DNA of 64,000 nt, from assembly GCF_039613825.1 (NCBI RefSeq), contig NZ_CP154826.1, positions 1,426,001 through 1,490,000 of the forward strand, written 5' to 3'. The DNA comes from Diaminobutyricibacter sp. McL0608. GTDB taxonomy: Bacteria; Actinomycetota; Actinomycetes; Actinomycetales; Microbacteriaceae. Below the pieces are notes generated by a model, which was given only the letters and a program-made list of their open reading frames with translations, had not been told where the DNA came from and did not search any database. Made by a program: the position numbers and the translations under genes. Below, piece by piece: positions 1 through 64,000 of this stretch; positions within the stretch are counted from its first letter, which is position 1, and each line of letters opens with the position of its first letter.

Positions 1-2
1 TC

Positions 3-986
3 AAGGTCCTGGATGCGGTCGCAGCCTCCTCGGATCTCTCGTTCGAGAAGACCCACTTCTCGCTCGGTGCGCAGCGTTTCCTCGATACGGGCGACGTGCT
101 GACCGACGACGATCTCGCGGCGATTGCGCAGCACCATGCGATCCTGCTCGGAGCCGTCGGCGGGGTTCCCGGCGACCCGCGACTCGCGAACGCGAACATC
201 GAGCGCGGCCTTCTGCTGAAGCTCCGGTTCTCGCTCGACCACTACGTGAACCTGCGGCCCACCCGACTGTTCCCCGGCATCGCGAGCCCGCTCACCGAAC
301 CGGGCGAGGTCGATTTCGTCGTCGTGCGCGAGGGCACGGAGGGGCCGTACGTCGGAAACGGCGGGGCGATTCGAGTCGGAACGCCGCACGAGGTCGCGAA
401 CGAGGTGTCCGTCAACACGGCATTCGGCGTCGAACGGGTCGTGCGCTTCGCATTCGAGCAGGCGGAGGCCCGCCGCGGCAAGCTGACGCTCGTGCACAAG
501 ACCAACGTCCTCACGTTCTCCGGGAGCCTCTGGAAACGCACGGTGGATGCGGTGGCGGCCGAGCATCCGTCGGTCGCCGTTGACTACCTCCACGTCGATG
601 CCGCCACCATATTTCTCGTGACGAATCCTGCTAGATTCGATGTCATCGTCACGGACAACCTCTTCGGCGACATTCTCACCGATCTCGCGGCCGCAATCAG
701 CGGTGGCATCGGACTGGCGGCCTCGGGCAACATCAACCCGACTGGCGCCTTCCCCAGCATGTTCGAGCCGGTTCACGGGTCGGCTCCCGACATCGCGGGC
801 CAGCAGAAGGCCGATCCCACTGCGGCGATCCTCTCTGTCGCACTGCTGCTCCGGCACCTCGGAGCAGCAGACGATGCAGACCGGGTGGATCGCGCTGTGA
901 CGGCCGATCTGGCAGCCAGAGGTTCGTCGCCACGGTCGACCGCCGAAATCGGCGACGCAATCGTGGCACTGCTGACGCAGAATTAG
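3..986 (+). CDS. leuB: 3-isopropylmalate dehydrogenase, 5' end cut by window
   Basis: Oxidatively decarboxylates 3-isopropylmalate with NAD in leucine biosynthesis (cytoplasm). The frame is open from base 3, so the true start lies upstream of the window. Family signatures are GAVGG, the substrate-binding arginines in [17 protein letters not shown], the metal-binding aspartates in [10 protein letters not shown] and the NAD-site motif [13 protein letters not shown]. About 327 residues are visible against a usual length near 350, so only the N-terminus is missing. ilvE follows after 24 bases in the same direction, so the two branched-chain genes are probably co-transcribed. Confidence 0.95.
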
Positions 987-1010
987 ATCACCAGCTCTCA
1001 AAGGAATGTC

Positions 1011-2129
1011 ATGACCGCTCCTACCGCAACAGAAACCGCACCGGCCGCACTCGACTTCGCCGTGACCCGCAACCTCGCCGCACGCGGGCGACCGGAGCGC
1101 GACGAGATCCTGGCCAACCCGGGCTTCGGAAACTACTTCACCGACCACATGGTCGACATCTGCTGGTCTGCCAAGGGCGGGTGGCACCGTCCGCGCGTGT
1201 CGCCCTACGGCCCCATCCAGCTGGAGCCGTCGGCGGCGGTCCTGCATTATGCGCAGGAGGTCTTCGAAGGGCTCAAGGCGTACCGCCACGAAGACGGCTC
1301 GATCTGGACCTTCCGGCCTGAAGCGAACGCGGCGCGCATGCAGCGGTCGGCGCACCGGCTCGCACTTCCGGAACTGCCTGTCGAGTACTTCCTCCAGTCG
1401 CTGAAGCAGCTCGTCGCCGTCGACGGCGACTGGGTGCCGAACGGCGGGGAGACCAGTCTCTACCTGCGGCCCTTCATGTTCGCCAAGGAGGCGTTCCTCG
1501 GCGTGCGTCCGGCGAACAAGGTGGCGTACTACGTCATCGCCAGCCCGGCCGGCGCCTACTTCCCGGGAGGTGTCAGCCCGGTCTCCATCTGGCTGTCCGA
1601 CCACTATTCGCGTGCAGGCAAGGGCGGCACGGGAGCGGCGAAGACGGGCGGCAACTACGCATCGAGCCTGCTTCCGCAGTCCGAGGCGTACGAGCACGGG
1701 TGCGCACAGGTGCTCTTCCTCGACTCGACCGAGGGCAAGTACCTCGAGGAGCTCGGCGGGATGAACGTGGTGCTGGTCTACAAGGACGGCACGCTCGTGA
1801 CCCCGCAGTCGGAGAGCATCCTCGAAGGGATCACGCTGAACTCGGTGCTCCAGCTCGCGCGTGATCGAGGCCACAAGGTCGAGGAGCGGCGCGTGACGAT
1901 CGACGAGTGGCGCGTGGGCTACGAGTCGGGCGATATCGTCGAGGTCTTCGCCTGCGGGACCGCGGCCGTCATCACGCCGATCGGTGAACTCAAGGCCGAG
2001 GGCTTCACGCTCGGCGACATCACCGCCCCCGCGGGTGAGCTCACGATGTCCCTTCGGCAGGAGCTGACCGACATCCAGTACGGCCGTCGTCCCGACCGCC
2101 ACGGCTGGATGATGCGCCTCGACGCCTGA
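1011..2129 (+). CDS. ilvE: Branched-chain amino acid aminotransferase
   Basis: Fold-type IV PLP enzyme that makes leucine, isoleucine and valine from their 2-oxo acids with glutamate. The 372 residues match the usual class IV length. Visible landmarks are EVFEGLKAYR, LYLRPFMF, the PLP lysine in TGAAKTGGNYASS and EELGGMNVV. The ATG is preceded by AAAGGA with five bases of spacing. It follows leuB and ends just before a strong bidirectional terminator, so it closes that operon. Confidence 0.97.
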   Translation: MTAPTATETAPAALDFAVTRNLAARGRPERDEILANPGFGNYFTDHMVDICWSAKGGWHRPRVSPYGPIQLEPSAAVLHYAQEVFEGLKAYRHEDGSIWTFRPEANAARMQRSAHRLALPELPVEYFLQSLKQLVAVDGDWVPNGGETSLYLRPFMFAKEAFLGVRPANKVAYYVIASPAGAYFPGGVSPVSIWLSDHYSRAGKGGTGAAKTGGNYASSLLPQSEAYEHGCAQVLFLDSTEGKYLEELGGMNVVLVYKDGTLVTPQSESILEGITLNSVLQLARDRGHKVEERRVTIDEWRVGYESGDIVEVFACGTAAVITPIGELKAEGFTLGDITAPAGELTMSLRQELTDIQYGRRPDRHGWMMRLDA

Positions 2130-2135
2130 TCGCAT

Positions 2136-2195
2136 CCCAATCTGACGAGAGCGGCCCCTCGATTCGGTTCGAAGGGCCGCTCTCGTCAGATTGGG
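2136..2195. terminator. Perfect 22-bp inverted repeat between convergent genes
   Basis: Arms 2136-2157 and 2174-2195 are exact reverse complements (left arm begins CCCAATCTGACGAGAG) around a 16-base loop. It lies between the ilvE stop (2129) and the stop of the opposite-strand aminotransferase (2200), so it can serve both as a terminator. There is no long U tract. Confidence 0.85.
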
Positions 2196-2199
2196 GCCG

Positions 2200-3267
2200 C
2201 TAACGGCCGATCGTGCGCGCTACGGCGTCCACGTCGTCGGTCGTGTTCCAGAGATGGAATGCGACTCGGGCGCGACCGGCGCGCCCCGATGCGCGGATGC
2301 CCGCAGCGGTGAGCGACGCAAGATCGTTGCCGTCGCCGTCGGGCCACGTGACGATGGCCTGGCCGTTCGCCTCGAGTCCCAGTCGCTCGCAGAGCGCGTC
2401 GCCGAGCCCGGAGGCGTGTGCGTGCACGGCGTTGATGTCGAGTCGCCGGAAGAAGTCGAGCGATGCGGCGGTGCCCGGCCACACGGGCCACGCGGGGGAG
2501 ACGTCGAAGCGTCGCGCATCCGTCGCCAGCGCCATGTCGGGACCGTAGCAGGACGCCCACGGGTTGTCGCCCGCGTACCAGCCGGCGTGGATGGGACGCA
2601 GTACAGGGTCGATCTCCTCGCCGACGAACAGGAACGCGGACCCGCGCGGCGCGCAGAGCCACTTGTAGGCGCTGCAGGCCAGAACGTCGAACCGCGCCGC
2701 GTCGACCGGGTGCCATCCGGCGGCCTGGGTCGCGTCGCAGAAGGTGAATGCCTGGTTGTCACGCGCTGCTGTCACCACCGCGTCGACATCCGCGATCTCA
2801 CCGGTCGCGGACTGGACCAGCGAGAACGCGACCAGCCAGGTGCTCGGCCCGATCGAATCGGCCAGCGAAGCGAGCGGGACGTGCCGCACCGTGACGCCAC
2901 GATGGGCCTGGACGACGAACGGGAAGACGATCGAACTGAAGTCGCCTTCGACGCAGACGATCTCGGCACCGTCGGGTGCCGCCGCCGCGACGATGCTCGC
3001 CAGCACGGACACCTGTGAGCCGATCGCCACCCGGCTCGGTTCGACGTGGACGAGCTCGGCGAAGGATGCTCGACCGGACGCGACCGGGATGTCGTAGCGG
3101 TCGGCGCGGGTCTCGCCGCGTTCCCAGGTGTCGAGGTCGGCGCGCGTCGCGGCCATCGTCTCGTGCAGCGGAAGGCCCTGGGTGCATGCCGCGAGGTAGC
3201 GCGGGCCGGCGGTGAAGTGGGCGCGCGCCTCGTCGATGGTGATGCGCTCGAGGGTCTGGCTGGGCAT
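2200..3267 (-). CDS. Class V aminotransferase, PLP-dependent
   Basis: Fold-type I PLP enzyme of the class V (cysteine desulfurase/kynureninase-like) superfamily, 355 residues from the ATG at 3267. The cofactor lysine is in SAYKWLCAPRGSAF and the PLP-ring aspartate in FCDATQAAGWHP. The substrate cannot be read from sequence. An in-frame ATG at 3291 would add eight residues, but I prefer 3267 because the family domain begins right after it. It diverges from a LysR gene across 81 bases, so that regulator probably controls it. Confidence 0.8.
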   Translation of the reverse strand: MPSQTLERITIDEARAHFTAGPRYLAACTQGLPLHETMAATRADLDTWERGETRADRYDIPVASGRASFAELVHVEPSRVAIGSQVSVLASIVAAAAPDGAEIVCVEGDFSSIVFPFVVQAHRGVTVRHVPLASLADSIGPSTWLVAFSLVQSATGEIADVDAVVTAARDNQAFTFCDATQAAGWHPVDAARFDVLACSAYKWLCAPRGSAFLFVGEEIDPVLRPIHAGWYAGDNPWASCYGPDMALATDARRFDVSPAWPVWPGTAASLDFFRRLDINAVHAHASGLGDALCERLGLEANGQAIVTWPDGDGNDLASLTAAGIRASGRAGRARVAFHLWNTTDDVDAVARTIGR

Positions 3268-3336
3268 AGATCCAGCGTGAGGCAAACTCATTCATTCGAC
3301 CAGAGCCAGTGTGTGATTGAAAACATAGCTTTGCAT

Positions 3337-3342
3337 TATGAT
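3337..3342 (+). promoter_or_regulatory. -10 box of leaderless LysR gene
   Basis: TATGAT followed by exactly six bases and then the ATG at 3349. Transcription would start at or next to the start codon. The surrounding 3315-3345 is AT-rich, unlike its neighbours, and contains CATA-N9-TATG, a loose LysR-type inverted repeat. Confidence 0.55.
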
Positions 3343-3348
3343 TCAGAA

Positions 3349-4314
3349 ATGACCCTCGAAGCCGACGCCATCCACCTCGACCTCGACTCGCACGCGCTTC
3401 GCGTGGTGAGGGCCGTCGGCGACCACGGAAGCATCACCGGCGCCGCCCGGGCGCTCGGCTACAGCCAGCCCGCGATCAGCCAGCATCTCAAGCGACTCGA
3501 AGCCCGCATCGGCATGCCGGTCGTCTCCCGCGTCGGTCGCGGGGTCGCCCTCACCGAGGCCGGACGCGTGCTCGCACGGCACGCCTCGACCGTCACGACG
3601 GCACTCGACGCCGCCGCCGGAGAACTCGCCGACCTGTCCGGTCTCCGTTCGGGGCGGGTGCGAATCGCGGCGTTCCCTTCGGCGTCATCGACGATCATTC
3701 CCCGGCTGCTCCGCACGATGGCGGGCACGCATCCCGGCGTCCGGATCACCTACACGGAGGCCGAACCGCCGGAGGCGGTGCAGTCGGTGCGCACCCAGGC
3801 CGCAGACCTCGCGATCACGTTCAGCTACCCCGGCGACCGCGTCGACCCCCACCGGGAGAGCGCGCGCGGGCTCGCCGTCGTGCCCGTCTGGTTCGATGAG
3901 ATGGTGGTCGCGCTCCCGGTCGACCATCCACTCGCCGCCGAGCCGACCGTCGACCTCGCGGCTCTCGCCGGGGAGGCGTGGATCGCCGGATGCCCGCGCT
4001 GCCGCGGCCACCTGCTCGAGCTCACCGACCAGTGCGACTACAGCCCCCGCATCGCCTACGAGACCGACAACTTCATCGCCGTGCTGAGCATGGTCGCCGA
4101 ACGTGTGGGGGTCGCGCTCCTGCCGTCGCTGGCCGTCGCATCCGCAGGGCTGCACCCAGGCGTCGTCGTGCGCCCCACCTCCAACCGGGATCGACGCACC
4201 GTGAACCTCGTCGGCTCGGTCGGCGCGGACCAGGTTCCGGCGATAGCCGCTACCGCCGACGTGCTCCTCAACCTCGACGCAAGCGAGTGGATGCTCAGCT
4301 CCGCCGATCGCTAG
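3349..4314 (+). CDS. LysR-family transcriptional regulator
   Basis: DNA-binding regulator of 321 residues. The N-terminal winged HTH covers about residues 8-65 (GSITGAARALGYSQPAISQH), followed by the periplasmic-binding-like effector domain. Two cysteines in CPRCRGHL within the effector domain are unusual but of unknown meaning. The frame stays open upstream to about 3046, but the ATG at 3349 fits both the family N-terminus and the -10 box six bases before it. It diverges from the class V aminotransferase, its likely target. The FAH gene starts ten bases after its stop. Confidence 0.9.
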   Translation: MTLEADAIHLDLDSHALRVVRAVGDHGSITGAARALGYSQPAISQHLKRLEARIGMPVVSRVGRGVALTEAGRVLARHASTVTTALDAAAGELADLSGLRSGRVRIAAFPSASSTIIPRLLRTMAGTHPGVRITYTEAEPPEAVQSVRTQAADLAITFSYPGDRVDPHRESARGLAVVPVWFDEMVVALPVDHPLAAEPTVDLAALAGEAWIAGCPRCRGHLLELTDQCDYSPRIAYETDNFIAVLSMVAERVGVALLPSLAVASAGLHPGVVVRPTSNRDRRTVNLVGSVGADQVPAIAATADVLLNLDASEWMLSSADR

Positions 4315-4317
4315 GCT
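4312..4317 (+). promoter_or_regulatory. -10 box made from the LysR stop codon
   Basis: TAGGCT, then six bases, then the GTG start at 4324. The first three bases are the TAG stop of the LysR gene (4312-4314). This would give a leaderless transcript for the FAH gene. Confidence 0.6.
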
Positions 4318-4323
4318 CGAAGC

Positions 4324-5097
4324 GTGAAGATCGCACGTTTCAGCCATGAAGGCGCACTGTCCTACGGAATCGTCGACGAGAACGAGCTGGTGGTGCTCGC
4401 GGCCGACCCGATGTTCGCCGGATTCGACACCACCGGCGAGCGCGTTCCGCTCAGCAAGGTGAGTTCCCTGCTCGCACCGGTGATCCCGCGCTCGAAGGTG
4501 GTCGCGGTTGGCAAGAACTACCGAGAGCACGCCGCAGAGATGGGCGGAGAAGCTCCGGAGGCGCCGTTGCTCTTCCTCAAGCCGAACACCGCCGTGATCG
4601 GTCCGGGGGACACGATCGTGCTTCCGCCTCAGTCGCAGCAGGTCGACTTCGAGGGCGAGCTGGCGATCGTGATCGGACGCATTGCGAAGAACGTGCCGGC
4701 GGCGAATTTCGCGGACTACGTCTTCGGGTACACCGTCGCGAACGATGTCACCGCTCGCGACCTGCAGAAGACCGACGGGCAGTGGGCGCGGGCCAAAGGA
4801 TTCGACACGTTCTGCCCGCTCGGCCCCGTGATCGAGACGGAATTCGACCCGTCGGTCGCGACGCTGCGCACCCGGGTCAACGGCGAACTGAAGCAGGACG
4901 GCGTTCTCAGCGACATGGTGCACGGCATCGCGGAGATCGTCGAATACGCCTCCAGCGTGTGGACTCTGCTGCCCGCCGACGTGATCCTGACCGGTACGCC
5001 GGCCGGCGTCGGACCCATCGTCGACGGCGACATCGTCGAGATCGAGATCTCGGGGATCGGCTCGCTCAGCAACCCGGTGCGGGCTCGCGCCCGATAG
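4324..5097 (+). CDS. Fumarylacetoacetate hydrolase (FAH) family protein
   Basis: Metal-dependent hydrolase/decarboxylase/isomerase fold, 257 residues. Seen are the metal-binding acids in DFEGELAIVIG and VANDVTARDLQ, the conserved lysine in RAKGFDTFCPLGP, and the C-terminal TGTPAGVGP loop. The family includes 2-hydroxyhepta-2,4-diene-1,7-dioate isomerases and oxaloacetate decarboxylases; the substrate here is not determinable. The start is GTG, and a -10 box six bases upstream suggests a leaderless mRNA. gltX follows. Confidence 0.88.
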   Translation: MKIARFSHEGALSYGIVDENELVVLAADPMFAGFDTTGERVPLSKVSSLLAPVIPRSKVVAVGKNYREHAAEMGGEAPEAPLLFLKPNTAVIGPGDTIVLPPQSQQVDFEGELAIVIGRIAKNVPAANFADYVFGYTVANDVTARDLQKTDGQWARAKGFDTFCPLGPVIETEFDPSVATLRTRVNGELKQDGVLSDMVHGIAEIVEYASSVWTLLPADVILTGTPAGVGPIVDGDIVEIEISGIGSLSNPVRARAR

Positions 5098-5124
5098 CCG
5101 CTCCAGTAGGCTGTAGCCCGCCAG

Positions 5125-5130
5125 TAGGAT
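5125..5130 (+). promoter_or_regulatory. Candidate -10 box of gltX
   Basis: TAGGAT nine bases before the gltX ATG; another TAGGCT sits at 5107-5112. Either would give a leader of fewer than about 25 bases. No clear Shine-Dalgarno sequence precedes the ATG. Confidence 0.4.
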
Positions 5131-5139
5131 GGGCAGCGT

Positions 5140-6660
5140 ATGTCTGACTCCACTGCGCACCCTTTCTCAACGGCGACCGGCGCTGACGTTCGCGTCCGCT
5201 TCTGCCCGTCGCCGACCGGCACCCCGCACGTCGGCCTGATCCGCACCGCCCTGTTCAACTGGGCGTATGCGCGGCACACCGGCGGCAAGCTGATCTTCCG
5301 CATCGAAGACACTGATGCTGCCAGGGACAGCGAAGAGAGCTACGCGATGATCATCGACGCGCTCACCTGGCTCAACCTGAACTGGGATGAGGGTGTCGAC
5401 GTCGGCGGGCCCAACGAGCCATACCGCCAGTCGCAGCGCTACGACATCTACCGTGGCGTGATCGAGCAGCTCAAGGCATCCGGGCACATCTATGAGAGCT
5501 TCGCCACCGGCGAGGAGATCGAGGCCCGCAACGTCTCGCTCGGGCGCGACCCGAAGCTCGGGTACGACAACTTCGAGCGCGACCTGACCGAGGACCAGCG
5601 CGCGGCGTTCCGCGCCGAGGGTCGCGAGCCTGCGCTGCGGCTGCGGGTCCCCGACACCGACCTCAGCTTCCACGACCTCGTGCGCGGCGAGATCACCTTC
5701 CCGGCCGGCTCGTTCAGCGACTTCGTCGTGGTGCGCCCGAACGGGCATCCGCTCTACACGTTCGTCAACCCCGTGGACGACGCGCTGATGGGCGTCACCG
5801 ACGTGCTCCGCGGCGAAGACCTGCTGTCGTCGACTCCTCGTCAGATCGCGCTATATCACGCGCTCATCGACATCGGCATCACCACGTTCATCCCGCGTTT
5901 CGGCCACCTCCCGTACGTGATGGGCGAGGGCAACAAGAAGCTCTCGAAGCGCGACCCCGAATCGAACCTCTTCCACCACCGCGACCGCGGATTCATCCCC
6001 GAGGGGCTGGTCAACTACCTCGCCCTGCTCGGCTGGTCGCTGACCCACGACCGCGACGTCTTCTCCACCGACGAGATGGTCGCTGCGTTCGATGTGGTGA
6101 ACGTGAATCCCAACCCGGCCCGCTTCGACGTGAAGAAGGCCGAGTCGATCAACGGAGACCACATCCGCCTGCTCGACGTCGACGACTTCGCTGCGCGCAC
6201 CGTGCCCTACCTCGTCGCCGCCGGCGTGCTCTCCGAGCCGATCAGCGACGACGATGCGGCGATCCTCTCCGCGGCCGCTCCGCTCGTCCAGGAGCGTGTG
6301 CAGCTGCTCGGGGAGACTCCGGGGATGCTCGGTTTCCTGTTCACGGAGGCTTCCGCGCTCATCGTGGAGGATGACGCGCGCGCATCCCTCCCCGCCAACG
6401 CCGGTGAGATCCTCGCCGCGTCGCTCGGCGCACTGGAGTTGGTGCGCGAGGCGGAGTGGACTCACGACGTGATCGAGTCCGCCCTGCGCGACGCACTCAT
6501 CGACGGTCTCGCGCTCAAGCCGCGCGTCGCGTTCGGGCCGCTGCGTGTCGCCGTCTCCGGCCGCCGGATCTCGCCACCACTCTTCGAGTCCATGCAGATC
6601 CTGGGCAAACCCGAGACCCTTGCGCGACTCGACCGGCTCTCCGCCTCGCTGCTCGGCTGA
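5140..6660 (+). CDS. gltX: Glutamyl-tRNA synthetase
   Basis: Charges tRNA-Glu (and tRNA-Gln as well in bacteria that use the transamidation route). Class I synthetase of 506 residues, a normal length. The HIGH-type motif is in [18 protein letters not shown] and the KMSKS-type loop is [11 protein letters not shown]. The C-terminal third is the helical anticodon-binding part. Its substrate tRNA-Glu and a tRNA-Gln gene both lie in this window. A flavoprotein gene follows after 12 bases. Confidence 0.97.
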
Positions 6661-6672
6661 GCGGAGCAGGAG

Positions 6673-7641
6673 ATGTCGACGCCGGATGAGCGACTGGACG
6701 TCATCGTCATCGGCGGCGGCCCGGGTGGGCTGTCCGCAGCCTTGAACCTGGTGCGCGCCCGCCGGCGCACCCTGGTGGTCGACAGCAACCGCCCGCGCAA
6801 CGCGGCGACTCTGCTGGCCCGCGGTTTCCTCTCGCGCGACGGCATCTCGCCGCTCGAGCTCCGCAAGCTCGGCCGTGACGAGATCGAACGCTACGACGAA
6901 GGCGAAGTCGTCTTCGCCGTCGTCGACGAGGTTCGTGCCCTCGAGGGCGGTGGCTTCGGAGTTCACGCGCGAGGCGTGCGCGGTTCTGCGGACATCGATG
7001 CGACGGCGTCAGTCATCCTGATCGCCAGCGGACTCTCCGAGACGCTGCCGGACATCCCGAGCATCCGCGCCTACTACGGCACCCAGCTGCACAGCTGCGT
7101 GGAATGCGACGGTTACGAGAAATCGGATGCGGCACTGGCGCTCATCGGCGAGACCGACGACCTCGCCGAGCGGGCGTTGTTGCTCAGCCAGTGGTCGAGC
7201 GACCTCATCGTCTTCACCAATGGCGTCGGAACGGTCACCGATGACGAGGAGCGGCTTCTGGCTGCTCGCGGTGTATCCGTGAATCGCCGTCCGATCGACG
7301 ACATCGAGGGGGAGCGCGGAGTGATGACGGGCATCCGCCTCAAAGACGGAAGTGTCGTCGAACGTATCGGTGGATTCGTCCGTCCCCTCTGGTCGCCCAC
7401 ACTCGACTACGTGGACGGCCTGGGGCTGGAACGCGATGAATCGGGGCTCATCGTTGTCGACGCGAGAGGGCGCACATCCGTGCCCGGTGTGTACGCGGCG
7501 GGGGACTCGACACCGCCCGGCCCGCAGCAACTGATCGTCGCCGCCGGGGCCGGAGCAGTCGTCGCCGCGGCCGTGAATCGTGACCTGATCGGGCAGTCCG
7601 TTGCTGAGGCTACGTCGGTTTTGGCTGGGCCCTCTCAGTAG
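6673..7641 (+). CDS. Thioredoxin-reductase-like FAD/NAD(P) oxidoreductase
   Basis: 322-residue two-dinucleotide-fold flavoprotein. FAD binding is shown by GGGPGGLSAALNL near residue 13 and by the C-terminal AAGDSTPPGPQQ segment. A CVEC pair followed by DGYE occupies the place of the redox-active CxxC of thioredoxin reductases, so it may reduce a disulfide partner. No thioredoxin gene is next to it and the partner is unknown. It lies 12 bases after gltX and is probably in the same transcript. Confidence 0.82.
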   Translation: MSTPDERLDVIVIGGGPGGLSAALNLVRARRRTLVVDSNRPRNAATLLARGFLSRDGISPLELRKLGRDEIERYDEGEVVFAVVDEVRALEGGGFGVHARGVRGSADIDATASVILIASGLSETLPDIPSIRAYYGTQLHSCVECDGYEKSDAALALIGETDDLAERALLLSQWSSDLIVFTNGVGTVTDDEERLLAARGVSVNRRPIDDIEGERGVMTGIRLKDGSVVERIGGFVRPLWSPTLDYVDGLGLERDESGLIVVDARGRTSVPGVYAAGDSTPPGPQQLIVAAGAGAVVAAAVNRDLIGQSVAEATSVLAGPSQ

Positions 7642-7649
7642 GCTAAAGT
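7621..7649 (+). promoter_or_regulatory. Putative tRNA-Gln promoter
   Basis: TTGGCT (7621-7626), a 17-base spacer, then TAAAGT (7644-7649), 32 bases before the mature tRNA 5' end. The -35 box is inside the preceding coding region. Confidence 0.45.
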
Positions 7650-7681
7650 TGACACTCGGCCCGGACTTCGGTGTGGGCCAG

Positions 7682-7753
7682 TGGGGTATGGTGTAATTGG
7701 CAACACGGCTGATTCTGGTTCAGTTGTTCTTGGTTCGAGTCCAGGTACCCCAG
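7682..7753 (+). tRNA. tRNA-Gln (anticodon CTG)
   Basis: The 72-base cloverleaf has a 7-bp acceptor stem TGGGGTA/TACCCCA, anticodon stem GCTGA/TCAGT with the loop carrying CTG, a T-arm with GGTTCGAGTCC and discriminator G. The CCA end is not encoded. Confidence 0.96.
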
Positions 7754-7782
7754 CTTTCGAAAGCGAAACCAGCGAATGAGAC

Positions 7783-7804
7783 CCCCGAGAAATCGGGGTT
7801 TTCT
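7783..7804 (+). terminator. Rho-independent terminator after tRNA-Gln
   Basis: Stem CCCCGA (7783-7788) pairs with TCGGGG (7793-7798) around GAAA, followed by TTTTCT. It lies 30 bases after the tRNA. Confidence 0.85.
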
Positions 7805-8067
7805 GCGTTGTACGCCGCAATAACACTGGGATCTTCGCCGTCGTGGCGGGTTCGAAGACTGCGGATGAAAGCCCAGCCTTTGTCATTGGATGTCACCCGA
7901 AATCCTTCAAGCACCTGGGAGTTTATGTCGAGTAAATGACATTGCTCTGCTGCGACCGGCTCCGCGTCGATGTCATCAATCTGGACATGATTACCCAAGG
8001 CGCGATCCATTTCAATGTCGCGGAGCACGAATAGCCCAGCCGAAGCTCGTAGTCGCTCGACCGCGAT
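7805..8067. other. Stretch without a convincing gene
   Basis: Only one minus-strand reading frame of 102 codons (7720-8028) crosses it. Its last residues come from the antisense of tRNA-Gln, so it is probably not a gene in that form. I see no conserved motif, promoter or repeat. Confidence 0.4.
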
Positions 8068-8340
8068 TCAAGCCTCGTAAGGAAGCCGAGAAGCTCGACT
8101 GGGGGCGAGCTTCGGCTGGCCGTTCTCGTCGAGGACTCGCTTGCCATCGGCCCACTCGAGCAGCCAGGGCGCGATCATGCCGTGGTCGCGTTACAGCTGC
8201 TCCGCGCTGTTCGGGTCGTCGACGGGGTACTGTCCGCGGAAGGCGTCTGCGTTGGATGTCTGTCTGCCGGCGATGGACAACCAGTCGACGGTCGTCGTCC
8301 GGTCTCCAATCGTCCACCGCATCATCCGCGAAGACCACGG
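8068..8340 (-). pseudogene. Decayed coding remnant with an in-frame stop
   Basis: Reading the minus strand, a protein-like sequence runs through AFRGQYPVDDPNSAEQL, hits TAA (8191-8193), and continues in the same frame as a plausible C-terminus (IAPWLLEWADGKRVLDENG) to a stop at 8068. The smooth continuation across the stop suggests an inactivated gene. The family is not recognised and no convincing start is visible. Confidence 0.35.
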
Positions 8341-8598
8341 AGTAGACCGCACATGACGTTGGACCCCGGCGACTGGACCCTCGAGATGATCAAACGCGCC
8401 AGCACGAACGCCGCAAACGGGCAGTGACGGATTGGACCGTCGGGGACTGCTACCCGCGGGAATGGCGCTCGAAACGGCCGGCGGGCGACCCATCTCTATG
8501 TCCCCAGGACGAGAACGAGGATGAGTACAAGGTCGTCTGATCCCCTCGACCCGAATTGGGGAGGGTTCCCGGCCCGGGGTGTCGCTAACCTTCAGCTC

Positions 8599-9096
8599 AT
8601 GGGGGTAAAGATCGAACGCGCCGCCGGCTGGTCCTATTTCGGCTGGTCGGCGGTACTGCTGCTGACTTGGCTGTTCCTCACTTTCGCTCCGATCTGGCAC
8701 CGCTCTGAACTCTCCGACATTCAGTACGAGCGTGTCCCCCTCCAATGGACTGAGTATGTCCAGATCTTCACCGGATCACTGCTTGTCGCAGCTATCTACG
8801 GATGCTTCACGCTGCTTTTCCTGCTGAACCGGAACCGCATGGGACGCATGTCGATCGCGTTCGCGGGCTGCGCTGTCCTGCTCGGGTTCCTGTCGTGGTT
8901 CCTTGCCGTGGTGTCGCTCACTCTCGCTCACGCGGATTGCGCGAACGATTGCGTCTCCTACATCCCTGACCTAGCAGCGTCCGCAACGATAGAGGCTCTG
9001 CTGCTGCCGTTCGCATTGATTCCGCCGGCCGTCTTCCTCATCGCTGTCATCGTCGGGCGAATACTTCAACGCAGGCGTATCACCGCCAACACTTGA
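8599..9096 (+). CDS. Four-helix membrane protein, unknown function
   Basis: 165 residues from the ATG at 8599. Four hydrophobic segments lie near residues 15-33, 53-75, 85-107 and 124-150, with a loop between the last two that holds a CANDC pair. The C-terminus is basic (GRILQRRRI). TAACCT seven bases before this ATG would make it leaderless; an in-frame ATG at 8521 adds 26 hydrophilic residues but has only a poorly spaced GAGG. No family is recognised. Confidence 0.6.
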   Translation: MGVKIERAAGWSYFGWSAVLLLTWLFLTFAPIWHRSELSDIQYERVPLQWTEYVQIFTGSLLVAAIYGCFTLLFLLNRNRMGRMSIAFAGCAVLLGFLSWFLAVVSLTLAHADCANDCVSYIPDLAASATIEALLLPFALIPPAVFLIAVIVGRILQRRRITANT

Positions 9097-9280
9097 AGCA
9101 GCCTGGGTTCTGAGACGGGTGCCGCAGAACCAGTCCGGGTCGCGGCTGCTCGAAGTACTCGAACACCTTCACCACAGCAGGGTCCGCATTTTCGCCCCGG
9201 GACCGAACCCTCACGTACACGGGCTCCGCCTGCTCATCGAACCAGACCGCGATCTCATCGGTGGCGGCGGCGGTGGTCAT
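9080..9280 (-). CDS. Small hypothetical protein, 66 aa
   Basis: Reads MTTAAATDEIAVWFDEQAEP onward, with balanced composition and a CFKC pair at the C-terminus. It converges on the membrane-protein gene with a 17-base overlap. No family is recognised and it could be a chance frame. Confidence 0.35.
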   Translation of the reverse strand: MTTAAATDEIAVWFDEQAEPVYVRVRSRGENADPAVVKVFEYFEQPRPGLVLRHPSQNPGCFKCWR

Positions 9281-9462
9281 GGTGCTGCGGTCTACTCTTT
9301 GCGCCTGTGCATTGTTTTGAGAGCGCTGTGCGAACTGTGTGGTTTTCCTTGACGTTTAACGTGAGCAAGTGTCAGCATTGTGGAAGCGCGAGACACCACT
9401 GTCAGGTGGTCAAGCTGGGCGGGATGCCTCACCAAAGCAGATGACCCACGAGGGGATCACTC

Positions 9463-11223
9463 ATGCCCATCCCAACCTTTGCGCGCGTTGCTGCGATCGT
9501 AGCGGCGCTTCTTGCCGTACCGGTTGTCACTGCGGCGGCGCCGACGCCGTGCATCTCTGTCGGGTCTACGTGTTTCGCGACCGTGCAAGCCGCGATCGCC
9601 GGTGCACCGGCGGGAGCAGTCGTGGCGGTACCAGCCGGCACCTTCCGAGGAGGGATCCTCATTGCCAAGTCGCTCACCCTGCGCGGCGCCGGTGCATCCA
9701 AGACGACCCTCTCGGGCGGAGAGCACGTCATCACGGTCGGCACGTTGAATGCCCCGGCCGGTAGCGAACCGACCGTCACGATCAGCGGAATCACGATCAC
9801 CGGGGGAGGCGCGCATGATGTGCCGGATTCGGATATTCCAGGCATCTTTGCCGCCGGGGCCGGCATCCTCTCTCTCAACGATGTCGCAGGCGGCGGATCA
9901 TCCCTGACTATCACCGGCTCCGTCATCACAGGCAACGTAGCGTCGCCCGTCTCCACCACCGGGCCGACGACGCCGGAGGCCGCTCAAAATTGGCCACTGT
10001 GTCCCGACGGTTACTGCCCTGCCGCCGCTGCCGTGGGCGGGGGGATCTATGCCTTCGGATCCGTCACGATCGTGCGATCCTCCATCGTCGACAACGTCGC
10101 TGACGGAAGCCTCGCGTCTGACTCCGATGGAGCCGGCATTTGGATCTACGGTCAGCTGGCCGTCACCGATTCAGTGGTCGCACGAAACAAGGCTCACGTC
10201 GTGGCACCGAATGGCCGCTACGCCGAAGGCGGCGGCATTTTCGCCGACAGTGGCTCGACGGTGAGCATCACCCGGAGCTCGATCAACGACAACGAATCGA
10301 CCCTGCAGGCCACGTGGCCTCGGGCGACCTCCGATGGCACCCTCATCGACACGCTCGCGAACAGCGGCGGCATCCATGTCGGCGACTTCGCAGCCGTCAA
10401 CATCACCGGCTCTCACATCGACGGCAACCGGACGAGCTACGACAACCCGAACGGCGACTGGGGCGCCATCAATGCTGGCCTGCAGATGGGTTACCGTTCG
10501 AGGCTGACCATGACCGACTCCACCCTCAGCAACAACGCTCTGTCGGCTCGGATACTCACCGACACCTCAGGCCCGATCGGCGGCGTTATGGAGTGGGATT
10601 CGGATGCCACAATCACCCGCAGCCGTTTCATCGGCAACACCGTCACCGTCGACGCCGTCAACGGGGATGCGTCCGCCGCCGCCGCCATCAGTGGTCTCAG
10701 CCTTCTCACTGATCAAAACGATGCGAAGACCGTCGTGTCTGATTCGATCATCGCGGGCAACACAGCGACGGCTCGTACGACGACCGGCAGGGCCGATGTC
10801 CTCGGTGCGGGCCTGCTGTCACAGACCGACCTCACCCTCACGCGAGTGGCGATCACCGGAAACAAGGGGATCGCCAAGGGATCGGGCGGAACCCTCCTCG
10901 GCGGCGGCATCGCAACAGGTGCCCTGCTCCCCGGCACCCGCACCGACGTATTGAGCGCTCTGAGCCTCACCGACACCGTCGTCAGCGCAAACGCGTTACT
11001 CGGGCCGACATCCGCGGTGCGCAGCGGAGGCGGCATCTACTCCGAGGTGCCGGTCCAGCTCAAGCGCACGATAGTGGCGGGCAACATTCCCGACCAGTGC
11101 GTCGGATGCGGCGCCACGCCTCCCACACGGCCGGTGCTGCCGCACTGGCACGGCGGGGGGTTCTTCTCAGGGCGCGGTGACCACTCGTCGCTCCTGGATC
11201 GCTGGGGACTCGGTAAGCGCTGA
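9463..11223 (+). CDS. Secreted right-handed beta-helix repeat protein
   Basis: 586 residues with a Sec signal peptide (hydrophobic stretch at about residues 8-24, likely cleavage after VVTAAA). The mature part is a series of about 22-residue turns of the parallel beta-helix type (SGITITGGG, SVITGNVA, SSINDN, SHIDGN, SIIAGNTAT). Such proteins are often polysaccharide lyases, surface proteins or adhesins, but no catalytic signature is visible. The start has a good GAGGGGA site seven bases upstream. The last 30 residues are unlike the repeats and follow a run of seven G at 11154-11160, so a frameshift near the end is possible. Confidence 0.78.
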   Translation: MPIPTFARVAAIVAALLAVPVVTAAAPTPCISVGSTCFATVQAAIAGAPAGAVVAVPAGTFRGGILIAKSLTLRGAGASKTTLSGGEHVITVGTLNAPAGSEPTVTISGITITGGGAHDVPDSDIPGIFAAGAGILSLNDVAGGGSSLTITGSVITGNVASPVSTTGPTTPEAAQNWPLCPDGYCPAAAAVGGGIYAFGSVTIVRSSIVDNVADGSLASDSDGAGIWIYGQLAVTDSVVARNKAHVVAPNGRYAEGGGIFADSGSTVSITRSSINDNESTLQATWPRATSDGTLIDTLANSGGIHVGDFAAVNITGSHIDGNRTSYDNPNGDWGAINAGLQMGYRSRLTMTDSTLSNNALSARILTDTSGPIGGVMEWDSDATITRSRFIGNTVTVDAVNGDASAAAAISGLSLLTDQNDAKTVVSDSIIAGNTATARTTTGRADVLGAGLLSQTDLTLTRVAITGNKGIAKGSGGTLLGGGIATGALLPGTRTDVLSALSLTDTVVSANALLGPTSAVRSGGGIYSEVPVQLKRTIVAGNIPDQCVGCGATPPTRPVLPHWHGGGFFSGRGDHSSLLDRWGLGKR

Positions 11224-11288
11224 GAAGCGCGCAACACGGCCTGACGAAAACTCGAAGGGCGAACAAACTGACGGTACCTCGTGGAGCT

Positions 11289-11534
11289 CTAGTTCACCGC
11301 GCCTGTCAGGGTCTGAACGAGGATGCCGATCGCGACGACTGCGACGCAGATTCCGACCACCACAGCGACGACGATCAGTCCGCGTCGCGAGCGCCTCCCG
11401 CTGACGCTCGACCCGTCGAACGACACCGACGAGATCTTGTCGAGATTCGGTGAAACGATCTGGAAATAGGGTTCCTGCGTCTCCTCAGGCAGACCGTATG
11501 GCAGCGGTTCCTCCGGGTCACGTGGTTCGGGCAC
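11289..11534 (-). CDS. Small single-pass membrane protein, 81 aa
   Basis: An acidic, proline-rich N-terminal half is followed by a basic stretch (SGRRSRRG) and one C-terminal transmembrane helix (about residues 53-75). The charge pattern predicts the N-terminus inside. The start is GTG, with CAAGAT six bases upstream as a possible leaderless promoter. Function unknown. Confidence 0.55.
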   Translation of the reverse strand: MPEPRDPEEPLPYGLPEETQEPYFQIVSPNLDKISSVSFDGSSVSGRRSRRGLIVVAVVVGICVAVVAIGILVQTLTGAVN

Positions 11535-11608
11535 GGCCTCATCTTGCCACTGACCGCGCTTGTGGGTGGCAGACTTCGCTGTATTCCGGACAACGCATCG
11601 AACGGTCG

Positions 11609-11764
11609 TCAGAGCTCGTCCTTGAACTTCGGCGCCCCATAGTCATGACTCGGGTTCAGTCTGAGCCATCGCATCCCGACCATGATGAATACGATCGTTG
11701 CCCATGCGAACAGCACGAACAGCGCGGCGTAGACGACAACGAGGAGGACTCCGAGCACGTTCAT
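11609..11764 (-). CDS. Small membrane protein, 51 aa
   Basis: This short frame encodes MNVLGVLLVVVYAALFVLFA and ends YGAPKFKDEL. It has one long hydrophobic segment (residues 3-31) and a polar tail. The start is well supported: GAAAGGA lies six bases before the ATG. About 50 bases further upstream is a -10/-35 pair (CTGACG-N18-TACGCT) shared with the gene at 12079-12513. Function unknown. Confidence 0.65.
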   Translation of the reverse strand: MNVLGVLLVVVYAALFVLFAWATIVFIMVGMRWLRLNPSHDYGAPKFKDEL

Positions 11765-11821
11765 CCGTGTTCCTTTCGACGATTCGGAAGACCGATTGAC
11801 CTTGAGGAGACGGTCGAGCCG

Positions 11822-11851
11822 AGCGTAACGACCTCGGGGTCAGCCCGTCAG
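11822..11851 (-). promoter_or_regulatory. Promoter copy A (CTGACG-N18-TACGCT)
   Basis: On the minus strand, -35 CTGACG (11846-11851) and -10 TACGCT (11822-11827) are 18 bases apart. The same pair with the same spacing recurs at 12577-12606, inside about 100 bases of related sequence. Confidence 0.55.
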
Positions 11852-12073
11852 CCCCAAACCGGGTCGCTCGCCGGTGAGGGATAGTTCTCGCCGTCCAGTC
11901 CCGGCACCACGACCGACCGGGGGTCGCCGTCCACCCGCATGAGCTGCTCGGCGATGAAGGTGGCGATCGCCTCGACGATGACCTGAGCGACCTCGGCTGG
12001 ATGGGTTTGCATGGCCAGATGAGGCGAGGGAAGTTCAAGGATCGATCGAGCGTTGTGCAGATCGGCCCAGACA
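11848..12073 (-). pseudogene. C-terminal gene fragment, possibly alpha/beta-hydrolase
   Basis: An open frame on the minus strand of about 75 codons without a start codon begins just after the stop of the gene at 12079 and reads ARSILELPSPHLAMQTHPAE, VIVEAIATFIAEQL and so on to a TGA at 11848-11850. It looks like the C-terminal helix region of an alpha/beta-hydrolase, but this is weak. Its stop codon lies in the -35 box of promoter copy A. Confidence 0.35.
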
Positions 12074-12078
12074 CAGAT

Positions 12079-12513
12079 CTACCGCAGATAGAGCGCATCC
12101 ATGATCGGTTTCAGGTGGCCAAGCACGTCGGCGGGTCTCGGTGCGCCTGAAAGCCGCGGATTCAGCATCCCATCGATCTGATCCACGAAGTCGACCGACC
12201 AGCCATCCGGAAGACGCAGATACCACCGGTATCCGTGAGGAAGCGGAAGTATCCCGGCATCCTCCAGGTAGGCGTCGACTCCCGACTCGAAGATCTGCAG
12301 GTCATCAGCGTTGAAGGGCGTGATCGACAGGCTCTGCCTGTCAGCCGATTCGCGACTTACTCGCACCACTCGATCGCCGTCGTCACGAGGAGCGCGGGCC
12401 CGATTGTCCGGACCCGCGTACCACAGCTTGAGCGCATCCCACCCGGTTTCGTCGACCGCAACCCATCCCGGCTCGGGAACAATGAATTCGCGCGAATCCC
12501 AGTCGTCTCCCAT
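12079..12513 (-). CDS. Hypothetical protein, 144 aa, tryptophan-rich
   Basis: Starts MGDDWDSREFIVPEPGWVAV. It has several conserved-looking tryptophans (ETGWDALKLWYAGPD, GYRWYLRLPDGWSVDF) and no membrane segment. It resembles small uncharacterised Microbacteriaceae proteins, but I cannot name the family with confidence. I chose the ATG at 12513 because GAAAGGA lies 12 bases before it; an ATG at 12534 would place that site inside the gene. Confidence 0.6.
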   Translation of the reverse strand: MGDDWDSREFIVPEPGWVAVDETGWDALKLWYAGPDNRARAPRDDGDRVVRVSRESADRQSLSITPFNADDLQIFESGVDAYLEDAGILPLPHGYRWYLRLPDGWSVDFVDQIDGMLNPRLSGAPRPADVLGHLKPIMDALYLR

Positions 12514-12576
12514 GCGCGAGTCGATTCCTTTCAACGATGAGGCAGCCGGTTTGACCTTGCGAAGAAGGTTGGCCCG

Positions 12577-12606
12577 AGCGTACCGGCCCAGGGGACGGCG
12601 CGTCAG
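12577..12606 (-). promoter_or_regulatory. Promoter copy B (CTGACG-N18-TACGCT)
   Basis: -35 CTGACG (12601-12606) and -10 TACGCT (12577-12582) on the minus strand drive the 144-aa gene. It matches copy A at 11822-11851 in both boxes and spacing. Confidence 0.55.
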
Positions 12607-12676
12607 CCCCGAACTGGGCTGGTTGCCGACGAGCCGTTTGGTCCGGTTTCACGGGTGCGTCATGGACAATGAGAGC

Positions 12677-13081
12677 GTGAAATTCAAGGAGAGGTTCAGG
12701 CCGACCACGCCATTGTGGCTGCGGCTTGCCTTCCTCGCCGGCACCACGATCGTCATCGTGGGTGTGATCGTCGCCGTCTCGGACTACAAGCCCCACCCGG
12801 CGATCGCCGGCGTGCTCGCTGTGCTGGGTCTGGGCATCTACGCCTTCACCATTTACGGTCTGGTCGTCGAGAACCGGGGGACCGTCGGTGACCGGCCGAC
12901 AGCGATGCGTGACGGACTGCCGGACTCGCAGTTCATCACCTGGCAGTCCCGGGACGGCGAGTCTCATGTCGCCACCCAGGTGATGATCGACGGCGAAGCC
13001 ATGTGGCGCCATGACGGGGAGACTCTCACGGCGGCCCAGATCCTCGAGCTGACGGCGGGCGCACCCGTGAGGCAGTTGTGA
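12677..13081 (+). CDS. Small membrane protein with two helices
   Basis: 134 residues from the GTG at 12677. Two transmembrane segments (about residues 14-36 and 46-68) are followed by a soluble tail with QSRDGESHVATQVMIDGEAM. GACAAT six bases before the GTG fits a leaderless start; the ATG at 12662 would add five residues. Function unknown. Confidence 0.55.
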   Translation: MKFKERFRPTTPLWLRLAFLAGTTIVIVGVIVAVSDYKPHPAIAGVLAVLGLGIYAFTIYGLVVENRGTVGDRPTAMRDGLPDSQFITWQSRDGESHVATQVMIDGEAMWRHDGETLTAAQILELTAGAPVRQL

Positions 13082-13090
13082 TAACGGGGG

Positions 13091-13096
13091 TATCGT
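13091..13096 (+). promoter_or_regulatory. -10 box of leaderless 76-aa gene
   Basis: TATCGT, six bases, then the ATG at 13103. Confidence 0.5.
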
Positions 13097-13102
13097 CGAC
13101 GT

Positions 13103-13333
13103 ATGGTCACTCGACCCGACGATGACCGGGCGACCCACGCCGCCCGGATCGCTCTGTGGGTGTGCGTCCCCGTGCTCATCGTGGTGAGCCCCGTCGCCAT
13201 CTACGGTGGGGAGATCCTGGCGGTCTCCGGCGCTACGGCGGCCGGGCAGGCACTCACGATCATCGGCTACGTGCTGTTGGCGATGGCTCTCATCGGCATG
13301 ATCGTGCTCATCGTCACGCGGAAGCGGACGTGA
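13103..13333 (+). CDS. Small two-helix membrane protein, 76 aa
   Basis: Two hydrophobic segments (about residues 15-37 and 48-71) flanked by charged ends (TRPDDDR and VTRKRT). It follows the preceding membrane-protein gene by 21 bases, but has its own -10 box. Its end overlaps the convergent lipoprotein gene by 20 bases. Function unknown. Confidence 0.6.
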   Translation: MVTRPDDDRATHAARIALWVCVPVLIVVSPVAIYGGEILAVSGATAAGQALTIIGYVLLAMALIGMIVLIVTRKRT

Positions 13334-14378
13334 TCGAGCCGTAACCTTCCAGCGGCGGTGGATAGCCGTGCCACGCCAGCGCCTCGGGCCGGTACACCTC
13401 GTTCGTGCGCCCGAGCGTGAAAGCCCAGACGAAGGGCAGGAAGATGCCGAGCACGAGCGTCCCGGAGTCCTTACCGAACGCGATACCGATCCGGTGCATC
13501 CCGATGTACATGAAGACCGACGTGACGATGCCACCGTATGGCACGAACATCAGCCACAACCAGTTGCCGTTCTGACCGCCGAGCCGCAGCAGAGTCCACG
13601 TCTGCACGTACGGGACCCACGCCTTCCAGACCGGGATGCCGACCTTTCGGAAAAGGCTGGTGAGAGCGAGCGACCACACCATGTAGAACGCGAGCACGAA
13701 CAGAGCCCCGAGGGCAAGCGCCGGGAGCAGGCCCACCGCGAATCCGAACGCCAGGTCGCGCAGGTAGGTCGTGCTCGGCGGGGCGGGTGCAGCGGGCGCA
13801 GCGGGTGCCGCGCCCCCTTCGAGCTGGCTCAACGGCTCAGTGAGCGCGTGGTTTGCGCTATCGACCGCGAGACACAGCCCGAACCGAGTGCCGGTCGCCC
13901 ATTCGGCAGTGGTGGGCCCGACCCAGATCGGAGTGATCGACGCCGGAAGCGGATCGGTGTACGCGCCGCAGACGTCCTCGGCGACGGCCTGGAGCGAGCC
14001 CGGCTTGGGAGTGGTCACATCGGGAAAGTTGATGGTCATGAACACCTCGCTGGCGTGCGGGCTCGCACAGTCGAGGATCTGCACGGTCTCGCTGACCTTG
14101 GAGTGCGCCGAGACGTCTGTGCAGTCGCCGATGGCGAGCTGCTTGTACGGCACTGTTCTCAGCACGCTCGACCCGGTGAGGTCGGGAGCACCGGGAGCCG
14201 GCGTCGCCACGGATGCCGCGGGAGCAGCCGAGAAGCGTGCCGGCGCCACGCATCCGGACAGCGCGAGCACGACGACGGCGCCGACGAATGCGCTGATGCC
14301 CGCGCGACGCGCGAGGCCAGAAGAAGTGGAGCGTGTGGAGCGCAGCCGCTCTCGTTCGTACGGCAGCTGAGTTCTCAT
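13314..14378 (-). CDS. Lipoprotein-like membrane protein (septum-formation and DUF5684-like domains)
   Basis: 354 residues. The N-terminal export signal has a lipobox-like LSGC at residue 43. Next is an extracellular domain with paired cysteines (IGDCTDVS, ILDCASPHASEVF, VCGAY, FGLCLA), typical of the actinobacterial septum-formation domain family. Then a Pro/Ala linker and a C-terminal part with three to four helices (GIPVWKAWVPYVQTW), typical of DUF5684. Domain names are from memory of family patterns. The role is unknown. Confidence 0.68.
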   Translation of the reverse strand: MRTQLPYERERLRSTRSTSSGLARRAGISAFVGAVVVLALSGCVAPARFSAAPAASVATPAPGAPDLTGSSVLRTVPYKQLAIGDCTDVSAHSKVSETVQILDCASPHASEVFMTINFPDVTTPKPGSLQAVAEDVCGAYTDPLPASITPIWVGPTTAEWATGTRFGLCLAVDSANHALTEPLSQLEGGAAPAAPAAPAPPSTTYLRDLAFGFAVGLLPALALGALFVLAFYMVWSLALTSLFRKVGIPVWKAWVPYVQTWTLLRLGGQNGNWLWLMFVPYGGIVTSVFMYIGMHRIGIAFGKDSGTLVLGIFLPFVWAFTLGRTNEVYRPEALAWHGYPPPLEGYGSITSASA

Positions 14379-14435
14379 CGGCTCGATCCTAGGGGCTGGA
14401 GCGATCGTCGAGGTCTGTCGACGCGATGCGAGTCG

Positions 14436-14441
14436 TAGGCT
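14436..14441 (+). promoter_or_regulatory. -10 box of leaderless DUF1992 gene
   Basis: TAGGCT, six bases, then the GTG at 14448. Confidence 0.55.
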
Positions 14442-14447
14442 GGATGG

Positions 14448-15050
14448 GTGGCCGGCAAGAAGAACCGGGGCGACCCGCGATTGGATGTCGCCCGCTACCA
14501 GGTCGATCAGCTCGCGGGCGTCCAGGGCGAGACCGCTGATGACGACGACACGAACACGGCGGGGCAGGCGTCGATGGACCAGCGCACCCAGTTCGTCGAG
14601 ATCTCGATCGTCCAGGCGATGCGCCGCGGGGACTTCGACGACCTGCCCGGTTCAGGCAAGCCGCTTCGCAACCTTCACGAGATCCATGACCCGAACTGGT
14701 GGATCCGCAAGAAGATCGAACGCGAGAGCCTCACCGGTCTCGGACCTCCCGCGCTCACGCTCCGGACGGAGGATGCCGCCCTCGGCGACCGGATGGATGC
14801 GGCGCCCTCCGAGGGTGCGGTGAGGGAGCTTCTCAAGGATTTCAACGCCCGAGTGGTCGAGGCGCGGCGGCAGTTGCAGGGCGGGCCGCCCGTCGTCACC
14901 CAGCTCCGCGATGTCGAGGCCGAGGTGGCGGCGTGGCGCGACAGGCGGGATGCGCGTTACCGGGCCGCAGTCGAGGCGCGCGAGCGCGAGCGTGCGGAAC
15001 GCGCGGCCATGACCTGGCGACAGCGTCGCCGCGCGAAACGCGGCCGCTGA
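14448..15050 (+). CDS. DUF1992 / DnaJ homologue subfamily C28 domain protein
   Basis: 200 residues. The DnaJC28 conserved domain is clear in the middle: AMRRGDFDDLPGSGKPL, then DPNWWIRKKIERE. The C-terminus is a highly charged Arg/Glu helix (EARERERAERA). There is no J domain, so it is not a co-chaperone by sequence. The start is GTG with a leaderless -10 box. The convergent neighbour (15058-15201) encodes a minimal DnaJ-type zinc finger, which may be a meaningful pairing. Confidence 0.85.
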   Translation: MAGKKNRGDPRLDVARYQVDQLAGVQGETADDDDTNTAGQASMDQRTQFVEISIVQAMRRGDFDDLPGSGKPLRNLHEIHDPNWWIRKKIERESLTGLGPPALTLRTEDAALGDRMDAAPSEGAVRELLKDFNARVVEARRQLQGGPPVVTQLRDVEAEVAAWRDRRDARYRAAVEARERERAERAAMTWRQRRRAKRGR

Positions 15051-15057
15051 ACGCGCG

Positions 15058-15201
15058 TCAGGCCGTCTGCTGGAATTCGGCGTAGTAGGTGATGTGGCAG
15101 CCGTCGCCTCCGCACTCCACGCAGGCTCGCACCTCGGTGCCGTCCTGGTCGGGGTCGGCGCCCGTGCCGTCACACCGTTCGCAGATGATCAACGTCTTCA
15201 T
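15058..15201 (-). CDS. 47-aa protein with two DnaJ-type CXXCXGXG motifs
   Basis: Reads MKTLIICERCDGTGADPDQD and then ACVECGGDGCHITYY. CERCDGTG (C7, C10) and CVECGGDG (C27, C30) are both exact CXXCXGXG repeats as in the DnaJ zinc-finger region, enough for one zinc site. An extra C35-H36 follows. There is no signal peptide or helix. CACAAT seven bases before the ATG could be a leaderless -10. It converges on the DUF1992 gene with a seven-base gap. Function unknown; chaperone-like or RNA-binding roles are possible. Confidence 0.65.
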   Translation of the reverse strand: MKTLIICERCDGTGADPDQDGTEVRACVECGGDGCHITYYAEFQQTA

Positions 15202-15346
15202 GGCACCGATTGTGCGCTCGCTGCGGCGCGCTCGTCGGAGGCGGCGCGGAGTGTCGGAGGTCGCCCGTCAAGCCCCTTGCCGCACGGCTGCAGAGCGCGT
15301 ACGGTCACTCTCCAGCACCTTCACAAACGAACGAATGGACCCGGCG

Positions 15347-15847
15347 ATGTCGACCCTCATGATCTTCGGCTTCGACAGAGAAGCCGACGCCTCCGCTGCT
15401 TTCGACAAGATCCTCGAGCTGCATCGTATTGCGCTGCTCCGCCTGGCCGATGCGGCGTGGATCGCGGTCGGCAGGGATGGGCACATCGAGCTGCGGAGCG
15501 CACCTCACGACCCCACGGCGCCGCTCGACCTCACCGAGGCGGCGGCCTTCGGGCAGATCCTGGGGGCATTGGTCACCGCGCCTGTCGCAGGCTTCGCCGT
15601 CGGCGGCACGATCGGAGCGCTGTTCGAGTCGATGGAGACAACCGACGACAGTGTGGATGACGACATCCGGAAGCAGATCACCAAGGCGCTGCGTCCGGGA
15701 CACTGGGCGGTCGCGGCGTATGCCACGGAGGTCGCCCTCGGCGAGGTGCGCAAGCAGTTCAGCGAGGCGGGTGGCTCGCTGGTCGCGGTCGAGATCGACG
15801 AGCAGTCGCAGGCAGATCTCGCCCGCGAGAGCGGCGTCGGGGCCTGA
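15347..15847 (+). CDS. DUF1269-family protein
   Basis: 166 residues beginning MSTLMIFGFDREADASAAFD. It has the family's ferredoxin-like N-terminus and a glycine-rich hydrophobic hairpin (VTAPVAGFAVGGTIGAL, about residues 78-98). The C-terminal half contains GHWAVAAYATEV. An ATG at 15335 would add four residues. The family is linked to stress or membrane association but has no defined activity. Confidence 0.75.
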   Translation: MSTLMIFGFDREADASAAFDKILELHRIALLRLADAAWIAVGRDGHIELRSAPHDPTAPLDLTEAAAFGQILGALVTAPVAGFAVGGTIGALFESMETTDDSVDDDIRKQITKALRPGHWAVAAYATEVALGEVRKQFSEAGGSLVAVEIDEQSQADLARESGVGA

Positions 15848-15868
15848 CGTCGCCGGCGGTCCCGGGGT

Positions 15869-15874
15869 TAGACT
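15869..15874 (+). promoter_or_regulatory. -10 box of leaderless 87-aa gene
   Basis: TAGACT, seven bases, then the ATG at 15882. Confidence 0.5.
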
Positions 15875-15881
15875 GCGCGTC

Positions 15882-16145
15882 ATGAGCCAGGTCGAAGCAG
15901 GAATCGTCTCCTACACGCTCTCGAGCGACTACTACGCCCAGGTCGGCGCCGATTTCAACACCGAAGCGGTCGACGATGCGATCCTTGCGGAGCTGAATCG
16001 GATGCTGCCGGCCGGAATCGTCGTCGAACGCAACGGGCTCGTCCTCGCCGACGAGGACAAGGAAGCTGAGGCGAGGTCGATCGACTGGGCTGCGTTGCTC
16101 AAGCGCATCGACGTCGACCAGATCCTGGCCGAGCACGCGCGTTGA
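15882..16145 (+). CDS. Hypothetical protein, 87 aa
   Basis: Soluble, acidic protein starting MSQVEAGIVSYTLSSDYYAQ, with no recognised domain. Its stop is four bases from the stop of the convergent MBL-fold gene. Codon usage is like the neighbours, and the leaderless -10 box supports the start. Confidence 0.6.
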   Translation: MSQVEAGIVSYTLSSDYYAQVGADFNTEAVDDAILAELNRMLPAGIVVERNGLVLADEDKEAEARSIDWAALLKRIDVDQILAEHAR

Positions 16146-16149
16146 CGGA

Positions 16150-16788
16150 TCAGAGATCGAGTGAGTCGCCCGGCTCGAGTGGGAAGAACTCGCCGCCGTT
16201 CTGCTCCGTCGCCCATCCGATGCGCCCGTTCGCCATGTCTTTGCCCGCACGGGCGAGCACCATCTCATGCGTGGGGAAACTGCGTTTCGGCTTCACGGCG
16301 AGCACGTAGTCGATGGTTTCGCCGATCTTGAGCCAAGGTGCTCCGGCGGGGACGGCGAGCGTGTCGACCGCGATGCCTTCGGGAACCGTGAACGAGTCGC
16401 CCCCGTAGTAGAGCTCATCGTTGACGAGGACGCCCAGGTTGTCCACGACGGGGATGCTCGAGTGGATGACGGCGTGCTTGCCGCCGAAGAAGCGGAGCGT
16501 GAACGGCCCGGCAGTGACGACATCTCCCGCGTTCACGACAGTGATCTCGATGCCGGTGGCTGCTTTGGCAACGCCTGAGGGCCCGTAGATCGGGATGCCC
16601 GGGTTCATGTCGAGGATGCGCGCCAGCTGCTCCGGGGTCCAGTGGTCGGCGTGCTCGTGCGTGATGACGACGGCCACGGCGCCAGCGGTGTCGGTGAGTG
16701 GAGTCGTGAACGATCCCGGGTCGATGAAGAGCTTCTTTCCGGCTTCTTCGAGGATCAGGGCGGCGTGCTCGAGTTTCGTCAGCTTCAT
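16150..16788 (-). CDS. MBL-fold metallohydrolase
   Basis: 212 residues. The metal-binding motif THEHADHW (about residue 45) and a later GKHAVIH histidine identify a metallo-beta-lactamase-fold hydrolase of the UlaG-like subgroup. The substrate is unknown. The ATG at 16788 starts the conserved MKLTKLEHAALIL; a GTG at 16803 is also open, but GAAAGG would then be too close. It diverges from the copper ATPase across 73 bases that include a CsoR-like operator, so copper might affect it too. Confidence 0.82.
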   Translation of the reverse strand: MKLTKLEHAALILEEAGKKLFIDPGSFTTPLTDTAGAVAVVITHEHADHWTPEQLARILDMNPGIPIYGPSGVAKAATGIEITVVNAGDVVTAGPFTLRFFGGKHAVIHSSIPVVDNLGVLVNDELYYGGDSFTVPEGIAVDTLAVPAGAPWLKIGETIDYVLAVKPKRSFPTHEMVLARAGKDMANGRIGWATEQNGGEFFPLEPGDSLDL

Positions 16789-16834
16789 GGTTTGAGCAAA
16801 CACCTTTCACCCCCGTGCTGCAACTCTTGAGGAA

Positions 16835-16853
16835 TATACCCCCTAGGGGTACC
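16835..16853. promoter_or_regulatory. CsoR-type copper operator
   Basis: TACCCC-CTA-GGGGTA (16837-16851) in an AT flank, ending 10 bases before the copper ATPase start. This is the known shape of CsoR-family binding sites. No csoR gene is in the window, so the repressor would be encoded elsewhere. Confidence 0.75.
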
Positions 16854-16861
16854 GTTGAGAG

Positions 16862-18979
16862 GTGGATATGAACGAGATGACCCATGCGACCGACACAACG
16901 GCAAACGCTTCGGCGCATGACCACGGCGACCACGCGTCGCACAGTGACCACGGTTCGCATGCCGACCACTCGGCGCACAGTGACCACGGTTCGCATGCCG
17001 ACCACTCGGCGCACGACCCCGCCGTCTTCCGTCGCAAGTTCTGGATCTCGCTTGCCCTGACCATCCCGACGCTCGTCTTCTCCCGCGGGCTCCAGGGGAT
17101 CCTCGGCCTCGACGGCCCGCGATTCCCCGGCAGCCAGTGGATCCCGGCCGTGTTCGGTGTTGCGATCTTCCTCTACGGGGGCATGGTCTTCCTCCGGGGC
17201 GCCGTCGCAGAACTCCGCGACCGGCAGCCGGGGATGATGACGCTCATCTCGCTCGCGATCGTCGTGGCCTTCGGCTACAGCCTGGCGGTGACGTTCGGCC
17301 TCTCCGGAATGGACTTCTGGTGGGAGCTGGCGACCCTCATCACGATCATGCTGCTCGGTCACTGGATCGAGATGTCGGCGGTGATGGGTGCTCAGGATGC
17401 GCTGGGCCAGCTGGCGAAACTCCTGCCCGACCAGGCCGAGCGGGTGCTTGGCGCCCCGGGAGCCGAACGCACCGAGACCGTTGCCGTCAGTGCACTCTCG
17501 GTCGGTGACCTGGTGCGGGTCCGTCCCGGCTCCAGCGTGCCCGTCGACGGCGAGATCGTCGACGGTTCGTCGGACCTCGACGAATCCCTGCTGACCGGCG
17601 AATCGAAGCCGGTGACCCGCGGGGCGGGCGAGAACGTGGTCGCCGGGAGCATCTCCGGCAGCGGTTCACTGGTCGTGCGGGTCACGAAACTCGGCGGAGA
17701 TACCGCTCTCGCCGGCATCATGCGCCTGGTCTCCGACGCGCAGGCGAGCAAGTCGAGCACGCAGGTCCTCGCCGACCGCGCGGCCGCGTGGCTCTTCTAT
17801 GTGGCGATCGCCGCAGCATTCATCACCCTCGTCGTGTGGGTAATCCTGGCGCCCGGCGATCCGTCTTTCATCCTCGAGCGTGTCGTGACCGTCCTCGTCA
17901 TCGCGTGCCCGCACGCGCTCGGACTCGCGATTCCTCTGGTCGCTCAGATCTCGACCGTGCTGGGTGCCAGGAACGGCCTGCTCATCCGCGACCGCCACGC
18001 GATGGAGGATGCGCGCCTCATCGACGTCGTCCTCTTCGACAAGACGGGAACCCTGACCGAAGGCAGGCAGGGTGTGGTCGCGGTCGTGCCGGCGGACGGG
18101 GTGACGGTGGATGCTGTGCTCGCCCTCGCGGCGGCCGTCGAGGGGCCGGCCGAGCATCCGATCGGCCGTGCCATCGTCGCCGAAGCACGCGATCGTCGTC
18201 TCGCTGTCGTTCGTGCCACGGAATTCGAAGCGCTGGCCGGCCGCGGCGCATCCGCGATCGTCGACGGCGCCGCGACGCTGGTGGCCGCGCCGCGAGTCCT
18301 CACCGAGCGCGGACTCACACCGACCGCCGAGCTGGTCAATGCGGCACGCGACGCGGCGCGAGACGGTCAGACCGTGGTCTTCGTCGTTCGCGGAGACGAG
18401 GTCGCAGGCCTCATCGCGCTGGCCGACGTGGTGCGCCCCGAATCGGCCGAGGCGGTCCGGACCCTGCGACAGCGCGGAGTGCGCGTCGCCATGCTCACCG
18501 GCGACTCGTGGGACGTCGGCAATGCGGTCGCACGCCAGCTCGGAATCGAGGAGGTCTTCGCCGAAGTACTGCCGGGTGACAAGTCCGGCGTGGTAGCGAA
18601 ACTGCAGGCCGACGGGTCGCGCGTCGCCATGGTCGGAGATGGTGTGAACGATGCGCCCGCCCTCGCGCAGGCCGACGTGGGCATCGCGATTGGAGCCGGC
18701 ACCGACGTCGCGATCGAGTCCGCAGGGATCGTGCTCGCATCGAGCGACCCGCGCGGGGTGGCGAAGGTGATCAGGCTCTCGCGCGCCACCTACCGCAAGA
18801 TGCTGCAGAACCTCGCGTGGGCGACCGGCTACAACGTGATCGCGATCCCGCTGGCGGCAGGTGTGACCATCGGGCTCGGTTTCGTCGTTTCACCGGCCCT
18901 CGGCGCCGTGCTGATGTCGGTCTCGACGATCGTCGTCGCTCTGAACGCACAGCTGCTTCGCCGCACCAGACTCGACTGA
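16862..18979 (+). CDS. CopB-type copper-exporting P-type ATPase
   Basis: 705-residue P1B ATPase that would pump copper out of the cytoplasm. The N-terminus is very rich in His (a 12-residue repeat HSDHGSHADHSA occurs twice). The membrane metal motif is CPH (about residue 349) rather than CPC, which marks the P1B-3/CopB subgroup. Also visible are TGES, the phosphorylated aspartate in DKTGTLTEG (about residue 393), the nucleotide-domain EHPIGRAI and GDGVNDAPALAQ. The start is GTG at 16862 or ATG at 16868. A CsoR-like operator sits right upstream. Confidence 0.92.
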   Translation: MDMNEMTHATDTTANASAHDHGDHASHSDHGSHADHSAHSDHGSHADHSAHDPAVFRRKFWISLALTIPTLVFSRGLQGILGLDGPRFPGSQWIPAVFGVAIFLYGGMVFLRGAVAELRDRQPGMMTLISLAIVVAFGYSLAVTFGLSGMDFWWELATLITIMLLGHWIEMSAVMGAQDALGQLAKLLPDQAERVLGAPGAERTETVAVSALSVGDLVRVRPGSSVPVDGEIVDGSSDLDESLLTGESKPVTRGAGENVVAGSISGSGSLVVRVTKLGGDTALAGIMRLVSDAQASKSSTQVLADRAAAWLFYVAIAAAFITLVVWVILAPGDPSFILERVVTVLVIACPHALGLAIPLVAQISTVLGARNGLLIRDRHAMEDARLIDVVLFDKTGTLTEGRQGVVAVVPADGVTVDAVLALAAAVEGPAEHPIGRAIVAEARDRRLAVVRATEFEALAGRGASAIVDGAATLVAAPRVLTERGLTPTAELVNAARDAARDGQTVVFVVRGDEVAGLIALADVVRPESAEAVRTLRQRGVRVAMLTGDSWDVGNAVARQLGIEEVFAEVLPGDKSGVVAKLQADGSRVAMVGDGVNDAPALAQADVGIAIGAGTDVAIESAGIVLASSDPRGVAKVIRLSRATYRKMLQNLAWATGYNVIAIPLAAGVTIGLGFVVSPALGAVLMSVSTIVVALNAQLLRRTRLD
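16938..17009 (+). repeat. Perfect 36-bp tandem repeat (two copies)
   Basis: 16938-16973 and 16974-17009 are identical and followed by five bases of a third copy. They encode the His-rich metal-binding segment of the copper ATPase. A multiple of three keeps the frame, so copy number could change without breaking the gene. Confidence 0.95.
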
Positions 18980-19052
18980 GCGCGGCGCGCCGAACGGATG
19001 GTCTACCGAGCGGGCGCGGCATGGGCCGCGACGTCCGACATAATCGTGGACT

Positions 19053-19955
19053 ATGGCCGAAGCACCGCTCACCGTCGTCGTGGCGATCAACCCGCAGGCG
19101 TCGTTCGGCAAACGCCGCGAGGTCGGTCCGCACGTTGTCGAACGTCTGCGCCGGGCCGGGCACAGGGTCGTCGACGTCGCCGAACCGAACGTGGAACTGC
19201 TGCGGCGCGAGACCATCCGGGCTGTCGAAGCGGGCGCTGATGCTCTCGTGGTCGTCGGCGGCGACGGGATGGTCAGCCTCGGCACCAACATCGTGGCCCA
19301 GACCGACATCCCGCTCGGAATCGTTCCCAGCGGGACCGGCAACGATCTCGCTGCCGGCCTCGGCATCCGCATCGACGACACCGAAGCAGCCACAGACCAG
19401 TTGCTGGCCGCCCTCGGCAAGCCTCCGCGCATCATCGACGCCGGCCTTATCAAGCACGGCGAGCTGACGACCTGGTTCGCGTGCGTGGTCTCGGCGGGGT
19501 TCGACGCGACCGTCAATGAGCGTGCGAACATGATGACCCGCCCGCGCGGGCGTTCGCGCTATGTGTTCGCGATGCTGCGCGAGCTCGCGACACTGAAGCC
19601 GATCGAATACGAGGTCGAGGCGGACGGGGTGGTCTCGCGCCGTAGGGCACTGCTGATCTCGGTCGCCAACAACGTCTCGCTCGGCGGCGGGATGCGGATC
19701 GTGCCGCATGCGGAACTCGACGACGGCTATCTGGACCTCTTCGTGGTCGAACCCATGTCCCGGCTGGGCTTTCTCCGGGTGTTCCCGAAAGTATTCCAGG
19801 GGACGCATACGACGCTCCCCGAGGTCTCGTTCCAGAGGGTGCGGTCGGTGAAGCTCAGCGCGGACCGTGTGGTCGCCTACGCGGACGGCGAACGTGTGGG
19901 CGCGCTGCCCGTCGAGATCAGTCTGGTTCCCGCATCCCTTCGCGTGCTCTCCTGA
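19053..19955 (+). CDS. Diacylglycerol kinase family lipid kinase
   Basis: 300 residues of the DAGK/YegS/sphingosine-kinase fold. INPQASFGKR at the N-terminus and VVVGGDGMVSLG form the nucleotide site; PSGTGNDLAAGLGI follows. In the C-terminal domain, GGGMRIVPHAELDDGYLD is typical. It phosphorylates a lipid such as diacylglycerol at the inner membrane face; the substrate is not certain. CATAAT lies eight bases before the ATG. Confidence 0.9.
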   Translation: MAEAPLTVVVAINPQASFGKRREVGPHVVERLRRAGHRVVDVAEPNVELLRRETIRAVEAGADALVVVGGDGMVSLGTNIVAQTDIPLGIVPSGTGNDLAAGLGIRIDDTEAATDQLLAALGKPPRIIDAGLIKHGELTTWFACVVSAGFDATVNERANMMTRPRGRSRYVFAMLRELATLKPIEYEVEADGVVSRRRALLISVANNVSLGGGMRIVPHAELDDGYLDLFVVEPMSRLGFLRVFPKVFQGTHTTLPEVSFQRVRSVKLSADRVVAYADGERVGALPVEISLVPASLRVLS

Positions 19956-19986
19956 GCCGCGCCGCGCCCGACGCGTGCCCGCCGGT

Positions 19987-20016
19987 TTGGTCGGGGCCCA
20001 CGGGGTATGGCATACT
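19987..20016 (+). promoter_or_regulatory. Putative tRNA-Glu promoter
   Basis: TTGGTC (19987-19992), an 18-base spacer, then CATACT (20011-20016), 16 bases before the tRNA. Confidence 0.5.
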
Positions 20017-20032
20017 CGATGAGTTGCAAAGC

Positions 20033-20105
20033 GGCCCCATCGTTTAGCGGCCTAGGACGTCGCCCTCTCACGGCGGTAACGCGGGTTCAAATCCCGCTGG
20101 GGTCA
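20033..20105 (+). tRNA. tRNA-Glu (anticodon CTC)
   Basis: The 73-base cloverleaf has acceptor GGCCCCA/TGGGGTC (one G-U pair), anticodon stem CGCC(G) with loop bases CTC, T-arm GGGTTCAAATCCC and discriminator A. CCA is not encoded. An integrase remnant lies 116 bases downstream. Confidence 0.96.
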
Positions 20106-20110
20106 CAATC

Positions 20111-20148
20111 GCCCGGATACCAGTCATTTACTGGTGTCCGGGCTTTTT
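20111..20148 (+). terminator. Strong terminator after tRNA-Glu
   Basis: A 14-bp stem (20111-20124 with 20130-20143, one G-U pair) with a five-base loop, followed by TTTTT. Confidence 0.9.
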
Positions 20149-20221
20149 CGTTTCGTCGGCGCTGAAGCCGCGAAATCGACTCCGTGGCAACACTTTGGAA
20201 ACCGTTGATTTCATTGCTGCG

Positions 20222-20437
20222 TTATCGAGAGCAGATCTTCGTCCGGCTGCCGTAGAAGTCCGGATCGTCTCCGCCATGCTCTCTCGTTGGATCGCGCAAC
20301 GCGTCGACGAGGAAGCCTGAGATGGGGATGGAGCGGCGCTCGTAGTCTTTCGGTGGCTCCACCTGCTGGTAGCACCTGTCTGCGAGGACCGTCTGCTGAA
20401 CCGTCAGGCGCCTTCTTGCGAGGTCGAGAGCCGCCAA
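20222..20437 (-). pseudogene. Tyrosine integrase fragment
   Basis: The short frame reads LDLARRRLTVQQTVLADRCY and then PPKDYERRSIPISGFLVDAL. This is the pattern of the central region of phage-type tyrosine recombinases (beta strands between the first catalytic arginine and the helical core). The rest of the enzyme, including the catalytic RHxxR and Tyr, is absent. Its place next to tRNA-Glu suggests a relic of island integration at that tRNA. Confidence 0.55.
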
Positions 20438-20553
20438 CCAGGAAACCGGGCCGCCAAGTGGCGCTTACTCGACCTCCGCGAGGCGTGGCATACCTGATTC
20501 ACCGACGCAATTGCGCGTAACGGGATCGTTCAGCGTGCGTCGATTTAGCGCCT

Positions 20554-21195
20554 CTACATCGGTTTGTGTGCGAGGACTACGAGCGATGGGGCTGTCGACC
20601 GAGGATCTAGTGTCGCCTGGAGGTCGATCACGAAGTCGTTCTCCTCGAGTGTTTCAGCGACGTCTTCCAGCGGTCGTTTGGCCATGTGCACGTTCATCGG
20701 GTGCCCTCCGTAGCCTTCGGTCTTGGTGTGCGTCGACGAACCGAGGTGGCCGCCGAGAAGCAGAACACCACCCGGCTGAAGCTTCTCGAAGAACTGCCCA
20801 ATAACCGCGCCGATGGAGTCGTCCGGAACGTGGTGCAGCACCCACCAGCAGATGATGCCGGCCAGGTGTGCTGCATCGACCGGAAGCTGAGTGATCGACC
20901 CGACGGTGAAGTCAATGTCTGGGCGATGTGTTCGGGCGATCTCGATGAGACGTGGGGACAGATCGATGCCGCTGATGTCGAGACCCTTGTCTTTCAGGTG
21001 GGCCGTGACGCGTCCCGGGCCACACCCAGCGTCGAGAACCGGGCCCTTCGCCTTGCTCAGGGCCGCAAAGGCGTCCAGAAACGCCCACACGAAAGGGTCC
21101 CAGTGGCCGATTGCGGCATCGACAAAGTCTGTGTAGCTATCAGCCACTGTGTCATACGAGCTCCGCGTGCTCTCGATCCAGTCGATGTCTGTCAC
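20554..21195 (-). CDS. Class I SAM-dependent methyltransferase
   Basis: 213 residues. The SAM-binding motif I is VLDAGCGPGRVTAHL, motif II-like GIDLSPRLIEIAR follows, then LQPGGVLLLGGH. It is a type 11/25 small-molecule methyltransferase; the substrate is unknown. GTG start with CATAGT eight bases upstream. It opens the accessory island and has no operon partner. Confidence 0.85.
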   Translation of the reverse strand: MTDIDWIESTRSSYDTVADSYTDFVDAAIGHWDPFVWAFLDAFAALSKAKGPVLDAGCGPGRVTAHLKDKGLDISGIDLSPRLIEIARTHRPDIDFTVGSITQLPVDAAHLAGIICWWVLHHVPDDSIGAVIGQFFEKLQPGGVLLLGGHLGSSTHTKTEGYGGHPMNVHMAKRPLEDVAETLEENDFVIDLQATLDPRSTAPSLVVLAHKPM

Positions 21196-21354
21196 CCAGT
21201 CACACTATGGACACTGCCACTCTGCAAGCCCGCAACACGCTCGAAGCGAGCGCCTGATTCACCAAGTCCGGCGCCATCGCTCACGTCCGTAAGCCGGTCG
21301 CTCTCCGTGCGCGTTTGGCCATGGGCTAAAGGGCACGGCGCGAATCGTCCGCGG

Positions 21355-21708
21355 CTACTCGCCGAGGACGTTGGGCTGGTCGAGGATCCATCGCCAAGTA
21401 CCGTCCGGCTGCCGGTGAGCTACTTCTGCTGTGGCGCCGCCCGGAAATTTTGTCGATGTGAGTGCCCAGTCTCCGTTGCACAACGCGGGTCGCTGCGGTG
21501 CTGCCGTGAACGTCGGTCGATCGGCGAGAAGTCGAGTGTAGAACTCGTGAATTTCGGCCTTCCCAATTGCTGTTGTACCGTCCGCGAGTGCCAGCACGGC
21601 GTCTTCCTCATAGAGGTCCGTGAGCGCGTCGGCGTCACCGGCGTTCGCTTGCTCGATAAATAGTCGGCCGAGGTCTTCAGGCTGCGCTGGACGCTCCATC
21701 CACTCCAT
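21355..21708 (-). CDS. SnoaL/NTF2-like fold protein
   Basis: 117 residues with the NTF2-like pattern: FIEQANAGDADALTDLYEED, then IGKAEIHEFYTRLL and a C-terminal DGTWRWILDQPN. Members are polyketide cyclases, isomerases or stress proteins; the activity here is unknown. The frame is open far upstream, but the ATG at 21708 fits the domain start. Confidence 0.75.
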   Translation of the reverse strand: MEWMERPAQPEDLGRLFIEQANAGDADALTDLYEEDAVLALADGTTAIGKAEIHEFYTRLLADRPTFTAAPQRPALCNGDWALTSTKFPGGATAEVAHRQPDGTWRWILDQPNVLGE

Positions 21709-21794
21709 AATCGCACCGCAAGCCGCCCGGTGGCGGATCCCCGACTGCAACTGCCCATCCAAAAACGCTTCGCTTGCGCGGCCGACTGGCTTCT

Positions 21795-22310
21795 TTAGAC
21801 GGGTCGGAGCTCGAAGAGCGGATGGCGTCCGGCTTCGGCGAGGTAATCCTCGGGGGTGTCGTCGACGCGTATTCGGCATCGGCGCAGTACGCCGACAGGT
21901 GGCCTCATGTTCGGGCCAAGCAATTTACGTAGCAGGCGCGGCGAGCGGAACGGCTCAAGCACTCGACGAAGAATCGCGGCTGCATCATCGAGCGGAACTT
22001 CGTAGGCACGAACCGGACTGCGACGGCCGCCAGGATGGATCACAATCGCCTCGCCGGCTACACGAAGGTTTCGAGCCCAGCCGTCTGCACCGTAAGTAGC
22101 GTGGACGTACCAGCCTCCATCGAGGTTCAGCAAGGTGACGGGCACCGTTCGCTCGATCCCCGACCGGCGACCCCGAACGATCAGAAGAACGTTTGGTGCA
22201 CCCGTTGGCACCCCGGCGGAGATCATCCGTCGGGCGAGTGGATCGACCAGCCGGAACATTCGGAGCGCGAACCGTACTCGCGGGTCGGGCTGCGACTGCC
22301 GAGAACTCAT
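21795..22310 (-). CDS. Deazaflavin-dependent nitroreductase-family protein
   Basis: 171 residues resembling the Ddn/FDOR split-barrel family that uses F420 or related cofactors: NVLLIVRGRRSGIERTVPV, GGWYVHATYGADGWARNLR, then the C-terminal DDTPEDYLAEAGRHPLFEL. The start ATG has AAGG about nine bases upstream. Substrate unknown. It ends 86 bases from the NTF2-like gene, and both lie on the minus strand. Confidence 0.75.
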   Translation of the reverse strand: MSSRQSQPDPRVRFALRMFRLVDPLARRMISAGVPTGAPNVLLIVRGRRSGIERTVPVTLLNLDGGWYVHATYGADGWARNLRVAGEAIVIHPGGRRSPVRAYEVPLDDAAAILRRVLEPFRSPRLLRKLLGPNMRPPVGVLRRCRIRVDDTPEDYLAEAGRHPLFELRPV

Positions 22311-22387
22311 CGACGATCACCTTCTCGCTGAAACGACTCAGAGCACACGACATTCTACGTCCATGACCTCCCGAACGACTGCGCGAT

Positions 22388-22917
22388 TACCGGTCCCTCA
22401 TCGGACATCTCGTCAACACTCCCTCTGTCTGGCGGAGACTTCGGGGCGACGCTTTCTGCATGAATGAATTACTGATCGGATACGCACGCGTGTCCACATA
22501 CGAGCAAGACCTCACCGCACAACGCGTCGCCCTCGAGCGACTCGGCGTCGACCCTGCATACGTCTTCACCGACCACGGGCTGACAGGGACCAATCGCGCC
22601 CGCCCCGGACTGCGTGAAGCTCTCGCCGCGTGCCGGACCGGCGACACCCTCGTGGTGGCGAAACTCGACCGGCTGGCACGCTCGCTACGCGACGCGAAGG
22701 ACATCGTCGACGAGCTCACCGCCGAACACGTCAAGCTCAGCAACGGCGGCTCAGTCCATGACCCGCTTGACCCCGTCGGACGGCTGCTGTTCAACGTGCT
22801 CGCGATGGTTGCGGAGTTCGAATCCGACCTGATCCGCGCTCGAACTCGAGAAGGCATACAGGTAGCGAAGTCAGACAACGTCAGAGAGCAAGAGGTAGCC
22901 GAAGCGGATCGCTCTGA
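22388..22917. repeat. Resolvase direct repeat, copy 1 (shortened)
   Basis: Starts at CCGGTCCCTC and matches 24392-25069 almost base for base, except that it lacks the segment equivalent to 24874-25025 (152 bases). It includes about 70 bases upstream of the resolvase start. Confidence 0.9.
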
Positions 22918-22936
22918 GGACACTTTGACGGCCTAG
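22460..22936 (+). pseudogene. Truncated serine resolvase, HTH lost
   Basis: The catalytic domain is intact: YARVSTYEQD with the nucleophile serine, and KLDRLARSLRD with catalytic arginines. After residue 137 a 152-bp deletion (compared with the copy at 24463) removes the helix-turn-helix DNA-binding domain and shifts the frame, giving an unrelated 21-residue tail. It could still make a DNA-binding-defective protein, so it is probably inactive as a recombinase. Confidence 0.8.
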
Positions 22937-23187
22937 TGACTACTCACCGGAATTTCGTCCGGGCGAGCAGGGCGAACGTGGGGAATTAGCCGCTCCTCGA
23001 CGGCGCCGAACCGCCGAAAGTTCGCCCGTGCATATATCACGCTTGGTTCGTTTGCCCCACCGGCGAAGGACGGGTCATCATTCTGAACTGCGTCGTTTTC
23101 CCAGAAGCAGACTGGACAAATCTCATAGCTGCCGTTCTCGGGGTCCTCGAGGGTTAGGTAACCACAGCACGGACATGGGAACTTCAT
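22933..23187 (-). CDS. CPCC-type cysteine-rich protein, 84 aa
   Basis: Begins MKFPCPCCGYLTLEDPENGS and continues YEICPVCFWENDAVQ. The CPCC and CPVC pairs and the following DPSFAGGANEPS are the mark of the cysteine-rich CPCC family, probably zinc-binding. It ends in an overlap with the broken resolvase. These proteins are often found near toxin-immunity genes; the function is not established. Confidence 0.8.
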   Translation of the reverse strand: MKFPCPCCGYLTLEDPENGSYEICPVCFWENDAVQNDDPSFAGGANEPSVIYARANFRRFGAVEERLIPHVRPARPDEIPVSSH

Positions 23188-23378
23188 TTGCCCAGACTGC
23201 CGTGGACGACGCCCGAGCACAATCCGTTGCGGGCGGGAGCATCCGCGCACCATTGAGCATCCGCTGTCGTGCGGTTGGCCAGCTATCGGACCGGAAACTC
23301 TTCCGTCTGGGTGGCCTGGTCGTCCAACCAACCGTGCGGCTTGCGCAGAATGCGTTTGCGGTGCTCGATGATGGGCTC

Positions 23379-23819
23379 ATGGATGAGATCGCTCTAGGTG
23401 GAGCTCACAACGAAATCACCATCCGCATCGCCGGACGCGAGCGTCCCGATGACCTGAGCTGGGAAGACGGAAACTGGCTCGTTGGAGCAATCAAAGTTGA
23501 CGTAGATGGCATGACCGCGAATCTAGACCGTGTCGCACTGCGCGCCGACGAGTTACGTGTGTTTAGCGATGAAATGGCGGAGGTGTACCAGAACCTCACT
23601 GGCACTGCTCGTCTTATCTCCACGGAGGCATGGATCTCCCTTGCCATAAAGGCGAACCCAAACGGCACTGTTGAGGCAGGCGGGATCGTGCGCGACAAGC
23701 GACGACCCGGTAACGAGCTCCAGTTCGCCCTTCGGGACCTGGACCAGACGCATCTCGCTCCAATGATCGACAGCCTCCAGCAGACGAGCGAGCGCTACCC
23801 CGTCGTTGGTGGAAGGTAG
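23379..23819 (+). CDS. WapI-type immunity protein
   Basis: 146 residues from the ATG at 23379. The pattern EITIRIAGRERP, DDLSWEDGNWLVGAIKVDVD, ELRVFSDEMAEVYQNLTGTA and LQFALRDLDQTHLAP is that of the WapI/DUF6228 immunity family, which neutralises WapA-like polymorphic toxins. No toxin gene is beside it, so it looks like an orphan. The frame is open to 23028, but upstream starts would overlap the CPCC gene and lie outside the domain. Base composition is less GC-rich than the core genes. Confidence 0.68.
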   Translation: MDEIALGGAHNEITIRIAGRERPDDLSWEDGNWLVGAIKVDVDGMTANLDRVALRADELRVFSDEMAEVYQNLTGTARLISTEAWISLAIKANPNGTVEAGGIVRDKRRPGNELQFALRDLDQTHLAPMIDSLQQTSERYPVVGGR

Positions 23820-23948
23820 CGAGCGCCTATCCCGGTAGCGGGTCGTCATGCGCACAGCCGAGCGCAAGCGATCTGCTCACAGAAGCGCCTAGCCCAATCG
23901 GCACACGGGAGACGATCACACGGTTCTCGAGGTCGAGCGCAGCGCTCT

Positions 23949-24236
23949 CTACATCGCGACCACTTCGCCCACCTCGACGCTGCCCCCGTAGGAGAGGCCG
24001 GGGCATCCTTCGGCTAGGGCGGTCGCCGCGGCCAGGTCGGTTGCATCTATAAGGGTGTAGCCGGACAACGCGTTGGCTCCGGCGGACGTTCCCAGCAGGT
24101 TGGTCGCCCCGACGCGGCTGCCCATGTCGGTCACGGCCGCGCCGAGCTTCTGGAACCAGGCGCCCCACGCAGCGACCTCTTCCTCGGTGGCATTCACGGC
24201 GGGATCGTTGCGGAAAGCAAGAACGAAAGCAGACAT
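23949..24236 (-). CDS. YCII-domain protein, 95 aa
   Basis: Starts MSAFVLAFRNDPAVNATEEE. It has the single ferredoxin-like fold of YCII proteins, with WGAWFQKLGAAVTDMG and the C-terminal GCPGLSYGGSVEVGEVVAM. Its family often pairs with ECF sigma factors, which are not seen here. The start is sure: GAAGGAG lies seven bases before the ATG. Confidence 0.8.
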   Translation of the reverse strand: MSAFVLAFRNDPAVNATEEEVAAWGAWFQKLGAAVTDMGSRVGATNLLGTSAGANALSGYTLIDATDLAAATALAEGCPGLSYGGSVEVGEVVAM

Positions 24237-24391
24237 GGTGTGCTCCTTCAGATTCTGGTCGACGTTAAATGTCGACTCAGCAGTACGACGTGAGAGCGCA
24301 TCCGAAATCGACAGGTGACAGAAAATGATTCTGCGACATGGATAGGTGACATTTGAGGTGGGTGTGGAAGGCGACCGACGGCGCACGCTAG

Positions 24392-25069
24392 CCGGTCCCT
24401 CCTTGGGACATCTCGTCAACACTCCCTCTGTCTGGCGGAGACTTCGGGGCGACGCTTTCTGCATGAATGAATTACTGATCGGATACGCACGCGTGTCCAC
24501 ATACGAGCAAGACCTCACCGCACAACGCGTCGCCCTCGAGCGACTCGGCGTCGACCCTGCATACGTCTTCACCGACCACGGGTTGACGGGGACTAATCGC
24601 GCCCGCCCCGGACTGCGTGAAGCTCTCGCCGCGTGCCGGACCGGCGACACCCTCGTGGTGGCGAAACTCGACCGGCTGGCACGCTCGCTACGCGACGCGA
24701 AGGACATTGTCGACGAGCTCACCGCCAAACACGTCAAGCTCAGCATCGGCGGTTCAGTCCATGACCCACTCGACCCCGTCGGACGGCTGCTGTTCAACGT
24801 GCTCGCGATGGTTGCGGAGTTCGAATCCGACCTGATCCGCGCTCGAACTCGAGAAGGCATGCAGGTAGCGAAGGCGAAAGGTCGCCTCCGCGGCAAGCAG
24901 CCAAAACTCTCTCTCCCGCAGCAGCGTCACCTAATGGAGGTCCACAACGCAGGTACTCACACCACGGCGGAACTCGCCGAACTCTTCAACGTCGCGCGAT
25001 CTACCGTCTACAGAACCATTCAGCGTCAGACAACGTCAGAGAGCAAAAGGTAACGGTAGCGGATGGCTG
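24392..25069. repeat. Resolvase direct repeat, copy 2 (complete)
   Basis: Same orientation as 22388-22917. Together the two copies bracket about 1.5 kb with the CPCC, immunity and YCII genes. The copies differ by scattered substitutions and the 152-bp deletion. Confidence 0.9.
24463..25053 (+). CDS. Serine recombinase (resolvase/invertase family)
   Basis: 196 residues, a normal length for small resolvases. The catalytic serine is in YARVSTYEQD, the arginines in KLDRLARSLRD, and the long E-helix follows AMVAEFESDLIRARTREGM. The C-terminal HTH reads TTAELAELFNVARSTVYRTI. It is intact and could act on sites in its own repeated upstream region. The upstream frame is open to 24346, but the ATG at 24463 starts the domain and is shared with the other copy. 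Confidence 0.9.
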   Translation: MNELLIGYARVSTYEQDLTAQRVALERLGVDPAYVFTDHGLTGTNRARPGLREALAACRTGDTLVVAKLDRLARSLRDAKDIVDELTAKHVKLSIGGSVHDPLDPVGRLLFNVLAMVAEFESDLIRARTREGMQVAKAKGRLRGKQPKLSLPQQRHLMEVHNAGTHTTAELAELFNVARSTVYRTIQRQTTSESKR

Positions 25070-25082
25070 AGCGGGCAGTTGC

Positions 25083-25460
25083 TCAGTTAGCCGGAATGAT
25101 CGTTCCCTGGTGATAGACAGCCCGCCACCCCGACTCATATCGACGCCACAGGGTGCAGCGACGCGAGAGTCGACCGGCGAAGGAAAGCTGGTACGTGACG
25201 AGGTACAAATCCACTGCCACCGACGATGCCGAGAACTCCTCGATACTCCAGGCGTCATCGTCGGGATCGACCCCCTCGGCATAGCGGCGTTCGACCTCGT
25301 CTAGAACGAAGGAACGTTGATAGACCGATCCAGACGCGCCCACCTCGAAGAAGTCGGGTTCCAGCAGGGACTCGATCAACGAGCGGTCCGCCCCAACTGG
25401 CAGGCGGTGAAGGAGCGGTTCCAGGGCGGCAAGCTCGCTGTCTTTCGCCTCATTCGTCAT
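25083..25460 (-). CDS. DUF4440/NTF2-like protein, 125 aa
   Basis: Pattern ELAALEPLLHRLPVGADRS, LIESLLEPDFFEVGASG and the final RRYESGWRAVYHQGTI are typical of the DUF4440 subgroup of NTF2-like proteins. Activity unknown. It converges with the resolvase and diverges from the OLD-family nuclease. Confidence 0.72.
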   Translation of the reverse strand: MTNEAKDSELAALEPLLHRLPVGADRSLIESLLEPDFFEVGASGSVYQRSFVLDEVERRYAEGVDPDDDAWSIEEFSASSVAVDLYLVTYQLSFAGRLSRRCTLWRRYESGWRAVYHQGTIIPAN

Positions 25461-25633
25461 GGCTTCATTCTCATTGAGCGTTCGACCAATGAGGGGTGTG
25501 CCCCGCCCGCAAGCCGATCGGTCAGCGCATCATTTTGCTACTTGAGTCCAAGTCTCCTGGATTCAAACCATGCGGGCAATGGTTACCCCCAGTTCTCGGC
25601 CGCAGAACCGGCCGAGCGCAGTCAATGGATTTC

Positions 25634-25649
25634 CTGGCATTCATGCCAG
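25634..25649. promoter_or_regulatory. Palindrome CTGGCAT-TC-ATGCCAG before the OLD gene
   Basis: Perfect 7-bp arms with a two-base centre, ending nine bases before the ATG at 25659. It could be an operator for a repressor or a hairpin near the start codon. No regulator gene is adjacent. Confidence 0.45.
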
Positions 25650-25658
25650 TCTTGCAGG

Positions 25659-27482
25659 ATGGGTGTCCTGAACCGTGACGACTTTGAAGCCGCCTTTATT
25701 ACGACCAACCCGGATTGGGCATCGGGTTCTGCGGACCAGTTCTCATTCGGAATCGAAGAGATTCGCCTCAAGAGCGGTGATGTGATCCGACCGCAGGCGG
25801 CCGGCGTCACGGCCATCGTAGGGGCGAACAACGCCGGCAAGTCGACCATTCTTCGCGAAGTGGTCGAGACCCTCCAGAATCACCCGAGCAACCCCACGCC
25901 ACCCAAGCTCTCTGTCGAGTCGATTGGTTTGGCCGCGACGGGGCAACCCCGTGACCTTTTCGCGTGGTTGCTTGGGAATTCGACTTTCGCCGTGCAAGGC
26001 CAATCGATGGGCTTCACTCGTCCGATGGCGGGATTCGAGCAGCCGAACATGCTCGCCCACTTCTGGACGCAACGGTCTAACGGCCTTGCAGGCCTCGCTG
26101 CTTACCTTTGCTTCTACGGAAATGCTGCGGGTCGCTTTTCTGTCGGTGGTTCAGCGGAGATGCGTGATGCGGTTGATGATCCGCCCAGCCACCCAGTCCA
26201 TTCACTCCAAGACTCGCGAAACCTTCGTGATCGAGTGAGCGCATTATCCGAGTCAGTCTTTCAGCGCCCGCTGACACTCGACACTTTGGCACGCACGATA
26301 CGACTTCGCGTAGGGAAGGTGGACGCGGAAGCTCCCACTGTCGACAACATCCCTCGCGCCTACCGTGAAGCAATGGCCACCTTGCGTCCGCTCGATGAGC
26401 AAGGCGACGGGATGCGTGGGTTCTTCGGGCAAGTACTGCCGGTCGTCGCTGCAACGTACCCCGTGATCATCCTCGACGAGCCTGAAGCCTTCCTGCACCC
26501 TCCGCAGGCACACGCGCTTGGCGTTGAGCTTGGAAAACTCGCCGTAGAGAGGGGCGTACAGATACTCATCGCGACACACGACCGTCACATCCTCACTGGG
26601 CTGCTGGACTCTCAGGTCGATGTGTCCGTCGTGCGCGCCACTCGGGGTTCGGGAAGCGCTCGCGCGTTTCAGCTGGACGCGTCAGAATTGCGCGGGCTCT
26701 GGAACGATCCAGTTCTGCACTATTCAAACGTGCTTGATGGACTGTTCCACCGCGTCGTTGTGTTGGCTGAAGCCGAAGGGGACTGCGCGTATCTAGGGGC
26801 AGCCTTGGACTGCGCCAGTCGCGAGCCCTCGAGTATTCCAGCCGGAGAGGTCCTATTCGTCGCAACGGGTGGCAAAGCGGGGATGGCGAAAGTGGCCTCA
26901 GCTCTGAAGGCGATCGAGGTCCCCGTAATCGCAGCGCCGGATCTCGACATGATTTCAAACGAAGCTGAGCTTTCCAGCCTTGTTCGCTCGCTAGGCGGAG
27001 ACTGGAACGATGCCGGCAAGCAGCTTTGGACAAGGGCCACGGCTGCTCAACGGGCTCCGCGCGACCCTGTGAAGGTGTCGCACGTCCTCGATGCCGTTCA
27101 GGCCGCGCTGCAGCCGCGGATCGACGAGAACTACACGGCGGAGGTCCGAGACGTTCTGCTCGCAAACGCGCGAGCCCGGGAGTCGGCTTGGGCGGATGTG
27201 AAGGATTACGGTGTCGATGCGTTCCGTGGGACCGCTCGAACCGACCTCGATCTGTTGCTCGAGCTGTTGGAATCCTGGGGAATCGTCATGGTTCGATACG
27301 GCGAGTTGGAGCGTCTTGCCCCAGAGGTGTCTGTCCGGAAAGGCCCGGGGTGGCTCCAAGCGGCGCTTGCTCAAGGAGCCCAATGCAATGAGCGGAGCCA
27401 GACTCACATCGACCGGATTATCCGCGTTGGAATTGGTCGACTCGAGGCGAGGACCACTACTTCGAGTCGACCAGACGAATAA
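25659..27482 (+). CDS. OLD-family ATPase with TOPRIM nuclease domain
   Basis: 607 residues. The N-terminal ABC-type ATPase has Walker A GANNAGKST (about residue 55), Walker B VIILDEPEAFLHP (about 270) and the switch histidine ATHDRHI (about 305). The C-terminal TOPRIM domain has the first acidic site in VVVLAEAEGDCAYLG (about 365) and the DxD in APDLDMI (about 425). This order defines OLD-like endonucleases, several of which defend against phage. There is no UvrD-like helicase beside it, so it is not a Gabija pair. The frame is open to 25317, but the ATG at 25659 starts the domain. The context is a mobile island. Confidence 0.82.
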   Translation: MGVLNRDDFEAAFITTNPDWASGSADQFSFGIEEIRLKSGDVIRPQAAGVTAIVGANNAGKSTILREVVETLQNHPSNPTPPKLSVESIGLAATGQPRDLFAWLLGNSTFAVQGQSMGFTRPMAGFEQPNMLAHFWTQRSNGLAGLAAYLCFYGNAAGRFSVGGSAEMRDAVDDPPSHPVHSLQDSRNLRDRVSALSESVFQRPLTLDTLARTIRLRVGKVDAEAPTVDNIPRAYREAMATLRPLDEQGDGMRGFFGQVLPVVAATYPVIILDEPEAFLHPPQAHALGVELGKLAVERGVQILIATHDRHILTGLLDSQVDVSVVRATRGSGSARAFQLDASELRGLWNDPVLHYSNVLDGLFHRVVVLAEAEGDCAYLGAALDCASREPSSIPAGEVLFVATGGKAGMAKVASALKAIEVPVIAAPDLDMISNEAELSSLVRSLGGDWNDAGKQLWTRATAAQRAPRDPVKVSHVLDAVQAALQPRIDENYTAEVRDVLLANARARESAWADVKDYGVDAFRGTARTDLDLLLELLESWGIVMVRYGELERLAPEVSVRKGPGWLQAALAQGAQCNERSQTHIDRIIRVGIGRLEARTTTSSRPDE

Positions 27483-28128
27483 ATCTTCCACGACTTGCGT
27501 CCCGCTGCTCCACTGACATTTGGCTTACAGGCGCCGTTCGACCGCCGTTACCTCGATGAAAGGGGTGCCCGTAAGCCGGTCGATCTGCGGCACACCAGAG
27601 GTCGCCTGGGCCCAATCCGACCGATCGCAATTTATTGCGCGAGCGCGATTCCCGTAAGACCGGCCCGCAAATATGCCCGGTGACGGTGCCCCAAACGCTA
27701 CAGCCCGAATCATGCTCATCGGTCGCGCCCGCGAACTAACGGATTGGTGTCGCCCTCACCCTCGGCGGCAGTCCCTACGCGCCTAGTGAACTTGGACCGC
27801 CAAGGGTGGTCACCTCAAGCCGATCGCCGCGCTCTCGTTGGTTGGTGCATGGCTGAGTAGGACCGTGGCAATCGGTCCTGGAGCCATTCCTTCGGCTGCC
27901 CGCACACAGCATCCTCGCGCCTTGAGCATCCGCGTCAAGGGTCCAGCTTCGCTGCATCGCGAAGCGACGCGGAGCGCCCTTGATTCGGTGGCTCACGGCG
28001 CCAAGATCAACGGTCGCGCGGCCGGTGAATTGAGAATCGTGGTGTTCGCGCCATGGCTACGCCATAAAGGGCGCAGGTGTGGAGCGGCAACAAAATGGCA
28101 ACGACTGAACAAGTTCTGACGGCGCGTT
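27483..28128. other. No convincing gene
   Basis: Several short frames on both strands have no family pattern or ribosome binding site. I see no tRNA, terminator or long repeat. It may be decayed island DNA. Confidence 0.5.
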
Positions 28129-28446
28129 TTACGGGACGACCGGGCCGTCGGGTGCTTCCCACGAGTGCAGCTGCGGCCAGTCGGATGGGATCTTCCCCGT
28201 TGTCCGGCGATGCAGACGGCCGGCTTCGTCCACCCAGACATGCATCCGGCGGTAGACGGTCGGGTAGGTCGGACCCAGAAACCACGCCACCGGGTTGACC
28301 AGCTCTACCGCGAGGCGCCAAACGGGCGGCACAACGAGGTGGCGCATCCACATCTCAGCGGTGCGGAGGTCGCCGTCGAGGTGCCAGTCGTCGTTCATGC
28401 GGCGCATCATCTCCTTGCGGAGCTTTTGTACGGCCGTCGTGTGCAT
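28129..28446 (-). CDS. Hypothetical protein, 105 aa
   Basis: From MHTTAVQKLRKEMMRRMNDD to the stop, with a hydrophobic patch VVPPVWRLAVELVNPVAWFL and a polar C-terminus rich in Trp and His. It looks like a real coding region but no family is recognised. The frame is open for 99 codons upstream, so it may be the 3' part of a larger broken gene. Confidence 0.45.
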   Translation of the reverse strand: MHTTAVQKLRKEMMRRMNDDWHLDGDLRTAEMWMRHLVVPPVWRLAVELVNPVAWFLGPTYPTVYRRMHVWVDEAGRLHRRTTGKIPSDWPQLHSWEAPDGPVVP

Positions 28447-28770
28447 GCTGACAATGATGCCCGCCTCACGTTCTGCTCGGTTTCCCCAGTTCGAGGTGCT
28501 TCCTGTTTTGAGAACCCGGCGGCGCGGTCGGATTGAACGCGCCAGAGACGTGAACGAATTCAGGAACTCATGTGAGGGATGCGCCCCCCACGCCAATGAA
28601 CCGAACAGAACCCCTGGTCGGAACCACGGCGAGCCCCCATCCTCGTCAGACTTCCTGAATAACTGACCCCCGCACCCGCGGTGCCTAACCCAGGGCACGA
28701 TCGGGCGCCTTTGGTCGAACCCGCGTCGTGTTTCGCGACACATGCTGTCCGATCGGGCAAGGTTGGGTCC
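28447..28770. other. Non-coding stretch with a 9-bp inverted repeat
   Basis: ATTCAGGAA (28558-28566) and TTCCTGAAT (28652-28660) are reverse complements about 85 bases apart. Otherwise I see no gene, and it may be the right edge of the accessory island. Confidence 0.35.
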
Positions 28771-29016
28771 GTGGATGTCAAAAAGGCGCGCGTCTTCGTC
28801 ATTGTTGGCGCTGCCATCCTGGCGCTGGCGGTCATCGCGGCCGCCGTGGCATTTGGTGCCGGGTATCCGCCTTTGGGTTGGCTGCTGATTGCACTGGCCA
28901 TTTCATATTTCATCCCCGTGGCGCTCCTGATGGAGCAGAGTCGACGCCGGAAAAGGATCGGTCAGAGCGACCGCGACACCACGAGGCACGGACCGGACGG
29001 CAACGCCATCCGATAG
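28771..29016 (+). CDS. Small two-helix membrane protein, 81 aa
   Basis: The GTG start gives MDVKKARVFVIVGAAI. Two adjacent transmembrane segments (about residues 7-30 and 32-53) are followed by a basic tail (EQSRRRKRIGQ). It lies just before the terC riboswitch and runs the same way. Function unknown. Confidence 0.55.
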   Translation: MDVKKARVFVIVGAAILALAVIAAAVAFGAGYPPLGWLLIALAISYFIPVALLMEQSRRRKRIGQSDRDTTRHGPDGNAIR

Positions 29017-29027
29017 GATCGGAGTCG

Positions 29028-29146
29028 CGAAGGGGAGTATCCCGAAGGGCCCGATGAGGGTCCGCGCCGTGAACGTCATCACGGATCGTCCATACGGTCC
29101 CGGGCACGGCGGCATCCGCAAGCTGCGGATGCGGGAGAGACTTTCG
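29028..29146 (+). ncRNA. yybP-ykoY (manganese) riboswitch
   Basis: The 5' motif GAAGGGGAGTA (29029-29039), the internal GTCATCAC and the 3' motif GAGACTTTCG match the conserved parts of this Mn2+ aptamer. Its closing helix P1 is CGAAGG (29028-29033) with CTTTCG (29141-29146). It lies directly before a TerC gene, the usual target. TAGGAT at 29014-29019 is a fitting -10 box. CTTTCG can instead pair with CGAAAG (29166-29171), which holds the terC ribosome binding site, so the switch is probably translational and turned on by Mn2+. Confidence 0.85.
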
Positions 29147-29178
29147 GGCCGTTTTCGGCACCCTTCGAAAGGTTTTCT

Positions 29179-30225
29179 GTGGAGCTCGCTCTTCCCGCCT
29201 GGTTCGAGATCACCTCGGCGATCGTCCTGGTCCTGATCCTGCTCGCCGACCTGCTCATCGTCGTCAAGCGCCCGCACATCCCGAGCCCGAAGGAGTCGAC
29301 GCTCTGGGTCGTCTTCTATGTCGCCCTCGCGCTGATCTTCGCGCTGCTGATGTACCTGATCGGCGACGCCGAGCACGCCGGGCAGTTCCTCGCCGGCTGG
29401 CTCACGGAATACAGCCTCAGCATCGACAATCTTTTCGTATTCGTGCTGATCATGACTAGGTTCGCCGTGCCCAGGAAGAACCAGCAGGAAGTGCTGATGG
29501 TGGGCATCATCATCGCTCTGGTCTTCCGTGGGGTGTTCATCGTCCTCGGAGCCTCGCTGATCGAGAGCTTCAGCTGGATCTTCTACTTCTTCGGGGCGTT
29601 CCTCCTCTACACCGCCGTCCACCAGGCGTTCAGCTCGCACGACGCTGACGAGGATCAGGACAACGCCTTCGTGCGCTTCATGCGCAAGCGACTGAAGGTG
29701 TCGAACCAGTACGAGGGTTTCAAACTGCGGACGACGGTGAGCGGAACACGCATGTTCACGCCGCTGATCATCGTCTTCCTCGCGCTCGGCACGACCGACC
29801 TGCTCTTCGCGCTCGACTCGATCCCGGCGATCTTCGGCATCACGACGAGTCCGTTCATCGTCTTCGCGGCCAACGTCTTCGCGCTGATGGGTCTCCGGCA
29901 GCTCTACTTCCTGCTCGGGCACCTGCTCGACCGCCTCGAATACCTCAAATACGGCATCGCATTCATCCTCGCCTTCATCGGTGTGAAGCTCGTGTTCCAC
30001 GCTCTCCACACGAACGAAGTGTCGTTCGTCAACGGCGGCCATCCGGTGGAATGGGCGCCCGAGATCAGCACCTGGACTTCACTGGCGGTGATCCTCATCT
30101 CGATGGCGGTCGCTACGATTGCAAGCCTGGTGAAGCTTCGCATCACCGGTGTCAGCGTCGCCGAAGCGATTCACGGCAGCGACACGACCGATCAGTCGGC
30201 GAACGAGGAGAACACGGGTCGATGA
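29179..30225 (+). CDS. TerC-family integral membrane protein, Mn2+ exporter type
   Basis: 348 residues with about nine transmembrane helices. The TerC core is seen in TEYSLSIDNLFVFVLIM and in FLALGTTDLLFALDSIPAIF, whose acidic residues bind metal. The family exports manganese or supplies metals to secreted enzymes. GTG start; GAAAGG (29167-29172) lies six bases upstream and is the element the riboswitch can hide. A PP2C phosphatase gene overlaps its stop codon (ATGA). Confidence 0.92.
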   Translation: MELALPAWFEITSAIVLVLILLADLLIVVKRPHIPSPKESTLWVVFYVALALIFALLMYLIGDAEHAGQFLAGWLTEYSLSIDNLFVFVLIMTRFAVPRKNQQEVLMVGIIIALVFRGVFIVLGASLIESFSWIFYFFGAFLLYTAVHQAFSSHDADEDQDNAFVRFMRKRLKVSNQYEGFKLRTTVSGTRMFTPLIIVFLALGTTDLLFALDSIPAIFGITTSPFIVFAANVFALMGLRQLYFLLGHLLDRLEYLKYGIAFILAFIGVKLVFHALHTNEVSFVNGGHPVEWAPEISTWTSLAVILISMAVATIASLVKLRITGVSVAEAIHGSDTTDQSANEENTGR

Positions 30226-30959
30226 CCTCCATCTCGGATGTGTGGGCGTGGACGGACGTTGGCCGGGTGCGCTCGCTCAACGAGGACAGCTACATCGCGC
30301 GGAGGCCGCTGTTCCTGGTGGCGGACGGCCTCGGCGGCCACGCGCGGGGCGACGCCGCGAGCCAGGCCGCCATCCGCGTCTTCGACGAGGCGTTCCCCGA
30401 CGACGCTCCCGCGAATCCGGATGCGGTGGTCGCGGCGATCTCCGCTGCGAACACCGCGGTGCGCGCCCTCTCACTCCCGGACGACATCGGTCCGGCCGTC
30501 TCCGGAACCACACTTGTCGGGCTGGTCGAGGTGGCGACTGAGGACGACACAGAGTGGCTTGCACTGAACGTCGGCGATTCGCGTCTCTACCGCTTGGCCG
30601 GCACCGGCCTCGAGCAGCTCAGCGTCGACCATTCGGCGGTGCAGGAGCTCTATGAGGCCGGACTGATCACGGCCGCGCAGATGGACTCCCACCCCGAGCG
30701 AAACATCATCACTCGTGCCCTCGGTGCGGAGGACGACGTCGACCCCGACACGTGGACCATTCAGGCAACGGGGGAGCAGGTGTTCCTGGTCTGTTCCGAC
30801 GGGCTGACGCGGGAGCTCCACGACGACGAGATCGCCGCGATCATGACCCACGCCCTTGCGGATCCGTCGGCCGACCCCGCCAGAGACCTGGTCGACGCCG
30901 CCGTAGCCGCGGGCGGACGTGACAATGTCACAGTCGTCGTCGTGCGGTCGCAGACCTGA
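30222..30959 (+). CDS. PP2C-family serine/threonine phosphatase
   Basis: 245 residues. The metal- and phosphate-binding motifs are all present in order: DVGRVRSLNEDSYIA, VADGLGGHARGDAAS, VSGTTLVG, NVGDSRLYR, LVCSDGLTREL and GGRDNVTVVVV. PP2C enzymes need Mn2+ or Mg2+. The start overlaps the terC stop (ATGA), so the two are translationally coupled, which puts this Mn2+-dependent enzyme under the Mn2+ riboswitch. It is probably cytoplasmic and opposes Ser/Thr kinases encoded elsewhere. Confidence 0.92.
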   Translation: MTSISDVWAWTDVGRVRSLNEDSYIARRPLFLVADGLGGHARGDAASQAAIRVFDEAFPDDAPANPDAVVAAISAANTAVRALSLPDDIGPAVSGTTLVGLVEVATEDDTEWLALNVGDSRLYRLAGTGLEQLSVDHSAVQELYEAGLITAAQMDSHPERNIITRALGAEDDVDPDTWTIQATGEQVFLVCSDGLTRELHDDEIAAIMTHALADPSADPARDLVDAAVAAGGRDNVTVVVVRSQT

Positions 30960-30973
30960 TCCCGCCCCGGTGA

Positions 30974-30979
30974 TAAACT
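30974..30979 (+). promoter_or_regulatory. -10 box of the leu operon leader
   Basis: TAAACT, six bases, then the GTG of the leader peptide at 30986. No clear -35 box is seen. Confidence 0.6.
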
Positions 30980-30985
30980 GCCGAC

Positions 30986-31030
30986 GTGCTGTACGGTCTG
31001 CTTCTCCTTAGCTGCCGCGACGAGTCCTGA
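30986..31030 (+). CDS. Leucine-rich leader peptide of leuCD, 14 aa
   Basis: GTG then LYGLLLLSCRDES and TGA. Five of 14 codons are leucine, four of them in a row (30998-31009), typical of ribosome-mediated attenuation in leucine operons. The mRNA would be leaderless. The Leu codons CTCCTT (31004-31009) are complementary to AAGGAG (31083-31088), the leuC ribosome binding site. A strong hairpin begins inside its last codons. Confidence 0.75.
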   Translation: MLYGLLLLSCRDES

Positions 31031-31052
31031 TCTGAGGCCTCACTCGTCGCGG
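31015..31052 (+). promoter_or_regulatory. Leader hairpin of the leu operon
   Basis: Perfect 11-bp stem CCGCGACGAGT (31015-31025) with ACTCGTCGCGG (31042-31052). The left arm lies under the 3' end of the leader peptide, where a ribosome stalled at the Leu codons would block it. The following bases (AGTTTGTCGTT) are only weakly U-rich, so it may be a terminator or a spacer that brings the Leu codons close to the leuC start. Confidence 0.65.
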
Positions 31053-31099
31053 AGTTTGTCGTTGGCTGACCACCAAGCAAGCAAGGAGTAATCGCAGTC

Positions 31100-32671
31100 A
31101 TGAGCAACGTCGAGACAAACGCGACCGAAACCGCGCACACCCCCCTCACGCTGGCCGAGAAGGTGTGGCGCGATCACCTCGTCGTCAAGGGCGAGGACGG
31201 TTCGCCCGACCTGATCTACATCGACCTGCACCTGGTACACGAAGTGACCAGCCCGCAGGCGTTCGACGGCCTTCGGATGGCCGGCCGTCCCGTTCGCCGT
31301 CCCGATCTCACGATCGCCACGGAAGACCACAACACGCCGACCATCGGCATCGACCGGCCCATCGCCGACCTGACGAGCCGCACGCAGATCGAGACGCTCC
31401 GTCGCAACGCCGAAGAGTTCGGCATCCGCCTGCACTCGCTGGGCGACATCGAGCAGGGCATCGTGCACGTCGTCGGCCCGCAACTGGGCCTCACGATGCC
31501 GGGCATCACCGTCGTCTGCGGTGATTCCCACACGTCGACGCACGGCGCGTTCGGAGCCATGGCGTTCGGAATCGGCACCAGCGAGGTCGAGCATGTCATG
31601 GCGACCCAGACCCTGCCGCTGAAGGCGTTCAAGACGATGGCCATCACGGTGGAGGGCGAACTGCGCCCGGGCGTGACGGCCAAAGACATCATCCTCGCTG
31701 TGATCGCGAAGATCGGCACCGGCGGCGGCCAGGGCTACGTGCTCGAGTACCGCGGCAGCGCCATCCGTTCCCTCTCGATGGAGGGGCGGATGACGATCTG
31801 CAACATGTCGATCGAGGCCGGCGCACGCGCGGGAATGGTCGCGCCCGACCAGACGACCTTCGACTATCTCGAGGGCCGCCCGCACGCGCCGCACGGACAG
31901 GACTGGGTCGACGCCGTCGAATACTGGAAGACCCTGCCGACCGACGAGGACGCGGTCTTCGACGCCGAGGTCTATCTCGACGCGAACGAGCTCGAACCGT
32001 TCGTCACCTGGGGCACCAACCCCGGCCAGGGCGTCTCGCTGAGCGGATCCATTCCGGATCCCGCCGCGATCGCCGACGCGAACGAGCGTGCGGCCGCCGA
32101 GCGCGCACTCGAGTACATGGACCTCGAGGCGGGCACGCCGATGAAGGCGATCCCGGTGGATGCGGTCTTCATGGGCTCCTGCACGAACAGCCGCATCGAA
32201 GACCTCCGCGCCTTTGCCTCCGTGATCAAAGGTCACAAGAAGGCCGACGGCGTGCGGGTCATGGTCGTCCCCGGCAGTGCTCGCGTGCGCATCGAGGCCG
32301 AGGCCGAGGGCATCGACAAGATCGTCGAGGAGTTCGGCGCGGAATGGCGTTTCGCGGGGTGCTCGATGTGCCTCGGGATGAACCCCGATCAGCTGGCGCC
32401 CGGCGAGCGCTGCGCATCCACGTCGAACCGCAATTTCGAGGGCAGGCAGGGCAAGGGCGGACGCACCCACCTCGTCTCTCCGGTGGTCGCCGCGGCCACC
32501 GCGATCCGCGGGACGCTCTCCAGCCCGTGGGACCTCGATGGCGACGGTTCTGGGGGCTCGCTGCGCGCTGGAGCTGAGGGGATTGCGTGGCGATCCCGCG
32601 ACGCCAGCGCCGACGGAGCTATGCTGCGTCGGACAGAAACCGACGGTACGGGCGGAAAGGTGAACGCCTGA
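31100..32671 (+). CDS. leuC: 3-isopropylmalate dehydratase large subunit
   Basis: Isomerises 2- to 3-isopropylmalate together with LeuD. The three cysteines that hold the 4Fe-4S cluster are in [26 protein letters not shown] and [11 protein letters not shown]. 523 residues is about 45 longer than usual: after [10 protein letters not shown] there is a low-complexity C-terminal tail. AAGGAG lies 11 bases before the ATG. leuD starts in the stop codon (TGATG). Confidence 0.97.
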
Positions 32672-33273
32672 TGGACAAGATCTCGACCCTGAGCGGTGTT
32701 GCGGTGCCCCTGCGACGTTCGAACGTGGACACCGACCAGATCATCCCTGCCGTCTTCCTGAAGCGGGTCACGAAGACCGGCTTCGACGACGCGCTCTTTT
32801 ACGCGTGGCGTCAGGACCCGGACTTCGTGCTCAACCAGGAGCCGTATCGCGCGGGCAAGATCCTCATCGCCGGCCAGGATTTCGGCACCGGTTCATCGCG
32901 CGAGCATGCCGTCTGGGCACTCCGCGACTACGGGTTCACCGCCGTTCTCAGCCCGCGCTTCGGCGACATCTTCCGCGGCAACTCAGGCAAGATGGGCCTC
33001 CTCGCCGGCCAGATCACCGAAGAGGATGCTGAGCGCCTCTGGGCGGCGATCGAAGCGAACCCGGGAATAGATGCCACCGTCGATCTGGTTGCCAAGACTG
33101 CGAGCATCAGTGACCTCACGGTTTCATTTGAGATCGATGATTACACTAGATGGCGATTGCTCGAAGGCCTGGACGACATCGGGCTGACCCTGCGTGACGA
33201 AGCGCACATCACAGAATTCGAAGCCCGCCGCGAGAGCTGGCGGCCCAAAACGTTACCGGTGAAAACGCAGTGA
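32671..33273 (+). CDS. leuD: 3-isopropylmalate dehydratase small subunit
   Basis: 200 residues, normal length. Conserved [17 protein letters not shown] and [17 protein letters not shown] mark the swivelling domain of the aconitase family. It shares one base with the leuC stop codon and its own stop overlaps the murA start (GTGA), so leuC, leuD and murA are translationally coupled. Confidence 0.97.
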
Positions 33274-34640
33274 ACTCACTTCTTCAGGACGCACAAGCCG
33301 CAGGCGCACATGTCGGTCTCAAAGGCGATCGGATCACGATCAACGGTGGGATCCCGCTCCGTGGTCGAATCGAACTGAAGGGTGCGAAGAACCTCGTCAC
33401 CAAGGCGATGGTCGCGGCACTCCTGGGCGAAGGCCCGAGTGTGCTCCGCGATGTGCCTGACATCAGTGACGTGCGCGTCGTGCGAGGGCTGCTGGAGATC
33501 CACGGCGTCAAGGTGACCGATGGCGCAGACGAGGGCGAGCTGCTGCTCGACCCGAGCGCTGTCGAGAGCGCCCACATGGCCGACATCGACGCACACGCGG
33601 GTTCGAGCCGCATCCCGATCCTGTTCTGCGGGCCGTTGCTGCACCGCCTCGGCGAGGCGTTCATCCCCGACCTCGGCGGCTGCCGTATCGGCGACCGCCC
33701 GATCGACTACCACCTCGAGGTACTGCGCAAGTTCGGCGCGATCGTCGACAAGCTCCCGAGCGGCATCCGCATGACCGCCCCGAACGGGCTGCACGGTGCG
33801 AAGGTCGAACTCCCGTACCCGAGCGTCGGCGCGACGGAACAGGTCCTCCTGACGGCTGTGCGCGCCGAGGGCATCACGGAGCTCAAGGGCGCCGCGATCG
33901 AGCCCGAGATCATGGATCTCATCAACATCCTGCAGAAGATGGGTGCGATCATCACGGTCGACACCGACCGCGTGATCCGCATCGAAGGCGTCGACCGCCT
34001 CGAAGGGTTCGCCCACACGGCGCTCTTCGACCGCAACGAGGCCGCCAGCTGGGCTGCTGCAGCCCTCGCCACGAGCGGCGACATCTTCGTCGGCGGCGCA
34101 CGACAGCCCGAAATGCTGACGTTCCTCAACGTCTTCCGCAAGGTCGGCGGTGCCTTCGAGATCCACGACGACGGCATCCGCTTCTACCACCCCGGAGGCG
34201 AGCTCAAGCCGGTCGTGATCGAGACCGATGTGCATCCCGGGTTCATGACGGACTGGCAGCAGCCGCTCGTCGTCGCACTGACGAAGGCGAACGGCGTGTC
34301 GATCGTGCACGAGACGGTCTATGAGCAGCGGTTCGGCTTCGTCGACGCCCTCGTCGAGATGGGTGCGACCATCCAGATCCACAAGGAATGCCTCGGCGGG
34401 CACCCGTGCCGGTTCGGGCAGCGCAACTTCAACCACTCCGCGGTGATCACCGGTCCGACGCGCCTGCACGGCGCGGACGTCGAGGTCCCCGACCTGCGCG
34501 GCGGCTTCAGCCACCTGGTCGCAGCGCTCAGCGCCGAAGGAACGTCGACCGTGAGCAACGTCGGCATCATCAGCCGCGGGTACGAGAACTTCATCACCAA
34601 GCTGGAGCTGCTGGGAGCCGACTTCGTTCTCGAAGGATAA
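33270..34640 (+). CDS. murA: UDP-N-acetylglucosamine 1-carboxyvinyltransferase
   Basis: First committed step of peptidoglycan synthesis. 456 residues. The N-terminal [20 protein letters not shown] is the actinobacterial form of the KN motif. The PEP-binding cysteine, which is also the fosfomycin target, is in GGCRIGDRP; it is Cys, not the Asp of resistant forms. The GTG start overlaps the leuD stop by four bases, so this essential gene is in the leucine-regulated transcript. Confidence 0.97.
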
Positions 34641-34641
34641 T
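34636..34641 (+). promoter_or_regulatory. -10 box containing the murA stop codon
   Basis: GATAAT, six bases, then the GTG of plsC. The TAA at 34638-34640 is the murA stop. It would give plsC-gpsA-ddl their own leaderless promoter. Confidence 0.5.
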
Positions 34642-34647
34642 GGGTTC

Positions 34648-35469
34648 GTGCCCGAACCGTCTTCAGAGCAGAAGCCTGCCGCCCAACCGTCGTCCAGTGA
34701 TCCTTCCGCCACAGCAAAGCCCGTGAAACGTCCGCGGTCGGAACGGGCCACGCCGTCGATTTTCTGGGTGCTCGCGGGGCTGATCCTTCCGATCATCGGA
34801 CTCATGGCGCGCTTCACGATCACGGACCGCCAGAAGTTCCCGCGCACCGGCGCCTACGTCGTGGCGCCGAACCACTACACCGAGATCGATCCGGTGATGG
34901 TCGGCGCTGTTGTGTGGAAGCTCGGCCGCGTGCCGCGGTTCCTCGCGAAGGGCAGCCTGTTCCGGGTCCCGGTCGTGGGCTGGATCCTTCGCAGGTCGGG
35001 CCAGATCCCGGTCGAACGGAGCAACGCGCGCGGCAACGCCTCCCTCATGGCCGCGGAGAAGCTCGTGGATTCCGGCGGGGTCGTGATCATCTATCCCGAA
35101 GGCTCGCTCACACGCGATCCGGACCTGTGGCCGATGCGTGGCAAGACAGGCGCCGCCCGCATGGCGCTCGAACACGACATCCCGGTGATCCCGGTCGCCC
35201 ACTGGGGCACGCAGCAGGTGATGGCGCGGTATTCGAAGAAGATCAGCTTCTTCCCGCCCAAGAAGATCGCCGTCAAGATCGGCGACCCGGTCGACCTGTC
35301 GGCGTTCCGGGGGCGTAATCTCGACGCCGCCACGCTGAACGAGGCGACGACGGTGATCATGGACAGCATCACCGCACTCCTCGCCGACCTGCGGGACGAG
35401 AAGCCACCGGCCCAGCGCTGGAATCCTGCCGAACACGACCAGAAGGAGACCGGCCGCTTTGAAGGCTAG
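34648..35469 (+). CDS. 1-acyl-sn-glycerol-3-phosphate acyltransferase family
   Basis: 273 residues. The catalytic HX4D motif is NHYTEID (about residue 75) and the glycerol-phosphate-binding motif is YPEGSLTRDPDLW. One hydrophobic segment near the N-terminus (FWVLAGLILPIIGLMARF) anchors it to the membrane. It acylates lysophosphatidic acid in phospholipid synthesis. gpsA, which makes the glycerol phosphate backbone, overlaps its end by 11 bases. Confidence 0.9.
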   Translation: MPEPSSEQKPAAQPSSSDPSATAKPVKRPRSERATPSIFWVLAGLILPIIGLMARFTITDRQKFPRTGAYVVAPNHYTEIDPVMVGAVVWKLGRVPRFLAKGSLFRVPVVGWILRRSGQIPVERSNARGNASLMAAEKLVDSGGVVIIYPEGSLTRDPDLWPMRGKTGAARMALEHDIPVIPVAHWGTQQVMARYSKKISFFPPKKIAVKIGDPVDLSAFRGRNLDAATLNEATTVIMDSITALLADLRDEKPPAQRWNPAEHDQKETGRFEG

Positions 35470-36598
35470 CGAGAAGAAGGTCGTCGTTCCGCCCCGTCGC
35501 GTGGCGGTGCTGGGAGCGGGCAGCTGGGGCACCACGTTCGCCAAGATCCTGGCGGACGGCGGCGCAGAGGTCGTGCTCTGGGCGCGGCGTCCCGAACTGG
35601 CGCGCGAGATCACCGAAGGGCGGCGCAACAGCGACTACCTTCCCGGCATCAACCTGCCACGCAACCTGCGGGCGACCGCCCAGCTCAGTGAGGCGCTGGC
35701 CGGTGCCGAGCAGGTGTACGTGTCGATCCCCAGCCAGTCCCTGCGCGACAACCTCGCAGCGATCGCTCCCCACCTCGGCCCGACGACGGTCGTCGTCAGC
35801 CTGATGAAGGGTGTCGAGAAGGGCACGGGGCTGCGCATGAGCGAGGTCATCGCCCAGGGGCTCCCGATCGATGAGGAACGGATCGCCGTCGCCTCAGGGC
35901 CGAACCTCGCGCTCGAGATCGCCAAAGAGCAGCCGACGGCCGCCGTGGTCTCGTCGGCGAGCCTCGAAACGGCACAGGCCGTTGCCATGGCCGCGACGAA
36001 CCGCTACTTCCGCAGCTTCGTCAACACCGACGTGATCGGTACGGAGTTCGGCGGTGTGCTCAAGAATCTGATCGCCGTCGCGATCGGCATCGTGGATGGT
36101 GTCGGCTACGGAGAGAACACGAAGGCGTCGATCATCACGCGCGGGCTCGTCGAGATGACCGATTTCGCCGTCGCGTACGGCGCCAAGGCCGAGACACTCT
36201 CGGGGCTCGCCGGCCTCGGCGACCTCATCGCGACCTGCGAGTCGTCGCTCTCCCGCAACAACACCGCGGGAAGGCTGCTCGGCCAGGGCTACAGCTTCAC
36301 CGAGGTAGTGAAGCAGATGAACCAGACCGCGGAGGGTCTCGCCTCCGTCGCGCCCATCCTCACGCTCGCCGAGGCGCGCGGCGTCGAGATGCCCATCGTG
36401 CGGCAGGTGAGCCAGGTGCTCGCCGGTACGCTCGAACCGAAAGACATCGCACCGCATCTCACCACGGATTCGGACGAACCGCAGGGTGAAAGGACCACGG
36501 ATGACGGACAGACTCGTAGTCGCTCTTCTGTTTGGGGGTCGTTCAAGCGAGCATTCGATCAGCTGCGCGACGGCGGCGGGAGTGCTGGCCGCGATTGA
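35459..36598 (+). CDS. gpsA: NAD(P)-dependent glycerol-3-phosphate dehydrogenase
   Basis: Makes sn-glycerol 3-phosphate for phospholipids. The nucleotide site is VLGAGSWGTTFAKIL, the catalytic lysine is in GGVLKNLIAVAIG, and GLGDLIATC follows. The start is TTG at 35459, with AAGGAG about 10 bases upstream. 379 residues is longer than the usual 335-340: the last 33 codons run out of frame over the beginning of ddl (98-base overlap), probably because an earlier stop was lost. Confidence 0.95.
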   Translation: MKASEKKVVVPPRRVAVLGAGSWGTTFAKILADGGAEVVLWARRPELAREITEGRRNSDYLPGINLPRNLRATAQLSEALAGAEQVYVSIPSQSLRDNLAAIAPHLGPTTVVVSLMKGVEKGTGLRMSEVIAQGLPIDEERIAVASGPNLALEIAKEQPTAAVVSSASLETAQAVAMAATNRYFRSFVNTDVIGTEFGGVLKNLIAVAIGIVDGVGYGENTKASIITRGLVEMTDFAVAYGAKAETLSGLAGLGDLIATCESSLSRNNTAGRLLGQGYSFTEVVKQMNQTAEGLASVAPILTLAEARGVEMPIVRQVSQVLAGTLEPKDIAPHLTTDSDEPQGERTTDDGQTRSRSSVWGSFKRAFDQLRDGGGSAGRD

Positions 36599-37598
36599 TC
36601 GCGAGCGATACGACGTCATCCCGGTCGGCATCACCAGGTCCGGCGTGTTCACCCTTCAGCCGGACGACGCGGCCTTCTTCGCGCTGAATCCCGAGTCGAT
36701 GCCGGTCGTGCCTGACAACGGCACCCGCATCCACTGGCCGGAGAGCGCGGAGACCCGCGAGCTCACCGTGACCGAGCCCGACGGATCCCGTCGATCGCTC
36801 GGCGATGTGGACCTGGTCTTCCCAATCCTGCACGGTCCGTGGGGGGAAGACGGCACGATCCAGGGGATGCTCGAACTCGTCGACCTGCCGTACGTCGGCA
36901 GCGGCGTTCTCGCGAGCGCCCTCGGCATGGACAAGCACTTCACCAAGACCGTCCTGCAGCACGCCGGGATTCCGGTCGCGCCGTGGCAGACGGTGTCCGC
37001 TTACGAATGGGCCACGGAGCCGGATGCGGTCCGCGCCCGGGTCGCCGGGCTCGGCCTGCCGGTGTTCGTCAAGCCGGCGCGTGCAGGCTCGAGCGTCGGA
37101 GTCAGCAAGGTCACCGACCTCTCGACCTTCGACGAGGCGGTGGCGACCGCGTTCGCGGAGGACGACAAGGTGCTCGTCGAGTCGAGTCTGGTTGGGCGTG
37201 AGGTCGAGGTCGCGGTGCTCGGGGGTCGCCCGGGGGAGCCGACACGCGCATCCGTCGCCGGTGAGATCGTGATGACCGGCCGCGAGTTCTACGATTTCGC
37301 AGCCAAATACCTCGACGCCCCCGGAATCGATCTGGTGTGCCCGGCCGATCTGACGTCGGGCGAGCTCGCGACGATGCAGGAGCTCGCGATCCGCGCGTTC
37401 GACGCGATCGGCGGCGAAGGGCTGGCGCGAGTGGACTTCTTCCTCACCGCAGACGGGTTCGTGATCAACGAGATCAACACGATGCCCGGATTCACTCCGA
37501 TTTCGATGTTCCCGCGGTGCTGGCAGGAGTCGGGGCTCAGCTACCCGGCCCTCATCGACGAACTGATCGAGGTGGCGCTGGCTCGCGCTGCGGCCTGA
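36501..37598 (+). CDS. ddl: D-alanine-D-alanine ligase
   Basis: Joins two D-alanines for peptidoglycan. ATP-grasp enzyme of 365 residues: VALLFGGRSSEHSIS near the N-terminus, ARAGSSVGVSKV in the ATP site and NEINTMPGFTPISMFP at the C-terminus. GAAAGGA lies six bases before the ATG at 36501, which settles the start against the GTG at 36486. With murA upstream it places two wall-precursor enzymes in the same block. It ends four bases from the convergent lipoprotein gene. Confidence 0.96.
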   Translation: MTDRLVVALLFGGRSSEHSISCATAAGVLAAIDRERYDVIPVGITRSGVFTLQPDDAAFFALNPESMPVVPDNGTRIHWPESAETRELTVTEPDGSRRSLGDVDLVFPILHGPWGEDGTIQGMLELVDLPYVGSGVLASALGMDKHFTKTVLQHAGIPVAPWQTVSAYEWATEPDAVRARVAGLGLPVFVKPARAGSSVGVSKVTDLSTFDEAVATAFAEDDKVLVESSLVGREVEVAVLGGRPGEPTRASVAGEIVMTGREFYDFAAKYLDAPGIDLVCPADLTSGELATMQELAIRAFDAIGGEGLARVDFFLTADGFVINEINTMPGFTPISMFPRCWQESGLSYPALIDELIEVALARAAA

Positions 37599-37602
37599 CG
37601 CC

Positions 37603-38151
37603 CTACTTCGACGGGCTCGGCCCCGGTGTCGCGGTCGGTGCCGATGTCGGGCTCGGCGTCGGCGTAGCGCCCGAGGTCTCGGTGTCGAGCGTGTCCAGGC
37701 ACTTCTGCTTCTGCTCGACGTTCGCGATCGCGCTCGCGAACTCGGGCAGCACTGCCGAATCGGAGACGCCGTGCACGTGGTCGATGATGACCTCGGTCGC
37801 AGGTGTCCGGCCGAAGGTCTGGTAGACGATGGACTTCGCGGCGGGATCCGTCATCAGCACCCAGTCGATGCCGTTCACGTTCACGCACGGCTTGGTCGTA
37901 GGCCCGATGGGCGGTACGCCGCACCGGAGGAGGACGACGGCCGGGTCGCCCCACGCACCCGTGGCCTGCGCATCCGTCTCCCGCTTCGCCTCGCCGGCGA
38001 TCGAGTCGGGGAGGCGAACGGAGATCTCCGCGCAGCCCGGATTGTTGGCGTCGGCGGCCGGGTCGAGTGAGACGGTCGGGGTGCATCCCGTGAGCGCCAG
38101 CCCTGCGCCGGCGAGGATGACCGCGAGCAGGGCGGCAGGACGAAGTGGCAT
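37603..38151 (-). CDS. DUF3515-family lipoprotein
   Basis: 182 residues with a lipoprotein signal (lipobox LTGC, Cys23). Two cysteines (NPGCAEIS, LLRCGVPP) and VNGIDWVLMTDPAAKSI are typical of the DUF3515 family. The C-terminal tail is Thr/Pro-rich. It is anchored outside the membrane; function unknown. It is commonly found beside ddl and thiL in actinobacteria. TAGCCT seven bases before the ATG makes it leaderless. Confidence 0.85.
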   Translation of the reverse strand: MPLRPAALLAVILAGAGLALTGCTPTVSLDPAADANNPGCAEISVRLPDSIAGEAKRETDAQATGAWGDPAVVLLRCGVPPIGPTTKPCVNVNGIDWVLMTDPAAKSIVYQTFGRTPATEVIIDHVHGVSDSAVLPEFASAIANVEQKQKCLDTLDTETSGATPTPSPTSAPTATPGPSPSK

Positions 38152-38158
38152 CCCTTTC

Positions 38159-38168
38159 AGGCTACCGT
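38159..38168. promoter_or_regulatory. Two overlapping divergent -10 boxes
   Basis: Minus strand TAGCCT (38164 down to 38159) serves the DUF3515 gene and plus strand TACCGT (38163-38168) serves thiL; each is seven bases from its start codon. They share the same TA step at 38163-38164, so RNA polymerase could open the site in only one direction at a time. Confidence 0.6.
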
Positions 38169-38175
38169 TTCATTC

Positions 38176-39180
38176 ATGACGATGGCTGGGAGCACGGACC
38201 CCGACGACGGCACCCTCGGGTCGGTGCACGAACGCGAGACCCTCCGCAGGATCTTTCCCCGGCTGCCGAAGGCGTCCGTCACGGTGGTCGGCCCCGGAGA
38301 CGATGCCGCCGTGCTCGCGGCGCCGGACGGTCGCTATGTGGTGACCACCGACATGATGGTGCACGGCCCGGACTTCCGCTGGGGATGGTCGGAGCCGTAC
38401 GACCTGGGATGGAAGGCCGCCGCGACGAATCTGTCCGACGTCGCCGCGATGGGCGCCGTCCCGACAGCGCTCGTGGTCGCGATCGCAGCTCCAGCCGAGA
38501 CTCGCGTGTCGGAGCTCGAGGCGATCGCGGACGGTCTGCGTGAAGCCTGTGAGACGCTCGCTCCCGGCTGCGGCGTTGTCGGCGGCGACCTGTCCGTGTC
38601 CGGTACGTTCACGATCGCCGTCACCGCCTTCGGCGACCTGGAGGGACGCGACCCTGTGCTCCGCAGCGGAGCACGTGTGGGCGACGTCGTCGCGGTGTCC
38701 GGCCCGCTGGGTGCTGCCGGCGAGGGACTCCGGATGCTCTTCGGTTCGGGCGTCGACGCCGACGGGCGACCCAGCCGGGAGCGGGCAGAAGACCTTCGAC
38801 GCGACCATCCCGAGGCGATCCTGGCGCAGCTGCGACCGCATCCGCCGATCGCCGACGGCCCGCTCGCAGCCCGCGCCGGCGCCACGGCGATGCTCGATCT
38901 CAGCGACGGTCTCGCCCTCGACGCCCACCGGGTGGCGGACGCGAGCGGCGTGGCGATCGCCATCGACTCGTCGGCTCTCGGCGCCGACCCGCGCTCCGCG
39001 CTTTCGAGCGGCGAAGACCACAGCCTGCTTGCCGCGTTCGCGCCCGGTACCGAGCTCCCCGCCGGCTTCCGGCGCATCGGTGAGGTCGTGGAGGGAGCCG
39101 GTGTGCTCGTGGACGGACGGCCGTATGCCGAACTCGGCGGATGGGACCCCTACGTCGGCTGGGACGGGCACTCCGGCTGA
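38176..39180 (+). CDS. thiL: Thiamine-monophosphate kinase
   Basis: Phosphorylates thiamine monophosphate to the active diphosphate. 334 residues of the PurM/ThiL fold: GPGDDAAVLAAPDG, TTDMMVHGPDF and MLDLSDGLALDAHRVAD carry the Mg2+ and substrate residues. Leaderless start, with a second ATG two codons later. Convergent with rsmD across an inverted repeat. Confidence 0.95.
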   Translation: MTMAGSTDPDDGTLGSVHERETLRRIFPRLPKASVTVVGPGDDAAVLAAPDGRYVVTTDMMVHGPDFRWGWSEPYDLGWKAAATNLSDVAAMGAVPTALVVAIAAPAETRVSELEAIADGLREACETLAPGCGVVGGDLSVSGTFTIAVTAFGDLEGRDPVLRSGARVGDVVAVSGPLGAAGEGLRMLFGSGVDADGRPSRERAEDLRRDHPEAILAQLRPHPPIADGPLAARAGATAMLDLSDGLALDAHRVADASGVAIAIDSSALGADPRSALSSGEDHSLLAAFAPGTELPAGFRRIGEVVEGAGVLVDGRPYAELGGWDPYVGWDGHSG

Positions 39181-39202
39181 CCGGCTGCGCGTATCCGGTC
39201 AG
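39177..39202. terminator. Inverted repeat holding both stop codons (thiL/rsmD)
   Basis: CTGACCGG (39177-39184) and CCGGTCAG (39195-39202) form an 8-bp stem with a 10-base loop. The TGA of thiL is in the left arm and the TGA of rsmD in the right arm. No U tract. Confidence 0.6.
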
Positions 39203-39765
39203 TCGGCCGAGAGCCACCACACGGCGGTCTCGCCGTAATCCTTGCGCCGGTCGAGCGTAAGGCCGGCCGGCCAGTCGGGCTCGCCGGTGCGCGTGCTGCG
39301 CTCGACGCACACGATGGCCTCGGGGGAGAGCCGCGGCACGAGCGTCTTCAGGGTGTGTTCCAGCTCGCTGTCGGAGAGCTCGTACGGCGGGTCCACGAAG
39401 ACCAGGTCGAATTCGGCGCCGGATGCGGTGAGGTACGACTGCACGGTCGTCACGGCGACATCGATGGTCGGGCCGGCCGTCGCCGGCGCAGCCTTGAGCA
39501 CGGCGGCGGCGTTGCGCCGGCAGATCTGGGCTGCGGCGCTGCTGCGCTCGACCAGGGTCACCGCTGCGGCTCCCCGGCTCGCTGCTTCGAGGCCGAGCGC
39601 GCCGGAGCCCGCGAACAGGTCGAGTACCCGCGAATGGCGGATCGCATCGCGCGACTCGAGCGCCGAGAAGATCGCTTCGCGCACACGGTCGCTGGTCGGC
39701 CGTGTACCGGTTCTCGGGACCTGAAGTGCGAGCGACCCGGCGAATCCGGCGACAATGCGTGTCAT
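39199..39765 (-). CDS. rsmD: 16S rRNA (guanine(966)-N(2))-methyltransferase
   Basis: 188 residues. RPTSDRVREAIFSALESRD is the family signature, followed by SAM motif VLDLFAGSGALGLEAASRG and the catalytic VFVDPPYEL. It modifies G966 of 16S rRNA during 30S assembly. TAGGCT (39775-39780, minus strand) is nine bases before the ATG. coaD, its usual partner, is three genes away. Confidence 0.95.
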   Translation of the reverse strand: MTRIVAGFAGSLALQVPRTGTRPTSDRVREAIFSALESRDAIRHSRVLDLFAGSGALGLEAASRGAAAVTLVERSSAAAQICRRNAAAVLKAAPATAGPTIDVAVTTVQSYLTASGAEFDLVFVDPPYELSDSELEHTLKTLVPRLSPEAIVCVERSTRTGEPDWPAGLTLDRRKDYGETAVWWLSAD

Positions 39766-39781
39766 GGTGTGTAGAGCCTAT

Positions 39782-39797
39782 CGGCGGGCGCCCGCCG
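39782..39797. repeat. 16-bp perfect palindrome
   Basis: CGGCGGGCGCCCGCCG, in the divergent space between rsmD and the TPR-like gene. It may be a regulator site or chance in GC-rich DNA. Confidence 0.4.
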
Positions 39798-39813
39798 GGG
39801 TGATGATGGTGAT

Positions 39814-40557
39814 GTGACGGATGTACGCCTCGGCCAGGCCGAGCTCGACGAACTCTGGGATCACGGCGATGCTGCCGAGTCCGAGCGCCGATTCCGTACG
39901 GCGGAAGACGACGAGATGCGTGGCGACGCCGTTCGGGCGGAACTCGAAACGCAGCGTGCGCGTGCGCTGGGGCTCCAGGGCCGTTACGACGAGGCGGACG
40001 CCGTTCTCGACGCCATCCCGCCTCTCGGAGCCGTCGTTGCGGCCCGTGTCGCGCTCGAGCGCGGGCGCGTCCGACTGTCGTCCAGGGACGCGGCCGCGGC
40101 CACCCCGCGCTTCCTCGATGCGCTCGAGTCCGCCCGGGAGGCGGCGTCGACATTCCTGGTGGTCGACGCGATGCACATGCTGGCGCTGTCCGACCCCGGC
40201 AAGGAGGACCACTGGACGCGTCTCGCCCTTGTCGAGCTGCATTCCACCGACGACCAGCGCACGCAGCGCTGGCAGATCGCGCTCCACAACAACCTGGGCT
40301 GGCATCATTTCGACGCCGGCCACGCCGCAGCAGCTCTGGAGGAGTTCGCCGCGGCGCTCGTCGCCGCACGCGACTTCGGCACGAGCGATCAGCGTTTCAT
40401 GGGGGAGTGGACCGTTGCCCGGTGCCTGCGTGAGCTGGGCCGCGACGCCGAAGCGCTCGCCATCCAGTCGCGCCTCGCGGCCCAGCGACCGGACGACCCC
40501 GACGTCGCTGCGGAGATCGCCGCTTTGACGGATGTGCCCCCTACGATCGAAGAATGA
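39814..40557 (+). CDS. TPR-like helical repeat protein
   Basis: 247 residues, all helical, with tetratricopeptide-like units (AELETQRARALGLQGRYDEA, GWHHFDAGHAAAALEEFAAA, RDAEALAIQSRLA). Probably a protein-interaction scaffold; function unknown. GTG start. Its stop overlaps the recG start (ATGA), and the recG -10 box lies inside its last codons. Confidence 0.7.
   Translation: MTDVRLGQAELDELWDHGDAAESERRFRTAEDDEMRGDAVRAELETQRARALGLQGRYDEADAVLDAIPPLGAVVAARVALERGRVRLSSRDAAAATPRFLDALESAREAASTFLVVDAMHMLALSDPGKEDHWTRLALVELHSTDDQRTQRWQIALHNNLGWHHFDAGHAAAALEEFAAALVAARDFGTSDQRFMGEWTVARCLRELGRDAEALAIQSRLAAQRPDDPDVAAEIAALTDVPPTIEE
40542..40547 (+). promoter_or_regulatory. -10 box of leaderless recG
   Basis: TACGAT, six bases, then the ATG at 40554. 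Confidence 0.5.
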
Positions 40558-42755
40558 GCGGAACACCGGTCGCGGCCGTCGACGGCGCCATCGCGCTCGA
40601 CACCCGGCTCGCCGGAGTGCTCGGCGGGCGCACGTCGAACGCGTTCGCGAAGGCCTTCGGCGTCGTGACGGTCGGCGACCTGCTGAGCCACTACCCGCGG
40701 CGCTATGCGAGGCGCGGTGAGCTGACCGCGCTGACGCAGCTCCCGGTCGACGAGAACGTGACGATCGTCGCGGAGGTCCTGGAGGTGCGCGAGCGGCCGA
40801 TGCGTGCACGGCGCGGGTCCATCCTCGAAGTGCGCATCTCCGACGGCAAGGGCATCCTCACCCTCACGTTCTTCAACCAGGCGTGGCGCGCACGCGACCT
40901 CCGTCCCGGCGTGCGAGGGATCTTCGCGGGCAAGGTGTCCGACTACAAGGGCGCACTGCAGCTCGCGCACCCCGACTACGAACTGTTCGAGGCCGACGAG
41001 GGCGGGGCGGATGCGGAGACGGCGCGTTCCTGGGCGCAGACACCGATTCCGATCTACCCGGCGACGGGCACTGTCGCCAGCTGGCAGGTGCAGAAGGCGA
41101 TAGCACTCGTCCTCGACGGGCTCGGCGACGTGCCGGACCCGGTGCCGGATGCGCTGGTCGTGGAACGCGGTCTCCTCCCGTTCCGGGAAGCGCTCGAGCT
41201 CATCCACCGTCCGGAGAAGGATGCGCACTGGCAGCGCGCCAGGGACGCCCTCCGGTTCCAGGAGGCCTTCGTGCTGCAGGCCGCCCTGCTGCAGCAGCGT
41301 GCGACGGCGCGGAAACAGCATGCCGAGCCCAGGCTGCCCGTGCCGGGTGGATTCCTCGAGCGATTCGATGAAGCGCTGCCGTTCACGCTGACGGGCGACC
41401 AGGACACCGTTGGTGTCGCCATCGCCGCCGACCTCGCGGAAGACGCGCCGATGAACCGGCTCGTCCAGGGCGAGGTCGGCAGTGGCAAGACCCTGGTCGC
41501 GCTGCGGGCGATGCTCGCCGTCGCGGACTCAGGCGGACAGTCCGCCCTTCTCGCGCCCACCGAGGTGCTCGCCGTGCAGCACCTGCGCTCGATCGTGAAG
41601 GTGCTCGGGCCCGACCTCGCCGCCGAGCTGATGCCCACCCTGCTGACCGGTCAGCTTCCGACGGCGGACCGTAAGAGGGCGCTGCTGCGGACCGTCTCCG
41701 GCCAGTCGCGCATCGTCGTGGGCACCCACGCCCTGATGGGCGACGCCGTGACGTTCTTCGACCTCGGGCTCGTCGTCGTCGACGAACAGCACCGCTTCGG
41801 GGTCGACCAGCGCGAGGCCCTCCGGCTCAAGGCGGGCACTCCGCCGCACGTGCTCGTGCTGACGGCGACGCCCATTCCGCGGACGGTCGCGATGACCGTG
41901 TTCGGCGACCTCGATGTCTCGACCATCGCGGAGCTGCCGGCCGGGCGCCAGGGCATCGAGAGCTTCGTCGTGCCGCTGACCGACCGGCCCGGCTGGGAGC
42001 GGCGCATCTGGGAACGCGCCGCCGAAGAGATCGCGAAGGGACGCCAGGTGTTCGTGGTGTGCCCGGCGATCTCGGGGAAAGAGGCGGAGGACGACGGCGA
42101 AGGGCTGGAAGACGAGGATGCGGGCTCCGGTCCCGTCGTGCCCACCGCATCCGTCGAGTCCGTCGCCGCGCAGGTCCGCGCGGATCCGCTCTTCGCCGAG
42201 GCGCGGATCGGAGTACTGCACGGGCGGCTTGCGAGCGACGCCAAAGACGACGTCATGCGCGCCTTCGCCGACGGCAGCCTCGACCTGGTCGTGGCGACGA
42301 CGGTCATCGAGGTCGGGGTCGACGTTCCCAACGCGTCGGCCATGGTGATCCTCGATGCGGACCGGTTCGGCGTCTCGCAGCTGCACCAGCTGCGCGGCAG
42401 GGTCGGTCGGGGCGGAATACCCGGCCTCTGCCTTTTCGTGACACGCGCGGAGGAGGGGAGCCTTGCGCGCGAACGCGTCGATGCCGTCGCCTCGACACTG
42501 GACGGCTTCGAGCTGGCGACCATCGACCTCGAACTGCGACAGGAAGGCGACGTGCTCGGCAGCAGGCAGTCCGGCGGACGATCCTCGCTTCGACTGTTGC
42601 GGGTGGCGAAGGACGGAGCGCTGATCGCGGAGGCGCGGGCTGCGGCGCAGGGTGTGCTCGAATCGCGGGGCGGCCTGGCAGGGCATCCGGCGCTCGGCGA
42701 GGCACTGGCCCGCCGGCTCGACGCCCAGGAGCGGGAGTTTCTCGGGAAGGGGTGA
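40554..42755 (+). CDS. recG: ATP-dependent DNA helicase RecG
   Basis: Branch-migrates and reverses stalled replication forks. 733 residues. The N-terminal wedge (OB) domain spans about residues 60-150. Helicase domain 1 has Walker A VQGEVGSGKTLVALRAM and the DEQH box VVVDEQHRFGVDQ. Domain 2 has IEVGVDVPNASAMVI and QLHQLRGRVGRG. The C-terminal helical clamp is present. Length is near the usual 690-740. Confidence 0.97.
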   Translation: MSGTPVAAVDGAIALDTRLAGVLGGRTSNAFAKAFGVVTVGDLLSHYPRRYARRGELTALTQLPVDENVTIVAEVLEVRERPMRARRGSILEVRISDGKGILTLTFFNQAWRARDLRPGVRGIFAGKVSDYKGALQLAHPDYELFEADEGGADAETARSWAQTPIPIYPATGTVASWQVQKAIALVLDGLGDVPDPVPDALVVERGLLPFREALELIHRPEKDAHWQRARDALRFQEAFVLQAALLQQRATARKQHAEPRLPVPGGFLERFDEALPFTLTGDQDTVGVAIAADLAEDAPMNRLVQGEVGSGKTLVALRAMLAVADSGGQSALLAPTEVLAVQHLRSIVKVLGPDLAAELMPTLLTGQLPTADRKRALLRTVSGQSRIVVGTHALMGDAVTFFDLGLVVVDEQHRFGVDQREALRLKAGTPPHVLVLTATPIPRTVAMTVFGDLDVSTIAELPAGRQGIESFVVPLTDRPGWERRIWERAAEEIAKGRQVFVVCPAISGKEAEDDGEGLEDEDAGSGPVVPTASVESVAAQVRADPLFAEARIGVLHGRLASDAKDDVMRAFADGSLDLVVATTVIEVGVDVPNASAMVILDADRFGVSQLHQLRGRVGRGGIPGLCLFVTRAEEGSLARERVDAVASTLDGFELATIDLELRQEGDVLGSRQSGGRSSLRLLRVAKDGALIAEARAAAQGVLESRGGLAGHPALGEALARRLDAQEREFLGKG

Positions 42756-42813
42756 TCCTCTTAGCTCCAGCGCGGAAGTAACAGATTCACAACGAATGCC
42801 CCGGTTCCACAGC

Positions 42814-42819
42814 TATTCT
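42814..42819 (+). promoter_or_regulatory. -10 box of coaD
   Basis: TATTCT, eight bases, then the ATG at 42828, in an AT-richer 72-base gap after recG. Confidence 0.5.
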
Positions 42820-42827
42820 GGAAATCT

Positions 42828-43310
42828 ATGAACAGGATCGCCGTTGTCCCTGGCTCGTTTGACCCGGTCACACTGGGGCACCTCGATGTGATCGAGCGCT
42901 CTGCCGGTCTGTTCGACGAGGTCCATGTCCTTGTGGTGCACAATCCCGACAAGGCCGCGCTGCTTCCCATCGCCCAACGAGTCGCTCTCATCGAGCGTTC
43001 GATCGAAGACGCGGGCATCGAAGGCAACATCGTCGTCGCGTCCTGGAGCGTCGGCCTCCTGGTCGACTACTGCACCGACGTCGGCGCGCACGTCCTGGTC
43101 AAAGGCATCCGCTCCCAGATCGACGTCGCCTATGAGACACCCATGGCCATCGTCAACCGCAATCTCGCCGACGTCGAGACGATCTTCCTCCTACCCGACC
43201 CCGCCAATGCCCACGTGTCGAGTTCGCTCGTCCGACAGGTCTCAGCCCTGGGCGGGGATGTCAGCCCGTACGTTCCCGCCGCCGTCTACGACTATCTGCA
43301 GGAGACATGA
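42828..43310 (+). CDS. coaD: Phosphopantetheine adenylyltransferase
   Basis: Next-to-last step of coenzyme A synthesis. 160 residues, typical. The nucleotidyltransferase motif is [17 protein letters not shown] and the second is [24 protein letters not shown] contacts the adenylate. moxR begins in its stop codon (ATGA), so the two are coupled. Confidence 0.97.
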
Positions 43311-44359
43311 ACAGCTACCCGACGCGCCAGCCGACGGACTCGTCCGTCGCGCCGAGCGATATCACTGAGCTCGGCGAATCCGACGAGATGGGCCTCGACG
43401 AGCTGCGACACGCTGCCGAGCAGATCACCGCGAACGTCGAGTCCGTCATCGACGGCAAGCACGACGCGGTCCGTACGGCCTTGACGGTGCTGCTGGCCGA
43501 GGGACACCTCCTCATCGAGGACGTCCCCGGTGTGGGCAAGACGATGCTCGCCAAGTCGCTGGCGAAATCCGTCGACTGCACTGTGAGCCGCATCCAGTTC
43601 ACTCCCGACCTGCTTCCGAGCGACGTGACCGGCGTCTCCGTGTACAACCAGGCCGAGCGACGCTTCGAATTCAAGCCGGGCGCCGTTTTCGCGAACATCG
43701 TCATCGGCGACGAGATCAACCGGGCGAGCCCGAAGACGCAGTCCGCGCTGCTCGAATGTATGGAGGAGCGACAGGTCACCGTCGACGGGACGACCTACCG
43801 GCTGACGTCGCCGTTCATCGTCGTCGCCACCCAGAACCCGATCGAGATGGAGGGCACGTACGCCCTCCCCGAGGCCCAGCGCGACCGGTTCATGGCGCGG
43901 ATCGCGATGGGCTACCCCGATGACGAGTCGGAGCTGGCGATGCTGAACACCCGCGACACCTCCAGTCCGCTGTCGCGCATCGGGCCGGTCGTGACGAGCG
44001 CGCAGCTGAAGGCGATGATGGCGACAGCACGCAGCGTGTTCGCCTCGGCGCCGGTGAAGCAGTACGCAGTCGACCTCGTTCGCGCGACCCGGGATGACAA
44101 GGATCTGCGGCTGGGAGCCAGCCCTCGCGCCACCCTGCAGCTCGTGCGTGCCGCCAAGGCGAAGGCGGCGCTCGACGGCCGGGACTTCGTGCTCCCCGAC
44201 GACATCGACATGCTGGCGGTCGCGGTGCTCGGGCATCGCCTGCTGCCGACGAGCAGGGCGCTCGGGCACCACCACGAAAGCGCGCCCGTCATCGCGGAGA
44301 TCGTGCGGCGGATCGTCGCCGCGACTCCCGTTCCGGTCGGATCAGGCTCGGCGAGCTAG
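43307..44359 (+). CDS. MoxR-family AAA+ ATPase
   Basis: 350 residues. Walker A is [16 protein letters not shown], Walker B is [20 protein letters not shown], and the sensor region has [20 protein letters not shown]. MoxR ATPases work with DUF58 and transglutaminase partners, exactly the two genes that follow, probably as a chaperone-like assembly system at the membrane. Confidence 0.93.
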
Positions 44360-44365
44360 CCGGCC

Positions 44366-45709
44366 ATGTCGGGGCGCCAGCGTTCGTCTTCGCCGGTACG
44401 CAGACCGCGTCCGACTGCACGCGGCTGGACGCTGTTCGGGGTGGGAGTCGCGGCACTCATCGCGGCGATCAGCTTCGGACGCTCCGACGTGCTGTTCCTT
44501 GGTCTGTTCCTGGTGACGCTGCCGCTCGCCGCGATGATCTCGGTCACGGTCGACCGTCCCCGGATGAGCGTCTCCCGCACGTTCCATCCGGATGTCGTGG
44601 CAGTCGGCGAGGCAGCGACCGTCTCGACGACCGTGCGTAACGAATCGCCGAGACCCAGCCCTCCGGCCCGCTGGCGCGAGTTCGCCCCGAGCGGGCTCGA
44701 AGTGCAGGCACCCGCACCCTTCCCGCGCCTCGACGCGCACCAGCCCGCCATCCACCGGGCCAGGGACACGGTCACCCTGCGTCAGGACGTCCGCGCGAAC
44801 CATCGCGGCTCGCACGGCATCGGCCCGCTGATCGTCAGCCGTACGGACCCCTTCGGCCTGGCGTACGCCGAGTACGCGCTCGGGCAGTCTCGACAGCTCA
44901 TCGTGACTCCGCGCGTGCGCACCCTCTCGCGCGGCGAGCTCGACATCGCGCGAAGCGAGGGCACGGAGCACGAACTGCTCAGGCACAGCATCCCGAGCGC
45001 GGACGAGCTGATCGCGCGGGAGTACCGCCCGGGCGACCCGCTGCGCCGGGTGCACTGGCGGGCGACGGCGCGCCACGACAAGCTCATGGTGCGCCAGGAG
45101 GAGCAGCGCAGCAATCCGGAGGCCTGGATCCTCCTCGACACCCACACGCAGCAGCACGATCGTTTCGTGGTCCCTGGTGCCGCCGAGCGTGCGGATGCCG
45201 AGTTCGAGGAGCTGGTGGAACTGGTCGCATCGGTCGGTGTTCATCTGCTCGACGAGGAGTTCGTGGTCAGCATCGTCGAGACGGCACCCCGCCAGCTCGG
45301 CGGCCGGACCGGCGCCGGGCGCTCGGGGACGATGGGCAGCACGACGCCGACCTACGATCTCGGGGGAGCGGACAGGCTCCTTCTCGCGGATCTCGCCAGC
45401 ATCGAGCAGACCACCGAGTTCCGTGACGATGCGGTCGCCGAGCTTTCGGCGGGGCTGCGCCGCAGCGGCCGGGCGGTTCCGGTCTTCGCGATGCTCCTCG
45501 CCGGGTCCACGGAGGAGATCGGCGCGCTCGCCGGGCTCCGGCAGATGTGCGATCCTGCCGTCGCCTTCGTGGGTGCGAGCGCTGACTCTGCTGTTGCGGA
45601 GACGCTCACGGACGCGGGCTGGATCTGCGTGCCCTTCAGCAGCGCAGAGGGCACGGTCGCCGCCTGGCAGAAGGCTCTCGGGCGGCACCGGGCGGTGCAG
45701 CATGGTTAG
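44366..45709 (+). CDS. DUF58 domain protein
   Basis: 447 residues. Two N-terminal transmembrane helices (about residues 19-35 and 40-58) precede the DUF58 core, whose signature is REYRPGDPLRRVHWRATARH. A von Willebrand A-like C-terminal domain follows. Middle member of the MoxR-DUF58-transglutaminase operon. The next gene starts eight bases before its stop. Confidence 0.9.
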   Translation: MSGRQRSSSPVRRPRPTARGWTLFGVGVAALIAAISFGRSDVLFLGLFLVTLPLAAMISVTVDRPRMSVSRTFHPDVVAVGEAATVSTTVRNESPRPSPPARWREFAPSGLEVQAPAPFPRLDAHQPAIHRARDTVTLRQDVRANHRGSHGIGPLIVSRTDPFGLAYAEYALGQSRQLIVTPRVRTLSRGELDIARSEGTEHELLRHSIPSADELIAREYRPGDPLRRVHWRATARHDKLMVRQEEQRSNPEAWILLDTHTQQHDRFVVPGAAERADAEFEELVELVASVGVHLLDEEFVVSIVETAPRQLGGRTGAGRSGTMGSTTPTYDLGGADRLLLADLASIEQTTEFRDDAVAELSAGLRRSGRAVPVFAMLLAGSTEEIGALAGLRQMCDPAVAFVGASADSAVAETLTDAGWICVPFSSAEGTVAAWQKALGRHRAVQHG

Positions 45710-47963
45710 CGTCGTCGCCGCCCCCGCGCGGGTGCGGGTCGCGCGCAGGACTGGCCACTGGCGCCTCACCTCGGCGCTGCTGCTGATGGTGCTCGCCGTG
45801 AGTTTCGCGCTGATCGGGCTGATCGACGGCTTCGGCTGGTGGTTCCTGATGCTCTTCACAGCATCCCTGGTGCTCGTCGGCGGTGCCGGGCTCCGGATGC
45901 TGGGGGTCCCGCCGAAAGCGGTGCCGCTGCTGCTCCTGGTCGAGTACGGGATCATCATGACGATCGGCTTCGGAGGCGGGACCGGTCTGCTCGGAGTCGT
46001 CCCGACCCCGGCGACCTTCAGTAAGTTCGGGGAGCTCTTCGACCAGGCGATGCTGTCGATCTACCAGCAGGGGACGCCGGCGCCGCCTCTTCCCGAGTTC
46101 ATGTTCCTGATCGTCGCTGGTTCGGGTCTCATCGCGATCTTCCTCGACACGACCGCGATCGCCTTCCGCATCCCGGCGTTCTCGGCGATCGGCATCATCG
46201 CCATCCTGATCGTGCCCGCCGCTCTGCTCGGCGACGGTGTCGCTCCCATCGCGCTCGCCGAATCCGCTGCAGCGTTCCTCTACCTCCTGCGCTGCGACGT
46301 CCGGACGCGAAGGCCCGGTGCTCCGCGCCCGACCGCATCGCTGTCGATCGCGGCCGGGTCGATCGTCGTGGCGCTTATCCTCTCGGCGACGGCGCCGGGT
46401 CTCGATCGGGGCGGCGCGACCTCGTTCACAGCCGGCGGGATCTCGATCGGTGGCACGGTCACTCCGCTGATCGACCTGGGACGCGACCTGCGCAGGCCCG
46501 CGGCGGTGAAGGTCCTGACCTACACGACGACTTCGAGCACTGCGGAGTACCTGAAGCTGGCGTCGCTCGATCAGTTCACCGGCACGGTCTGGAAGCACCG
46601 TGAACGCGACACCAAACGGCTCCCGGTCGGCAACTCCATCGGGCCCGTCACCGGATTGTCGAATGGGGTGAAGACGACGAAGGTCAGCACGAGCGTCCAG
46701 ATCGCCAACATGCAGAGCCGCTGGTTGCCGGTACCGTTCCCGGTCAAGGGCGTGCATGGCCTCAACGGCACCTGGTCGTGGGATCCTGACGACCTGACGA
46801 TCGGTGGCGTCGGGACCTCCACCGAGGGCCAGCAGTACACCGTCACCAGCCTGCAGCTCCAGCCCACTGCCGACCAGCTGAAGGCGGCGGGCGGATTCGT
46901 CCCCGCGTCGATCACGAGGGACCTGTTCGTGCCGTCGACGCTTCCGCCGATCATCAAGACGACGGCCATCAAAGCCACGGTGGGTGCGACCAACGAGTAC
47001 GAGATGGCGGTCGGCCTGCAGAACTACTTCCGCAACAACGGCTTCGTCTACTCGGTGCAGACACCGCTCAAGCAGGGGTATGACGGCGACGGCGGCGCCG
47101 TCATCGCGAAGTTCCTCGAAGTGAAGAGCGGCTACTGCGTGCATTTCGCGTCCGCCATGGCGCTCATGGCGCGAACGCTCGGCATCCCGTCCCGCGTCAC
47201 CGAGGGCTACCTGCCCGGAACGTCGAACGGCGGGTCCGTGAACAACCCCGGTATCTACACCGTGACCAGCGACGATCTGCACGCGTGGCCCGAGCTGTAC
47301 TTCGCAGGCGTCGGCTGGGTCCCGTTCGAGCCGACCGTCTCGCGCGGGTTCGTTCCGGCGTACACCGTGCCGCAGACGTCGAACAGCACCTCGAGCGCGA
47401 ACCCCAGCGCCTCGGGCGCTGCCGGACACGCCTCCCTCGCCCCTGAGATCACCAACGGCCCGAACAGCGCGACCGGTGCCCCGACCAACGCGGTGCAGCC
47501 GATCGCCTCGGCGTTCGGCGTGACGCTGCTCGTGATCCTGCTGCTGCTCACCCCCGCTTTCCTCCGCAGGCTCCGGCGTCGCAGCCGTTTCAGGAAGCTC
47601 AGCGATGAGTGGGGCCTCGCGATCCTGGCGTGGGATGAGCTGCGCGACACCGCGCGCGACCTCGGCTGGTCGGTGCCCGATACCGAGACGCCCCGCGCTT
47701 TCGCGGAGAGGCTGAGAGGGGCGATCCGTGCGGATGACGGTTCCGCCGCCGTGGGAAGACTGCTGACCGCCGTCGAACGCGAATCGTTCGGGCCTCCCGG
47801 CCGATACATCGCCCATGGTGTGCCCGACGACCTGCAGGAGGCGCTCTCCGGACTCGAGGCGGGGGCCGGCCGGGCCGTGCGGGTGAAGGCGCTGCTCGCA
47901 CCCGTGTCCATCATCCCGCCGTCCTGGTCGCCGGCCGCGGGAGTGCGCCCGACGAACGCGTAG
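45702..47963 (+). CDS. Membrane transglutaminase-like protein (TgpA type)
   Basis: 753 residues from the ATG at 45702. About six N-terminal transmembrane helices (residues 20-235) are followed by an extracytoplasmic transglutaminase core. The catalytic cysteine is in VKSGYCVHFASAMALMART, the histidine in DDLHAWPELYF, and GWVPFEPT follows. A single helix (about residue 605) leads to a cytoplasmic DUF4129-like tail. It probably acts on peptides or proteins at the cell surface with the MoxR/DUF58 pair. The frame is open far upstream inside DUF58, so 45702 is chosen by domain and overlap. Confidence 0.9.
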   Translation: MVSVVAAPARVRVARRTGHWRLTSALLLMVLAVSFALIGLIDGFGWWFLMLFTASLVLVGGAGLRMLGVPPKAVPLLLLVEYGIIMTIGFGGGTGLLGVVPTPATFSKFGELFDQAMLSIYQQGTPAPPLPEFMFLIVAGSGLIAIFLDTTAIAFRIPAFSAIGIIAILIVPAALLGDGVAPIALAESAAAFLYLLRCDVRTRRPGAPRPTASLSIAAGSIVVALILSATAPGLDRGGATSFTAGGISIGGTVTPLIDLGRDLRRPAAVKVLTYTTTSSTAEYLKLASLDQFTGTVWKHRERDTKRLPVGNSIGPVTGLSNGVKTTKVSTSVQIANMQSRWLPVPFPVKGVHGLNGTWSWDPDDLTIGGVGTSTEGQQYTVTSLQLQPTADQLKAAGGFVPASITRDLFVPSTLPPIIKTTAIKATVGATNEYEMAVGLQNYFRNNGFVYSVQTPLKQGYDGDGGAVIAKFLEVKSGYCVHFASAMALMARTLGIPSRVTEGYLPGTSNGGSVNNPGIYTVTSDDLHAWPELYFAGVGWVPFEPTVSRGFVPAYTVPQTSNSTSSANPSASGAAGHASLAPEITNGPNSATGAPTNAVQPIASAFGVTLLVILLLLTPAFLRRLRRRSRFRKLSDEWGLAILAWDELRDTARDLGWSVPDTETPRAFAERLRGAIRADDGSAAVGRLLTAVERESFGPPGRYIAHGVPDDLQEALSGLEAGAGRAVRVKALLAPVSIIPPSWSPAAGVRPTNA

Positions 47964-47966
47964 AAT
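47961..47966 (+). promoter_or_regulatory. -10 box made from the transglutaminase stop codon
   Basis: TAGAAT; the first three bases are the stop of the preceding gene. Eight bases later is the GTG of the DUF177 gene. Confidence 0.55.
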
Positions 47967-47974
47967 CGGTCAAC

Positions 47975-48541
47975 GTGACCAAGTTCAGAACCACCCCGTA
48001 CACCGTTCATGTGTATGACCTCATGCACCGCCCAGGTGAGATGCGCGAGCAGGAGATCAGCTTCCCTGTCGGCGCGAAAATGGGGGAGGGGCTGGTCAGT
48101 GTTCCCGAGGGTTCTGCGATCGATGCGGACATCCGATTCGAGTCGATCCACGAGGGAATCCTGGTCAGCGCAGAGCTCTCCGCGACGGCCGTCGGGGTGT
48201 GCGGTCGATGCCTCACCGACATCGAGGTGCCGGTCCAAGTCGATTTCCAGGAAGTTTTCGCGTATTCTTCTGACGAAGCTTTTGATTTTGAGGTTCACGA
48301 CGACCACGTGGATCTTGAACCTCTGATCAGGGACGCGGTAGTGCTTTCACTTCCGTTTCAGCCGGTATGCCGGCCAGATTGCCCCGGTCTCGACCCCGAG
48401 ACAGGGGAACGGCTGGCGGATAGACCGGACCACAAGCCACGAGAAATCGCAGATCCGCGATGGTCTGCGCTTGCAGGTTTCCAGGCTTCCGAAGACACCA
48501 GTGCTGGCCATGCCAGCCCTGCAGACAGAGAAGAGAGATAG
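47975..48541 (+). CDS. DUF177 / YceD family protein
   Basis: 188 residues. The paired cysteines in [14 protein letters not shown] and [16 protein letters not shown] are the family signature and may bind metal. YceD proteins are implicated in 23S rRNA accumulation and are nearly always encoded just before rpmF, as here (two-base gap). GTG start. Confidence 0.92.
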
Positions 48542-48543
48542 TC

Positions 48544-48747
48544 ATGGCTGTTCCGAAGCGGAAGAAGTCACGCGCCAACACGCACGCTCGTCGTTCGCAG
48601 TGGAAGGCCGAGGTCCCCACGCTCGTCAAGACCGTGGAGAACGGCAAGGTCACCTACAGCCTCCCGCACCGCGCGAAGGTCGTCGAGGACTCTGCCGGCA
48701 CCGCCCTGTTCCTCGAGTACAAGGGTCGCAAGGTCGCCGACGTCTAG
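48544..48747 (+). CDS. rpmF: 50S ribosomal protein L32
   Basis: 67 residues starting [20 protein letters not shown]. The C-terminal half has no cysteines, so this is the zinc-free (C-minus) form of L32. Close spacing after DUF177 suggests one transcript, with rnc 43 bases further on. Confidence 0.97.
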
Positions 48748-48790
48748 TCAGACTGCACGTGACGACAGCGCACGTGACATCAGTGCAATT

Positions 48791-49501
48791 GTGAGCGCGC
48801 ACCCCGACCGGAGTGCCCTCCTCGAGAAGCTCGGAGTCGACATCGACTCGGAGCTTCTCGAACTTGCACTCACTCACCGCTCGTACGCGTACGAGCACGG
48901 TGGGATCCCGAACAACGAGCGCCTGGAGTTCCTCGGCGACTCGATTCTCGGGCAGGCCGTCACCGTCAAACTCTTCCGGGAGAACCCGGACCTCGACGAG
49001 GGTGACCTCGCGAAACGACGGGCCAGCCTGGTGAGTTCCGTGGCCCTCGCAGAAGTCGCTCGCGCTATCGGGCTCGGCGAATTCCTGCGGCTCGGCCGCG
49101 GCGAAGACCAGAGCGGCGGTCGCGACAAGGCGTCGATCCTCGCGGACACGGTCGAGGCGCTCATCGGCGCAGCGTACATCGACGTCGGCGGCGAGGCCGC
49201 GACAGCCCTCGTCCTCCGGCTCATCGAGCCGCTCCTCGACGACCCCGGACGTTTCGGGGCCGCAATGGATCCCAAGACGAGCCTGCAGGAGGCCGCGGCG
49301 CACCGCGGCGCGGGGTTGCCGCAGTACACGGTGACGAACACCGGCCCCGACCACAGCAAGGTCTTCCACGCGACAGTCGAGGTGTCCGGTCTCGTCGTCG
49401 CCACCGGCGAGGGCACCAGCAAGAAGCAGGCCGAGATGGCCGCGGCGCTCACCGCCTGGACCGAACTCACCAAACGGCGTGCCAGAGCTTCCCGAGGTTG
49501 A
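48791..49501 (+). CDS. rnc: Ribonuclease III
   Basis: Cuts double-stranded RNA, including rRNA precursors. 236 residues. The catalytic signature is [16 protein letters not shown], the second acidic site is in [13 protein letters not shown], and the C-terminal dsRNA-binding domain ends [22 protein letters not shown] start. mutM begins 23 bases before its end. Confidence 0.96.
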
Positions 49502-50393
49502 GGTCGTGCGCGCGGGTCTCGAACCCGCGGTAACGGATGCGACCATCACCGGTGTCGACGTCTTCGAGACGCGTTCCCTGCGCCGGCATGATGCCACCAC
49601 CGGCGATTTCGCCGAACTCCTGACCGGTCGCGTGATGGGCGCCCCGGCGCGGCGCGGCAAGTTCCTGTGGATCCCGCTCCGCCCGCGTTTCGAGGGGGAC
49701 CCAGACCGCGCGATCGTCGCACACCTGGGCATGAGCGGACAGATCCTCCTGCGGGAGCCGGGCACAGCCGAGGACGGTCTGCTGCGCATCCGGCTCCACC
49801 TCGACACTCCGGCACACGGCGAACTCTGGGTCAACTTCGTCGACCAGCGGATCTTCGGGTCCATGGCCGTGGACAGACTGGTGCCGACGGCCGACGGGCT
49901 CCCCGGCGGATTCGGGACCGACGCCGCGCTCGTGCCCGAGCAGGTCTCGCACATCGCCCGCGATCCGCTCGATCCCGGTTTCGACGACGATCGGTTCGCC
50001 ACGACGCTCGCGCGCAAGAGCACGGGCATCAAGCGTGCGCTCCTCGATCAGACCGTCGTGAGCGGAATCGGCAACATCTACGCCGACGAGGCGCTCTGGG
50101 CGGCGAAGATGCACTATGCACAACCGACTGCGAGCCTGAGCCGGGCGCGCATCCGGGTGCTGCTTGCCGAGATCAGGCTCGTGCTCTCGCGTGCACTCGC
50201 CGAAGGCGGTACGAGCTTCGACGCGCAATACGTGAATGTGAACGGGGCTTCCGGCTATTTCTCGCACAGCCTGAACGTCTACGGCCGCGAAGGACAGCCG
50301 TGTCCGCGCTGCGGTCGACCCATTGTGCGCGAGCAGTTCATGAACCGCTCATCGCATCTCTGCCCGCACTGCCAGCGTCTCCGCATCCGCTGA
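49479..50393 (+). CDS. mutM: Formamidopyrimidine-DNA glycosylase
   Basis: Removes 8-oxoguanine from DNA. 304 residues beginning with the classic [14 protein letters not shown], where Pro1 is the catalytic nucleophile. The C-terminal zinc finger is CPRCGRPIV ... HLCPHCQ. The frame gives a GTG start inside rnc, so the two are coupled. Its stop abuts the convergent GNAT gene with no gap (TGATCA). Confidence 0.96.
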
Positions 50394-51488
50394 TCAGGCG
50401 AGCGCCTTCTGCCAGTTGCCCACCAGGCCGTGCAGGCGAAACCCGAAGGCGTTGTTGACGGCGAGCATGTACTCGTTCTCGTCCGCGTTCCAGGTGAGGA
50501 TGCGCGTCGCGTCCGGTTGGAGTTCGGCCAGGCGACGGATGTTCTCGGCTTTCACCAGCATCCCTAGTCGGTGACCGCGATGCTCGCGGACGACCAGCGT
50601 GTCGTGCTGTTCCACCTTGCCGCCGCCCTCCGGCACCACGAGGTCGGTATATGCGACCAGACGTCCGGTGGGGATGTGCTGGGCGACCGAGCACAGGAAC
50701 GGTTCACCGCGATCGATCATCAGCTGCTCGAGCTCGCGTACGCGTGACGGCGTCCACTCCTCGTCGTCGAGGGCGATGCCAGACTGCGGCACATCACGGG
50801 TCATCCGGGCGCGCAGGGCCGCGAACTCGGCCACATATTCCTCGGGGGCGTGCCGCCACCAGCCGAGCACGCGGTAGTCGGATCCCGCCCCACGCGCCGC
50901 CTCGGCCTGCAGCTCCGCAAACCGGCCGGGCGGCATGGGGAGCGGCAGTTCGCTCGACCTTTCGATTTGCCCGAGCCGGTAGCCATGGGCGAGTGCGAAG
51001 CGTGTGTCGGGCGAATCGGCGGGCACGCCGTTCGGTCCGACCTCGGGGCGGATGAGTGGTCCATCGGTGCGAAGGCGGGACGCCGGATACTCGGTGTACG
51101 TCGAGATGCTGGTGCGTCCGCCGTCGGCGACCAGCTCCTCGCCCTTCGCCAGGAGTGCCGTACCGACACCGCGGCCGCGTGCGGCGGGCACGACGTCGAC
51201 CAGGAGTGTCGCGGTGACCGCATCCGGTTCGAGAGGGAACTCGGCGATGACACGGCCCACCATGATGCCGTCGAGGCGGGCGAAGAACGTGATGCGCTCC
51301 AGGAACTCCTGGGGCCGGAAGGCCGGCAGCTCGGCCTCGGCCGAATACACGAAGTCGTGGTTGCCCCACAATTCGACTGAAATGCCGTTGACCATCGCGA
51401 CGAGCTCTTCGAACACGGCGGAGCCGGAGGCCCCGATGCGTTCGGGCACGATGAGTTCGGAGAGGGTCAGACCGGGTGCCCCTGCCAC
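50394..51488 (-). CDS. Protein with two GNAT acetyltransferase domains
   Basis: 364 residues. The first acetyl-CoA loop is in AARGRGVGTALLAKGEEL and the second in REHRGHRLGMLVKAENIRRL; the tail resembles eukaryote-like mycothiol-type double GNATs, but the substrate is unknown. The start chosen is GTG at 51488 because AGGAGG lies six bases upstream; the frame runs to 51503, but that start would sit inside the ribosome binding site. Confidence 0.85.
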   Translation of the reverse strand: MAGAPGLTLSELIVPERIGASGSAVFEELVAMVNGISVELWGNHDFVYSAEAELPAFRPQEFLERITFFARLDGIMVGRVIAEFPLEPDAVTATLLVDVVPAARGRGVGTALLAKGEELVADGGRTSISTYTEYPASRLRTDGPLIRPEVGPNGVPADSPDTRFALAHGYRLGQIERSSELPLPMPPGRFAELQAEAARGAGSDYRVLGWWRHAPEEYVAEFAALRARMTRDVPQSGIALDDEEWTPSRVRELEQLMIDRGEPFLCSVAQHIPTGRLVAYTDLVVPEGGGKVEQHDTLVVREHRGHRLGMLVKAENIRRLAELQPDATRILTWNADENEYMLAVNNAFGFRLHGLVGNWQKALA

Positions 51489-51657
51489 CTGCATCCTCCT
51501 CACGTGTCGGCCGGGTGAGCCGAGCCGACCAGCCTATCGCCTTGCATACGCGGACAAAAGACCTCTATCCGTTTGGTTTCGATCAGGTAAATCTGCGTGC
51601 CGAAACACGATGCAGAGGCATGCATTCCTTGTAGGCTCAGGGCACATATTCGTGGGA

Positions 51658-51680
51658 CGAGGCCGCAAGTCGTGGCCTCG
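51658..51680 (+). promoter_or_regulatory. Stem-loop in the livK leader
   Basis: CGAGGCC (51658-51664) and GGCCTCG (51674-51680). A candidate -10 box TAGGCT is at 51632-51637, giving a leader of about 65 bases. The role of the stem is unknown. Confidence 0.4.
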
Positions 51681-51710
51681 TGACGGATTCACGTCGAGAG
51701 GCAGAATCAC

Positions 51711-52931
51711 ATGTTACGAAAGAAAGCAATAGCGGGTGTGGCCGTCGCAGCGTCGGTCGCCCTGTTCCTTGCCGGCTGCGCCAACCAGGCATCGACCGGC
51801 GGATCGACGAGCAACAACTCGAAGGTCGACATTCCGGCGATCACCTCGATCGAAACCCCGAAGGGCGCCGTCCTTCCCGCGGGTGACGGCAAGGCGACCT
51901 GCCCGAGTGGCCTGACCATCGGCTACGTCGGCGCTGAGACCGGTGCGAACGCACAGCTCGGTGTGAACATCTACGACGGCGTTCAGCTCGCGATCACCCA
52001 GCACAACCAGGCGAACACGGGATGCCAGGTCGCGTTCAAGAAGTTCGACACGGAAGGCGACCCGAACAAGGCGACCGGACCGGTGACCCAGGCGGTCAAC
52101 GAGAAGGACATCATCGGCGTCGTCGGGCTCCCGTTCTCGGGCGAGTCGAAGGCGACCGGCAACATCTTCGAGCAGCAGGGGCTGGTGCACATCACCCCGT
52201 CTGCGACAGCTGTCGAGCTGACCACGAACAACTGGAAGACCTTCTTCCGCGGACTTGGCAACGATGGCGTGCAGGGTCCGGCTGCGGCGAAGTTCATGAC
52301 CGACAAGCTGAAGGCCAAGAAGGTCTACCTGGTACAGGATGACAGCGCCTACGGCATCGGCCTGGCGTCGTCGGTCTCGAAGGGCCTCGGAAGCGCTCTT
52401 GCCGGCACCGACAAGGTCACGACGGGCCAGAAGGACTTCTCAGCGGTGATCTCCAAGATCATCAACGCGAAGCCTGACGCGGTCTACTACTCGGGCTACT
52501 ACGCCGAGGGTGCGCCGTTCGACCAGCAGCTGGTGAACAAGGGCTACACGGGCACGTTCGTCGGCCCCGACGGCGTGAAGGACGACCAGTTCATCAAGCT
52601 GGCCGGCGATGCCTCGAGCAACGCGTACTTCACCTGCCCCTGCATCCCCGGTGAGCTGATCCCGACGTTCGAGAGCGCGTACAAGACCGCGTTCAGCGCC
52701 GAGCCCGGTACCTACTCGATCGAGGGCTACGACGCAGCGACCGTGCTGCTGAGCGGCATCGACCAGGGTAAGACCACCCGTCCCGACCTGCTCAGCTTCG
52801 TCACGTCGTACGACAAGGACGGCCTGAGCAAGCACTACAAGTGGGACTCCACGGGTGAACTGCAGGCGCCGACCGTCTACGGCTACAAGGTGGACAACGG
52901 CAAGATCGTCCCGATCGGGACCATCGGATAG
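51711..52931 (+). CDS. livK: Branched-chain amino acid ABC transporter, substrate-binding lipoprotein
   Basis: 406 residues. Lipoprotein signal with lipobox LAGC (Cys23). The type I periplasmic-binding fold shows GYVGAETGANAQLGVNIYDG, ATGPVTQAVNEKDIIGVVG and YSIEGYDAATVLLSGID. It captures Leu/Ile/Val or related amino acids outside the membrane. First gene of a complete liv operon, separated from the permease by a strong hairpin. Confidence 0.93.
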   Translation: MLRKKAIAGVAVAASVALFLAGCANQASTGGSTSNNSKVDIPAITSIETPKGAVLPAGDGKATCPSGLTIGYVGAETGANAQLGVNIYDGVQLAITQHNQANTGCQVAFKKFDTEGDPNKATGPVTQAVNEKDIIGVVGLPFSGESKATGNIFEQQGLVHITPSATAVELTTNNWKTFFRGLGNDGVQGPAAAKFMTDKLKAKKVYLVQDDSAYGIGLASSVSKGLGSALAGTDKVTTGQKDFSAVISKIINAKPDAVYYSGYYAEGAPFDQQLVNKGYTGTFVGPDGVKDDQFIKLAGDASSNAYFTCPCIPGELIPTFESAYKTAFSAEPGTYSIEGYDAATVLLSGIDQGKTTRPDLLSFVTSYDKDGLSKHYKWDSTGELQAPTVYGYKVDNGKIVPIGTIG

Positions 52932-52945
52932 CCGACTGAGATGAG

Positions 52946-52983
52946 GATGCCGCGGGTCCGCCCGTCGCGGCCCGCGGCATCCC
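52946..52983 (+). terminator. Intercistronic hairpin livK/livH
   Basis: Perfect 12-bp stem GGATGCCGCGGG (52946-52957) with CCCGCGGCATCC (52972-52983), loop 14 bases, no U tract. It probably stabilises livK mRNA or partly stops transcription, giving more binding protein than permease. Confidence 0.7.
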
Positions 52984-53050
52984 ATCCACTCCCGGCCGCT
53001 ATCCACTCGGATCAAAGTCGATCCGTGTTCGTCAAGATCTGGATGCCTGA

Positions 53051-54058
53051 ATGCTCGAAGCACTGATTCTCCACCCGGTCCTCGATAATTCGTGGATCAA
53101 CTTCGATGTCAACGCCCTGGTACAGAATTTCTGGAGTGCGACCTTCGACGGTCTCACTTTCGGGGCGATCTACGGCCTCATCGCCGTCGGTTACACGCTC
53201 GTCTACGGCGTGCTCAACCTCATCAACTTCGCCCACTCCGAGGTCTTCATCATCGGCGCCTATGGTGTCGTGATCACACTGACCACGCTGGGCTTCGGCC
53301 CGTCCGCCCCGACCCTCTCGGTCCCGGCCATCGTGGGCGACCTACTCCTCGCACTCATCGTCGGCATGCTGGCATCGGCGGCCGCTGCGTTCCTGCTCGA
53401 ACGCGTGGCCTACCGTCCGCTCCGAAAACGCAACGCGCCACGGCTGGCGTTCCTGATCACGGCCATCGGCGCGTCGTTCGCGATCCAGTACACGATCTTC
53501 CTCGTGCGCGGCGCGAACGCCGAGCCGGCGGTGACGATGTTCAAAGCCATCCCCGTGTTCGACGTGTTCAACACCACGATCTACATCCAGTCGCTGATCA
53601 TCGTCATCGCGGCCGTGCTGCTCATGGTGCTCACCGACATGTTCATCCGTCGCACCCGCACCGGCCGCGGCATCCGCGCGGTCGCGCAGGACCCGGACAC
53701 GGCAACGCTGATGGGCGTGAACAAGGAGCGCATCATCGTGATCACGTTCGTGGTCGGCGGTCTCCTCGCCGGTGCTGCGGCGCTGTTCTACGTGATGCTC
53801 GTGCCGAGCGGCGTGATCTACAACGGCGGCTTCATCCTCGGTGTCAAGGCGTTCGCTGCGGCCGTCCTCGGCGGCATCGGCAATGTCCGGGGCGCGCTGC
53901 TCGGCGGTCTGCTCCTGGGCGTCATCGGCAACTACGGGCAGATCCTGCTCGGCGACTCGCAATGGACCGACGTCGTCGCGTTCGTCGTGCTGGTGCTCGT
54001 GCTGCTCATCAAACCCACCGGAATCCTCGGAACGTCACTGGGAAGGAGCAGAGCATGA
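53051..54058 (+). CDS. livH: Branched-chain amino acid ABC transporter permease
   Basis: 335 residues with about eight transmembrane helices. The LivH pattern is LINFAHSEVFIIGAYG, VAYRPLRKRNAPRLAFLITA and LGGIGNVRGALLGGLLLG. The stop overlaps the start of livM (ATGA). Confidence 0.94.
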   Translation: MLEALILHPVLDNSWINFDVNALVQNFWSATFDGLTFGAIYGLIAVGYTLVYGVLNLINFAHSEVFIIGAYGVVITLTTLGFGPSAPTLSVPAIVGDLLLALIVGMLASAAAAFLLERVAYRPLRKRNAPRLAFLITAIGASFAIQYTIFLVRGANAEPAVTMFKAIPVFDVFNTTIYIQSLIIVIAAVLLMVLTDMFIRRTRTGRGIRAVAQDPDTATLMGVNKERIIVITFVVGGLLAGAAALFYVMLVPSGVIYNGGFILGVKAFAAAVLGGIGNVRGALLGGLLLGVIGNYGQILLGDSQWTDVVAFVVLVLVLLIKPTGILGTSLGRSRA

Positions 54059-55254
54059 GCACCAACGACGGACCTCGCGTCCTGCCCGACGCCCGCAGCG
54101 AGCAGGCCTTCGAAAATACCGAGGCAGCCCCGAAGAGGCGCGGCGGCTTCTTCCAGCCGCTGCGCGACCGCTGGAACGGACTGCCTCGTGCGGTCCAGTG
54201 GCTCTGGATGCTCATCGTCGTCGCGATCGCGTTCGCGCTGCCGTACCTCAACTTCTTCCCGCTCACGACGGAGCCCGGCAACGACTGGCCTCTGGCGTGC
54301 TTCGCGATGGCGGTGTATGCCCTCATCGCGGTGGGCCTGAACGTGGTGGTCGGCTATGCAGGCCTTCTCGACCTGGGATATGTCGCGTTCTTCGCGGTCG
54401 GTTCGTACACGGCGGCGATGCTGACGAGCCCGGACTCACCGTTCACGCACATCCCGTACCTGTGGACCATCCCGGTCGCGATGGCCGTGACGATGACCTT
54501 CGGGGTGATCCTCGGCGTACCGACGCTCCGCCTCCGCGGCGACTATCTGGCGATCGTGACGCTCGGCTTCGGTGAGATCGTGCGCATCCTCGCGACGATC
54601 ATCCCGGCGATGCAGGGACAGGTCGGATTCCAGAACGTCGGTCACCCGCCGGGCAACGATGCGAACGGCGAACCGATCTTCTCCAACTCGAACGGGATTC
54701 CCTGGTACTGGCTCACGCTGGGGGTCATCATCATCGTGCTGCTGCTGGTGGGCAACCTCGAGCGCAGTCGCGTGGGTCGTGCGTGGATCGCCATCCGCGA
54801 AGACGAGGACGCCGCGGAGATCATGGGTGTCCCCACCTTCAAATACAAGGTGTGGGCGTTCGCGATCGGGGCATCCGTCGGTGGCCTGTCCGGTGCGCTC
54901 TTCGCCGGCCAGGTGGGCTTCGTGAACAACCAGAAGTTCGACGTGCAGACGTCGATCCTGTTCCTCGCGGCCGTCGTGCTCGGCGGCTCCGGCAACAAGG
55001 TGGGCGCGATTCTGGGTGGCGCGATCGTGGCGTACATCCCGCTGCGCTTCACCGCCATCGCCGACTACAAGTACCTGATCTTCGGCATCGCACTCGTGCT
55101 GCTGATGATCTATCGGTCGAAGGGCCTCATCCCCGCGAAGCAGCGGCTGCTCGCTTACGGGCGTCACGCTCTCGAGTACCTGAAGGCGAAGCCGACTGCG
55201 CCGCCGCCACCGCCGCAACCGGCGGCCGATGTGTCGGAGGGAGGCGCATCATGA
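54055..55254 (+). CDS. livM: Branched-chain amino acid ABC transporter permease
   Basis: 399 residues. After a polar N-terminal stretch of about 45 residues come about nine helices, with [40 protein letters not shown] and [18 protein letters not shown] typical of LivM. The C-terminus is Pro/Ala-rich. Start and stop both overlap neighbours by ATGA. Confidence 0.94.
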
Positions 55255-56150
55255 CCGAGGACGCCGACAACCTGACGGAGGCCGGAGCCGATCCCACCGA
55301 GCTCGCCGAACTCAACGTCGACCTCGACATCGCCGAAGCCGCCGCCCCGGATCGTGAGATCGCGGTCGAGGTCGGAGACAAGCTCGTCGAGGTCAAGAAC
55401 CTCACGGTGAAGTTCGGCGGCCTGCTGGCCCTCGACGACGTGACCTTCGACATCAAGCGAGGAGAGATCCTCGGGCTGATCGGGCCGAACGGCGCGGGCA
55501 AGACGACTTGCTTCAATGCCATGACCGGGGTCTACAAGCCGACGAGTGGTGACGTGCTGCTCGAAGGAAAATCGCTGAAAGGCCAGAAGCAGCACAAGAT
55601 CACGCGACTGGGCCTCGCGCGCACGTTCCAGAACATCCGACTCTTCGGCGAGATGAGCGCACTCGAGAACGTGGTCGTCGGCCTCGACGCCCGACACCGA
55701 ACCAGTGTGCCCGGCGCGCTCCTTCGCCTGCCACGGCACACGCGTGAGGAGAAGTCGGCGATCGAGCGCGGTATGGCGCTGCTCGAGTTCGTGGGAATCG
55801 CCGACCTGGCGAACACCGCCTCCCGCCAGTTGCCGTACGGCTACCAGCGGAGACTCGAGATCGCCCGCGCGCTGGCCACCGACCCGAAGGTGCTGTGCCT
55901 CGACGAGCCGGCCGCCGGGTTCAACCCGGCGGAAAAAGAGGACCTGATGGAGCTCATCCGCACCATCCGGGCCGACGGCTACACGGTGCTGCTCATCGAA
56001 CACGACATGCGCCTGGTGATGGGTGTCACCGACCGCATCGTCGTCCTCGAATTCGGGCGCAAACTGGCCGACGACATTCCTGTCGAAATCCGCAATGACC
56101 CGCGCGTGATCGCCGCCTACCTCGGGGAGCCCGAAGATGACGTTGCTTGA
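55251..56150 (+). CDS. livG: Branched-chain amino acid ABC transporter ATP-binding protein
   Basis: 299 residues. An acidic N-terminal extension of about 40 residues precedes the ABC domain: Walker [15 protein letters not shown], signature region [18 protein letters not shown], Walker [16 protein letters not shown] and switch LLIEHDM. The signature is PYGYQ, as usual in LivG. livF starts 14 bases before its end. Confidence 0.94.
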
Positions 56151-56850
56151 GCTGAAGAACGTGAGCGTCGCCTACGGGCGCATCGAAGCGATCCACGACA
56201 TGTCGTTCTCGGTGGACGAGGGTGAGATCGTCAGCCTCATCGGCGCGAACGGCGCCGGCAAGTCGACGACGATGAAGACCATCTCCGGTCTCCTCAACCC
56301 GTCGAAAGGCACCCTCATGTTCGAGGGCGAGGACATCACCAAGATGAAGGCGCACATCCGCGTCGTCCGAGGGATCTCGCAGGCGCCGGAAGGCCGGGGG
56401 ATCTTCCCCGGCATGACGGTGATGGAGAACCTCGACATGGGAGCCTTCGGCCGCAAGGACCGCAGTGGGATGGAAGCCGACTTCGATCGGGTCTTCTCGC
56501 TGTTCCCGCGGCTGGCCGAACGCCGCACGCAGGCCGGCGGCACGATGTCCGGCGGCGAGCAGCAGATGCTCGCCATCGGCCGGGCGCTGATGTCGTCACC
56601 GAGACTGCTGCTGCTCGATGAGCCGTCCATGGGCCTCGCCCCGCAGTTCATCAAGCAGATCTTCTCGATCATCACGGAGATCAACCAGCAGGGGACCACC
56701 ATCCTGCTGGTCGAGCAGAACGCGAACCAGGCGCTCGCGCGGGCCAACCGCGGCTTCGTGCTCGAAACGGGTTCGATCACCCACTCCGGCACCGGCAAGG
56801 AGCTCCTCGCCAATCCCGCCATCAAAGAGGCCTACCTCGGGGTGGGCTGA
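56137..56850 (+). CDS. livF: Branched-chain amino acid ABC transporter ATP-binding protein
   Basis: 237 residues. Walker A LIGANGAGKSTTMKT, QAPEGRGIFPGMTVMENL, signature MSGGEQQMLAIGRALM, Walker B LLLLDEPSMGLAP. With livG it forms the ATPase pair of the importer. End of the operon. Confidence 0.95.
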   Translation: MTLLELKNVSVAYGRIEAIHDMSFSVDEGEIVSLIGANGAGKSTTMKTISGLLNPSKGTLMFEGEDITKMKAHIRVVRGISQAPEGRGIFPGMTVMENLDMGAFGRKDRSGMEADFDRVFSLFPRLAERRTQAGGTMSGGEQQMLAIGRALMSSPRLLLLDEPSMGLAPQFIKQIFSIITEINQQGTTILLVEQNANQALARANRGFVLETGSITHSGTGKELLANPAIKEAYLGVG

Positions 56851-56872
56851 CGCCGGCTCCTCGCTCACATTG

Positions 56873-56933
56873 GTCGAGCACAGGGAAAATCTCCTCATCC
56901 ACGTCGATTAGGGTGCCTTTTCCTGTGCTCGAC
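56873..56933. repeat. Long inverted repeat after the liv operon
   Basis: GTCGAGCACAGG-G-AAAA (56873-56889) and TTTTCCTGTGCTCGAC (56918-56933) pair over 16 bp with one bulged G, loop 28 bases. It may end liv transcripts, but the T run is on the loop side of the right arm, not after it. Confidence 0.6.
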
Positions 56934-56992
56934 GGGGTACGAGCGCGTGGGCTGCGCGGCGCGGCGGTGCCGGTCGGGTAATCTTGCTCGCG

Positions 56993-57055
56993 ATGACCTC
57001 GCGAGCGCAGCCCGCTCGGCGCCGGCGTCGCCGAATCGCGGTGCGATTCTCATAG
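56993..57055 (+). CDS. Candidate Arg-rich upstream peptide of smc, 20 aa
   Basis: ATG-led frame reading MTSRAQPARRRRRRIAVRFS, with eight arginines, six in a row. TAATCT eight bases upstream fits a leaderless promoter. The start lies inside a perfect stem (GCTCGCGA 56986-56993, TCGCGAGC 56999-57006). It ends 29 bases before smc. It may be a leader peptide or chance. Confidence 0.3.
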   Translation: MTSRAQPARRRRRRIAVRFS

Positions 57056-57084
57056 CTCCAGCGCGCAGAACGAAAGGGCGGCAG

Positions 57085-60000
57085 GTGTATCTGAAGAGCC
57101 TGACGCTCAAGGGGTTCAAGTCGTTCGCTCAGCCGACGACGTTCGCCTTCGAGACCGGCGTAACCTGTGTCGTCGGGCCCAACGGTTCGGGCAAGTCGAA
57201 CGTCGTCGACGCACTGGCCTGGGTGATGGGCGAGCAGGGCGCGAAAACCCTGCGCGGCGGCAAGATGGAAGACGTCATCTTCGCCGGCACCTCGACCCGT
57301 GGTCCGCTCGGTCGGGCCGAAGTCACCCTGACGATCGACAACTCGGACGGGGCGCTCCCGATCGAGTATTCCGAGGTCACGATCTCGCGCACGCTCTTCC
57401 GCAACGGCGGCAGCGAATACGCGATCAACGGACAGGCCTGCCGTCTGCTCGATGTCCAGGAGCTCCTCAGCGACTCGGGTCTCGGCCGCGAGATGCACGT
57501 CATCGTCGGCCAGGGCCAGCTGGATGCTGTGCTGCACGCGAGCCCCGAGGATAGACGCGGTTTCATCGAAGAGGCGGCGGGCATCCTGAAGCACCGCAGG
57601 CGCAAGGAGAAGACCCTGCGCAAGCTCGAGGCGATGCAGACCAACCTGACGCGCCTCAGCGATCTCGCGGGCGAGATCCGGCGCCAGTTGAAGCCGCTCG
57701 GACACCAGGCCGAGATCGCGCGTGAAGCGCAGTCCATCGCGGCCATCGTGCGGGATGCGCGCGCCCGGCTGCTCGCCGACGAGGTCGTCTCGCTGCGCAC
57801 CGCTCTCGACGCGCACGGGCGCACTGAGAGCGAACGGCACAGCGAGCGCATCGTCCTGCAGGAGCAGCTCGAACAGAAGCAGTTGAGGGTCGCCCGTCTC
57901 GAGCAGGCGCAGGTCGGCGACGACGTGGATGTCGCTCGCCGTACCGCGTTCGGGCTCGAGTCGGTGCAGGAGCGGCTCCGCAACCTCTACACGATGGCGA
58001 ACCAGCGACTTGCCCTTCTCGGCTCGCAGGCCGAGGCACAGGATGCTGCGCCCGGCGTGACGCCCCAGATGGTCGAGGATGCGCGGGCCGAGGTCGAACG
58101 ACTGCGTGCCGTCGTCACCGAAGCCGAGGCGGCCTGGGTCGCCGCGCAGGCCAAGACACGCGCCGCGCGCGCCGGTCTCGATTCGGTGGATGAGGAGATC
58201 GCCGCCCAGAGCGCTCTCGTCTCCCGCCACGACCTCGAGATCACGAAGCTCACCGGACAGTCCGACGCCGCCGCATCACGGCTCGCCGCAGTGCGGGGCG
58301 AGGTGCTTCGCCAGCAGAACGCGCTCGACGCCGCAACCGACCGCAAGGAGAAGGCGCGGAGCGATTTCGACGCTCGCGAGTCGGAGGCGGAGATCACTGA
58401 TGCGAGCGAGGGCAACCTCGATGAGGCCTACGAGCTCGCGCAGGCCGACGTCTTCGAGGCCGAAGGCGAAATCGACCGGCTGCGCGAGGAACTCCACGTG
58501 CTCGAGCGGGAGCGCGACGCTCTCGCCGCACGCACCAGCGCCCTCTCGCAGGCGCTCAACCAGAGGGACGGCTCCGCAGCCCTCGTCGAGGCCCGACTCG
58601 CCGGTGTGAGGGGGCTCGCGGCCGAGCACATCCGCGTGCGCCCGGGATTCGAGGCTGCCATCGCCGCAGCCCTCGGTTCGCTGGCGGATGCGGTGCTCGC
58701 CGAAGATCGCGACGCAGCTTTCGAGGCGGTCGCCCACGCATCCGCTGACGATCTCGGACGCGTGGAGATCATCATCGCGGCCGCGAGCGCTCCCGACGTC
58801 GACCTGTCCGGCATCGACGGCGTCGTCGCCGCCCGTTCCGTCGTGGAGGCACCCGGTGGGGTGCTCGGCGTCCTGTCGTTCACGGCGATCGCCGACGACC
58901 TCGATGCGGCGCGCGCGGCATCGGCCGCCTTCGGCGCGCGTGGCCTCGGAGCTCCCGTCACGATCATCACCCGTGCCGGCGAAGTGCTCACGGAGTTCGT
59001 CCTCCGCGGCGGTTCCGGCGCGAAGCAGAGCCGAATCGAATTGATCGCCGATCGCGATGCGGCCGAGGATCGTCTCGGTGAAGTGACGTCGCTGATCGAC
59101 CGGGCGAAGTTCGCTCTCGCCGAGCAGCGCGGCGTGCTCCAGGTCGCGAAGGAGCAGTCGGCTGCGGCGCTCGCGGCCCTGCGCGAATTCGATTCGCAGC
59201 TCGCCGCGCAGACCGAGCAGCTGAACCGGCTCAAGGTGCAGATGGAGGCTTCCCAGGCGGAGTTCGATCGCCTGAGTGTCGCGCTCGGCCTCGCCGAGGA
59301 GCGGGTGGCGGATGCGGAAGCCGCTTCCGAGAAGGCCAGGGCGGAGCTCGAGACGGCTCGCGCACGCCCGCGCCCGATCCTCGACGTGAGCGCCCGCGAC
59401 TCCCTCTACGCCGAACTCGAGACGGCGCGCGAGACGGAGGTCGAGTCGCGCCTCGGAGTGGAGACCGCCAAGGAACGGGTGCGCGCCGAGCAGGCCAGGG
59501 GCGAAGCGCTCGCCCGGCAGCTCGACGCGGAACGCGCGGCAGCCGAGGAGGCCGCCCGCCGGGCAGTGATCCGCAGGCGGCAGGTCGACGCCGCGACCCT
59601 CGTGATCGAAGCGCTGCCCGCCGTGCTCGACTCGGTCGATCGTTCGGTCGCCCAGGCTCGCGTGGAGCTTGCCACGGCGGAAGCCCAGCGTGCCAGCCAG
59701 AACGAGGAGCTGGCCGTTCTGAGGCGGGACGAGAGTGCCCTCCGGGAGCGGCTGCAGGCCATCACCGAGAACGTGCACGGCCTGGAACTGCAGATCTACG
59801 AGAAGAAGCTGCACCTGTCCAGCCTGCTCGAGCGTGCGGGCAGCGAACTGGGTCTGGTCGAAGACGTTCTGGTCGCCGAGTACGGGCCGGAGGTTCCGGT
59901 GCCGGTGGATGTGAAACCGGATGCTGAGGGTGCCGGGAACTCCGACGAGGTTGAAACGAAACTATTCGACCGTGAGCAGCAGCAGAAGCGCCTCTCCCAG

Positions 60001-60630
60001 GCCGAGCGCAAGCTCGCGCAGCTGGGCCGCGTGAATCCGCTCGCTCTCGAGGAGTTCGCCGCCCTCGAGCAGCGTCACAAGTTCCTGACCGAGCAGCTGA
60101 CCGACCTGACGAATACACGCCGCGACCTCCTCACCATCATCGAGGAGATCGACGAGAAGATGCAGTCGATCTTCCAGAGCGCGTTCGAGGACACGAAGGC
60201 GGCGTTCGGCGAAGTATTCCCGGTGCTGTTCCCCGGAGGCTCGGGAAGCATCCAGCTCACCGATCCCGACAACATGCTCACGACCGGCATCGAGGTGTCG
60301 GTGAGGCCCGCCGGAAAGAAGATAGAGCGCCTCTCACTGCTGTCGGGCGGAGAGCGATCCCTCGCAGCGGTCGCCCTCTTGATCGCGATCTTCAAGGCGC
60401 GCCCCAGCCCGTTCTACATCATGGATGAGGTCGAGGCCGCGCTCGACGACGCGAACCTGGGGCGGCTGCTGACGATCTTCGAGGATCTCCGCCAGTCGAG
60501 CCAGCTCATCGTGATCACCCACCAGAAGCGCACGATGGAGATCGCGGATGCGCTCTACGGCGTCTCGATGCGTCAGGACGGCGTGTCCGCCGTGGTCGGG
60601 CAGCGGGTCGCCCAGGAGAAGGCTTCTTAG
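57085..60630 (+). CDS. smc: Chromosome segregation protein SMC
   Basis: 1181 residues, full length. N-terminal Walker A VVGPNGSGKSNVVDALAW; coiled coil to about residue 500; hinge domain about 505-660 (IRVRPGFEAAIAAALGSLAD); second coiled coil; C-terminal ABC signature LLSGGERSLAAVALLIAIF and Walker B FYIMDEVEAALDDAN. It condenses and segregates the chromosome with ScpA/ScpB, which are not in the window. The GTG at 57085 starts the conserved MYLKSLTLKGFKSF; the frame is open to 56947. It overlaps the convergent CHAD gene by four bases. Confidence 0.97.
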   Translation: MYLKSLTLKGFKSFAQPTTFAFETGVTCVVGPNGSGKSNVVDALAWVMGEQGAKTLRGGKMEDVIFAGTSTRGPLGRAEVTLTIDNSDGALPIEYSEVTISRTLFRNGGSEYAINGQACRLLDVQELLSDSGLGREMHVIVGQGQLDAVLHASPEDRRGFIEEAAGILKHRRRKEKTLRKLEAMQTNLTRLSDLAGEIRRQLKPLGHQAEIAREAQSIAAIVRDARARLLADEVVSLRTALDAHGRTESERHSERIVLQEQLEQKQLRVARLEQAQVGDDVDVARRTAFGLESVQERLRNLYTMANQRLALLGSQAEAQDAAPGVTPQMVEDARAEVERLRAVVTEAEAAWVAAQAKTRAARAGLDSVDEEIAAQSALVSRHDLEITKLTGQSDAAASRLAAVRGEVLRQQNALDAATDRKEKARSDFDARESEAEITDASEGNLDEAYELAQADVFEAEGEIDRLREELHVLERERDALAARTSALSQALNQRDGSAALVEARLAGVRGLAAEHIRVRPGFEAAIAAALGSLADAVLAEDRDAAFEAVAHASADDLGRVEIIIAAASAPDVDLSGIDGVVAARSVVEAPGGVLGVLSFTAIADDLDAARAASAAFGARGLGAPVTIITRAGEVLTEFVLRGGSGAKQSRIELIADRDAAEDRLGEVTSLIDRAKFALAEQRGVLQVAKEQSAAALAALREFDSQLAAQTEQLNRLKVQMEASQAEFDRLSVALGLAEERVADAEAASEKARAELETARARPRPILDVSARDSLYAELETARETEVESRLGVETAKERVRAEQARGEALARQLDAERAAAEEAARRAVIRRRQVDAATLVIEALPAVLDSVDRSVAQARVELATAEAQRASQNEELAVLRRDESALRERLQAITENVHGLELQIYEKKLHLSSLLERAGSELGLVEDVLVAEYGPEVPVPVDVKPDAEGAGNSDEVETKLFDREQQQKRLSQAERKLAQLGRVNPLALEEFAALEQRHKFLTEQLTDLTNTRRDLLTIIEEIDEKMQSIFQSAFEDTKAAFGEVFPVLFPGGSGSIQLTDPDNMLTTGIEVSVRPAGKKIERLSLLSGGERSLAAVALLIAIFKARPSPFYIMDEVEAALDDANLGRLLTIFEDLRQSSQLIVITHQKRTMEIADALYGVSMRQDGVSAVVGQRVAQEKAS

Positions 60631-61508
60631 CCTTTCGGCGGATAGAGCTCGCGGATGCCGTCGAGCGCGACGTCGAGGCGGTCGAGTTCCCGGGTCGCCT
60701 GCTTCTCGCTCCGTGATGCGAAGATCCCGATGCCGGTCGCAGCCGACCGGCCGAGTGTGTGCCGGTCCAGGGCGTGCCGGAGATGGTGGGCGAGCAGGAT
60801 GCCGTCGCGATGGTCGCCGAGCACGTCCTGTGCTGTCTCCGCCGCGTAGGCGAGACGCTGCGTCCTCAACCCGAGCACGGGTGCCGGTTCGCTCGACACG
60901 GCGTCTGCCGCGTACCGCAGCCGGCGGGCCTTCTTGCGCAGGTCATGAAGAGCTTCGAGACGCAGGTCGGCCGCCGCCCGTGCGCGCGCGTCGACGCGGG
61001 CGACCTCACGACGGAGCGCCTTGCGGAACCAGCGCCGGGCCGGCAGCGCAGCCCGGCGATGGAGCGGGGGCTCGACGGCGAACCGGGTGATCCGGTCGAG
61101 CAGTGCCGCGTGCTCGGCCGTCTCGAAGAGCTGCAGGAGAGCGCCGTGCGCCCGGTGGAATTCTCGCTGCGACTGTGCGGCCAGAGCTTCGACCGCATCG
61201 ATCACCGGTGGCGACGTGCGTGCGAGGAGCAGATCTTCCATCGCCTTCGCGCGCACCTCGGGATCGCGCGCCGTGCCGAGGGCCGCCCCGAGGGTGCGGA
61301 GATCCCGCCTGAGCTCTTCGGTCTGCCCGCGGGCGAACAGCCGCCGATACACCGCGAGCACGCTCCGGATGCGCCGGACGCGGATGCGCGCCTGGTGGAC
61401 CGCATCCGGGTCGTTGCGACGCACCGCCGCCAGCTGATCACGGAGTTCGGCGTCGAGGAAGACGAGAACGCGGACGACGGCTTCCCCCGCGCTCGTATCG
61501 TCTTCCAT
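60627..61508 (-). CDS. CHAD domain protein
   Basis: 293 residues, all helical and very basic. Conserved His/Arg patches DAVHQARIRVRRIRSVLAVY and LHDLRKKARRLRYAADAV define the CHAD domain, which binds polyphosphate. No CYTH domain is fused. The ATG at 61508 is chosen because TACGTT lies six bases before it (leaderless); the frame is open to 61562. Confidence 0.88.
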   Translation of the reverse strand: MEDDTSAGEAVVRVLVFLDAELRDQLAAVRRNDPDAVHQARIRVRRIRSVLAVYRRLFARGQTEELRRDLRTLGAALGTARDPEVRAKAMEDLLLARTSPPVIDAVEALAAQSQREFHRAHGALLQLFETAEHAALLDRITRFAVEPPLHRRAALPARRWFRKALRREVARVDARARAAADLRLEALHDLRKKARRLRYAADAVSSEPAPVLGLRTQRLAYAAETAQDVLGDHRDGILLAHHLRHALDRHTLGRSAATGIGIFASRSEKQATRELDRLDVALDGIRELYPPKG

Positions 61509-61514
61509 GTCGAA

Positions 61515-61520
61515 AACGTA
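61515..61520 (-). promoter_or_regulatory. -10 box of leaderless CHAD gene
   Basis: TACGTT on the minus strand, six bases before the ATG at 61508. Confidence 0.55.
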
Positions 61521-61563
61521 CCCCTCAGGCACCGGTCGCAGGAAGAGGCGCCCTGCGAACAAC

Positions 61564-61569
61564 TAGGGT
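61564..61569 (+). promoter_or_regulatory. -10 box of leaderless ftsY
   Basis: TAGGGT, six bases, then the ATG at 61576. Confidence 0.55.
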
Positions 61570-61575
61570 GAATCC

Positions 61576-62451
61576 ATGGCTGAACGCACCCCGTGGTCCT
61601 TGTCGAGCGCCCTCCGCGGGATGTTCTCGAAGAAGACCATCGACGACGACACCTGGGACGACCTCGAGACCGCGCTCATCACTGCCGACTTCGGAGCGGA
61701 CGTGACCGAGGCGATCGTCGACGACCTGAGGGCGAAGGTCGAACGGTACCGCACGACTGACCCGGCCGACCTCCAGCGGATGCTGCGGGAGACCCTCGAG
61801 GAACGGTTGTCGAAGCTCGACCCGACACTCAAACTCTCCGAGCGTCCCGCGATCGTGCTGGTCGTCGGTGTGAACGGCGTCGGCAAGACGACGACGATCG
61901 GCAAGTTCGCGAAGTTCCTCCGCACCTACGACCGAACTGTCATCGTCGGTGCGGCCGACACGTTCCGTGCCGCGGCGGTCGAGCAGCTGGCGACCTGGGC
62001 GGAGCGCGCCGGGGCCGACATCGTCCGCCCGCAGCAGCAGGGCCAGGATCCGGCATCCGTCGCCTTCCAGACGGTGGAGCGCGCGAAGGCCGAGGGCATC
62101 GAGATCGTCATCATCGACACGGCCGGCCGGCTGCAGACCAAGGGCGGCCTGATGGACGAGTTGTCGAAGATCAAACGGGTCGTGGAGAAGCAGGCGCCGA
62201 TCGCGGAGGTTCTGCTCGTTCTCGACGCGACGACCGGGCAGAACGGCCTCGCGCAGGCGGAAGCCTTCATCGAGCACGCGGGCGTGACCGGGCTGGTGCT
62301 GACGAAGCTCGACGGGTCGGCCAAGGGCGGTTTCGTACTCGCCGTCCAGGAGAAGACGGGTATCCCGATCAAGCTCGTCGGCCAGGGCGAGGGCATCAAC
62401 GATCTGACCGGCTTCACCCCGCACGTCTTCGCACAGCAGTTGATCGGCTAG
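61576..62451 (+). CDS. ftsY: Signal recognition particle receptor FtsY
   Basis: Docks SRP-ribosome complexes at the membrane. 291 residues, a short form without the long acidic A domain. GTPase motifs: GVNGVGKTTTIGKFAKF (G1), AADTFRAAAVEQL (G2), IDTAGRLQTKGGLMDE (G3), TKLDGSAKGG (G4). The N domain occupies about residues 1-85. The SRP gene ffh lies only 1.2 kb downstream. Confidence 0.96.
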   Translation: MAERTPWSLSSALRGMFSKKTIDDDTWDDLETALITADFGADVTEAIVDDLRAKVERYRTTDPADLQRMLRETLEERLSKLDPTLKLSERPAIVLVVGVNGVGKTTTIGKFAKFLRTYDRTVIVGAADTFRAAAVEQLATWAERAGADIVRPQQQGQDPASVAFQTVERAKAEGIEIVIIDTAGRLQTKGGLMDELSKIKRVVEKQAPIAEVLLVLDATTGQNGLAQAEAFIEHAGVTGLVLTKLDGSAKGGFVLAVQEKTGIPIKLVGQGEGINDLTGFTPHVFAQQLIG

Positions 62452-62460
62452 GAGGATCCG

Positions 62461-62961
62461 ATGGCGATCGAACACGAGTATTTCGGGATCATCGACGAGA
62501 CCGCGAGCGGCGGGCTGGCCTGGCAGGATACCATCGAGCTCGGCGACCAGGCGGTCGAAGTCGACCTGCAGGCGGAGTCCGAGAGGCGGGTGACCGAATA
62601 CTCCCTCGATGCCGCAGCGGCGCTCATCCAGGCGCTCGAAGGCTTCGACGCCCGGGCGAGGGATGCACTGGTCGCGCAGCTGAGCGAACGCGCGTCCTCC
62701 ACGGTGAATTACGTCGACCAGCAGATGGACGAGATGGGGGAGAGCCTCATCGATCTCCTGGTGCACAACTCGGGCGACATCGCGGTCGACGTGCTGCGCT
62801 CCCTGCAGCTCATGCGGGTCGCGCTCTACCCGGAGCGTTCGGATGAGGAGGACGTCTTCGCGACGTTCGACTACTCGATCAGCCCGGACGACACCGACTC
62901 GGTGCTGATCGTGAGTTTCGATATCCGGGGCGACGTCGTCGCCGTCGAGATGCAGGGCTGA
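62461..62961 (+). CDS. DUF2004-family protein
   Basis: 166 residues, acidic, without helices for the membrane. MAIEHEYFGIIDETASGGLA and the C-terminal ATFDYSISPDDTDSVLIVSF fit the DUF2004 family, unknown function. A textbook GGAGGA lies four bases before the ATG. Its stop overlaps the next start (TGATG). Confidence 0.78.
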   Translation: MAIEHEYFGIIDETASGGLAWQDTIELGDQAVEVDLQAESERRVTEYSLDAAAALIQALEGFDARARDALVAQLSERASSTVNYVDQQMDEMGESLIDLLVHNSGDIAVDVLRSLQLMRVALYPERSDEEDVFATFDYSISPDDTDSVLIVSFDIRGDVVAVEMQG

Positions 62962-63641
62962 TGGGGGAGCTGTTCCAGCCCCGGCAGGATCCTCGGCCGG
63001 ACGATACCGTTTGGCCCGAGCTGCAGTGGCCGATGGACCCCTCGATCGAACTGCGCGGAAGCATCGTGACGCTGACCGGGGTGCGCGAACCGGAGCGCGA
63101 CGCGCGTGAGCTGTTCGCCGCGCTCGACGACGACGCGGTCTGGCGCCATATCGCCGGCCGGCCGGCCGATGTCGAGGCGCTGCAGGCGCGCCTCGAGGAC
63201 GCGCTTCAGCCCGGTCCGCGCTTCCAGTGGATCGTACGGCTGGCTGTTCCCTGTCGCGGACTGGCGGCGGGGACGGCGGTCGGCCAGACGTCGTATCTCG
63301 ACGTCTCGGCACCGGATACGCGGCTCGAGATCGGTTCGACCGCGTACCGGCAGGCGGTGTGGGCGTCCGGCGTCAATCCGGAGACGAAGCTGCTGCTGCT
63401 CGAGAACGCGTTCGACCGGCTCGGTGCCGGCCGGGTGCAGCTCAAGACGGACATCCGCAACGAGCGTTCGCAGCGGGCGATCGACCGCCTCGGCGCGCGC
63501 TATGAGGGTGTGCTCCGGCGCCACATGAGGCGTGCGGACGGCACCGTGCGCGACACCGTGATGTTCTCGATCCTCGCCGAAGAGTGGCCGGATGTGCGCA
63601 GTGGGCTGAACGAGCGCGTGCGCTCAGCATCCGCCGGTTAA
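62961..63641 (+). CDS. GNAT-family N-acetyltransferase (RimJ-like)
   Basis: 226 residues. The pattern GSIVTLTGVREPERDARELF, TRLEIGSTAYRQAVWASGVN and RVQLKTDIRNERSQRAIDRLGARYEG is that of the RimJ/RimL type that acetylates protein N-termini or small amines. Coupled to the DUF2004 gene. Its TAA stop forms the start of the ffh -10 box. Confidence 0.82.
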   Translation: MGELFQPRQDPRPDDTVWPELQWPMDPSIELRGSIVTLTGVREPERDARELFAALDDDAVWRHIAGRPADVEALQARLEDALQPGPRFQWIVRLAVPCRGLAAGTAVGQTSYLDVSAPDTRLEIGSTAYRQAVWASGVNPETKLLLLENAFDRLGAGRVQLKTDIRNERSQRAIDRLGARYEGVLRRHMRRADGTVRDTVMFSILAEEWPDVRSGLNERVRSASAG

Positions 63642-63644
63642 ACT
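63639..63644 (+). promoter_or_regulatory. -10 box of ffh made from the GNAT stop codon
   Basis: TAAACT; the first three bases are the stop of the preceding gene. The ffh ATG follows after nine bases. Confidence 0.5.
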
Positions 63645-63653
63645 GTCTGGACC

Positions 63654-64000
63654 ATGGCTACTTTCGGAACCCTGTCTGACAGGCTCGCAGACACCTTCAA
63701 GAACCTCCGCACCAAGGGCAAGCTGACGCCCGCGGATGTCGACGGCACCGTTCGCGAGATCCGTCGCGCACTCCTCGATGCCGACGTCTCGCTCGACGTC
63801 GTCAAGGCGTTCACGGCGACCGTGCGCGAGCGCGCGCTCAGCGACGAGGTCAACAAGGCACTGAACCCTGCCCAGCAGGTCGTACAGATCGTCAACGAAG
63901 AACTCGTGACGATCCTCGGCGGGCAGCAGCGCCGTCTGCAGTTCGCGAAGAAGCCGCCGACCGTCATCATGCTCGCGGGCCTCCAGGGTGCAGGCAAGAC
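63654..64000 (+). CDS. ffh: Signal recognition particle protein Ffh, 3' end cut by window
   Basis: The GTPase that binds signal peptides and 4.5S RNA. Only the N domain (MATFGTLSDRLADTFKNLRT, helices to about residue 90) and the beginning of the G1 loop (LAGLQGAGK) are in the window. The rest, including the M domain, lies beyond base 64000. Confidence 0.96.
   Translation, partial: MATFGTLSDRLADTFKNLRTKGKLTPADVDGTVREIRRALLDADVSLDVVKAFTATVRERALSDEVNKALNPAQQVVQIVNEELVTILGGQQRRLQFAKKPPTVIMLAGLQGAGK

Follow-up and report, generated by a model that had tools for sequence, protein, structure and literature searches.

A lone OLD-family nuclease on a genomic island of Diaminobutyricibacter sp. McL0608 and its candidate role in phage defence

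The gene, its island and its neighbours

We begin with the gene under study and the DNA on which it lies. The window is the whole stretch of 64,000 nucleotides that was analysed (contig NZ_CP154826.1, positions 1,426,001 to 1,490,000), and all positions are counted from its first letter (Table 1). The open reading frame starts with ATG, holds 607 codons for residues without an internal stop and is the only copy in its genome; its start codon matches the methionine start of the nearest relatives (L002 and L006). Pfam AAA_21 matches the ATPase half at E=3e-13 and AAA_15 does so at E=2e-8, each above its cut-off. The C-terminal 251 residues match Pfam OLD-like_TOPRIM at E=0.01, under the model's cut-off, so a Pfam-based annotation would overlook the nuclease half of the protein. 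Among the PADLOC models, Old scores best (E=4e-19, over residues 269-456); a PADLOC scan had been one of the checks proposed in a sequence-only reading of the locus. The Old model matches 37 of 37 family members at E<=1e-5, and the AriA, NsnB, AbiLi and PtuA ATPase models likewise match all 37, while the GajA models match the protein weakly (E 2e-8). The top sequence match in the PDB is the class 1 OLD protein of Thermus scotoductus (TsOLD, 6p74, E=4e-6), and P2 Old aligns by BLASTP with 23% identity over 230 aa (E=2e-11, one comparison). With an N-terminal ABC ATPase and a C-terminal TOPRIM, two of the features by which OLD proteins are recognised, the protein is assigned by its sequence to the OLD family. 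Scans for promoters and terminators around the gene gave 0 and 1 sites, not above shuffled sequence.

Table 1. Features of the locus and of the encoded protein, in window positions
Feature	Position	Strand	Remark
Genomic island, tRNA-Glu to TerC side	20118..28680	.	right edge between 28556 and 29009
Cysteine-rich CPCC gene and WapI-like immunity gene	22936-23816		on the island
Serine resolvase/invertase, full-length copy	24346..25053	+	
Divergent DUF4440-like gene	25083..25460	-	nearest neighbour, 198 bp upstream of the OLD gene
OLD-family ATPase-TOPRIM nuclease	25659..27482	+	intact, 607 aa
Walker A G-A-N-N-A-G-K-S, residues 55-62	25821..25844	+	includes K61
QGDG, residues 248-251	26400..26411	+	would hold the ABC signature position
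Walker B DEPEAFLHPPQ (273-283) to H-loop TH (306-307)	26475..26579	+	columns mostly invariant
TOPRIM acids E371 and D375	26769..26783	+	37/37; align with P2 Old E398/E402
TOPRIM DxD, D428 and D430	26940..26948	+	37/37; align with P2 Old D453/D455
Long helical insert, residues 431-547	26949..27299	+	from models; holds W511, K515 and invariant G518
GELE, residues 548-551	27300..27311	+	acids E549 and E551; alignment of 37
R560-K561, candidate basic catalytic residues	27336..27341	+	R560 on P2 Old K550

The gene lies between diacylglycerol-kinase-like (DAGK-like) and TerC genes that are 9.2 kb apart, compared with about 570 bp in the one congener genome that was compared (G001). The alignment with this genome stops 11 bp past tRNA-Glu (window 20117) and restarts at 29009, and a weak match (61%) begins at 28556; these breakpoints give an insert of about 8.4-8.9 kb. 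For the OLD gene GC3 is 0.66, whereas the flanking DAGK, TerC and leuC genes reach 0.85-0.88. The compositional contrast and the empty site in the congener indicate that the OLD gene is on foreign DNA. Besides the genes in Table 1, the island carries methyltransferase, SnoaL-like, F420-dependent and YCII-like genes; a second defence system could not be made out there. At the Rfam gathering threshold, the region 19900-29200 contains tRNA only, and a close DNA match between the island and plasmids was not found.

The serine resolvase gene of the island is present twice (22390-22913 and 24392-25068), the copies agreeing at 97% across 482 aligned bases. The first is without the C-terminal HTH and runs on into sequence that resembles the extreme 3' end of its counterpart, as an internal deletion would leave it. 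With this mixed gene content and the two resolvase copies, the island gives the impression of a segment that was built up by accretion and has partly decayed. A 71-aa fragment at tRNA-Glu (20222-20437, minus strand) resembles, by eye, the C-terminus of a tyrosine integrase, and has neither a Pfam nor a PHROG match. Allowing up to 7 mismatches, the window contains the 26-nt 3' end of tRNA-Glu a single time, and no attachment repeat was found. The gene had been read as part of a mobile island: the island itself stands, since the congener is without the insert, and the word mobile applies to its past, there being no second copy of the tRNA end in the window and only the integrase-like remnant beside the tRNA.

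A degenerate 21-nt repeat has three copies on the island (21287-21307, 25507-25527 and 27569-27589), two of which bracket the OLD gene. At up to 3 mismatches it is found at 6 sites in the genome (G000), against 2 for the reversed control; the pattern was derived from its own three copies, and the repeat is not clearly enriched genome-wide. The interval between DAGK and TerC is also occupied in three other genera (about 4 to 10 kb in G002, G003 and G007). By eye it holds transporter and other ordinary genes in all three, which gives no sign of a defence hot spot.

The divergent DUF4440 gene had been named as the only close neighbour of the OLD gene. It is indeed the nearest gene, and its Pfam score falls just under the cut-off (24.8 vs 25.2 bits).

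Motifs, predicted fold and class

We now consider the protein, for which conservation is given over an alignment (A2, n=37) in which the window protein is joined by 36 relatives, taken from GTDB genomes and from IMG/VR contigs. In Walker A, G55, N57, N58, G60, K61 and S62 are invariant, as are D273, E274, P275, E276 and H307 of the Walker B and H-loop region. The QGDG motif would occupy the ABC signature position, judged by the order of the motifs; it is invariant in 13 of 13, and D250 and G251 are found in 37 of 37. Among the acids of the last TOPRIM motif, E551 is present in all 37 and E549 in 36, with D in the remaining one. The spacing between D430 and E551 is 120 residues in the window protein, and the corresponding spacing across the 37 clusters around two values, near 80 (79-85) and near 120 (116-126). 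Within the insert, position 515 is K in 30 of 37. The R560 column holds R or K in 11 proteins, H in 17 and other residues in 9, so a basic residue is present in the window protein and is not uniform across the clade.

Comparing the TOPRIM half with P2 Old by profiles (probability 92.5, E=5e-7, one comparison) pairs E371, D375, D428, D430, E549 and E551 with E398, E402, D453, D455, D541 and E543 of P2 Old, sets GELE opposite GDIE, and places R560 opposite K550. This pairing is preferred to a MAFFT alignment with P2 Old, which pairs the first four acids only and misplaces the last motif. The roles of the metal-site and basic residues in P2 Old and TsOLD are taken from PMC7049728, according to which a basic residue is required (R487 in TsOLD, K550 in P2 Old). 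The sequence-only reading had described an ATPase followed by TOPRIM with all key motifs, and had held that mutated TOPRIM acids would speak against it. The description agrees with the Pfam matches of the ATPase half and with the TOPRIM acids, which are intact and aligned in 37 of 37.

The whole protein was modelled by AlphaFold2 using A2 (mean pLDDT 92.0, pTM 0.88). A Foldseek search of the PDB with this model gives TsOLD (6p74) as the first match (E=2e-9), at TM-scores of only 0.39/0.44, so the domains are differently arranged in the model and in 6p74; chains of retron Eco8, Rad50 and GajA follow. A structural comparison of this kind, with GajA and P2 Old as references, had been proposed in the sequence-only reading. 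VIA-align superposes 337 residues on 6p74 across 31-596 (Z 13.8, rmsd 6.4) and, for the ATPase alone, ranks many SMC/Rad50 heads above 6p74 (Z up to 16.8). When the TOPRIM half is modelled alone (pLDDT 94.4), Foldseek returns nothing from the PDB under 0.001, the top match being Xcc OLD (6njw) at 0.0025. In VIA-align the top 7 rows for this half are all OLD or GajA: Xcc OLD 6njw (Z 12.4 over 162 residues), Bp OLD 6nk8 (11.6 over 152), TsOLD (9.8 over 137) and GajA 8j4t (9.3 over 179) are among them. According to the models, the nuclease half would somewhat more resemble the C-termini of class 2 than TsOLD. The models also show additional helices that lie between the DxD strand and that of GExE, together with helices at 563-571 and 578-601. 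In the viral structure library BFVD, the best matches are giant-virus proteins (Catovirus, Terrestrivirus) named AAA domain or "ATP-dependent endonuclease" (E 1e-8), which, going by the structural match, are possibly OLD-like.

How does this protein relate to the classes of OLD systems already described? It had been argued from the sequence that neither a UvrD helicase nor a reverse transcriptase lies beside the gene, and the genome searches agree. UvrD matches number 7 in the genome, the nearest about 129 kb from the OLD gene, and a search of the whole genome with RVT_1 found no match. Class 2 (Gabija) was rejected on the absence of an adjacent GajB and the distance to the nearest UvrD, and class 3 (retron) on the RVT_1 result and the finding of nothing but tRNA by Rfam around the gene. 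The separate ariA and ariB of class 4 (PARIS) are not seen here, where there is a single polypeptide. What the sequence does present, a stand-alone gene with a variable neighbourhood, is the layout by which class 1 is recognised.

Among the individual systems, P2 Old shares with the window protein the lone ATPase-TOPRIM gene, the six metal-site acids and the K550/R560 pair, and relatives of the window protein adjoin the integrase in prophages whose appearance, by eye, is P2-like. The two differ in that identity in the alignment is 21% and the D455-E543 spacing of P2 Old is 87 (counted from the numbering in PMC7049728) rather than 120. TsOLD is the top PDB match by both sequence and Foldseek and has the same domain order, but its D433-E480 spacing is 46 (counted from the same source). 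PMC7049728 describes TsOLD without the class 2 insert helix and the C-terminal helical domain; the window-protein model differs from TsOLD by its extra helices as well as by the low whole-chain TM-scores. Class 2 OLD and GajA offer, in Xcc 6njw and Bp 6nk8, the C-termini closest to the TOPRIM fold, whereas the UvrD-type GajB is missing from the window. E. coli YbjD/OldB, a proposed class 1 member, is likewise a lone ATPase-TOPRIM protein, but its similarity by BLASTP is not significant (E 0.05) and it sits in an ordinary E. coli chromosomal locus.

Relatives and their surroundings

The gene family of the window protein is found in 8 of 398 Microbacteriaceae genomes (E<=1e-20) and in 5 of 396 genomes of the phylum (1e-40), its own genome being included in both counts. 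A search of genome contigs gave 13 loci; in addition, 7 plasmid records (one conjugative; surroundings inspected in 4) and 53 loci on viral contigs have a match, while a tblastn search of the INPHARED phage records at 1e-5 gave none. In a quick tree built by maximum likelihood from 48 rows, 44 family rows separate from P2 Old, YbjD and two GajA (SH-aLRT 95); these four outgroup rows are on very long branches. The rows nearest the window protein are actinobacterial, namely L002 (65% identity), then L003 (the locus of Ruicaihuangia caeni, Microbacteriaceae), L004 and L005, and the viral contigs L033 and L034 come next.

The neighbours were inspected in 24 of the 53 viral loci. An integrase adjoins the OLD gene in 8 of these 24, being scored by PHROG in L034, L037, L043 and L063 and recognised by eye in L041, L042, L045 and L047. 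By eye, L041 and L042 present the P2-like order of replication gene, repressor, integrase and OLD gene, and L037 presents the last three of these; tail, terminase and head genes lie upstream of the OLD gene in L036, L055 and L056. Serine recombinases adjoin an OLD relative, or are found no more than about 1 kb away, in L033, L034, L053 and L118, and a serine-recombinase element is a possible recurrent carrier of OLD genes. In L027 (7130-10534) a direct repeat, 91% identical over at least 300 nt, flanks the OLD gene on both sides and codes for proteins with resolvase-type HTH domains.

Some relatives are broken: homologues in L006, L007 and L012 are frameshifted and that of L117 is annotated as two genes, so the OLD gene is not retained everywhere. 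These broken copies, along with the remnants on the island, would suit a gene that has decayed and lost its function. In the case of the window gene this is very unlikely, as its frame is open, its motifs are intact, and its pN/pS is well below 1 (0.34-0.42 in four pairs, with synonymous sites close to saturation), a low ratio that points to selection on the protein.

Cellular surroundings were inspected at 21 loci, 11 of them within about 5.5 kb, 9 over the whole stretch, plus the window. Only 4 neighbour families (E<1e-8) are common to any of these loci, each in 3 or fewer. Three are, by eye, ABC-transporter ATPase, Lsr2-like and sigma-factor families, and the fourth is a UvrD-type pair made of the GajB of L027 and a PcrA-like gene of L112. 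A fixed chromosomal gene was accordingly rejected, the gene being absent in the congener and its neighbours varying over the 21 loci; a fixed position in relatives, which had been held to count against a defence island, is thus not what is found.

The same comparison bears on the DUF4440 neighbour. As this gene adjoins the OLD gene divergently on one island, the two could be thought of as halves of a two-gene system. Such a pairing is extremely improbable. Relatives of the DUF4440 protein occur in 59 of 396 family genomes, against the 8 of 398 for OLD, and both occur together only in G000 and G191, on separate contigs in the latter; neighbour families also fail to recur in more than 3 of the 21 loci. 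Its genome distribution rules out the DUF4440 gene as a conserved partner.

Genes scored by PADLOC lie within 8 kb of the OLD gene in 6 of the 21 cellular loci. The scan covered 20 hand-picked proteins from 7 loci, without a matched control, of which 15 match at 1e-5 and 5 do not (two in L003, two in L026 and one in L025); since only proteins picked by eye were scanned, 6 of 21 is a lower bound on the presence of defence genes. The scored neighbours are a cytosine methylase and a Z1 helicase in L003, type I restriction and specificity genes with AbiD in L006, a SIR2-STAND protein in L013 (ThsA model, E=3e-17), PDC-S33 in L025, a complete Gabija (GajA E 5e-225) with type II restriction-modification in L027, and another complete Gabija (GajA E 1e-149) with type III restriction-modification in L114. 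In L003 (10090-16367), the cytosine methylase, an HSP90-like ATPase, the Z1 helicase and a further protein form a row reminiscent of a restriction-type operon. L026 (10109-11523) has, beside the OLD gene, a TIR-like gene (Pfam TIR_2, E=3e-5, under the cut-off) and a further gene; neither has a PADLOC match. PMC10568477 states that OLD genes of class 1 have no other candidate defence genes in their vicinity. The 6 loci tend to go against this generalisation, while the window's own island agrees with it.

With two complete Gabija systems near OLD relatives, we can ask whether the window gene is a relic of such a system, in which GajA has been left without the GajB helicase. The class 2 C-termini come closest to the TOPRIM model, GajA 8j4t also aligns, and the GajA models of PADLOC do match, if weakly, all of which a relic would explain. 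It is nevertheless a most unlikely origin. No UvrD-type gene adjoins the OLD gene by eye in the 21 cellular loci, and the linked ones are the GajB beside its own GajA in L027 and, at a distance of about 6 kb, a PcrA-like gene in L112. L027 and L114 hold complete Gabija systems with their own GajA, so the OLD protein is distinct from GajA, and in the tree the 44 family rows stand apart from both GajA, with the long outgroup branches noted above. The earlier view that this is not a standard Gabija or retron arrangement thus holds by gene content, and for Gabija by these two loci as well.

Function of the protein and meaning of the clade

We infer a defence role from the context and the family: the protein probably serves in phage defence, as a stand-alone OLD nuclease of the P2 Old type whose place in class 1 is given by gene layout only. 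Both P2 Old and TsOLD are ATPase-nucleases, and P2 Old needs its two halves to kill recBC cells (PMC10568477 and PMC7049728). P2 Old is also reported to sense the inhibition of RecBC and to cut tRNA (quoted in PMC13261556). By likeness to these proteins, the ATPase head would bind ATP and either hold the nuclease in check or arm it, and a cue from infection would release two-metal cleavage of nucleic acid by the TOPRIM. The target may be DNA, by nicking or resection, or host tRNA, and phage growth would be halted through destruction of phage DNA or through abortive infection.

A different role, as a housekeeping or repair-like ATPase-nickase that landed on the island and whose link with defence is incidental, is unlikely. 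Some OLD proteins do appear to be non-defence, archaeal Cran1 having a cell-cycle role according to PMC12796447, and the TOPRIM of YbjD, encoded in its ordinary E. coli locus, is dispensable (PMC13261556). Four relatives (L005, L009, L028 and L113) also lie, by eye, among ordinary chromosomal genes. The patchy occurrence in family and phylum, the congener without the gene, and the prophage, plasmid and defence-gene contexts of the relatives all speak against such a role.

Beyond the defence nuclease of P2 Old type, we have considered a more specific reading, in which the clade is a distinct one-protein form of OLD immunity that combines a class 1 layout with a class-2-like TOPRIM, the ATPase serving as guard and the TOPRIM as cutter. 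We regard it as tentative and rather doubtful. The ATPase would sense the loss of a host end-processing nuclease (RecBCD, or AdnAB/AddAB elsewhere), and the TOPRIM would then cut a vital nucleic acid; such a system would be spread by prophages, plasmids and serine-recombinase elements, sometimes together with Gabija or restriction systems. The guard part is drawn by analogy from P2 Old. The genome contains a long UvrD-family frame pair (G000:C1:1313521-1317635), which we take to be AdnAB-like, and by the same analogy this pair would be the guarded object in the present host.

As a kind, a lone OLD nuclease is known. Lone OLD proteins are called poorly understood in PMC13261556, and P2 Old, V. 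cholerae OLD and YbjD are those that the literature consulted names as tested for effects on phages; in the literature searched, no functional test of the widespread OLD branch of the window protein was found. Less known is a clade with motifs of its own (QGDG, W..K..G and GExE), an enlarged helical TOPRIM and partly defence-rich loci. It differs from textbook class 1 in two ways, by the longer helical TOPRIM insert and by the defence neighbours of some relatives, and it may be one of the uncharacterised OLD clades U1-U11 of PMC12796447. The defence-rich loci of the clade would qualify the statement of PMC10568477 on class 1 surroundings, and the clade supplies defined proteins on which to study what lone OLD nucleases sense and what they cut.
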